Below, one piece after another: positions 1 to 27,836 of a stretch of 27,836 bases of DNA. Every line of letters starts with the position of its first letter. Position 1 is the first letter of the stretch. The position numbers and the translations under genes are program-made. The notes beneath the pieces were generated by a model. It did no database searches. It saw only the letters and a program-made list of their open reading frames with translations, and had not been told where the DNA came from. The stretch lies in the IMG/VR virus record IMGVR_UViG_3300028925_001748, positions 1 through 27,836 of that record; one strand, written 5' to 3'. The stretch comes from a virus.

Positions 1-773
<773 letters not shown>

Positions 774-774
<1 letters not shown>

Positions 775-1418
775 TGACATACTTACAACTTGTAAACAGC
801 GTACTGCGTAGAATTAGAGAAGATGAAGTCTCAAGTGTTTCTCAAAATAATTACTCAAAGCTTATAGGGGAGTTTGTTAATGATGCTAAACGTACAGTAG
901 AAGACTCTTATGATTGGACTGCTTTGCGGACTACGTTGACTGTTTCTACTTCTGCCTCAACTTTTAATTATACACTTACTAACTCTCAGAACAAAATGAA
1001 GATTCTTGATGTCATTAACGATACTTCTAATTTTTTTATGCATTATAAAACTTCTCATTGGATGAATAATGCTTTTTTAATTGATGACGCTCCTACAGGA
1101 ACACCTCAGTTTTATAGCTTTAACGGTGTAGACGCTAATGGCGACAATGGTGTAGATTTATATCCTAAACCTGATAAAGCATACCAAGTAAGATTTAACG
1201 TAGTATTACGTACACATGATTTTACAGCAGACACAGATGTGTTAAGCATTCCTTCTTCTCCTGTGGTTCAAATAGCAACTGCTTTGGCTGCAAGGGAGCG
1301 TGGTGAAACAGGTGGTACTAGCGCAGCAGAATTGTTTGGTTTAGCTGATAGAACACTTTCTGATGCTATTGCTTTTGATGCAGCACAACACCCTGAAGAA
1401 ACTATCTGGTACTCTTAA
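774..1418 (+). CDS. Head-to-tail adaptor protein (P22 gp4 / SU10 adaptor-like)
   Basis: A 214-residue protein starting MTYLQLVNSVLRRIRE. The helical N-terminus, with the stretch SKLIGEFVNDAKRTVEDSYDW, followed by a beta-rich middle and a C-terminal helix, is the pattern of short-tailed-phage adaptor (head completion) proteins that bind below the portal. The ATG overlaps the previous stop (TAATG) and the stop lies directly against the nozzle gene, so the three genes should be co-translated. Adaptor followed by nozzle is a usual podovirus order, which supports the assignment. The family call is from recalled sequence pattern, not an alignment; a more distant tail-tube protein is the alternative. 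Confidence 0.7.
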
Positions 1419-2954
1419 ATGGCACAACAATTACAAAACATTACAGTAGCAGCACCTGCTTTCTTTGGTCTTAACACACAGGACTCTCCTGTTGGTGTTG
1501 ATCCTTCGTTTGCTTCTGTTGCTGATAACTGTGTTATTGATAAGCTAGGACGCATAGGTGCGCGTAAGGGATACGTAGCTGTCTCAGGTAATGGCTCTTC
1601 GGTGTTAGGGAGCAGTCGCGGCATTGAGACAGTCTTTGAGTTTGTGGACACTAGCGGAACTAAGGTTGTCATATCCGCAGGTAACAATAAGATATTTAAA
1701 GGCACTACTACTCTTGTTGATATTACACCTAGCGGGTATTCCCCGTCAGCTAATAACTGGAAGTGTGTCACCTTTAACAATCACTTGTATATGGTACAGT
1801 TAGGACATGTTCCGTTAATAGCTACAGACGAAAGCGGTTCTTTTGTTCTTGCAGCTATTACTTCTCATTCACATGCCACAGGTACAATGCCTCTAGCTAA
1901 TGAAGCTTTAGCTGCTTTTGGTAAGGTATGGGTAGCGGACATTGCAGGAGACAAGCATACAGTCTTCTTTAGTGATACACTCAATGGTCATGCTTGGACA
2001 GGTGGTGCTTCAGGAAGTCTTAATCTAACAACTGTTTGGCCTACTGGTCACGATGAAGTAGTTGCACTGGCGGCCCACAACAACTTCTTAGTAATCTTTG
2101 GCAAGAAGTCTATACTTGTGTATTCAGGTGCTTCTTCCCCTGCTTCCATGACCCTAGCTGATACAATAGAAGGTGTGGGCTGCATAGCCCGTGACTCAGT
2201 ACAGCACACAGGAACTGATATTTTATTCTTATCTGACTCAGGTGTGCGTAGCTTTGGTAGGACTATACAAGAAAAGTCTATGCCCATGCGTGACATTAGT
2301 AAAAATGTTCGTACTGATTTAATGCAGTTAGTACCTTTACAAAACAATGCTATTAAGTCTATATACAGCGCAGATGAAGCAATGTATCTTTTAACACTAC
2401 CGGATAGTAACTTAGTGTTTTGTTTTGACATGCGGTCTCCTTTGGAAGATGGGTCACAACGAGTAACAACGTGGTCTAGTCTTTTGCCTTTGTCTATGGA
2501 AGTGCTTGAGGATGGTTCAATATACTTTGGTCTTGTTTCAGGGATAGTCAAGTATAATGGTTATTTAGACGGAACAAATAAGTATCAGATGCGTTACTTT
2601 AGTAATCCAATGGACTTTGGTAACTCTTCTAACTTAAAGTTTTTAAAGAAGTTTAACATTACTGTTATTGGTGGTCAGAATACTAACTCTACTTTAAGTT
2701 GGGGTTATGACTATAGTACTAACTATACTAAACAAGTGTTTAGTTTAACAGGCACAAGTAATGCAGGGGAATACGGTATTTCAGAATACAATACAACCGC
2801 AGAATATACAGCCTCTGCTGTAATTAACACACCAAAAGTCAACACTAGTGGTAGCGGTGAAGTAGTGACTATTGGTATTGAATCTGAACTTAATGGTTCA
2901 GCCTTTTCTATTCAAAAAATTGACATACACGCTCTACTAGGGAGACTCATTTAA
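1419..2954 (+). CDS. Tail nozzle / stabilisation protein (P22 gp10-like beta-propeller)
   Basis: A 511-residue protein. It opens with the phrase FFGLNTQDSPVGVDPSFA followed by a 'DNCVIDKLGRIGARKGY' segment, typical of podoviral tail nozzle proteins. The rest is built of repeated short beta strands (for example VWVADIAGDKHTVFFSDT, FLVIFGKKSILVYSG, ILFLSDSGVRSFG), as expected for a propeller that closes the tail tube below the adaptor. No transmembrane segment or enzyme motif is visible. The ATG follows the adaptor stop with no gap, and the stop overlaps the next ATG (TAATG). The structural role is well supported by context; the exact homolog is inferred. Confidence 0.75.
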   Translation: MAQQLQNITVAAPAFFGLNTQDSPVGVDPSFASVADNCVIDKLGRIGARKGYVAVSGNGSSVLGSSRGIETVFEFVDTSGTKVVISAGNNKIFKGTTTLVDITPSGYSPSANNWKCVTFNNHLYMVQLGHVPLIATDESGSFVLAAITSHSHATGTMPLANEALAAFGKVWVADIAGDKHTVFFSDTLNGHAWTGGASGSLNLTTVWPTGHDEVVALAAHNNFLVIFGKKSILVYSGASSPASMTLADTIEGVGCIARDSVQHTGTDILFLSDSGVRSFGRTIQEKSMPMRDISKNVRTDLMQLVPLQNNAIKSIYSADEAMYLLTLPDSNLVFCFDMRSPLEDGSQRVTTWSSLLPLSMEVLEDGSIYFGLVSGIVKYNGYLDGTNKYQMRYFSNPMDFGNSSNLKFLKKFNITVIGGQNTNSTLSWGYDYSTNYTKQVFSLTGTSNAGEYGISEYNTTAEYTASAVINTPKVNTSGSGEVVTIGIESELNGSAFSIQKIDIHALLGRLI

Positions 2955-3187
2955 TGTCCAACTATACAAAGACTACTAACTTTGCGACTAAAGACTCTCT
3001 CAGTTCGGGTAATGCGAACAAGATTGTTAAAGGTGCTGAAATTGACACAGAATTTAATAACATTGCCATAGCTAGTGCTACTAAAGCCAACACAGCTGAA
3101 CCAACATTTACAGGAACAGTCACAGCCCCTACAGTAACTGTTACAGGCACATTAACGGCTAATACAATTACTGGAGGAACTTACTAA
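2954..3187 (+). CDS. Small tail-fibre-like virion protein
   Basis: A 77-residue protein beginning MSNYTKTTNFATKDSLSSGNANK. This N-terminus, including KGAEIDTEFNN, is common at the start of fibre and tail proteins of marine phages. It then has a short repetitive beta region (FTGTVTAPTVTVTGTLTANT) and ends TGGTY, like the C-terminus of the fibre gene ending at 27566. It may be a stand-alone attachment subunit or the remains of a longer fibre. Stop/start overlaps on both sides place it inside the tail operon. Function is not established. Confidence 0.65.
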   Translation: MSNYTKTTNFATKDSLSSGNANKIVKGAEIDTEFNNIAIASATKANTAEPTFTGTVTAPTVTVTGTLTANTITGGTY

Positions 3188-4101
3188 TGGCGGGCTTTTT
3201 TGATAAATTACTAGGGGGTGGTTATAACGACTTGTTTAAGACAGGTGGTGAATACATTCTTGGACAAAAAAACATAGATCAACTACAACAGTATGGTCGT
3301 GAAAGACAAGACCAGTTTGGTTTATTAGCAGATAAAGCTCAAACAGGTTCTGAGTTTAAACCTTATACTGTAACTAGCGGTTTAGCTAATGTAGGCACAA
3401 CTGCTGAGGGTGGTTATGGTATTAACCTTTCTCCTGAGCAACAGGCTCTACAACAACAGCTAATGGGCCAAGCAGCAGGTTTATTTGGACAAGTGGGCCA
3501 AGACCCTGCGGCACAGCAATCAGCTATCTACGAGCAATTAAGGGCTACTCAGCGGCCTGAAGAAGAACGTCAGCGTTTAGCTACCGAAGAACGTATGCTT
3601 TCTCAGGGACGTTTAGGTATGCAGTCTAATGCTTATGGCGGTGCTTCTCCTGAACTATTAGCACAGGAAACTGCTCGTCAGGAAGCAATGGGTGGTGCCA
3701 ATATAAGGGCAAGACAGCAAGCTTTAGCAGAGCAACAGCAAGCTTTAGCCGGAGGACAGGGGTTACTGGAGGCAGGTTATTCTCCACAACAACAAGCATT
3801 AGCTATGTTGCAAGGAAGTTCAGTACCTGCAGGATTTGCAGATATTGGACGTAGAACTGGTACAGAGCTAGGTTCTCAGCTACAACAGTCTGGACTAGAA
3901 GGACGTATGCAAGCAGAAGACATGGCTAATCAGTTAAGACTAGGACAGCAGTCATCTTTGTTGGGTAGCTTGTTTGGTCAAACACCTTCTTTCCAAGACC
4001 AATTAAAAGCTGCTGAACTTGGTATTACTTTAGGCGGTTCAGGTGGTGATAGCGGTTTGTTTGGTCAACTAGGTGGATGGCTAGGTGGTTTATTTGACTA
4101 A
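3187..4101 (+). CDS. Internal virion / DNA ejection protein candidate (Gln/Ala-rich)
   Basis: A 304-residue protein, Gly-rich at both ends (MAGFFDKLLGGGY at the start, GLFGQLGGWLGGLFD at the end) and Gln/Ala-rich and helical between (repeated QQQALA and RQQALAEQQQALA blocks). Amphipathic Gly-rich ends with a long Gln-rich helical body recall podovirus ejection proteins such as P22 gp7/gp16/gp20, which are packaged in the head and injected with the DNA. The gene lies after the nozzle and before two more large candidates for the same class. No catalytic motif is seen, so the call rests on composition and position. Confidence 0.55.
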   Translation: MAGFFDKLLGGGYNDLFKTGGEYILGQKNIDQLQQYGRERQDQFGLLADKAQTGSEFKPYTVTSGLANVGTTAEGGYGINLSPEQQALQQQLMGQAAGLFGQVGQDPAAQQSAIYEQLRATQRPEEERQRLATEERMLSQGRLGMQSNAYGGASPELLAQETARQEAMGGANIRARQQALAEQQQALAGGQGLLEAGYSPQQQALAMLQGSSVPAGFADIGRRTGTELGSQLQQSGLEGRMQAEDMANQLRLGQQSSLLGSLFGQTPSFQDQLKAAELGITLGGSGGDSGLFGQLGGWLGGLFD

Positions 4102-4136
4102 TAAAAAACAACAAAAGACTTAAAAGGTAATTAATA

Positions 4137-5711
4137 ATGGCTAATCAAGATTTAATGCGTATGCTAACTGGTGTCAGTAGCGGACAACAACCTGTAATGC
4201 AACAGCCTGTAGCAGGGTCTCCTAACTTTCGGGGAGCCTTTGGCGCACAGCAAAATAGGCGTGTAAGCGAAGGCGTAGGTAGAGCTGTGCGTGGTGGCGA
4301 ACCTTCAGATCAAGAAAGATTGGCTGCTGCTGAAGCTAAGTTAGATTTAAACAGTATTGAAGGTTTGACTACACTAGCTAAAATACAGCAGATACGTGGT
4401 GATATGGCAGGGGCTGCTAAAACTGCTGCTAAGATTCAGGCTATGCAAGCTGCTGGCCCTGCGGCTGCTGAAGAGCTACGTAGGTATAATCAAGAGTTTA
4501 AACTTAAGGAAAGAGACACAGCGGCTAGGGAAGTACCTTCTGCGTCTGGAGGAAACACTGCTTTAGTCAAAGAGTTTAACTTCGCTAAAGACCAAGGCTT
4601 TAAAGGCACCTTCATGGATTTTATGAAAGCTAAGAAAGGTGGAGGCAGCGGTGCAAACACTCAAGTAATACAAAGAGAAGTTAAAGGGTCTATACGCAAT
4701 ATTTTAATAGATAAATTCTCTGGGGACGATATCAAAGACTTAGGTACTAAAACATCTATATCTGCTACAGATGTCCCTACTAAAGTTATCCAAAGGTCTA
4801 TTGAAGGCGTTCTACAGAATGTATTAATAAATACAAACAGTGGGGAGGATATTAAAATACTAGGAGCAAGCGAAAACCCAAATTTAAATACCGATACTAT
4901 TTCCAGAGACGTTGACGGTAGAGTACACACTATTCTTATCAACACCGAAACAGGTGACGATATTAAAGACTTAGGCCCTTCTAAAGAAGAAGTACGGAAT
5001 ATGAGTGATATTTTTGACCCAGATACAGGGATTAAGCATAGTGTTCTTTTAGATAAGGATGGCACTATACTCAAGACTATAGGCGTGTCTGCACTACCAA
5101 AGTTTAGCGTACTCCGTAATGATGATGGCACATATCAAGTTGTAAACGAATCACTAGGCACACTAGGCTCTAAAGTCGATACTAAAGAAGCTGCGGAAGC
5201 AAGGAAAGCTAAGTTTTCTGTATTGCTTTCTAAAATAGCCGCAGTAGATAACACTTTAGGTACGATAGAAGAAGCTAGGGTTTTATCCGATGACGGTGCA
5301 ACAGGTTTCAACTACTTTGTTTTGTCTAACTTGCCTATTGACACCGATGAGAGAAGATTAGGTCAACGCATTAAGACTTTAAGAGCTAATTTAGGTTTTG
5401 ATAAGTTACAAGCTATGCGAGACTCCTCACCTACAGGCGGTGCTTTAGGTCAAGTGTCAAATATAGAACTAGAGTTACTGACAGCAGCGTTAACAGCTTT
5501 AGACGGTGTAACTTCAGCAGCAGACTTTAACAGACAGTTAGATAAAGTAAAGAAGCATTATAGTAACTTTAAAAAGTCTATGCTTGGACAGACGCCTAAT
5601 ATTGACTTCTCTTCTCCTAACTATAAAGGAGTGGTGGCTGTTAAAGATGGTGTACGCTACATGAAAGACCCTCTTTCGGGGGACATTTATAATATAGGAA
5701 AAGTTAAATAA
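4137..5711 (+). CDS. Internal virion protein candidate with tandem beta repeats
   Basis: A 524-residue protein. Residues 1-170 are polar, Ala/Gln-rich and mostly helical. Residues 177-316 hold four imperfect copies of a 36-40 residue unit with the pattern VIxRxxxGxxxxxLIxxxxGDDIKxLG. The C-terminal third is helical, with a final segment around GVRYMKDPLSGDIYNIG. The unit resembles short beta-meander repeats that make rods or arms. An AAAGGT-type ribosome site precedes the ATG after a 35-base gap, the only gap in this tail operon. The stop overlaps the next start (TAATG). It is probably a virion or ejection protein; I do not recognise a family. Confidence 0.55.
   Translation: MANQDLMRMLTGVSSGQQPVMQQPVAGSPNFRGAFGAQQNRRVSEGVGRAVRGGEPSDQERLAAAEAKLDLNSIEGLTTLAKIQQIRGDMAGAAKTAAKIQAMQAAGPAAAEELRRYNQEFKLKERDTAAREVPSASGGNTALVKEFNFAKDQGFKGTFMDFMKAKKGGGSGANTQVIQREVKGSIRNILIDKFSGDDIKDLGTKTSISATDVPTKVIQRSIEGVLQNVLINTNSGEDIKILGASENPNLNTDTISRDVDGRVHTILINTETGDDIKDLGPSKEEVRNMSDIFDPDTGIKHSVLLDKDGTILKTIGVSALPKFSVLRNDDGTYQVVNESLGTLGSKVDTKEAAEARKAKFSVLLSKIAAVDNTLGTIEEARVLSDDGATGFNYFVLSNLPIDTDERRLGQRIKTLRANLGFDKLQAMRDSSPTGGALGQVSNIELELLTAALTALDGVTSAADFNRQLDKVKKHYSNFKKSMLGQTPNIDFSSPNYKGVVAVKDGVRYMKDPLSGDIYNIGKVK
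4665..5084 (+). repeat. Four imperfect 36-40-codon repeats inside a virion gene
   Basis: Residues 177-203, 217-243, 254-280 and 289-316 of the protein share the signature of a charged turn, a LIN/LID strand, a GDDIK-type turn and a terminal LG or IG. The copies have diverged strongly at the DNA level, so the duplication is old and maintained as protein structure. Confidence 0.7.
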
Positions 5712-7669
5712 TGGAAACCTATGATAAAGTAACTGACCTTGGTTTATTATCTTCTTTGTCTTTTGATAATGGATACAAAGAGCCTGATGAGTTTGACAAG
5801 GTAACTGACGCTGCTTTACTAGCCTCTTTAAAAGACAGCTTCTCCCTTGAGATAAGTTCTACTTTAAACGAAGAGATACAAGGTTTAGTTGATCCTCAAC
5901 CGGAAGACCCTAAGACATGGGCTGACTGGATATCTCCTTTATTAGAGGTAGGTACTGCTATGGCCGTAGTAGGGCCTGCAACAGCTAAAGGTGTAGCCGT
6001 TGGGACTCCCGCAGGCCCCGTAGGTATGGGCATTGGAGGGTTAGTGGCAGGTGTAGCAGCTACTTCAGCGGTTGTCTACGGCAGTCGTTTTGCAGGTGAA
6101 GGTGTTGAAGCTCTTATAGAAGGCAGAGAGTTTAACCCAGACAAAGCTATGCAAGAAGCCTTAGACGCAGCTCAGACTGAGGCTTTATTCTCTACTGCCT
6201 TTGGTGTTGCTTTCCCCATAGGTTCCAAAGTTCTTGGGCTAGGTAAGACAGCCTTAAAGGATAAGTCTATGCTGACTGAACCACAGAAGAAAGTAATAAC
6301 TGAATTACAGGCTAAGCTGAAAGAGTACAACGCTAGTCTTTTGCCTAGCATGGTTAGCGATGGAAAGGTTGCTGAAGTCTTAACGAGTATTGCTAAAGTT
6401 TCTCAGCTTACAAAGACTACTGTAAACAAGTATTTAGACTCTTATGGCATGTACATGGGAGACCAAGCGGAACAGTTAATACTTAAGTTTAAAGCGGGGG
6501 GGCCTACTAAACAAGGTGAGTTACTTCAGGGTTTAATCACTCAAACAGATCAAGCGTTAAGAGAGATTGTGGAGCCTCTATATAAGAACATAGATGCTTT
6601 AGGTAAAAGGGTGACAGTTAGAGCAGAAGAAAAGGCTGTGTCTTTAGCAGATGAGTTAAAAGGAGGGTTTAGAGCAAAAACAACATATAATAAAAAAGGA
6701 GAGCCTATAGAAAACTTTGAGTACCCTAACCCTGAAACTAAGAAAGCTGTGCAGTATTTAGAGACTCTACCTGACGACTTAAACTTCTTTGAAGCACATA
6801 AGAGACTATCCGCTGTAAAGGCTAGACTATCGGCTGCTATGTCTTCTTCCTCTAAGAACCCTGACCAAGTCAAGGTGTTGGGGGCTACTGCTGACTTACT
6901 TAAAGACGCTATGGATGAAGCTGCTGAAAGGTTAAGCCCTGCTCTTAAGAAGCAATACCAAGAAGTCACTGATATGTACAGTAGAGGTAGGTCAGTTGTT
7001 ACTGGGACTTACTTAAAGAAAGCACTTGAAGTGAACGACCCAGTTAAGATAGGTGCTATGCTTACTGGCGATGGTCTAACCTATGGTATTAAAGAGATTA
7101 AGGAACTTAAGAAGTTAGCAGCAGAGTATAAAGCTAAGTTACCTAAAGATAGTAAAATAAAGGGTTTAGATGTTGACCCTATGGAGGGTATACGTAAAGG
7201 TTTCTTAGCTCAAATACTAAGGGTAGGCCCTGAGGAGTCTATACAGTCCTTTCAAAAACTGAGGACTAAAATGAACGACCCTCGTTTTAAAGAGACCTTT
7301 GATGAACTTTTCAAAGGCACAGGTTCTAAGAAGCAATTAGACAGTCTCTTTGAAGAGTTAGCCATACTAGAGAGAGTACAGGCAGGCGGTGCAGGTTTTC
7401 AGTTAGCCGTTGCAGGTAGGGAGCTAGGAGCTATATCAAACCCTCAAGTTGGTGTCTTGTTAAGGAGCTTCCTTCCGTCCTTTGTGGCTAATAGAGCTAT
7501 CGCTGGTAAGAATATGGATAGAGTTATTAACATGATAAAGACAGCTAAGGTTACATCTAACAAGGGTATCCCTTTACCTAAGGGTTTTGAAGCTAGACTT
7601 CAGCAGCTCTTGACAGGACAGAAGGTAGGTCTTGGTTTAGGTGCTTTAGCTACTGAATCTAACCAGTAA
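5711..7669 (+). CDS. Large internal virion / ejection protein candidate with Gly-rich membrane-like segment
   Basis: A 652-residue protein. The N-terminus carries a duplicated motif (YDKVTDLGLLSSL at residues 4-16 and FDKVTDAALLASL at 28-40). Residues about 77-124 form a long hydrophobic Gly/Ala-rich stretch (small-residue zipper type) that could insert into a membrane, as expected of an ejected channel protein. The remaining ~500 residues are charged and helical with coiled-coil character. It is the last gene of the tail operon and ends just before a terminator. It fits ejection proteins of short-tailed phages by size, position and composition; no lysozyme or protease motif is visible. Confidence 0.55.
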   Translation: METYDKVTDLGLLSSLSFDNGYKEPDEFDKVTDAALLASLKDSFSLEISSTLNEEIQGLVDPQPEDPKTWADWISPLLEVGTAMAVVGPATAKGVAVGTPAGPVGMGIGGLVAGVAATSAVVYGSRFAGEGVEALIEGREFNPDKAMQEALDAAQTEALFSTAFGVAFPIGSKVLGLGKTALKDKSMLTEPQKKVITELQAKLKEYNASLLPSMVSDGKVAEVLTSIAKVSQLTKTTVNKYLDSYGMYMGDQAEQLILKFKAGGPTKQGELLQGLITQTDQALREIVEPLYKNIDALGKRVTVRAEEKAVSLADELKGGFRAKTTYNKKGEPIENFEYPNPETKKAVQYLETLPDDLNFFEAHKRLSAVKARLSAAMSSSSKNPDQVKVLGATADLLKDAMDEAAERLSPALKKQYQEVTDMYSRGRSVVTGTYLKKALEVNDPVKIGAMLTGDGLTYGIKEIKELKKLAAEYKAKLPKDSKIKGLDVDPMEGIRKGFLAQILRVGPEESIQSFQKLRTKMNDPRFKETFDELFKGTGSKKQLDSLFEELAILERVQAGGAGFQLAVAGRELGAISNPQVGVLLRSFLPSFVANRAIAGKNMDRVINMIKTAKVTSNKGIPLPKGFEARLQQLLTGQKVGLGLGALATESNQ

Positions 7670-7674
7670 ACAAA

Positions 7675-7703
7675 AGCCCCCTAGGTATCTCTCCTAAGGG
7701 GCT
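7675..7703. terminator. Bidirectional intrinsic terminator between convergent operons
   Basis: The arms 7675-7685 (AGCCCCCTAGG) and 7693-7703 (CCTAAGGGGCT) pair over 11 positions with one mismatch and a 7-base loop. On the minus strand the stem is followed by a T run (reading CTTTTGTTT), so it ends the leftward reductase transcript well; on the plus strand the tail is shorter. It lies in the 53-base gap between the last rightward tail gene and the last leftward replication gene. Confidence 0.8.
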
Positions 7704-7722
7704 TAAGTCTAACCTTTTACTA

Positions 7723-9600
7723 CTACACTATTTCACATGTACCACCCGCACAGGCTAACTCTTGACTGCCTGTTGTGTTATCCTCTTGTTCAAACTGTTC
7801 AAGATCAATCCAATCTACACCTTTAGGCATTTCTGCTAATAGCTTTTTATATTCATCAGCGGTAATGTCCTCATAAGGAGCTTGCTGATAAACATGGTCA
7901 CTCACTGGCAACAAACTAATACCGCTACAGATATCAAAGTTATCCCATATCCACTGAGCAACTTTCAGGAACTCATCATCTGTGTAATAAACAGTGATGC
8001 TTGGCTTATGCTCACACCAATGATTCTGATATGCCTTCCAAAGTTCTAACTGTTGCATTGCACCTACTTGTCTGACCGTTGTACTGGTCTTAGGTGCTTT
8101 TACAGGGAAACTAAACACAGAGGAGCTAGGTGACATAACATCTTGTTCTACTGGGAATCCTGCTTGCTCCATAAAGACTGCAAGTGGGTCTTTCTTGTCG
8201 CTACGTACCCTTCTAATGTAGTGCTTAGAGAAACGAGGATGTATGCCAGAGGCACTGTCAACAAGCTGAGATACAGTACCGCTTGGCTTAACAGCAGTAA
8301 TAGCTGTAGACTGATTAATGCCAAGTTTTTCAGCCCATTTTTTATTAACTTTAACAGCAACATTCTTTAGTTCCTCTAACCACTCTACGGTTTTATCCGA
8401 TGCTGTGCCGATAACAGGGTGATCCATAATTCCTGTCATGCTTACACCCAACAATGCTTCCTCTTCTGTGTTCTTCTTCCAAATATTCCTAAGGTATCTA
8501 AAGTCAGTTAATGTAGCCTGTAGTGTGCCTATCATAGCCGCTACTTCTACCTTAGCCTTAAGCGTCTTTAGTGTATCGTCAGCACGTACAACCACCTCGC
8601 TAAGGTTACAGAACTGATTACTGCGTAGAATTATCTCAGAGCATGGATTAGTACCAAAGTCCTGTTCTGCATCCCTACGGCCATTACGTCCTGCAATCTT
8701 CTGTGCCGCTACACGACTAAAGATACCACGCTCACCTGCTTTAGATTCGTACATGGTCTGCATCTCAGACAAGAACGATTGGAAGTCAGGCTTCTCTGTG
8801 TACGCTACGCTGTTGTTAGCCAATGCACGTTGTCCTTCATTTCTCCACCAATCACCAGACTTAGCCTTAGCCATACGTTGATCCGACAGGTTAGACAGGC
8901 TAATCAATGCTGAACGTCTAACGCCACCTACAACGACAATGTCAGCAATCTTACATACGATGTCGTGGCACTCAATAGATGTCAGCTTGCGACCTTTAGC
9001 TTTCTGGAAGACTTCAATGCAGAAGTTAAACAAGTCCACCAAAGGCTCTGGGCCAGATGCACGACCACCAAAGGTCTTGAGTCTTTCACCTGATCCTCTA
9101 ACTCTGCTCACATCCCACTGAGGTATCTTACCTGCGTACAGCATAGCAATTAACTCACGGAATGCGGAAGCCCAACCAATCTTGCTGTCCGACACTACAA
9201 TGAGGCTGTCAGTCTTATGAAATGACTCAGCAATCTCTGGCAGCTTGTTGATAAAGTTACGTTCAACACTAAAACCTACACCTGTACCGCACATAAGCAC
9301 GTACATAAGCTCGTCAAAGGAGCGTGGAGAGTCTATGTGTAAGTAGCTACAGTTGAACCCTGCTACGTTGTCTTTGTCTAAGGCTACCCCTGCTGTCATC
9401 ATGCATCTCATGCTAGGCATAACTTCTAGGTTATGTATCGCATCGTATAGTTTCTGCCCTTCCTTGACTGTAATCTGCTCACGATCTCTCCAGAACTGTA
9501 CATAACGAAACACTGTCTCACTCCATGTCTCTCTACGGTTATGCTCTGGCATCCAACGTGCGTAGCGGCTCTTGTGTATAAACTGTTGATACTGATCCAT
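7723..9600 (-). CDS. nrdJ: Class II (adenosylcobalamin-dependent) ribonucleoside-triphosphate reductase
   Basis: A 625-residue enzyme that makes deoxyribonucleotides using vitamin B12 coenzyme, feeding phage DNA synthesis. It matches monomeric RTPR of Lactobacillus leichmannii. Cys84 (FNCSY) corresponds to C119, Cys320 in the NPCSEI motif is the thiyl radical site (C408) with Asn318 and Glu322, and Cys331 corresponds to C419, with the same 11-residue spacing. The C-terminal CAGGTC (Cys617/Cys622) is the thiol shuttle pair (C731/C736). It is about 110 residues shorter than the Lactobacillus enzyme, as is common for phage forms. The ATG overlaps the upstream stop (TAATG). It is the last gene of the leftward unit. 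No thioredoxin gene lies in the window, so reduction probably relies on host proteins. Confidence 0.96.
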   Translation of the reverse strand: MDQYQQFIHKSRYARWMPEHNRRETWSETVFRYVQFWRDREQITVKEGQKLYDAIHNLEVMPSMRCMMTAGVALDKDNVAGFNCSYLHIDSPRSFDELMYVLMCGTGVGFSVERNFINKLPEIAESFHKTDSLIVVSDSKIGWASAFRELIAMLYAGKIPQWDVSRVRGSGERLKTFGGRASGPEPLVDLFNFCIEVFQKAKGRKLTSIECHDIVCKIADIVVVGGVRRSALISLSNLSDQRMAKAKSGDWWRNEGQRALANNSVAYTEKPDFQSFLSEMQTMYESKAGERGIFSRVAAQKIAGRNGRRDAEQDFGTNPCSEIILRSNQFCNLSEVVVRADDTLKTLKAKVEVAAMIGTLQATLTDFRYLRNIWKKNTEEEALLGVSMTGIMDHPVIGTASDKTVEWLEELKNVAVKVNKKWAEKLGINQSTAITAVKPSGTVSQLVDSASGIHPRFSKHYIRRVRSDKKDPLAVFMEQAGFPVEQDVMSPSSSVFSFPVKAPKTSTTVRQVGAMQQLELWKAYQNHWCEHKPSITVYYTDDEFLKVAQWIWDNFDICSGISLLPVSDHVYQQAPYEDITADEYKKLLAEMPKGVDWIDLEQFEQEDNTTGSQELACAGGTCEIV

Positions 9601-10010
9601 TAATTATTCTCCTTGGTTACAATGTCTGTTAATAATGCGAGATACCACATAGCTTTTTGTAAGTCTTCTACCTGCTTGCCTTTGTAATCATAACGCCAAA
9701 GGTATTTCATACAGTTACCTTTAAGATAACCCTTGAAAGCTACTGAAGACATGGACTCTTCAATGGCTTCAATGCATTCAATGTTGCCAGTGTTGTAATG
9801 TTTAGGCTTGTTGACAACATCTTCAGCCACAGTCTGTTTAGTTGCAAGGTCTTGTAAAGCCTTGCGTATAGCTTCTTCGTGGTCATAGGCGTGTGCTTCT
9901 TGCATAGCCATGTCGATGTATGGCTTATAGTCTATGGAGTCTTTCTCAACAGCAGGATGTTCTTTACGTAATCTGTCCCACTCAGTAGGTGTTGCATCAT
10001 TAAGTCTCAT
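9600..10010 (-). CDS. DUF3310 family protein (T7 gp1.7-related nucleotide kinase family)
   Basis: About 136 residues. The C-terminal half, from VVNKPKHYNTGNIECIEAIEE through FKGYLKGNCMKYLWRYDYKGK to DLQKAMWYL, is the classic DUF3310 (PF11753) signature. T7 gp1.7, a dTMP/dGMP kinase, belongs to this family; whether this copy has that activity is inference, though its place between endonuclease I and ribonucleotide reductase fits nucleotide metabolism. I start at the ATG at 10010, with GAGG 9 bases upstream; a TTG at 10013 in the same frame is possible. It overlaps the upstream gene by 11 bases and the reductase start by one. Confidence 0.88.
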   Translation of the reverse strand: MRLNDATPTEWDRLRKEHPAVEKDSIDYKPYIDMAMQEAHAYDHEEAIRKALQDLATKQTVAEDVVNKPKHYNTGNIECIEAIEESMSSVAFKGYLKGNCMKYLWRYDYKGKQVEDLQKAMWYLALLTDIVTKENN

Positions 10011-10182
10011 CAATTATTTCCTCATCTTTAAATTCTTCAGCAAACTCATCAAAGTTTCTAATAAGTCTATGTTCAAAAGCTTCTAGCAAGTCTTTAGTGC
10101 TGATGTCTAGCAACTCAAGAACCAACAACTCATCTGCATTTACTATAATCTTTTCTTTAAGCTCTTCAAGTGTTAAGGACAT
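10000..10182 (-). CDS. Small acidic hypothetical protein
   Basis: Sixty residues, strongly acidic (MSLTLEELKEKI, ending FKDEEIIDET) and predicted helical throughout. It is wedged between endonuclease I and the DUF3310 gene with overlaps of 10 and 11 bases, which is typical of a genuine translated gene in this operon. The pattern EL..LELLDIS..DLLEAFE..LI.N..EF recalls small proteins that travel with T7-like endonuclease I genes in marine phages. Function unknown; a binding partner or inhibitor of a replication protein is only a guess. Confidence 0.75.
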   Translation of the reverse strand: MSLTLEELKEKIIVNADELLVLELLDISTKDLLEAFEHRLIRNFDEFAEEFKDEEIIDET

Positions 10183-10550
10183 GGCTTCTTCTTCCCTTTA
10201 ATATACTTTGTCATTTCCTTTGCTGTGTCAACCGTGTAGTGCTTAAAGTTATTCTTCTCACACCACTCGCCCATTGTAATCTTACCGCCTTTCCTTACCT
10301 TCTTGCTTGGGTTGCTTAGGACAAACACTAGTTCCCAGTTGTCGAGACTATCTCGCACCGCTGTATACTTCTGTGTATCACCTGCCCTAAAGAACCCTTT
10401 GCACTCTATCAATACCTTCTTGTCTTCATGTACAAAGTCCGGTATGTACTTCCTGTGTGTCGTGTAAGGTAAGCTGTAAGGCTCAAACTTATACTGACTG
10501 TCTAACTTCTCTGATAAGTTCTTCTCAAGTCCTGACCTAAACTGAGTCAT
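10173..10550 (-). CDS. Endonuclease I, Holliday-junction resolvase (T7 gp3-like)
   Basis: A 125-residue PD-(D/E)xK nuclease. The core reads RSGLE near the start, then KYIPDFV and VLIECKGFF, giving Glu9, Asp38, Glu49 and Lys51 as counterparts of T7 endonuclease I E20, D55, E65 and K67. In T7 the enzyme resolves branched DNA before packaging and degrades host DNA. A GAGG ribosome site sits 9 bases before the ATG. It overlaps the exonuclease gene by 14 bases and lies in the expected replication cluster. Length is close to the T7 protein (149 residues). Confidence 0.92.
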   Translation of the reverse strand: MTQFRSGLEKNLSEKLDSQYKFEPYSLPYTTHRKYIPDFVHEDKKVLIECKGFFRAGDTQKYTAVRDSLDNWELVFVLSNPSKKVRKGGKITMGEWCEKNNFKHYTVDTAKEMTKYIKGKKKPCP

Positions 10551-11298
10551 CTAAAGTATCCTCTATCGTTAGCCTACGAAAGCCATCCCAATCCCTACGC
10601 ATATAGATCAAGTTCCAACATACCTCTAGCCTGTCCTGCCAATCTTCAGGGTGAGCCTTTTGCCACGCCTCTTGTACCTTAGCAAGCATGTCAGGCTTAC
10701 GGACATCAGCTAGAAGCTTCTCTGCTCTCTTAACGCCAATGCCTACAAGACCTTGAATGTTATCGGTAGAGTCTCCTGTAAGCATCTGTAAGCACATCTT
10801 ATAGTAGCCTTGGTCTTTACACACATGGTATAAAGTTTCTTTGTTAAAGTTATAATGCCAACCCTCTACCATGTCAATGTCTTTATCTATGTGAGCTATG
10901 ACAAAATGTTCCTTGGCATCTAAAGCCTCTTGCGCCCATATACTTACTACATCATCTGCTTCACAATTGTCAGACTTAAAGTGTCCTAAGCTATAAGCGT
11001 ACTCATTAAGAGCCTTGCGTTTTTCCGTTAGCTTAGGGTCTGGGTCTTCCTCTTTCCCTTCCTTAAGATTACGTTTACCTTTATAGTCTGCTTCTATTTT
11101 ATAACGGAAGTTACCTTCACCTTTAATAGCCACAGCTATCTCAGAACTACAAGTCTCCCACTCAATATTTTCAATTTCTTCCTTATAGTATTTCTTAGCT
11201 TGGTCAAGAGTAATGTCTTTAAGTGCTATCCGGTAGATAATTGAATCAGCATCAACAAAACATTTGTCAAAGGGCTTACCTTTTGGTTTAGTATTCAT
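10537..11298 (-). CDS. 5'-3' exonuclease, FEN/PIN-like (T7 gp6-like)
   Basis: A 253-residue metal-dependent nuclease. Acidic metal-binding motifs appear in order: VDADS (Asp16, Asp18), CEADD (Glu113, Asp115, Asp116), HIDKD (Asp138, Asp140) and GDSTDN (Asp176, Asp179). A helix-3-turn-helix DNA-binding element follows (IQGLVGIGVKRAEKLL). T7 gp6 removes RNA primers and degrades host DNA; the same role is inferred here. It overlaps the GIY-YIG gene by 11 bases upstream and endonuclease I downstream. All catalytic acids expected for the family are visible. Confidence 0.92.
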   Translation of the reverse strand: MNTKPKGKPFDKCFVDADSIIYRIALKDITLDQAKKYYKEEIENIEWETCSSEIAVAIKGEGNFRYKIEADYKGKRNLKEGKEEDPDPKLTEKRKALNEYAYSLGHFKSDNCEADDVVSIWAQEALDAKEHFVIAHIDKDIDMVEGWHYNFNKETLYHVCKDQGYYKMCLQMLTGDSTDNIQGLVGIGVKRAEKLLADVRKPDMLAKVQEAWQKAHPEDWQDRLEVCWNLIYMRRDWDGFRRLTIEDTLDDSV

Positions 11299-11773
11299 GT
11301 ATCACTTCCAGTATTAGCTCGTTAGCTATAGCATGTGGTAATCTAAACCACTCGTTAATGTTGTCGCACTCTTTGGCTAGTCTTGCGTGTGCCGCAGCTT
11401 CCCCTGCTCTCCTGTCGTTTACCTCATAAGAGTACAGTAAAGTATAATCTCTGAAGGGTGAGGACGTTTGATAATTCTTAATCCTATCCATAGCGTCTAC
11501 TGCCATCCCTACCTTTACCCAACCTTCCCAAGCAGGGTTCGTGATTATATACACCTGACCCTCTGGACTAGTATCGTAGTTCGCTAAGGAACTAAAGGCC
11601 GCTTCCTCAAACCCTTTGTAGCGTCCTGCTTTGTACAGGGGGTGAGTCTTCTTGACTTCCTTACCGTTGACCCACATGCGTTTGGCATCCCTTGCCTGTA
11701 CCGCTGACTTATTATCCTTGTAGTACTTACCTTTAGTGGGTGTCTGCCCAAGTGTTTCCGACTTTGTAATCAC
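11288..11773 (-). CDS. GIY-YIG nuclease (T5orf172/MUG113 type)
   Basis: The C-terminal half has the GIY-YIG fold in its diverged T5orf172/MUG113 form: EGQVYIITNPAWEGWVKVGMA, then a DRIKNYQTSSP arginine helix, a glutamate in RAGEAAAHARL and a final NEWF. An N-terminal segment (AKRMWVNGKEVKKTHPLYKAGRY) often accompanies this domain in phages. The start is uncertain. The frame is open up to an ATG at 11887, but that would overlap the DNA polymerase 3' end by 155 bases. I chose the GTG at 11773 because residues just after the polymerase stop look coding; the ATG at 11677, with AAGGG 11 bases upstream, is the alternative. The role could be a free-standing homing-type nuclease or a DNA repair enzyme. 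Confidence 0.78.
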   Translation of the reverse strand: MITKSETLGQTPTKGKYYKDNKSAVQARDAKRMWVNGKEVKKTHPLYKAGRYKGFEEAAFSSLANYDTSPEGQVYIITNPAWEGWVKVGMAVDAMDRIKNYQTSSPFRDYTLLYSYEVNDRRAGEAAAHARLAKECDNINEWFRLPHAIANELILEVIHEY

Positions 11774-13460
11774 CCTCAAGTGGGCAGTTGAGTTTGTAGT
11801 AGAGTCCTGCGGCTTGCATACAGCTTGTGGCAAGTCTCCCAAAGACATCTGATTTGTCTGCTCTAACTTCCGTTTGGATTTCATCATGTATATTACCTAT
11901 AAAGTTATAGTCTATACCCCATAGTATAGCATATTCGTCAAGTAAACACAACGCTTTCTTCATTACAATCGCACCTGCTGACTGCAATAAAGTGTTCAAT
12001 GCCGCGTGTGCTGATCGTACATAGACCCTTCTTTTATCCAATCCAAGAACATAGCCTCTTCCAGATGCCACCCCAACTCGCTCTCGTAATCTTCCAAGAG
12101 ATGGCGTATTTGCAAGGAACTTTTCCTTAAGTCGTTTACCATCAACTGCAGTTCCCCCAACGATACTTCCGATTTTTGCGTCCCCTGCTCCATATAGGAA
12201 AGCGTATATAAAAGTCTTTGCTTGATCTCTAGTTTCAAGGCCCGCAGCCAACTGGTTTGCCGTGTGAATATCTCCGTTGAGTACTTCATTTGTGTATCCC
12301 TCGTCGTTCATGTAGTGTGCTAACATTCTAAGCTCTAGCTGAGATGCGTCCATACCTACCAACTTGTATCCCTCTGGCACAGTCCACACATCTCTGCACT
12401 CTCTGCCGTAAGGTGAATACACTGCCGGAATTTGTCCCATGTTCGGACTACTGTGTGTCATGCGTCCTGTCACAGCACCGTTGGAATTAACGTAGCCGTG
12501 AACCCTTCCGTCATCCTTAACTGCCTCTAGCCAACTCTGAACCTGTGCTATGCGCTTCTGTAGCATAAGGTACTCACCTATCAACGCGGCCTCCGGTATG
12601 TCTTTGACTGCTCTAAGCACTGCCTCGTCAACAATAGGCTGTCCCTTCTCAGTGAACTGCTTAGGCTTCCAACCGTAGTACTGCAGGTGTCTGCCTATCT
12701 GCTGTCGTGAACCTAGATTAAACACTGGGAAGTCTATGCGGCTAAAAGGTGCTATAGCTGTTTCCCATTGCTCTCCTAGGAACTTGAGTCCGACAATAGA
12801 GATCGTGCCATCTTTCTTAATCTTTGGTGTGACTTGTTTAATAAATGTTGCCAATGGTTTAAAAACTTCATGCACTTTGTCTTCAAGGTCATACTTCTTC
12901 TCCTTTAGTTCAGCTAACAATAAAAAACACTTCTCTTGGTCTAAGAGCCAACCTGTTTTAATCTGGCTTGAAATAATACCCTGTACTTGATGCTCAAGAT
13001 CAATGCATTCAGGCTCAAAACCCTTAAGCTCAGAAAGTAATCTCTTGTACACCAACGTATTAACTTTAACATCCTGTACACAATACTCCAACATATCATG
13101 CGAGAAATTATCCCAATCATTATAATCACCTTTTGGTTGGTTTAGTGTCTGCCCCCAACTCTCTAAAGAATGTCCACCGTCCCTTGAGGGATTCGCTAGT
13201 CTTGATAGGACTAGGGTGTCCGTAATCTTACACTTGCTAAAATCAGTACCTAATAACCTCTCCAACACTGGTATGTCATAGCCAATTATATTATGGCCTA
13301 TCACTTCACAGTTATCAAAGCCCAGAAGCCACTCATTGAAGTCAAATAAACTGAAGCCATGAAACTCAAAGAACTCTTCAGTGCCTACAATGTGAGCAAC
13401 GATACACCACACCCTATCAGGGTTTAAACCGTTAGCCTCTATGTCAAATACTATTTTCAT
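11733..13460 (-). CDS. Family A DNA polymerase with 3'-5' exonuclease (T7 gp5-like)
   Basis: A 575-residue replicative polymerase. Proofreading motifs: FDIEANGL (Asp6, Glu8), GYDIP (Asp62) and YCVQD (Tyr126, Asp130). Polymerase motifs: A, GMDASQLELR (Asp371); B, RDQAKTFIYAFLYGAG (Arg411, Lys415, Tyr419); C, NIHDEIQ (His525, Asp526). The residue matching E. coli Pol I Phe762 is tyrosine, as in T7 (Tyr526). It is about 130 residues shorter than T7 gp5, and part of the difference falls in the thumb, where T7 carries the thioredoxin-binding loop. The C-terminus GNTWADTH matches the T7 end, so it is complete. The ATG overlaps the helicase stop (TAATG). Confidence 0.97.
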   Translation of the reverse strand: MKIVFDIEANGLNPDRVWCIVAHIVGTEEFFEFHGFSLFDFNEWLLGFDNCEVIGHNIIGYDIPVLERLLGTDFSKCKITDTLVLSRLANPSRDGGHSLESWGQTLNQPKGDYNDWDNFSHDMLEYCVQDVKVNTLVYKRLLSELKGFEPECIDLEHQVQGIISSQIKTGWLLDQEKCFLLLAELKEKKYDLEDKVHEVFKPLATFIKQVTPKIKKDGTISIVGLKFLGEQWETAIAPFSRIDFPVFNLGSRQQIGRHLQYYGWKPKQFTEKGQPIVDEAVLRAVKDIPEAALIGEYLMLQKRIAQVQSWLEAVKDDGRVHGYVNSNGAVTGRMTHSSPNMGQIPAVYSPYGRECRDVWTVPEGYKLVGMDASQLELRMLAHYMNDEGYTNEVLNGDIHTANQLAAGLETRDQAKTFIYAFLYGAGDAKIGSIVGGTAVDGKRLKEKFLANTPSLGRLRERVGVASGRGYVLGLDKRRVYVRSAHAALNTLLQSAGAIVMKKALCLLDEYAILWGIDYNFIGNIHDEIQTEVRADKSDVFGRLATSCMQAAGLYYKLNCPLEGDYKVGNTWADTH

Positions 13461-15088
13461 TAAAACTCCGTCTCATTACCTACTGGACAACTGGTTTCTA
13501 TCATTCTACCAGACTCCTTATCATAATACAGGTAACAGGCCGGTCCTGTCAAGCCCACGAACCTATTTTTTAACACTCTCACACAGGTTGTGTTACGTGT
13601 CTCAGGGTCTGCGTGTTGCTGATCTCGCTCTAAACCAATAACTATGTCGCTAAGTTGCGCGATTGCCGCTGAACCTCTGAGTTCTCCCAAGCTGATCTTA
13701 CCGCCATCTTCATGTGCCTTTGAGCCACTAGGTCTACGCAAGTGTGATACTAAAAATAGCCCTACACCTGTCTCTTGTACTAGCTTACGCAAATTGGTCA
13801 TAATGCTGTCGATAGCTTTACGCTCGTCACCGTTGTCCTGATCGCTGACCACGATGCTGAGGTGATCTAGAATTATCCACTTGCAGTCCAAGCCTTTAGC
13901 CATGTAACGTATGCGGCCTAATAGGTTATCCTCGCTCGTAGAACCCCAATGGTCAAACATATAGATACGTCCTGAGCCTAACGTCCTGTCCCAATAGCCC
14001 TTCTTCTCTTCCTGTGATACCGTCTTGTCAAGGTGAAGCTGCTTGTTAGCCTCTATGGACATGATGCCTAAAGCTGTCTTGGGGATGTCCTCCTCTAACG
14101 CTAGGATACCAATGTTATCCTCAGTAGCACCTAGTAGATAATGCTCTAGCTCTCTGACTATCTGAGACTTACCCATGCCTGAGCCGGAGGTAATGGTGAC
14201 TAGCTCCTTGGGTCTAAAGCCGTGGGTATATTCATTAAGACAAGCCCACGGATAGTCGATTGACTTCACGTTGGACTGCTTAATAATCATGTCCCATGTC
14301 TCATTACCTGCCACGATACCGTCAGGCTGATAGGTCTTAGCGTTCCACCACTCCTTAACAAAGTCCTGCACCTTACGAGCCTTGAGCATGTCCCCTGCAT
14401 CCTTCATGGGCAGTGTAACATTCTTAGCCTTATTGGGGGTGAACAAGTCCAGTACTGACCTTGCGGCCTCTTGTCCGGCCTTGTCATTGTCAAAACATAT
14501 AATAACGTTGTCGAACGTCTCAAGCCATTCAAGATTAGCCTTGATGTCTTTAGCCGCACTAGCCGCACCCGACCTAATGGATACTACAGGCCATTTGCCA
14601 TCGAACATCTCATTAACTGCCAGAGCGTCTGCCTCTCCTTCTACTACTGTTATGTACTTACCGCCTGACTTGAATGCTTGTTGACCAAAGAGTCCTGCAT
14701 TGTCAAAGGAGCCTGTCGCATAAAATTGTTTGTTCTCTACTATACGTACCTTAGTCCCTGTAGCCACGCCTGTATCTTTATCGTGGTATGGGTAGTGGTG
14801 CTTGGTAATTGTCCCATCAGTACCGTACTCAACTGTGACACCATACCGCTTGGATGTCTCTTGGTTGATTCTACGATCAGGGATTGCCGCTATTACACCT
14901 GTCATTTCTAATATCCTTGTAGGCTTGTTGTTACTTGATAATTGACTGATCTGTCCGCTGCCGTGTTCATAGTGACCACAACCACCCGAAAAACAGGTGG
15001 CGTGGCCGTCTGAATAACGAGCCAGATTGTCGGATGAACCGCACGATGGGCATGGCTCATGTCTAACAAAGGTTGACTCGACTGACAT
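13460..15088 (-). CDS. Primase-helicase (T7 gp4-like)
   Basis: A 542-residue bifunctional replication protein. A Cys4 zinc site lies at residues 13-37 (CPSC and CFSGGC). The TOPRIM primase core has VVEGEADA (Glu150) and ICFDNDKAG (Asp200, Asp202). The RecA/DnaB-type helicase domain has Walker A GSGMGKS (302-308), Walker B WIILDH (Asp408), LFLVSHLRRP, and the GELRGSAAIAQLSD segment. It should unwind DNA and lay primers for the adjacent polymerase. Single-base TAATG overlaps join it to SSB upstream and polymerase downstream. Length is close to T7 gp4 (566). Confidence 0.97.
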   Translation of the reverse strand: MSVESTFVRHEPCPSCGSSDNLARYSDGHATCFSGGCGHYEHGSGQISQLSSNNKPTRILEMTGVIAAIPDRRINQETSKRYGVTVEYGTDGTITKHHYPYHDKDTGVATGTKVRIVENKQFYATGSFDNAGLFGQQAFKSGGKYITVVEGEADALAVNEMFDGKWPVVSIRSGAASAAKDIKANLEWLETFDNVIICFDNDKAGQEAARSVLDLFTPNKAKNVTLPMKDAGDMLKARKVQDFVKEWWNAKTYQPDGIVAGNETWDMIIKQSNVKSIDYPWACLNEYTHGFRPKELVTITSGSGMGKSQIVRELEHYLLGATEDNIGILALEEDIPKTALGIMSIEANKQLHLDKTVSQEEKKGYWDRTLGSGRIYMFDHWGSTSEDNLLGRIRYMAKGLDCKWIILDHLSIVVSDQDNGDERKAIDSIMTNLRKLVQETGVGLFLVSHLRRPSGSKAHEDGGKISLGELRGSAAIAQLSDIVIGLERDQQHADPETRNTTCVRVLKNRFVGLTGPACYLYYDKESGRMIETSCPVGNETEF

Positions 15089-15456
15089 TAAAACTCCTCA
15101 CCATCATCTTGCTCTGCTACTTCCAACACCTTGATCTTGTTAAGGTAGGTGCTAGTACCGTGTACTGGATGCGGTGCGCCTGATTCTGCCCACAGTAACC
15201 GTACCTTAGAGCCACGACCAATCCGACCAGTAAAGGGCATACCCTCTTTGTCATAGACAGGTACGTCATACTTGGTGCTAAACTTCCGTTGTTTGACTCC
15301 TTCATACTCTCGCATCTTAACGCCTAAGCCTGATAGACTACTAGCGGTGTCCTCGTCTACGCTAATAACGACTGAGTATTTACCTGTAGACTGACCCTGA
15401 TACATTTCGTGGGTGTCTAGGTTCTCAAATGCTAATGTTCCTTCTACTACTGCCAT
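15088..15456 (-). CDS. Single-stranded DNA binding protein (T7 gp2.5-type role)
   Basis: A 122-residue protein, beta-rich as for an OB fold, ending in an acidic tail with a terminal phenylalanine (EQDDGEEF). T7 gp2.5 also ends in an acidic tail with an essential C-terminal Phe that contacts the polymerase and helicase. It lies directly before the primase-helicase, with a one-base overlap, and is the first gene after the consensus promoter at 15546-15574. AGGAAG lies about 6 bases before the ATG. It is shorter than gp2.5 (232 residues). Sequence identity to gp2.5 is not obvious, so the assignment rests on tail, size, fold pattern and position. Confidence 0.82.
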   Translation of the reverse strand: MAVVEGTLAFENLDTHEMYQGQSTGKYSVVISVDEDTASSLSGLGVKMREYEGVKQRKFSTKYDVPVYDKEGMPFTGRIGRGSKVRLLWAESGAPHPVHGTSTYLNKIKVLEVAEQDDGEEF

Positions 15457-15477
15457 AGTTACTTCCTCGCTTGTTAT

Positions 15478-15491
15478 GATACTTAAGTATC
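15478..15491. promoter_or_regulatory. 14-bp perfect palindrome, operator candidate in the SSB leader
   Basis: GATACTTAAGTATC is a perfect inverted repeat without spacer. It lies between the promoter at 15546-15574 and the SSB start, about 20 bases before the ATG. A second copy of CTTAAGTAT is at 15537-15545, just beyond the -10 box. It could bind a dimeric repressor or act on the RNA; nothing in the window identifies a partner. Confidence 0.5.
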
Positions 15492-15545
15492 GTTTAGTTA
15501 AACTTTAATTATAATCTTTAAAATATTCCTTTGCTTCTTAAGTAT

Positions 15546-15574
15546 ATTATACTGCTAATTGATTGACCTGTCAA
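15546..15574 (-). promoter_or_regulatory. Consensus sigma70 promoter for the replication genes
   Basis: Read on the minus strand: TTGACA (15569-15574), a 17-base spacer, then TATAAT (15546-15551). Both boxes match the bacterial consensus at all six positions. The expected start is near 15539, giving a leader of about 80 bases to the SSB gene. The -35 box lies inside the 3' end of the zinc-ribbon gene, so the replication module can be transcribed independently of the early genes by unmodified host polymerase. Confidence 0.9.
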
Positions 15575-15749
15575 GCACCAATTCATCTAATTTTATTTCA
15601 GTGCTTGAATCATTCCACGCATCTTGCATTGCATCCATTGAATACCTAGCACAAACATTACATAGGTCTAAATGGTGTCCGGTGTTGTGGTCAATACGCT
15701 TAAGTTCGTATTCGTTCATAATAGTGTCACATGCTTTGCATCTACTCAT
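15555..15749 (-). CDS. Small zinc-ribbon-like early protein
   Basis: Sixty-four residues with two CxxC pairs (Cys4/Cys7 in CKACD and Cys30/Cys33 in CNVCA), the spacing of a zinc ribbon. GAGGTG sits about 7 bases before the ATG, and the ATG overlaps the preceding stop (ATGA). Small proteins with the N-terminal pattern CKACDTIMxxYELKRID are familiar from marine T7-like phages. It may bind a host protein or nucleic acid, but function is unknown. Confidence 0.8.
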   Translation of the reverse strand: MSRCKACDTIMNEYELKRIDHNTGHHLDLCNVCARYSMDAMQDAWNDSSTEIKLDELVLDRSIN

Positions 15750-15964
15750 TTAAACACCTCATTATACTTCTTTGTCATATTCTTGTATGAATTATTATAG
15801 TACTCGTCCGTCATTTGCTTGGTTACTCTAGCCATTAGCTCAGAGAGGGGCATACAGTATACTTGATACTCTATAAGCTCATTGACCATGTTCTGAGCCT
15901 CTGGCTCTATCCACTCGCTAGGCTCATACTCGTAGCCTATTAGTTCCTCCTTAATCTTGCTCAT
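15746..15964 (-). CDS. Hypothetical small early protein (acidic, helical)
   Basis: About 72 residues from the ATG at 15964 (MSKIKEELIGYEYEPSEW), with a tyrosine-rich C-terminus (DEYYNNSYKNMTKKYNEVF). No domain is recognised. The start has no good ribosome site; a TTG at 15976 is also in frame. Overlaps of 14 bases with the gene before and 4 bases (ATGA) with the gene after suggest translation by coupling. Confidence 0.65.
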   Translation of the reverse strand: MSKIKEELIGYEYEPSEWIEPEAQNMVNELIEYQVYCMPLSELMARVTKQMTDEYYNNSYKNMTKKYNEVFK

Positions 15965-16145
15965 ATACTTGTCCAAAGGTGATTAATATGAAAGGTAAGT
16001 ATAGCATTAAGCCCATGAAAGGTAAAGCCCCTACCTCTTCCGTCTGTTTGTCCACTGTCCACACTGCGCGACTGTCTGCAATCTCTAAGAATACTCCGCA
16101 ACCATTGATAAGCTCTATGGTTAAATGTCTATTAAATATCATCAT
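15951..16145 (-). CDS. Small single-span membrane protein, hypothetical
   Basis: Sixty-four residues (MMIFNRHLTIELINGCGVFLEI at the start). Residues about 42-59 are a continuous hydrophobic segment (PFMGLMLYLPFILITFG), a likely transmembrane helix, followed by a short charged tail. GGAG lies 8 bases before the first ATG, and the start overlaps the preceding stop. Early-gene position makes a host-envelope role possible; no lysis signature is visible. Confidence 0.65.
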   Translation of the reverse strand: MMIFNRHLTIELINGCGVFLEIADSRAVWTVDKQTEEVGALPFMGLMLYLPFILITFGQVYEQD

Positions 16146-16309
16146 ACGCTTGTCTCCATTAATCCTGCTTTAGCTTTGAGTGACGCTATAGCCGCATCTA
16201 TCTCCCATTTCTGCATAGGTTCATACTCGTATGCATCAGGTAACTCTTGGGTATCGTGTAGGTCGTCACCATGTAGCCAATCTCTTGCATCGTCATCCCA
16301 ACCACTCAT
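16142..16309 (-). CDS. 55-residue acidic hypothetical protein
   Basis: The frame starts MSGWDDDARDWLHGDD and ends KAKAGLMETSV. It is acidic at the N-terminus and helical at the C-terminus. A G-rich ribosome site (GGGGGTG) lies about 5 bases before the ATG. ATGA overlaps join it on both sides to neighbouring frames, which is the main reason to believe it. It fills what would otherwise be a 160-base hole in a packed operon. No family recognised. Confidence 0.7.
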   Translation of the reverse strand: MSGWDDDARDWLHGDDLHDTQELPDAYEYEPMQKWEIDAAIASLKAKAGLMETSV

Positions 16310-16470
16310 AAGTCACCCCCAAGCACTACAACTGCCATTGTGTACAATATAAGGGTTACTACAGCCGTTCCAACGCTTAAGAGTCCCCATCCTACCACTT
16401 CAACTATAAACGTATTACGTGCGTCTCTGTGGGCTTCTCGCTTGTCCATAAATATCTTTGCTTTATTCAT
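16306..16470 (-). CDS. Small membrane protein, hypothetical
   Basis: Fifty-four residues from the ATG at 16470. A perfect AGGAGG lies 7 bases upstream (16478-16483), so this start is preferred over the frame's earlier ATG at 16512; the ATG at 16473 is only 4 bases from the site. The N-terminus is charged (MNKAKIFMDKREAHRDARN) and residues about 20-50 are hydrophobic (one long or two short spans). The stop overlaps the next start (ATGA). Function unknown. Confidence 0.68.
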   Translation of the reverse strand: MNKAKIFMDKREAHRDARNTFIVEVVGWGLLSVGTAVVTLILYTMAVVVLGGDL

Positions 16471-16552
16471 CATTGTTCCTCCTATCATGTTTACCTGATT
16501 CCCAGACTGCATAAAGTCCAGACGTAATTAATAGTATACTCATTACTGCCAT
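16463..16552 (-). CDS. 29-residue membrane-like micropeptide, tentative
   Basis: The frame reads MAVMSILLITSGLYAVWES and ends with a polar tail. The first 17 residues are hydrophobic. The ATG overlaps the stop of the 43-residue gene (TAATG) and its own stop lies inside the start of the next gene, exactly as in the rest of the operon. There is no strong ribosome site of its own. It is real only if coupling works; chance cannot be excluded at this size. Confidence 0.45.
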   Translation of the reverse strand: MAVMSILLITSGLYAVWESGKHDRRNNDE

Positions 16553-16683
16553 TATGTTACCGCCAATAGTTTTTTTAACTTGTTGATCTCAGACTGCCAA
16601 ACCTTTTTTGCTCTAGCGTTTGAATACCAATCACGCTGTTTTTCATGGTGTTTAATCTTGCGCTTTATGTCTGATATGCTCAT
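16552..16683 (-). CDS. 43-residue basic helical hypothetical protein
   Basis: The frame starts MSISDIKRKIKHHEKQRDW and ends KLKKLLAVT. It is Lys-rich, with heptad-like spacing that suggests a short coiled coil or nucleic acid contact. GAGGTG sits about 7 bases before the ATG. The start overlaps the upstream stop (ATGA) and its stop overlaps the next ATG (TAATG). No family recognised. Confidence 0.62.
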   Translation of the reverse strand: MSISDIKRKIKHHEKQRDWYSNARAKKVWQSEINKLKKLLAVT

Positions 16684-16901
16684 GCTGTCACCTCTATATT
16701 TTCAATTCTGTTTATAAATTGTTGCGCATCATTTTCAGTTTTAAAATACGGGCTTTTAAAATCGTCGTTATTAATATAAAAACTATTCTTTATTGGCTCG
16801 TACAAATGACTGATAGATTGGGAACCATCAACATAAAACAATGTAATCCCTGCTGTGGGTGAAGAATAAAACCTTTTATATTCAAAACTTTTAATTTTCA
16901 T
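16680..16901 (-). CDS. Hypothetical early protein, 73 residues
   Basis: The protein begins MKIKSFEYKRFYSSPTAGITLFY and has a C-terminal helical stretch (TENDAQQFINRIENIEV). Its alternating beta pattern and aromatic content suggest a small compact domain. It is linked by ATGA overlaps to both neighbours. No motif is recognised, and it shares no obvious similarity with other proteins in the window. Confidence 0.7.
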   Translation of the reverse strand: MKIKSFEYKRFYSSPTAGITLFYVDGSQSISHLYEPIKNSFYINNDDFKSPYFKTENDAQQFINRIENIEVTA

Positions 16902-17326
16902 ACTGTCACCTCATTGTTGCCTAAAAAGTTAATGTCAACGCACCGCTGATAATCATCTTTAGGGTATGTCCCCAGATTGAACGTTTCACCAACAAAATAA
17001 TCTTTACAGCTTCGCTCAGTAGATTGTGGGCTAGTGGATGTCATGTAATTATATTTTGGATCATCAAACAGCACTTCAACACTGTTTAAGGGCTGAATCA
17101 ATGCTTCTTTAATAGAGTCTAACGTCAATCTGTTGTAATGCGTCCCTATTGTAACTGTGACTCGTTTATTCTCATAATTGGTAATGCCGTAACCATGCAT
17201 TGAATCGACAGCAGTCACCACCTTATAGCCATCAATCATAAAAGAATAGCGTGGGTTGCCTATGTAACTACTAGGCAATCGTTTAATGTCAGATACTATG
17301 CCAGTGTGTCTTGTAATATTTTTCAT
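16898..17326 (-). CDS. Hypothetical early protein, 142 residues
   Basis: The N-terminal ~65 residues (HTGIVSDIKRL, RYSFMIDGYKVVTAVD, KRVTVTIGTHYNRLTLDSI) alternate like a five-strand barrel, so an OB- or SH3-type fold is conceivable. The C-terminal half has two cysteines (in RSCKDYF and QRCVDINF). GAGG lies 8 bases before the ATG, after a 73-base gap without an evident promoter. It overlaps the downstream gene by ATGA. Function unknown. Confidence 0.72.
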   Translation of the reverse strand: MKNITRHTGIVSDIKRLPSSYIGNPRYSFMIDGYKVVTAVDSMHGYGITNYENKRVTVTIGTHYNRLTLDSIKEALIQPLNSVEVLFDDPKYNYMTSTSPQSTERSCKDYFVGETFNLGTYPKDDYQRCVDINFLGNNEVTV

Positions 17327-17399
17327 TTCTATTCCTCTCTATTGGTTAAATTGATTTGCTAATGACTGCCAGTGTAAACGACAATCATAGGTAAAGCAA

Positions 17400-17591
17400 T
17401 TATCCAAAGTAATTGTCATTGAGTTTCAGCATATATGACCCGTTACTATGGGGCATTGCTACCATAACCTCCGTGTCGTCGTCGTCCATTGCCTTGACCC
17501 ATCCATCGCTATCAGTAACAGTGAAACCTCCCGCCTTTAATTGCTTGACTAGGGTATTAACCTCTCGCTTATTTTTCATAAACTTGACCAT
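17400..17591 (-). CDS. Hypothetical early protein, 63 residues
   Basis: The protein reads MVKFMKNKREVNTLVKQLKAGG and continues with a beta-rich acidic stretch (WVKAMDDDDTEVMVAMP) to NDNYF. A helix followed by strands, with a glycine turn, gives it a small alpha/beta look. It has a superficial likeness to HicA-type double-stranded RNA binding folds but lacks the HicA histidine. GGGAGG lies 8-9 bases upstream of the ATG. Function unknown. Confidence 0.7.
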   Translation of the reverse strand: MVKFMKNKREVNTLVKQLKAGGFTVTDSDGWVKAMDDDDTEVMVAMPHSNGSYMLKLNDNYFG

Positions 17592-17592
17592 G

Positions 17593-17874
17593 CTATGCTA
17601 CCTCCCGTAATCTGTTTCGTTCTCTTTGTCTAACGTCACATAATATATCTAATAATCTACTCGCTGATTCATTTGCTTTGCGCGGAAAGGTATCGGAAAC
17701 CATATCTTCAACTGCTAACATGCATTCAAACTGAGCATCAGCAAAGCCCTGTGCGCGTAGCTTGGTTGAATCGTCGTGATAGTCTGCCTTTGCTATACGC
17801 TCCCAGTGGCTCCGTTCCTCACAATGCTTTATGTAGTGTGTTTCCGCTATTGTCATGTATTCAGTGTATGTCAT
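17593..17874 (-). CDS. Hypothetical early protein, 93 residues
   Basis: An all-helical, charged protein (MTYTEYMTIAETHYIKHCEERSHW at the start, RQRERNRLREVA at the end). It has three cysteines without zinc spacing. AAAGG lies about 8 bases before the ATG. It sits one base before the next gene and 20 bases after the peptidase-like gene. No domain recognised. Confidence 0.7.
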   Translation of the reverse strand: MTYTEYMTIAETHYIKHCEERSHWERIAKADYHDDSTKLRAQGFADAQFECMLAVEDMVSDTFPRKANESASRLLDILCDVRQRERNRLREVA

Positions 17875-17894
17875 ATCTATATACCTTTAGTTGA

Positions 17895-18317
17895 TTAACC
17901 TACGTCTTCAATTTTATAACACAATCGTACTCTGTGTCTACTACCCTTACCAATAGCACTCCAATCTTCAAGGACACCATCACGGCTTACCGCACAATGA
18001 CTAGCAGTTAAGAACATATAACGGCCTGACATTGGCGCATGGTTGGCTACGGTTCCTAATGTAGCACCGTAAACATTAGGAACATGAACTAATTGCTTAC
18101 CCATTGATTGATATAGTTTGATAATGTGCCATTGTGAAATACCGCGACCCTTAACCCTGCCGACTGTACGTTCTGCGATTGCCCTAGCCTTTCCGAATGA
18201 TAAGTCACACGCTACCGCCAAGCCTATCACTGTACAAAAGTTATTGTCCTTATAGTATTTACTACCTACCTTTGATAACTCTGCGTAGGAATGTCTAAAA
18301 TGTTTGATCTTATTCAT
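17895..18317 (-). CDS. Papain-fold cysteine peptidase-like protein, first early gene
   Basis: A 140-residue protein. NNFCTVIGLAVACDLSFGKARAIAE gives a cysteine (Cys28) at the start of a long helix. SGRYMFLTASHCAVSRDGVLEDW then gives a histidine (His107) on a strand, followed by an acidic residue (Asp118). This Cys-helix, Gly-rich strand, His-strand, Asp order is that of small phage papain/C39-like domains. Activity is inferred from pattern only; the acidic member is the least certain. It is the first gene of the leftward unit, directly after the structured leader, so it should be made earliest. AAAGG lies about 10 bases before the ATG. A host-modifying role would fit that timing. Confidence 0.72.
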   Translation of the reverse strand: MNKIKHFRHSYAELSKVGSKYYKDNNFCTVIGLAVACDLSFGKARAIAERTVGRVKGRGISQWHIIKLYQSMGKQLVHVPNVYGATLGTVANHAPMSGRYMFLTASHCAVSRDGVLEDWSAIGKGSRHRVRLCYKIEDVG

Positions 18318-18332
18318 TTTCTAATACCTTTA

Positions 18333-18656
18333 GTTATTCACTACAAACACCAGTTGCCTAGTGTCTCCAGTGAATAACCGCTGATTAAATACGGTACTGC
18401 TTAACGGCACACCTTCGCCCTAGGGCTACTTCCCGTCATAACCGTTTCTAATCTTGGTTATTCTGCCCGCTAAGGATGGTCTTCTGTCTCACTATTGCCA
18501 AGGCTACTAAGCTGAGAGTTTAAACCGCTATTGCGGGGGGCTTCAGGGACTGTTTCCTTCGTCTTCAGCCTATAAGTCACCTTGGTAACTGCTGAAGCTA
18601 GGTATCAATCTGGGGAACCGTTCCCCTGTTGCCTGAGTCCATTGTATCGACTCAAC
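18333..18656 (-). ncRNA. Candidate structured RNA or structured leader upstream of the early operon
   Basis: No frame of use is open here, but nested helices are dense. In plus-strand coordinates: 18333-18341 with 18370-18378 (9 perfect pairs) enclosing 18347-18353 with 18358-18364, whose loop on the minus strand is GCAA, a GNRA tetraloop; 18403-18407 with 18442-18446 around the palindrome GCCCTAGGGC at 18417-18426; 18487-18491 with 18513-18517; 18525-18528 with 18533-18536; 18563-18569 with 18591-18597, stacking on 18575-18580 with 18585-18590; 18612-18617 with 18621-18626; 18634-18639 with 18649-18654. Two helices contain a G-U pair only when read on the minus strand, where the plus strand would have an A-C mismatch. 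That favours leftward transcription. I do not recognise the family. Confidence 0.6.
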
Positions 18657-18662
18657 AGCTAA

Positions 18663-18691
18663 TGTATATAATGCAAACTATATAGTGTCCA
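18663..18691 (-). promoter_or_regulatory. Leftward early promoter candidate
   Basis: On the minus strand TGGACA (18686-18691), 17 bases, then TATACA (18663-18668): five and four of six consensus matches. The start would be near 18656, where the folded region begins. A second -10 match, TATAAT, lies at 18695-18700 on the same strand but with a poor -35; it sits inside the dyad ATTCAT-TAT-ATGAAT (18691-18705), which could be an operator overlapping the promoter. Confidence 0.6.
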
Positions 18692-18748
18692 TTCATTATA
18701 TGAATACCATATGTTACCTTCTATCATGCGCGCCCGCGTAGCAAGAAC

Positions 18749-18851
18749 CATGCCAACTATATTCACATGCAATACTTATGCCAACATGGTGGGGTCTATA
18801 GGTATCCACACGGACACACACACTCGCCCCATGCAATACCCATGCCAACAT
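18749..18851. repeat. Iteron-like direct repeats next to the DnaA-box cluster
   Basis: ATGCCAAC occurs three times in the same orientation (18750-18757, 18778-18785, 18842-18849). The second and third copies are part of a 22-base direct repeat (18766-18787 and 18830-18851) that differs at only two adjacent bases (tt versus cc). Short tandem sites beside DnaA boxes are typical of initiator-binding iterons, but no initiator protein is recognised in the window. Confidence 0.65.
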
Positions 18852-18980
18852 AAGCACCATGCCCCGTGTATAACCTGTGGATAACTTATGTAGCCTGTGG
18901 ATAACTTATGCACACCTTATGCACACCTTATGCACTGCTGTGGGTATCCTGTGGATAACTTATGTAAAACCTGTGGATAA
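18802..18980. other. Candidate replication origin: DnaA-box cluster
   Basis: Four copies of TGTGGATAA, the complement of the canonical DnaA box TTATCCACA, lie at 18876-18884, 18896-18904, 18950-18958 and 18972-18980. Two TTATGCACA boxes, matching TTATNCACA, lie in the opposite orientation at 18906-18914 and 18917-18925. Near matches with one mismatch are at 18802-18810, 18865-18873 and 18928-18936. A G-rich patch (about 18984-18997) follows, then very AT-rich DNA (19261-19330 has about 16% G+C by my count), which could unwind. The cluster sits between the divergent transcription units, a usual origin position. A DnaA-titrating or DnaA-regulated control site is the alternative. Confidence 0.72.
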
Positions 18981-19059
18981 CTTCGGGGGCGGGGGGCCGC
19001 GTGGCTATTGTAGTATTGTTACTGTACCCTCCGGCATACAAAATAGTAGGAAATTAGGA

Positions 19060-19107
19060 TTGACAACTGTATCCTCATGTGTACTGTAACCTTATGTAAT
19101 ACATAAG
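19060..19107 (+). promoter_or_regulatory. Possible rightward promoter with a palindrome at its start site
   Basis: TTGACA (19060-19065) is followed after 16 bases by TACTGT (19082-19087), a moderate -10. The 7-bp dyad CTTATGT-AAT-ACATAAG (19091-19107) covers the expected start point. A further TTGACA at 19130-19135 has only a poor -10. Activity is less certain than for the promoter at 19188. Confidence 0.4.
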
Positions 19108-19187
19108 AAAACACAGGTCTACCATAGGGTTGACACAAGCAGTGTAAAGGGACATGAGAATAACTTAGATAATATAGTAAATAATGC

Positions 19188-19216
19188 TTGACTTCTGCTT
19201 AATAATATGCTATAAT
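19188..19216 (+). promoter_or_regulatory. Strong rightward sigma70 promoter for packaging and head genes
   Basis: TTGACT (19188-19193), a 17-base spacer and TATAAT (19211-19216), eleven of twelve consensus positions. The start is expected near 19223, which leaves a very AT-rich leader of about 130 bases before the small terminase gene. It should drive the terminase, endolysin and portal genes. Confidence 0.85.
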
Positions 19217-19219
19217 AAC

Positions 19220-19336
19220 TAGTATACTAAAGAGATAAAGATAACCAAGCGCCTTAAGGGTACTTAAGAAAACTTTAAGAATTAACTTTAAAGAAATAAT
19301 TAAAGTAAATACTAAAGCATATTTAAGTATACTTAA
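19220..19336. promoter_or_regulatory. Operator-like palindromes in the late leader
   Basis: TAGTATACTA (19220-19229) covers the expected start of the promoter at 19188, and TTAAGTATACTTAA (19323-19336) lies just before the small terminase ribosome site. Both contain the 8-base core AGTATACT. CTTAAG also occurs at 19253, 19263 and 19332, and AGATAACCAAG is repeated directly at 19239-19249 and 19336-19346. The same AAGTAT half-site appears in the palindrome at 15478-15491. Confidence 0.45.
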
Positions 19337-19355
19337 GATAACCAAGGGGTATATT

Positions 19356-19760
19356 TTGAGTAACGAAAAGCAGCCTGTAGTAAAAAAGAAAGGCAGACCC
19401 AAGAAGAAAGATGTTGTGTCAAAAACAACAGGCAATAGGAATAAGGTAGGTCGTCCTAAAGGTGATGCTTCAATCATCAACGACTATAAAGCTAGGATGC
19501 TTGCTTCCCCTAAGTCTAGGAAGGTCTTGGACTCTATATTGTCAGCAGCCTTGGACGATGATCATAAGAATCAAGCAGCGGCTTGGAAGCTGTGTATGGA
19601 TAGATTACTGCCCGTTAGCTACTTTGAGAAAGATAAGGCAACTGGTGGAAAGAGTGCAATCAATATATCAATCACAGGCGTGGGTGGAGAAACTACTATC
19701 ATCTCAGGCGGTAACGAACAAGAACCCATTGAAGGGGACTACACTGATGTCGAGCATTGA
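19356..19760 (+). CDS. Small terminase subunit candidate with two AT-hook-like motifs
   Basis: A 134-residue protein. The N-terminus is highly basic with two GRP cores (KKKGRPKKK at residues 10-18 and KVGRPKGD at 31-37), as in minor-groove AT-hooks. The middle is helical (ARMLASPKSRKVLDSILSAAL, then NQAAAWKLCMDRLLP) and the C-terminus is acidic. The start is TTG, supported by AAGGGG about 7 bases upstream; the first ATG in frame is 48 codons later. It opens the packaging operon ahead of TerL, where the DNA-recognition subunit is normally found. The functional call is by position and DNA-binding character, not by a clear family match. Confidence 0.68.
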   Translation: MSNEKQPVVKKKGRPKKKDVVSKTTGNRNKVGRPKGDASIINDYKARMLASPKSRKVLDSILSAALDDDHKNQAAAWKLCMDRLLPVSYFEKDKATGGKSAINISITGVGGETTIISGGNEQEPIEGDYTDVEH

Positions 19761-20121
19761 TCAAGAGCTAAAGTACTTTGCTAAAGCAGAGTTTGCCTGT
19801 CAGTACACAGGTGAGAATGAAATTAAAAATGATTTCTTAATAAAACTTGATAGCTTGCGCGATGTCTGTGGTTTCCCTTTTATAATAACAAGTGGTTTTA
19901 GATCAAAAGACCATCCCATTGAACGAAGCAAGGAAAATTTAGGAACTCATGCCCAAGGTATTGCCGCAGACATTAAAGTTAGCAACGGAACACAGCGTTA
20001 CAAGATTGTTGAGGAAGCTATTAAAATGGGCTTTTCAGGAATCGGAGTTGCTTCTAACTTTATTCATGTTGACATCCGCGACTTGGACACTAACGAGTCT
20101 CCTGTAATGTGGACGTACTAA
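19747..20121 (+). CDS. M15-family peptidoglycan peptidase (endolysin)
   Basis: A 124-residue peptidase_M15 domain. SGFRSKDHP, then GTHAQGIAADI and FIHVDI carry the zinc ligands His68, Asp75 and His107, with Asp109 beside the last one. Such enzymes cut peptide cross-links of peptidoglycan and serve as phage endolysins. There is no signal peptide, so a holin should be needed, but none is recognised nearby. The ATG at 19747 has AAGGGG 9 bases upstream and overlaps the small terminase gene by 14 bases; the longer open frame before it is a shadow of that gene. Placement between the two terminase genes is unusual. Confidence 0.9.
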   Translation: MSSIDQELKYFAKAEFACQYTGENEIKNDFLIKLDSLRDVCGFPFIITSGFRSKDHPIERSKENLGTHAQGIAADIKVSNGTQRYKIVEEAIKMGFSGIGVASNFIHVDIRDLDTNESPVMWTY

Positions 20122-21375
20122 TTGGCTGATTTAAAGGTTGAGCTACTACCTTGGCAGCAGACAGTATACGAAGACAAGACACGCTTTAAGGTCATAGCAG
20201 CAGGTAGACGTACAGGTAAGTCACGATTGGCTGCTTGGGCTTTAATACTTAACTGTTTGTCAGCTAAGAAGGGTCAGGTGTTCTACGTAGCTCCTACACA
20301 GGGACAGGCTAGGGACATCATGTGGCAGATGCTGCTAGAGCTAGGCAACCCTGTTATCTCTTCAAGCCATGTCAATAACCTACAGATCAAGTTTATTAAT
20401 GGCGCACTCCTGACACTTAAGGGCGCAGACAGGCCGGAGACCATGCGTGGTGTCAGCCTTAAGTTCTTAGTCATGGATGAGTATGCAGATATGAAGCCAG
20501 AGGTGTGGGAGCAAATCCTACGTCCGGCTCTTGCGGATCAGAAAGGTGATGCAATGTTCATTGGTACGCCAATGGGTCGCAACCACTTCTATGACCTATA
20601 TTCATACGCAACCATTAGTGAAGATGATACCTTTGTAGGCTATCACTTTACAAGCTTTGATAACCCACTGCTAGACCCTGAAGAGATTAGAGCCGCTGAG
20701 AAGTCAATGTCAGCCTTTTCCTTCCGACAGGAGTTCATGGCATCCTTTGAGGCTCACGGTAGTGAACTGTTTAAGGAAGATGATGTCAAGTTTAGTGAAG
20801 AAGAGCCTAAGGAAGGTGAGTTTTACATTGCAGTGGATTTGGCGGGTTTTGCTGACGTACAAAAAGTAACTACTAAAACAAACAGGCTTGACCAAACGGC
20901 CATTGCAGTTGTTAAAGCAGGTGTTGATGGTTGGTGGGTTGCTAATATTATACATGGGCGTTGGGGCGTAGAAGAGACTGCTAGGAAAATCTTTGAAGCA
21001 GTTAGAGACTACCGTCCACTAGCTGTAGGCATTGAGAAAGGTGCTTTAAAAAACGCTGTACATCCATACTTAAATGACCAGATGAAAAAAAATCAACGGT
21101 TTTTTAGAGTAGAAGAACTTACACACGGTAACAAAAAGAAAATAGATAGGATTGTGTGGGCTTTACAAGGCCGTTTTGAACACGGTAACATCACATTAAA
21201 CAAAGGTTCTTGGAACAGTCAATTTTTAGATGAGTTATTTCAATTTCCTAACTATTTAGTTCACGATGATTTAATAGATGCCTTAGCATATATAGACCAA
21301 CTTGCAAAAGTTTCTTATGCTTATGATTATGAAGAAGAAGAATACGAATTTTTAGACAAATACGCAGGGTATTAA
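20122..21375 (+). CDS. terL: Terminase large subunit (packaging ATPase-nuclease)
   Basis: A 417-residue TerL. The ATPase half has an adenine-binding segment (ELLPWQQTVYED), Walker A AAGRRTGKS (residues 26-34), Walker B FLVMDE (Asp119, Glu120) and the coupling motif FIGTP. The RNase H-like nuclease half has IAVDLAG (Asp239), VGIEKG (Glu305) and HDDLIDALAY (Asp382/383/386). It starts with TTG directly after the endolysin stop (TAATTG); no earlier or nearby ATG exists, and translation is probably coupled. It pumps DNA into the prohead through the portal encoded next. The length is on the short side but all motifs are intact. Confidence 0.96.
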   Translation: MADLKVELLPWQQTVYEDKTRFKVIAAGRRTGKSRLAAWALILNCLSAKKGQVFYVAPTQGQARDIMWQMLLELGNPVISSSHVNNLQIKFINGALLTLKGADRPETMRGVSLKFLVMDEYADMKPEVWEQILRPALADQKGDAMFIGTPMGRNHFYDLYSYATISEDDTFVGYHFTSFDNPLLDPEEIRAAEKSMSAFSFRQEFMASFEAHGSELFKEDDVKFSEEEPKEGEFYIAVDLAGFADVQKVTTKTNRLDQTAIAVVKAGVDGWWVANIIHGRWGVEETARKIFEAVRDYRPLAVGIEKGALKNAVHPYLNDQMKKNQRFFRVEELTHGNKKKIDRIVWALQGRFEHGNITLNKGSWNSQFLDELFQFPNYLVHDDLIDALAYIDQLAKVSYAYDYEEEEYEFLDKYAGY

Positions 21376-21377
21376 CT

Positions 21378-23339
21378 ATGTTAGAAGAAAAAGATGAGTT
21401 TCTTATAGAACAAGACCTAGAAAACTGGGTAATAACTAAGTGTGATTCTTGGAGAGATCATTACGAAGCTAACTATGCACAGAGGTTTGAAGAATATTAC
21501 CGTTTGTGGAGAGGACAGTGGTCTATAGAAGATAGATCAAGAGAAACAGAACGCTCTAAAATTATTACTCCTGCCCTACAGCAAGCGGTAGAGTCCTCAG
21601 TAGCAGAATTAGAGGAAGCTACTTTTGGACGAGGTAAGTGGTTTGATATTAAAGATGACATACAAGACCAAGACACTCAAGATATTGAAATGTTGCGTAA
21701 ACATCTTGATGAAGACTTTACAAAGAACAAAGTACGTAAAAGTGTAGCAGAGTGTCTTATAAATGCTGCTGTGTTTGGCACGGGAATTGCTGAAATTGTA
21801 CTATCCGAAGAAAAAGAGATGGCCCCTGCTACTCAACCAGTTATGGGAGGAGAGCTACAGGCAGTAGGTGTAAACATACGTGAAAGAACTTGTGTTAAAC
21901 TACGTCCTGTAATGCCTCAGAACTTCCTTATTGACCCTGTAGCCACTGATATTGATTCAGCCTTGGGTTGTGCTATTGATGAGTTTGTATCCTCGCACCT
22001 AGTAGAGCAGTCACAAGAAAGCGGAGTGTATAGAAACGTAGATATTGTTTCAGCAAGTCCTGATTTTGATATTGAACCAGATCAAGACCTAACTAGCTTT
22101 GATGATGATAAAATACGTCTTACTAAGTACTATGGTCTAGTACCGCGTCACTTGCTTGAGAAGGCTCTAAACGACGAAGACTCAGAAGAAGAAGAAATTG
22201 TTGAGTTAGATCAAGAAGACAGCAGTTCTTATTATGTAGAAGCAGTTGTTATTATAGCTAATGGCGGTACTTTGCTTAAAGCTTCCGAAAATCCTTACAT
22301 GATGGAAGACAGGCCCATTATAGCATTTCCGTGGGATGTCGTTCCTAGTCGTTTCTGGGGTAGAGGGGTGTGTGAGAAAGGGTATAACTCTCAAAAGGCG
22401 TTAGACACTGAAATACGAGCTAGAATAGACGCTCTTGCACTTACTATACACCCTATGATGGCAATGGATGCCTCACGTATGCCTAGAGGTGCTAAACCTT
22501 CCATACAGCCTGGAAAAACCATACTAACTAACGGTAATCCTTCTGAAATACTACAGCCGTTTAACTTTGGTAATGTTAATCAGATTACTTTTGCACAAGC
22601 AGCAGCCTTGCAAACAATGGTACAAACATCTACAGGCGCTGTTGATTCTGGCGGTATATCCGGTGGTGTTAATGGAGAAGCTACAGCTGCAGGTATCTCT
22701 ATGTCCCTTGGTGCTATTATTAAGAGACACAAGCGTACTTTAATTAACTTCCAAGAATCTTTTATTATTCCTTTTGTTACCAAAGCAGCTTGGCGTTACA
22801 TGCAGTTTGAGCCTGAAATGTATCCGGTAGCTGATTACAAGTTCCACACCTCTAGTTCACTAGGTATTATTGCGCGTGAGTACGAAGTAACTCAGCTAGT
22901 CCAGTTGTTACAAACCATGTCTCCTGATACTCCCATGTATCCTAAGCTAGTTATGTCTATCATTGATAACATGAACCTATCTAATCGTGAAGAGCTTATT
23001 AGAACACTTGAGCAAGCCAATACTCCTAATCCTGAAGCACAACAAGCTGCACAACAGGCTGAACAAGCAGCTCAGCAAGCACAGTTGGCTTTTCAAGCTT
23101 CCCAAACTGCCGCGCTTAACGGACAAGCACAAGAGTCAGTAGCAAGGTCACAGAAGTTAACAGTTGAAGCACAGGTTATACCACAGGAGCTTGAAATTGA
23201 CAGGATTAAAGCTGTAACAACTAACCTAAGAGCAGGTGACGCTGATGATAAAGAGTTCCAGAAGCGTATTGAAATGTCTAAACAAATGCTTAAAGAAAGA
23301 GAAATAGCTGTTAAGGAAGGAGCTAATAGCAATGTCTAG
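21378..23339 (+). CDS. Portal (head-tail connector) protein
   Basis: A 653-residue protein. The helical N-terminus (YAQRFEEYYRLWRGQW, then SKIITPALQQAVESSVAELEEA) and the middle with PVMPQNFLIDPVA, FPWDVVPSRFWGRGVCEKG and DTEIRARIDALAL are typical of portals of marine podoviruses. The C-terminus is a long Gln/Ala-rich helix (residues about 552-600), matching the barrel of P22-type portals. It follows TerL by two bases and overlaps the next gene by 8. As the unique capsid vertex it binds TerL during packaging and the adaptor later. Confidence 0.9.
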   Translation: MLEEKDEFLIEQDLENWVITKCDSWRDHYEANYAQRFEEYYRLWRGQWSIEDRSRETERSKIITPALQQAVESSVAELEEATFGRGKWFDIKDDIQDQDTQDIEMLRKHLDEDFTKNKVRKSVAECLINAAVFGTGIAEIVLSEEKEMAPATQPVMGGELQAVGVNIRERTCVKLRPVMPQNFLIDPVATDIDSALGCAIDEFVSSHLVEQSQESGVYRNVDIVSASPDFDIEPDQDLTSFDDDKIRLTKYYGLVPRHLLEKALNDEDSEEEEIVELDQEDSSSYYVEAVVIIANGGTLLKASENPYMMEDRPIIAFPWDVVPSRFWGRGVCEKGYNSQKALDTEIRARIDALALTIHPMMAMDASRMPRGAKPSIQPGKTILTNGNPSEILQPFNFGNVNQITFAQAAALQTMVQTSTGAVDSGGISGGVNGEATAAGISMSLGAIIKRHKRTLINFQESFIIPFVTKAAWRYMQFEPEMYPVADYKFHTSSSLGIIAREYEVTQLVQLLQTMSPDTPMYPKLVMSIIDNMNLSNREELIRTLEQANTPNPEAQQAAQQAEQAAQQAQLAFQASQTAALNGQAQESVARSQKLTVEAQVIPQELEIDRIKAVTTNLRAGDADDKEFQKRIEMSKQMLKEREIAVKEGANSNV

Positions 23340-23592
23340 GACTACTCCGGCAAAAGGTAAGGCTAAGGTTAAAATTACATCTGGAGGTAAGAAGGTAAGC
23401 TACGGACAATCAGGTAACGCTAGTGGTGGTGGCCCAAGGGTAAAAGCAGGTACATCTAAAGGAGATGCGTATTGTGCTAGAAGCCTTGGCATTAAAAAGG
23501 GTGTTTCTAAAGATAAACAGAACGACCCTAACACCCCTAACAATTTATCACGCAAGCGTTGGAGATGTTCTGGCGCTCAGTCTAGGAGATAG
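23332..23592 (+). CDS. Small basic conserved phage protein
   Basis: Eighty-six residues beginning MSRTTPAKGKAKVKITSGGKK, with GDAYCARSLGIKK and LSRKRWRCSG segments bearing two cysteines. It is rich in Lys, Arg and Gly. I recall close relatives directly after portal genes in marine phages, so it is probably a minor virion or head-assembly protein. It overlaps the portal gene by 8 bases. No defined function. Confidence 0.78.
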   Translation: MSRTTPAKGKAKVKITSGGKKVSYGQSGNASGGGPRVKAGTSKGDAYCARSLGIKKGVSKDKQNDPNTPNNLSRKRWRCSGAQSRR

Positions 23593-23594
23593 TT

Positions 23595-23693
23595 ATGTAC
23601 GGAAGTAAACCACCAAAGAAAAAAAAGAATACAGTTTCATTACCAAAGCGAGGACAACGCGTACTGAAGAGTAAGAAGAGCAGAGGGAAATGA
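23595..23693 (+). CDS. 32-residue Lys-rich protein
   Basis: The frame reads MYGSKPPKKKKNTVSLPKRG and ends KSKKSRGK. Nearly 40% of residues are Lys or Arg. AGGAG lies 6 bases before the ATG, two bases after the previous stop, and its stop is shared with the next start (ATGA). Probably nucleic-acid binding or virion-associated, by charge. Confidence 0.62.
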   Translation: MYGSKPPKKKKNTVSLPKRGQRVLKSKKSRGK

Positions 23694-23815
23694 AAGGACA
23701 GACTCACGGTGGTAAAGGTAGCACTCCTAGAAAAACTGATCCAAAGAAGTTTTCAGAAAACTACGATGCTATTTTTAAAAAACCTAAGAAGGAGAAGGAA
23801 GATGAAAGGCGTTAA
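23690..23815 (+). CDS. 41-residue basic protein
   Basis: The frame reads MKGQTHGGKGSTPRKTDPKK, then FSENYDAIFKKPKKEKEDERR. GAGGG is close upstream, and it overlaps the neighbours by 4 and 14 bases. Highly charged and probably disordered. No family known to me. The overlaps and ribosome site support it as a real gene. Confidence 0.6.
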   Translation: MKGQTHGGKGSTPRKTDPKKFSENYDAIFKKPKKEKEDERR

Positions 23816-23972
23816 GCATTATAAAAAAGATGGTACAATGCATACAGGGTCTAGTCATAAAATGGCTGACGGTACTTTACATACCAATAAGTCTCATACT
23901 AAGACAAGTGCAAAACTTTTTCACTTTAAAGATTTATCTACAAAAGCTAAAAGCAAAGCAAAAGGTAAATAA
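23802..23972 (+). CDS. 56-residue His/Lys-rich conserved protein
   Basis: The frame starts MKGVKHYKKDGTMHTGSSHK. A short motif is duplicated: DGTMHTGSSH and DGTLHTNKSH. The C-terminus is Lys-rich (KSKAKGK). AAGGAG lies just upstream of the ATG. Short proteins of this type (HYKKDGTxHxGxxHKM) are common near head genes of marine phages. The paired histidines could bind metal; no role is proven. Confidence 0.7.
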   Translation: MKGVKHYKKDGTMHTGSSHKMADGTLHTNKSHTKTSAKLFHFKDLSTKAKSKAKGK

Positions 23973-23973
23973 A

Positions 23974-24117
23974 ATGGCTAAAGGATTATACGATAACATC
24001 CACGCTAAACGTAAAAGAATAGCAGCCGGTAGTAAGGAAACAATGCGTAAGGCAGGAGCCAAGGGTGCGCCAACAGCAAAAGCTTTTAAAAAGGCTAAGA
24101 AAACAGTAAAGAAATAG
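23974..24117 (+). CDS. 47-residue Lys-rich conserved protein
   Basis: The frame starts MAKGLYDNIHAKRKRIAAGS and continues ETMRKAGAKGAPTAKAFKKAKK. The pattern MAKGLYxNIHAKRKRIxxGSxExMRKxGxKGAPT is one I recall across many marine viruses. It begins one base after the previous stop. Basic and probably DNA-associated in the virion; function unknown. Confidence 0.75.
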   Translation: MAKGLYDNIHAKRKRIAAGSKETMRKAGAKGAPTAKAFKKAKKTVKK

Positions 24118-24118
24118 C

Positions 24119-24147
24119 TTGACTTTTACTTTATTATATGATATAAT
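24119..24147 (+). promoter_or_regulatory. Strong sigma70 promoter for the scaffold and capsid genes
   Basis: TTGACT (24119-24124), 17 bases, TATAAT (24142-24147), starting two bases after the preceding stop. It has the same boxes and spacing as the promoter at 19188. It gives the scaffold and major capsid genes an extra transcript, which suits their high copy need. The predicted start is near 24154, with a 40-base leader. Confidence 0.88.
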
Positions 24148-24193
24148 ATGTAGAGTAACTACCTTAACAACTGTCCTTATGGAGAAACAGTAA

Positions 24194-24448
24194 ATGAAAG
24201 ATAAAGAACTTGAAGAATATTATAACACATATCGCGGTTTGTTTGCAAGCGAAGGTTTTAAACTTTTAGTACAAGACCTAACAAACAACGCAATGAATAT
24301 TAATTCTATTGAAGCTACTAAAGATGCAAACGACATGTACTTCCGTAAGGGGCAAATGTCCATTGTCGCAAGCATTATAAATTTAGAGCAGCAAATAGTC
24401 GCAGCAGAAGAAAGTATTGAAGCAGCAGAGTTAGAAGAAGAAGAGTAA
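24194..24448 (+). CDS. Conserved small phage protein (helical, acidic C-terminus)
   Basis: Eighty-four residues: MKDKELEEYYNTYRGLFASEGF at the start, DMYFRKGQMSIVASIINLE in the middle, and an acidic EEE end. The FRKGQ motif followed by a long helix is typical of small proteins found just before FmdB-like zinc-ribbon genes and scaffold genes in marine phages. GGAG lies 9 bases before the ATG. Possibly an assembly helper; not established. Confidence 0.75.
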   Translation: MKDKELEEYYNTYRGLFASEGFKLLVQDLTNNAMNINSIEATKDANDMYFRKGQMSIVASIINLEQQIVAAEESIEAAELEEEE

Positions 24449-24678
24449 TGAGAGCCATCTATGAGTTTCGCTGTGAAGATGGACATACAAATGAAAGGTA
24501 CACTGATTCTGAGTGTACCCATATTTCTTGTTTAGACTGCGACAAAAAAGCAAACAGAATTGTAAGTGCTGTGCGATCAAAACTTGATCCTATTTCCGGT
24601 GACTTTGAAAGCGCCACTAGAAAATGGATGAAGAACAGAGAGCAAAAACTACAACTAGAGCGCAAGGCCAACTCTTAA
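24448..24678 (+). CDS. FmdB-like zinc-ribbon phage protein
   Basis: Seventy-six residues. The N-terminus MRAIYEFRCEDGH, with Cys9, then Cys23 and the CLDC pair (Cys28/Cys31), is a zinc ribbon of the FmdB kind. The C-terminus KLDPISGDFESATRKWMKNREQK is a conserved tail of phage members. The ATG shares a base with the previous stop (TAATG). Its place before the scaffold gene suggests a structural or assembly role. Confidence 0.75.
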   Translation: MRAIYEFRCEDGHTNERYTDSECTHISCLDCDKKANRIVSAVRSKLDPISGDFESATRKWMKNREQKLQLERKANS

Positions 24679-24733
24679 CTAAGAAGCTTTGTATAATACA
24701 CCTCCATAATGAGAATACTCACGGAGTTTAATA

Positions 24734-25516
24734 ATGGCAACACTAATAGACGAGCGTACTGAAAAAGAAGAAGATAACACAGGAGAACAAATAAGTCAAC
24801 TTACAGCGGAACCTGAGTTACAGGAAACTCCCCAAGAAGACATCCCCGACAAGTATAAAGGAAAGTCAACTGCTGACATCGTAAGGATGCATCAAGAGGC
24901 TGAAAAGTTACTTGGCAGACAAAGCAGTGAAGTAGGGGAGTTACGTTCAGTTGTTGATAACTACATTCAGACACAACTCGACACCACAACACAAACAAGT
25001 CCCGAACCTGAAGAAGACGTAGATTTTTTTAGTGATCCAGAGAAGGCGGTGGAAAAAGCAATTAGAAACCACCCTTCAATTAAACAAGCTGAAGCAGTAA
25101 CTCAGCAGTATAGACAGTCAACAGCCCAAGGTCAGCTACAAGAAAAACACCCTGACATGCAAGCTATTTTGACGGACTCTAAATTTGTTGATTGGATCAA
25201 ATCGTCAAAAATTCGTACACAGCTTTTTGCACAAGCAGATGCACAATATGATTACGAAGCTGCCGACGAGCTTTTCACTAACTGGAAAGAACGTAAGCAA
25301 GTAGTAACTCAATCAGCTGCTAATGAAAAAGCTAGTCGTAAAACCGCAGTTAAGGCAGCCTCCACAGGTAACGCCAAAGGCAGTGGTGAAGCGGCAAAGC
25401 GAAAAGTCTACAGGCGTTCAGACATTATTAAACTTATGCAGGACAACCCTGAAAGATACTTAGCTTTAAGTGATGAAATCATGCAAGCATATCAAGAAGG
25501 AAGAGTCCGAAACTAA
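24734..25516 (+). CDS. Capsid scaffolding protein
   Basis: A 260-residue protein, acidic at the N-terminus (DERTEKEEDNTGEQ), helical and coiled-coil prone throughout, and basic at the C-terminus (KAAKRKVYRRSDI to GRVRN). The segment IPDKYKGKSTADIVRMHQEAEKLLG is typical of podovirus scaffolds. The acidic body with a basic end that grips the capsid protein, and the position just before the major capsid gene, make the call strong. It should direct prohead assembly and leave before DNA fills the head. Confidence 0.88.
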   Translation: MATLIDERTEKEEDNTGEQISQLTAEPELQETPQEDIPDKYKGKSTADIVRMHQEAEKLLGRQSSEVGELRSVVDNYIQTQLDTTTQTSPEPEEDVDFFSDPEKAVEKAIRNHPSIKQAEAVTQQYRQSTAQGQLQEKHPDMQAILTDSKFVDWIKSSKIRTQLFAQADAQYDYEAADELFTNWKERKQVVTQSAANEKASRKTAVKAASTGNAKGSGEAAKRKVYRRSDIIKLMQDNPERYLALSDEIMQAYQEGRVRN

Positions 25517-25537
25517 ACTCTTTAAGGAAGTATTATC

Positions 25538-26497
25538 ATGGCAACATCAGTATATCCCGCCACAGGCGGTTTCGTAGACAACACTAGCGCAGCTAAGTTT
25601 ATTCCAGAAATTTGGAGTGACGAAGTTATTGCTGCATACAAGCAAAACTTAACTTTAGCTAACCTTGTTAAAAAAATGAGCATGTCAGGCAAGAAAGGCG
25701 ATACTATTCATATCCCTAAGCCTGTACGTGGCGTTGCTACTGCTAAGGCAGCTAACACTGCTGTAACTGTACAGATGAATGTTGAGTCTGAAGTCCTTGT
25801 AAACATTGACAAGCACTTTGAGTTCTCTCGTATTATTGAAGACATTACTGAAGTACAAGCTTTAGCTTCTCTTCGTCAGTTCTACACAGGTGATGCAGGT
25901 TATGGCCTAGCCAAGCAAGTAGATGATGACTTGTTTGCTTTAGGTAAGAAGTTTGGAGATGACAACGGTTCTGGTTCTGATTATGTTCACAGCAACTGTC
26001 GTTTCTTTGATGCTTCTACTGGTCTTACTGCTTATGCAGTTGACACTGTAGCTGCCGGTGACGTATTCACTGACGCAGGTTTCCGTGCTGCTATTCAGGT
26101 TCTTGACGATGCAGACACCCCAATGGACGGACGTAGCTTTGTTGTACCTCCTTCATTGCGTAACACTATCATGGGCATTGATCGTTACATGTCTTCTGAT
26201 TTTGTAGATGGACGCGGTGTTAAGAACGGTCAGATTGGCAACCTATATGGCATTGACGTATTTGTTTCTAGCAACGTCCCTGTTATTGAAACTGCTTCTG
26301 CTAACTCAGCAGGTGGTGACATTAAAGGTGCTATGTTGTTCCACAAAGACGCAATGGTTCTAGCAGAGCAACAAGCTATTCGTTCTCAGACTCAGTACAA
26401 GCAAGAGTGGTTAGGTACTCTTTATACTGCTGACACTCTGTACGGTACTCAAGTACTACGTCCAGAAGCAGGTCTTGTTCTAGCTGTAAATGGCTAA
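25538..26497 (+). CDS. Major capsid protein (HK97 fold)
   Basis: A 319-residue protein. PEIWSDEVIAAYKQNLTLANLV leads into KKGDTIHIPKPVRG and VNIDKHFEFSRIIEDI, the N-arm, E-loop and spine pattern of HK97-fold phage capsids. The end, YKQEWLGTLYTADTLYGTQVLRPE, is a common C-terminal phrase in marine podoviral capsids. AAGGAAG precedes the ATG by about 6 bases. It is followed by a terminator, as usual for a highly expressed capsid gene. Confidence 0.93.
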   Translation: MATSVYPATGGFVDNTSAAKFIPEIWSDEVIAAYKQNLTLANLVKKMSMSGKKGDTIHIPKPVRGVATAKAANTAVTVQMNVESEVLVNIDKHFEFSRIIEDITEVQALASLRQFYTGDAGYGLAKQVDDDLFALGKKFGDDNGSGSDYVHSNCRFFDASTGLTAYAVDTVAAGDVFTDAGFRAAIQVLDDADTPMDGRSFVVPPSLRNTIMGIDRYMSSDFVDGRGVKNGQIGNLYGIDVFVSSNVPVIETASANSAGGDIKGAMLFHKDAMVLAEQQAIRSQTQYKQEWLGTLYTADTLYGTQVLRPEAGLVLAVNG

Positions 26498-26507
26498 GTA
26501 ACAAACT

Positions 26508-26533
26508 AGGGGGGATTCTTAGGAGTCCCTCCT
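26508..26533 (+). terminator. Intrinsic terminator after the capsid gene
   Basis: The arms 26508-26518 (AGGGGGGATTC) and 26523-26533 (GAGTCCCTCCT) pair over 11 positions including two G-U pairs, with loop TTAG. A T-rich tract follows to 26551. It lies 11 bases after the capsid stop, so fibre genes downstream would be made at a lower level by read-through. Confidence 0.78.
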
Positions 26534-26564
26534 TCCTTTTCTTTTGTTTTCTTAGGAGCTATTA

Positions 26565-27566
26565 ATGGCTATATTCAGAGGTAACGGTGGTGCAGGTGAT
26601 TCTAACACAGACGCTACAGTATCCGCAGTTACAGAACAGGCTGTCATAGCTACTACGAAAGCAAGTGAAGCAGCCGCTAGTGCATCAAGCTCTAGCACTT
26701 CCGCAAGTACTTCTACAAGCAAAGCTTCAGAAGCTAGTACTTCCGCAACTAATTCAAGCAACTCTGCTACAGCCTCAGCTAACTCAGCTACGGCATTAGC
26801 AAACTCAGTTACAGCATCAGCTAACTCAGCTACTGCTTCCGCTAACTCAGCCACAGCAGCCGCAAGCAGCGCATCTAATGCCTCTGGTACATTGGCTAAT
26901 GCTGCACTTAAAGCTAACAATCTTTCTGACTTAGCAAGTGCTTCTACAGCACGTAGCAACTTAGGCTTAGGTACAGTAGCCACTACAGCCGCTAATGTAT
27001 ATGCTACGGCAGCTCAGGGAACTAAGGCAGATAATGCTTTAGTAGCATCTACCGTCTCATCTTACGGAGCTACGCTTGTAGACGATACAGATGCTGCCGC
27101 AGCCAGAAGCACTTTAGGCTTAGGTACAGTAGCCACAACAGCAGCTAGTGCATATGCTACAGCAGCTCAGGGAACCAAAGCAGATAATGCTTTAGTAGCT
27201 TCTACTGTATCATCTTTTGGTGCTACATTAATAGATGACGCAAATGCCGGAGCAGCCAGAAGCACTTTAGGCTTAGGTACAGTAGCAACTACAGCAGCTA
27301 GTGCATATGCTACAGCAGCGCAAGGCACAAAGGCAGACAATGCTTTAGTAGCATCTACCGTGTCTACCTATGGTGCTACGCTAATAGATGATGCTAACGC
27401 AGGTGCAGCTAGGACTACATTGGGCTTAGGAGATGTTGCTACTACAGCAGCCTCAGCTTATGCTACAGCAGCCCAAGGCGCTAAGGCAGACTCAGCTTTA
27501 CAATCCAACTCAACTTTAAACGCAGACAACATGACTTCCGGTACGCTACTAGGTGGAACATACTAA
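26565..27566 (+). CDS. Tail fibre protein with Ala/Ser heptads and 51-residue repeats
   Basis: A 333-residue protein. The N-terminus (MAIFRGNGGAGDSNTD) is typical of phage fibre subunits. Residues about 33-110 are almost only Ala, Ser, Thr and Asn, with a 7-residue ASANSAT rhythm, likely a trimeric stalk. From residue 129 come four units of 51 residues beginning ARSTLGLGTVATTA; the repeated LGLG phrase is seen in many phage fibres. It ends SGTLLGGTY. AGGAG lies 6 bases before the ATG. The lack of a receptor-binding domain suggests it joins with products of the following genes. Confidence 0.85.
   Translation: MAIFRGNGGAGDSNTDATVSAVTEQAVIATTKASEAAASASSSSTSASTSTSKASEASTSATNSSNSATASANSATALANSVTASANSATASANSATAAASSASNASGTLANAALKANNLSDLASASTARSNLGLGTVATTAANVYATAAQGTKADNALVASTVSSYGATLVDDTDAAAARSTLGLGTVATTAASAYATAAQGTKADNALVASTVSSFGATLIDDANAGAARSTLGLGTVATTAASAYATAAQGTKADNALVASTVSTYGATLIDDANAGAARTTLGLGDVATTAASAYATAAQGAKADSALQSNSTLNADNMTSGTLLGGTY
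26949..27563 (+). repeat. 153-bp tandem repeats in the fibre gene (four copies)
   Basis: Units begin at 26949, 27102, 27255 and 27408. Copies two and three differ by only a few residues, so duplication is recent or homogenised by recombination; the first and last are more diverged. Copy number could change by unequal recombination and so alter fibre length. Confidence 0.85.
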
Positions 27567-27578
27567 AGGTATATAACT

Positions 27579-27836
27579 ATGGCAACAAAAATTGTAACTA
27601 AAAATAGCTCCACAGCAGGTAGCGCACCTTCAGCAAGTGATCTTGTACAAGGTGAACTAGCGGTAAACGTAGTTGACAAACGACTGTATACTGAGAACAA
27701 CTCAGGCGCTATTGTTGAGCTAGGCACTAATCCTGCAGGTGCTGTAAACTTTGCGGCAGACGTAACCTTTGCTAATGGCGCAGATATCATCACGGCTTCA
27801 GCAGGAACAAGCAACTTCCGCGCAGGTGTCAACGCA
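27579..27836 (+). CDS. Fibre-like structural protein (3' partial)
   Basis: The frame from the ATG at 27579 stays open to the window edge (86 codons). It begins MATKIVTKNSSTAGSAPSAS and continues DLVQGELAVNVVDKRLYTENNSGAIVELG, a phrase common near the start of phage tail fibre and appendage proteins. It follows the fibre gene after a 12-base gap with AAAGG in the leader. The rest, probably including the receptor-binding part, lies outside the window. Confidence 0.78.
   Translation, partial: MATKIVTKNSSTAGSAPSASDLVQGELAVNVVDKRLYTENNSGAIVELGTNPAGAVNFAADVTFANGADIITASAGTSNFRAGVNA

Follow-up and report, generated by a model that had tools for sequence, protein, structure and literature searches.

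A structured RNA of uncultivated phages and its papain-like protease partner gene

Does the stretch of DNA separating the late from the early genes of an uncultivated phage encode a structured RNA, and if so, does that RNA act as a leader of the gene behind it or as a separate molecule working with the protein that the gene encodes? The window analyzed here (the whole stretch of 27.8 kb; IMG/VR record IMGVR_UViG_3300028925_001748) has its late genes (small and large terminase subunits, portal and capsid) on the plus strand and its early genes (primase-helicase, DNA polymerase A and a ribonucleotide reductase) to the left, on the minus strand. The region in question is flanked on one side by the divergently oriented small terminase gene and on the other by the first early gene (17895-18317). 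Elsewhere in the window, a low-complexity ORF of long PT-PV and DTG repeats is found at 43-774 (plus strand), and an ORF at 11288-11887 (minus strand), which to the eye looks like a GIY-YIG/T5orf172 protein, shares 155 nt, in another frame, with the DNA polymerase A gene (11733-13460, minus strand).

The RNA and its conserved fold

The minus strand of positions 18320-18700 folds at -125 kcal/mol (z = -6.2), with none of 100 dinucleotide shuffles as good, compared to z = -2.3 for the plus strand. These values place the density of structure beyond chance and uphold the minus-strand direction given in a preliminary description of the region. No ORF of 50 aa or more is present on the minus strand here, in keeping with the earlier impression that the region holds no useful reading frame. 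The promoter candidate noticed just before the first helix (TATACA-16-TACAAT, 18668-18641) also gained support from the relatives described below, which carry a near-consensus TTGACA-16-TATAAT-like promoter at the same fixed offset before helix P1 (11-12 of 12 matches in 23 of 32 representatives). Since the promoter is placed at 18668-18641, the RNA is inferred, without transcript data, to start near 18634, a few bases before P1, and to span approximately 18634-18332.

18641-18668, minus strand: promoter found by consensus scan, with -35 element TATACA (18663-18668), 16-nt spacer and -10 element TACAAT (18641-18646)
18332-18634, minus strand: structured RNA (fold z of -6.2, 41 distinct full-length relatives, covariation), its 5' end at about 18634 and its 3' end inside or at the base of hairpin P9

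Further upstream, four exact DnaA boxes (TTATCCACA) occur within 105 bp (18876-18980, minus strand), 230-350 bp from the RNA, where 0.28 would be expected in the window; they perhaps mark a replication origin.

IMG/VR was scanned with the motif GATTRATAYCTAG-N12-CCANGG, without use of the protein, which returned 37 stretches. By iterated profile search 35 of these were the RNA, with the gene adjoining wherever the contig reaches, and L108 and L109 were rejected as chance motif matches. Further loci fetched through neighboring proteins were pooled with these stretches. The distinct full-length relatives in IMG/VR number 41 (36-94% identical). A subset of 32 share less than 93% identity with one another and 36-87% with the window; the nearest relatives reach 94%. 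All relatives are uncultivated contigs, from aquatic phages. In cultured phages, blastn did not find the RNA and no close protease homolog was found; a motif match in a genome contig (L185), with neither protease nor RNA profile match, was taken as chance. Members of the wider classes III-VI were placed by shared protein family, motifs and complementary loops (L272 by protein alone) and were not aligned as a whole; the far classes fold with z of -1.4 to -5.0, and their strands are poorly told apart by z alone.

The fold was tested on an alignment (A2) of 23 diverse class I sequences and comprises the following elements.

18544-18628, minus strand: domain 1, closed by outer helix P1, CAGGG/CCCUG (18624-18628 with 18544-18548; covariation)
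18618-18623, minus strand: conserved GAACGG between P1 and P2
18614-18617 with 18554-18557, minus strand: outer helix P2 of domain 1, UUCC/GGAA (covariation)
18598-18612, minus strand: near-invariant joining segment CAGAUUGAUACCUAG (alignment A2; GAUYRAUAYCUA in the wider family)
18563-18597, minus strand: hairpin P3, stem 18591-18597 with 18563-18569 (covariation)
18580-18585, minus strand: kissing-loop arm 1, the P3 loop hexamer CCAAGG (covariation)
18498-18503, minus strand: kissing-loop arm 2, CCUUGG, complementary to 18580-18585
18533-18537 with 18466-18470, minus strand: helix P4, CCCGC/GCGGG, of domain 2 (18466-18537; covariation)
18524-18526 with 18478-18480, minus strand: helix P5 of domain 2 (covariation)
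18513-18517 with 18487-18491, minus strand: helix P6 of domain 2 (covariation)
18456-18461 with 18438-18443, minus strand: hairpin P7, AUAACC/GGUUAU, of domain 3 (18383-18461; pairing in relatives)
18447-18453 with 18383-18389, minus strand: pseudoknot of the P7 loop GAUUAGA with UUUAAUC (pairing in relatives)

In the 40 pairs of P1-P6 and the loop-loop helix, 99.0% of cells are paired and 29 pairs have changed on both sides, with a covariation of 0.535 compared to 0.203 when shuffled and at most 0.092 when the partners are slid. It is important to note that the structure was picked by eye on the same sequences, which partly tilts the sliding control in its favor; no such tilt affects the exact complementarity, which is kept with many different letters. 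The P3-loop CCNNGG exactly complements the CCNNGG of the P6 arm in all 47 of 47 class I-III RNAs, using five hexamer pairs (CCAAGG/CCUUGG, CCACGG/CCGUGG, CCUAGG, CCAUGG and CCGCGG), several of them palindromic. Most distant members with upstream DNA show further hexamer or heptamer pairs (e.g., CCAACGG/CCGUUGG, CCACAGG/CCUGUGG and CCCGUGG/CCACGGG), and complementary hexamers are absent in a few far members, such as L262 and L272. The sequence cannot tell whether the contact is formed within or between molecules. For P7, the pseudoknot and P9, 96.1% of cells are paired, and whole pseudoknot octamers are swapped among relatives (GUUUAUCA/UGAUAAAC, GUUUGUCC/GGACGAAC and GAUUGUUC/GAACAAUC). A lack of compensatory changes in homologs had been set beforehand as grounds for refutation; such changes are abundant, and the RNA passed strongly. 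The dense structure reported earlier as at least seven hairpins is real, but the conserved fold is not a row of local hairpins: it consists of the long-range P1/P2, the loop-loop contact and the pseudoknot, the last two of which are invisible by eye. Two other pairings were rejected in favor of P1/P2, namely a local 5' GGGG/CCCC hairpin, in which most pairs vary on one side only, and a GAUUG/CAGUC alternative, which shows no compensatory change and is unpaired at one pair in 4 of 23 sequences. Separately, the 5' strand of P7 (GAAUAACC) could pair with the 5' strand of P9 (GGUUAUUC) over 8 bp in most relatives (18332-18461 in the window, L001); given this likeness of strands, strand exchange is possible.

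These observations establish a real structured RNA on the minus strand of 18332-18634. They leave hardly any room for a DNA-level element, such as a replication origin or packaging site whose palindromes merely resemble RNA, a reading that could appeal to the DnaA boxes nearby and that is largely refuted by the stronger minus-strand fold, the covariation of the loop-loop contact and pseudoknot, the directional promoter, the hammerhead at the end of class IV RNAs (see below) and the absence of the element in sibling phages.

The partner gene and joint gain and loss

Wherever the contig extends, the gene downstream of the RNA belongs to one protein family (~140 aa, ~24-92% identical).

17895-18317, minus strand: partner gene, encoding a 140-aa homolog of papain-like (C39/staphopain/Josephin-like) cysteine peptidases (alignment, AlphaFold, structure matches)

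In an alignment of 17 members, Cys28, His107 and Asp118 are invariant, which meets the triad order Cys-His-Asp/Asn. The AlphaFold model (pLDDT 89.7) has staphopain, C39 peptidase and Josephin domains as its top solved structure matches (Z 8-8.6), and BFVD holds phage proteins of the same fold. The protein is thus predicted to have a papain-like fold, for which these Z scores are middling and consistent with the triad; protease activity is an inference. Linkage to the RNA was rejected for cultured phages with distant protease-like genes (Pakpunavirus and others), where the leader is absent or separated: other genes lie between a 400-440-nt noncoding leader and the protease-like gene in PAK_P1 and PAK_P2, the PAK_P2 leader (fold z = -2.3) has no recognized motif in common with the RNA, and no such leader precedes the protease-like gene in Curvibacter P26059A or Pseudomonas phage Bitten. 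The 400-440-nt noncoding stretch that precedes an operon with a distant papain-like homolog in the Pakpunavirus phages PAK_P1, PAK_P2 and Kat (L187:1812-2249, L192:526-923, L186) may itself hold another structured RNA.

Both RNA and gene were found at 89 loci, only one of them at 19 and neither at 76, counts that are partly overlapping or redundant and not independent. Truncated contigs account for the sole RNA-only locus and for four of the gene-only loci; the remaining gene-only loci carry diverged RNAs, recognized by hand or by complementary loops. On a tree of 49 distinct TerL proteins, the presence of the cassette changes at least 7-10 times, RNA and gene changing together, and near-identical TerL pairs can differ in it (e.g., L081 without and L098 with). 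One locus (L077) has kept the promoter and a short 5' hairpin with another gene in the slot, and the early operons of sibling phages begin without such a leader. Because of this joint presence and absence, the changes on the TerL tree and the sibling loci without it, the RNA and the protease gene can be said to move together, as a single cassette, through an exchangeable slot among the early genes, and their joint gain and loss points to what may be a two-part RNA-protein device of unknown purpose.

Within the cassette, domains 1-2 recombine with the unit formed by domain 3, P9 and the gene. Domains 1-2 that are 93-95% identical occur with different domain 3 and protease in L105/L104 (domains 1-2 95% identical, the rest 57%, protein 31%), L180/L045 and L024/L097, and L181/L112 share 44% identity in domains 1-2 versus 97% in the rest. 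Such free exchange among cassettes whose proteases are only 31-35% identical argues against recognition of a specific protease by domains 1-2. Domain 3 type goes with protein type, an association that may stem from recognition or simply from the two being close neighbors on the DNA.

Two further explanations need to be weighed. An RNA-only assembly of the GOLLD/ROOL/OLE kind would be held together by kissing loops between molecules, with the protease as a cassette neighbor without physical contact; like the nanocage RNAs (PMC12286853), the RNA is encoded by phages and has an ornate, conserved fold that includes kissing loops, and the hexamers, several being palindromic, could pair between molecules. 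We consider it improbable, as the RNA is smaller than GOLLD or ROOL, has no Rfam relationship to them, and would remain inseparable from one protein family for no evident reason. Similarly doubtful is a type III-like toxin-antitoxin or counter-defense pair in which the RNA inhibits the protease. A pseudoknotted RNA encoded immediately ahead of a small enzyme, together with the joint mobility of the two, would suit such a pair, but there is no tandem-repeat antitoxin (no tandem repeats occur inside 18332-18634), the enzyme is papain-like and not an endoribonuclease, and toxicity data are lacking.

The junction between RNA and mRNA

18332-18379, minus strand: P9, the last hairpin, with two 22-nt arms (21 bp, one 1x1 mismatch) and a GCAA loop; proposed processing site
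18327-18331, minus strand: Shine-Dalgarno sequence AAAGG, directly after P9

The GNRA loop noted in the preliminary description is the GCAA at the tip of P9 (18354-18357). In those class I/II representatives whose hairpin was isolated by the fold, the P9 arms are 21-23 nt long, mostly exactly 22, despite wide sequence change. P9 has the form called for in an RNase III site, a long hairpin, nearly perfect and roughly two helical turns in length, ahead of the next ribosome binding site; processing by RNase III is an inference that rests solely on how long the hairpin is and where it stands. The Shine-Dalgarno sequence follows P9 by 1-4 nt, and the start codon lies 11-13 nt past the end of the RNA profile in most of 29 relatives. 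Other classes mostly have hairpins of 17-26 bp at the junction; in L262, a far relative, no long junction hairpin was found. In class IV (L172, L173, L176, L193-L196), a hammerhead ribozyme takes the place of the hairpin. The RF00008 match lies exactly at the junction of RNA and ORF in L172/L173 (41.7 bits, E 7e-6, below the gathering score of 48.5), and the class IV elements have all core bases (CUGANGA...GAAA), three stems and NUH cleavage sites (GUC or GUA), with stem I pairing kept in three variants (AGGGU/ACCCU, GCGGU/ACCGC and ACGGC/GCCGU). Since either a long hairpin or a hammerhead occupies the one site, separation of the RNA from the mRNA is seemingly conserved. The junction element suggests that the RNA is kept apart from the mRNA, an inference made without any observed cleavage, and the exchange of hairpin for hammerhead at one junction amounts to a natural experiment on RNA processing of an unusual kind. 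A second hammerhead-like core (CUGAUGA...CGAAAC) was seen downstream of the protease gene at L262:2840 (plus strand).

The main rival to a discrete processed RNA is a very large cis-acting leader, in which domains 1-2 would sense a ligand, a protein or the host state, and domain 3 with P9 would serve as the expression platform for translation or stability of the protease mRNA. The RNA is the 5' UTR of the gene, with the Shine-Dalgarno sequence 1-4 nt past P9 and a near-constant distance to the start codon; domains 1-2 and domain 3/protease undergo two-way modular exchange, as occurs between aptamers and platforms; and the likeness of the P7 and P9 strands would permit strand exchange. However, no intrinsic terminator was found in the RNA, the hammerhead or long hairpin would part the leader from its mRNA, and sibling operons manage without it. 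A switch that sequesters the Shine-Dalgarno sequence has no conserved support: in most relatives the complementarity of that sequence to the RNA is no better than in shuffled sequences, the possible P7/P9 strand exchange being left standing. A cis-acting leader is thus a possibility to be kept in mind and not the expected outcome.

The reading favored here (probability approximately 0.55) is that of a discrete RNA, released by cleavage from a joint early transcript with the mRNA, that works with the protease and, in the simplest account, is required wherever the protease occurs. It is preferred because of the processing-type element at the junction and the absence of any sign of a terminator or of a conserved Shine-Dalgarno-sequestering switch. 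The preliminary description had left the choice between a large phage ncRNA and a regulatory leader; that framing is supported, with the evidence leaning to a processed RNA and a cis-regulatory role not excluded. Counting against the processed RNA are the near-constant start-codon distance, which also fits a cis-acting leader, and at least one far relative, L262, in which complementary hexamers and a long hairpin at the junction are both missing. In the proposed mechanism, a sigma70-type promoter of the RNA's own would drive the leftward early transcript, whose first segment is the RNA of ~260-300 nt. This RNA would fold into three domains (P1-P3; P4-P6, docked on P1-P3 via the kissing-loop contact; and the P7 pseudoknot) and would be cut off the protease mRNA at the junction, by means of the RNase III-type hairpin with 22-nt arms here and of the self-cleaving hammerhead in relatives. 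RNA and protease would form one functional, jointly mobile cassette, in which the RNA most likely serves to bind, scaffold or restrain the protease, or works alongside it in taking over the host or countering its defenses. As far as sequence comparison can carry them, the fold, the fixed gene order, the joint gain and loss, the junction elements and the protease family are established. Promoter use and transcription, cleavage at the junction, any direct contact between RNA and protein, and the biological target are inferred, in the absence of transcript, cleavage, binding or toxicity data. More tentative still is the proposal that the papain-like enzyme has the RNA as an obligate subunit or as an inhibitor, the two forming a mobile counter-defense or host-takeover device freed from one transcript by RNase III or a built-in hammerhead.

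Comparison with known RNA systems

The earlier failure to match the RNA to a known family by eye held up under covariance search. The minus-strand RNA matched no Rfam 15 family: no match in the window reached the gathering threshold, a relaxed search of 18000-19000 (E up to 10) gave nothing meaningful, and the RNAs of class I relatives and of diverged classes went unmatched apart from the class IV junction hammerhead. GOLLD and ROOL profiles matched neither the window nor the relatives, the window contains no tRNA (tRNAs being expected in a GOLLD/ROOL neighborhood), ARAGORN recognized no tmRNA gene in it, and a literature search found no paper on this RNA. Judged against Rfam 15 and general knowledge, the best explanation is that the RNA is the founding member of an RNA superfamily not yet listed. 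Large structured RNAs whose folds have been proven are uncommon, and for most of those found in phages no partner is known. Here, a partner gene of a recognizable enzyme family and several independent gains and losses make function directly testable, and a protease under the control of a dedicated RNA, if true, would represent a novel type of RNA-protein device.

The nearest known kind is that of GOLLD and ROOL, large ornate phage RNAs of unknown function with covarying kissing loops and pseudoknots, which form RNA-only cages, often near tRNA islands, and have no identified protein partner (PMC12286853). The window RNA shares with them an elaborate fold with kissing loops and a pseudoknot; in contrast, GOLLD and ROOL are much larger, and the window RNA has a partner protein gene and no covariance-model match. 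In HEARO, the omega RNA of IscB, a structured RNA of ~300 nt lies directly upstream of its partner gene and is mobile together with it. The likeness is in gene order only, as the partner here is a papain-like protease and not an HNH nuclease, and Rfam gives no match. The type III toxin-antitoxin system ToxIN likewise places a pseudoknotted RNA upstream of a small enzyme gene and processes it from a joint transcript; the gene order is alike, but the window RNA differs in having no tandem repeats, a different enzyme fold and no evidence of toxicity. At the RNase III sites of T7 early transcripts, a long hairpin stands just before a gene's ribosome binding site in an early phage operon. P9 has the same placement, with the differences that cleavage there is inferred and that a hammerhead substitutes for it in one class. 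That substitute corresponds to the type III hammerhead (RF00008) in core bases and three stems in the class IV relatives, where the window has the P9 hairpin instead.

Follow-up and report, generated by a model that had tools for sequence, protein, structure and literature searches.

Why would a phage with a T7-type replisome carry a cluster of consensus binding sites for host DnaA between its divergent operons? The window analysed here is a stretch of viral DNA of 27,836 nucleotides (IMG/VR record IMGVR_UViG_3300028925_001748). Its initial annotation, made from the letters alone, proposed that the cluster is a DnaA-dependent replication origin, linked this to the absence of a T7-type RNA polymerase gene, and named titration of host DnaA as the rival idea.

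The DnaA-box array and its gene setting

The six perfect boxes reported within 105 bases are confirmed and span 18876-18980. Four copies of TTATCCACA start at 18876, 18896, 18950 and 18972 on the minus strand and two copies of TTATGCACA start at 18906 and 18917 on the plus strand. The three additional one-mismatch boxes were also found, at 18802 (+), 18865 (-) and 18928 (+). Successive box starts in the array are 11, 20, 10, 11, 11, 22 and 22 bases apart, a register of roughly 11 bp, and AT-rich DNA flanks the array on both sides. A beyond-chance cluster of consensus boxes is one mark of a DnaA-dependent origin, and the non-coding interval 18318-19355 holds 6 boxes against a shuffle mean of 0.086 and a maximum of 2 (2000 shuffles). 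Elsewhere in the window TTATNCACA has a single further copy, at 9573. The window contains DnaA and sigma54 sites and neither a LexA nor a Fur site. The main features are as follows.

11733-13460, minus strand: family A DNA polymerase
13460-15088, minus strand: T7-type primase-helicase of the leftward operon
18741-18755, minus strand: sigma54 consensus match TGGCATGGTTCTTGC
18769-18783, minus strand: sigma54 consensus match TGGCATAAGTATTGC
18802-18817, plus strand: left flanking element R1, GTAYCCNNNNGNAYAC type, overlapping the one-mismatch DnaA box at 18802
18833-18847, minus strand: sigma54 (-24/-12) consensus match TGGCATGGGTATTGC, leftward
18865-18980, minus strand: DnaA-box array in a register of about 11 bp, comprising the six perfect boxes and the one-mismatch boxes at 18865 and 18928
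18985-18996, plus strand: G-tract, reading as a C-tract on the minus strand; it belongs to the conserved core and usually lies 22-29 nt from R2
19024-19046, plus strand: conserved core element R2, GTACCCNCNNNNATACAAAANAG
19188-19216, plus strand: strong sigma70-type promoter (TTGACT-17-TATAAT) serving the rightward operon
19356-19760, plus strand: first ORF of the rightward operon, a candidate for the small terminase by its position only, without a family match
20122-21375, plus strand: large terminase subunit

The interval is non-coding, as had been described, and forms the divide between a leftward replication operon and a rightward terminase and structural operon (terminase, portal, capsid). 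The first rightward ORF occupies a place equivalent to that of a putative small terminase in phage HTVC103P. The replication genes are of the T7 type and comprise the primase-helicase, PolA, an exonuclease, endonuclease I and a Gp2.5-like protein, as expected of T7-like phages (Autographiviridae). These phages are also defined by a single-subunit RNA polymerase gene of their own. In agreement with the initial annotation, no T7-type RNA polymerase gene is found among the ORFs of the window, and a PF00940 search of 13 related contigs (33-38 kb, possibly incomplete) gave 0 matches, with two positive controls detected. Cumulative GC skew had been suggested as a check on the origin. It does turn, with a minimum near 18.75 kb, but the coding strand switches at the same place; the turning point is undiagnostic and we rejected it as origin evidence. 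At its left end, the window starts within an ORF (1-774) encoding long TP/VP, TGD and TTG repeats, probably of low complexity.

A candidate new structured RNA lies to the left of the array on the minus strand (18318-18646). The fold z-score for 18318-18740 is -5.7, and an alignment of ten relatives has compensatory changes in 24 of 82 predicted pairs. The candidate has no match in Rfam at E up to 1, and a model of its 3' part matches only some relatives. Together with an ORF of 140 aa (17895-18317) it looks like one inserted module at about 17896-18710. Homology to one relative (L091) breaks off at 17895 and resumes at 18711, and two others (L096 and L098) have no match across the module.

Host-protein sites in marine relatives

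A large group of uncultured marine phages shares the interval in conserved form. A TerL search of viral contigs yielded at least 600 related stretches, and further relatives were found with the conserved DNA core right of the array as query. The core consists of the G-tract followed by GTACCCNCNNNNATACAAAANAG, at a spacing that is nearly fixed across marine cassettes. Because the core doubled as the search anchor, part of its conservation is inflated; the G-tract spacing and the bases outside the search pattern are unaffected. The sites were counted in 154 non-redundant cassettes, each comprising the 300 bp left of the core, with near-copies removed; the cassettes are counted as separate and are still related by descent. 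Host identity was sought from genome contigs, and the two matches, to a Sphingobacteriales MAG and a Verrucomicrobiales MAG, were set aside as probable binning artefacts.

DnaA boxes occur in 74 of the 154 cassettes and lie mainly on the minus strand in 70 of these 74. The total of TTATNCACA is 253, against 3.6 in shuffles. Same-strand spacing peaks at 11 and 22 bp, and an unsupervised dyad search ranked the DnaA box as the top motif. Conservation in close relatives had been proposed as a check on the boxes. The confirmed boxes hold up in that comparison, in orientation and helical phase too, so host DnaA likely binds those of the window.

The same slot left of the core holds other sites in other relatives. 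These are consensus sites for LexA, ParB (parS), sigma54, Fur or NtrC, or a 26-bp dyad (GTGACY...RGTCAC), and they occur in cassettes without DnaA boxes as well as in some with them. Nearly all host-protein sites fall between -300 and -50 relative to the core. Sigma54 sites number 80 in the 154 cassettes against 0.15 in shuffles, and control patterns with the spacer one longer or one shorter gave 0 matches and 1 match, respectively. The parS site is found in 10 cassettes (0 in shuffles), LexA sites in 14, and Fur-like and NtrC-like sites in 8 and 5, both of the last assignments being based on few sites. The dyad is the commonest alternative (50 of 154; for example L053, L082 and L087). It is likely a site for some protein, and our search did not find its identity. 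Sites for CRP, FNR, IHF, PurR, NrdR, CtrA and alphaproteobacterial LexA were rejected, as none was enriched in the 154 cassettes. In 31 cassettes none of the named sites is present.

On the TerL tree DnaA boxes switch between present and absent at least 25 times, and on the primase tree 15 times. Within the primase clade of the window, 38 of 42 members have boxes. An origin of this kind should keep its boxes wherever the same replisome is kept, yet four relatives (L111, L152, L286 and L225) encode a primase-helicase 87-91% identical to that of the window and have 0 boxes. From these two results, the boxes are favoured with this replisome yet unneeded by it.

Phage genome ends

A blastn search with the array as query found matches in T7-like phages. 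The direct terminal repeat of phiEap-1 (1-195 = 38939-39133) contains 5 perfect boxes and that of ZK1 (1-292 = 45548-45839) contains 6. Similar arrays are found in P483, A7, Kp7 and cp31, so that these phages carry 4-6 perfect TTATNCACA boxes (cp31: 3) close to a left end of the T7 type, together with a C-tract where the genome end is within the record. A literature search on DnaA boxes in T7-like terminal repeats found no paper. Unlike the window, phiEap-1 and ZK1 each have an RNA polymerase gene of their own, and all their genes are transcribed in a single direction. The proposed tie between the array and a missing polymerase is therefore unsupported. The T7-like arrays also differ in that box orientation relative to the early genes is reversed (phiEap-1) and in that, unlike in the marine group, other host sites were not found in these phages. 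As a separate observation, the 128-kb Lactococcus phage LW81 (L394) has four perfect TTATCCACA boxes in a non-coding stretch at about 24886-24960.

The C-run starts 26-29 nt from the left end in most T7-like phages examined; VP4 has no C-run at 26-29 nt, and its record is possibly permuted. This spacing matches the distance from the tract to R2 in the marine phages, so the left genome end of this phage probably lies by R2, near 19023/19024. A position within a terminal repeat at the entering end would fit both the C-tract spacing and the gene order seen in the sequence. A cos site at the G-tract was considered and rejected, since contig ends are not sharply concentrated at the core, which long contigs traverse at many different offsets.

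A further parallel comes from phage T5, whose annotated injection-stop signal occupies 9140-10149 of AY543070. This signal has a LexA box at 9411, same-strand DnaA-like boxes at 9437, 9449, 9498 and 9510 and, from about 9650 onwards, Fur-like boxes. In shuffles, one-mismatch DnaA boxes number 0.31 and Fur-like matches 0.02. The LexA box and DnaA-like boxes are kept in Klebsiella phage Shiner and phage chee158, which represent two other T5-like genera, and both have Fur-like matches within about 500 bp. According to a 2026 paper, DnaA boxes are present in the T5 signal, to which host components that stop the transfer may bind (PMC13250531).

Possible roles of the array and comparison with known systems

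We favour the view, to which we give slightly less than an even chance, that the array is a docking site for host proteins just inside the phage genome end, beside a T7-type terminus. The common element is a group of host-protein sites by a known or probable genome end, for which the protein is exchangeable, and this fits a physical role (pausing or anchoring of entering DNA, or end processing) better than a role specific to DnaA. We infer that proteins bind here, next to a physical end, and that they most likely act on DNA entry or else on end processing. The likely order would be genome end, C-tract, array and early operon. On the entering end, host proteins would form a phased, oriented complex on the array, and this complex might pause or anchor the DNA, as proposed for the T5 injection stop, a mechanism that is itself unproven. 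DnaA would be the main ligand in the window phage, with the sigma54-like sites alongside, and LexA, ParB, Fur, NtrC or a dyad-binding protein may share or replace its role in relatives. Several observations count against docking. The HTVC103P interval has none of the host-protein sites, the left ends of T7, T3, KP34, SP6, phiKMV, KP32 and gh-1 have no DnaA array, the boxes of phiEap-1 are reversed, a share of the marine cassettes lacks all the named sites, and contig ends do not peak at the core.

The original proposal of a DnaA-dependent origin, in which DnaA would oligomerise on the phased array, open the flanking AT-rich stretch and let the phage primase-helicase and polymerase start there, now seems unlikely. 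Its foundation stands, as the boxes are perfect, mostly on one strand, separated by gaps of about 2 bp, bordered by AT-rich DNA, frequent in the window's primase clade and placed at the skew minimum. It is weakened by the box-less relatives with nearly the same primase-helicase, by the replacement of boxes with sites for unrelated proteins, by the same arrays in terminal repeats of T7-like phages that have an RNA polymerase, and by a skew that follows the gene strand. Titration, in which many phage copies would absorb DnaA and other host regulators and so upset host replication or regulation, is very improbable. Each genome does carry several boxes and the ligands are global regulators, but a sponge needs neither strong orientation nor helical phasing, its fixed position by the core would be left unexplained, and with just one or two LexA, parS or Fur sites little protein would be absorbed.

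DnaA, LexA and Fur can all repress transcription, and 68 of the 80 sigma54-like sites are directed to the early operon. These points would suit a host-regulated control region in which bound proteins time the leftward early operon, and control of phages by host regulators has precedents in CtrA, LexA and Spo0A (cited in PMC9437464). We consider this reading improbable, because the cassettes showed no recognisable shared promoter layout, the DnaA arrays of T7-like phages are part of the terminal repeat and precede the early genes, and regulators that report quite different cell states replace one another fast. A role purely in end processing appears more doubtful still. Bound by proteins, the array would then obstruct terminase or polymerase, or serve them as an accessory site, during terminal-repeat duplication and concatemer cutting. 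Unrelated proteins could act as roadblocks, the T7-like arrays sit inside terminal repeats, and the core by the array is the most conserved element and adjoins the terminase genes; against this, T7 and others have no such sites in their terminal regions.

The docking view invites a wider and more tentative claim, which we think has a modest chance of being right. Unrelated phages (T5-like, T7-like and the marine group) may have docking arrays at their genome ends that can stand in for one another, each assembled from consensus sites for abundant DNA-binding proteins that the host happens to offer. Such arrays would serve generally as a signal for the terminus or for entry, and T7 and T3 may have a further form of it in the short-repeat arrays at their ends. 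If this is true, one feature joins the T5 injection stop, the end repeats of T7-like phages and an abundant uncultured marine phage group. To phages, a host DNA-binding protein would be a physical anchor for which another could be substituted, and laboratory phages would offer a way to test what terminal arrays do.

Among known systems, the marine phage HTVC103P, cultured on Pelagibacter, has a polymerase and primase-helicase related to those of the window (about 51-54% identity) and the same divergent layout of terminase and early genes, and its record ends between the two, a point in favour of the docking view; its portal and terminase are distant from those of the window. The array resembles bacterial oriC in its perfect, oriented DnaA boxes with a register of roughly 11 bp. 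It differs from oriC in that no fixed unwinding element was identified and in that the boxes are dispensable in close relatives, where other host sites stand in their stead. T5, a siphovirus, is unrelated; it has weaker boxes and a terminal repeat of 10 kb, with the injection-stop signal at the inner end of the left copy, and its two-step injection is not known for the window's phage. In T5 and its relatives non-coding DNA combines DnaA boxes, oriented as an array in T5, with LexA and Fur-like sites. Sites of these kinds also occur in the marine cassettes taken as a group, but in the window DnaA boxes are accompanied by sigma54 sites and by neither LexA nor Fur sites.
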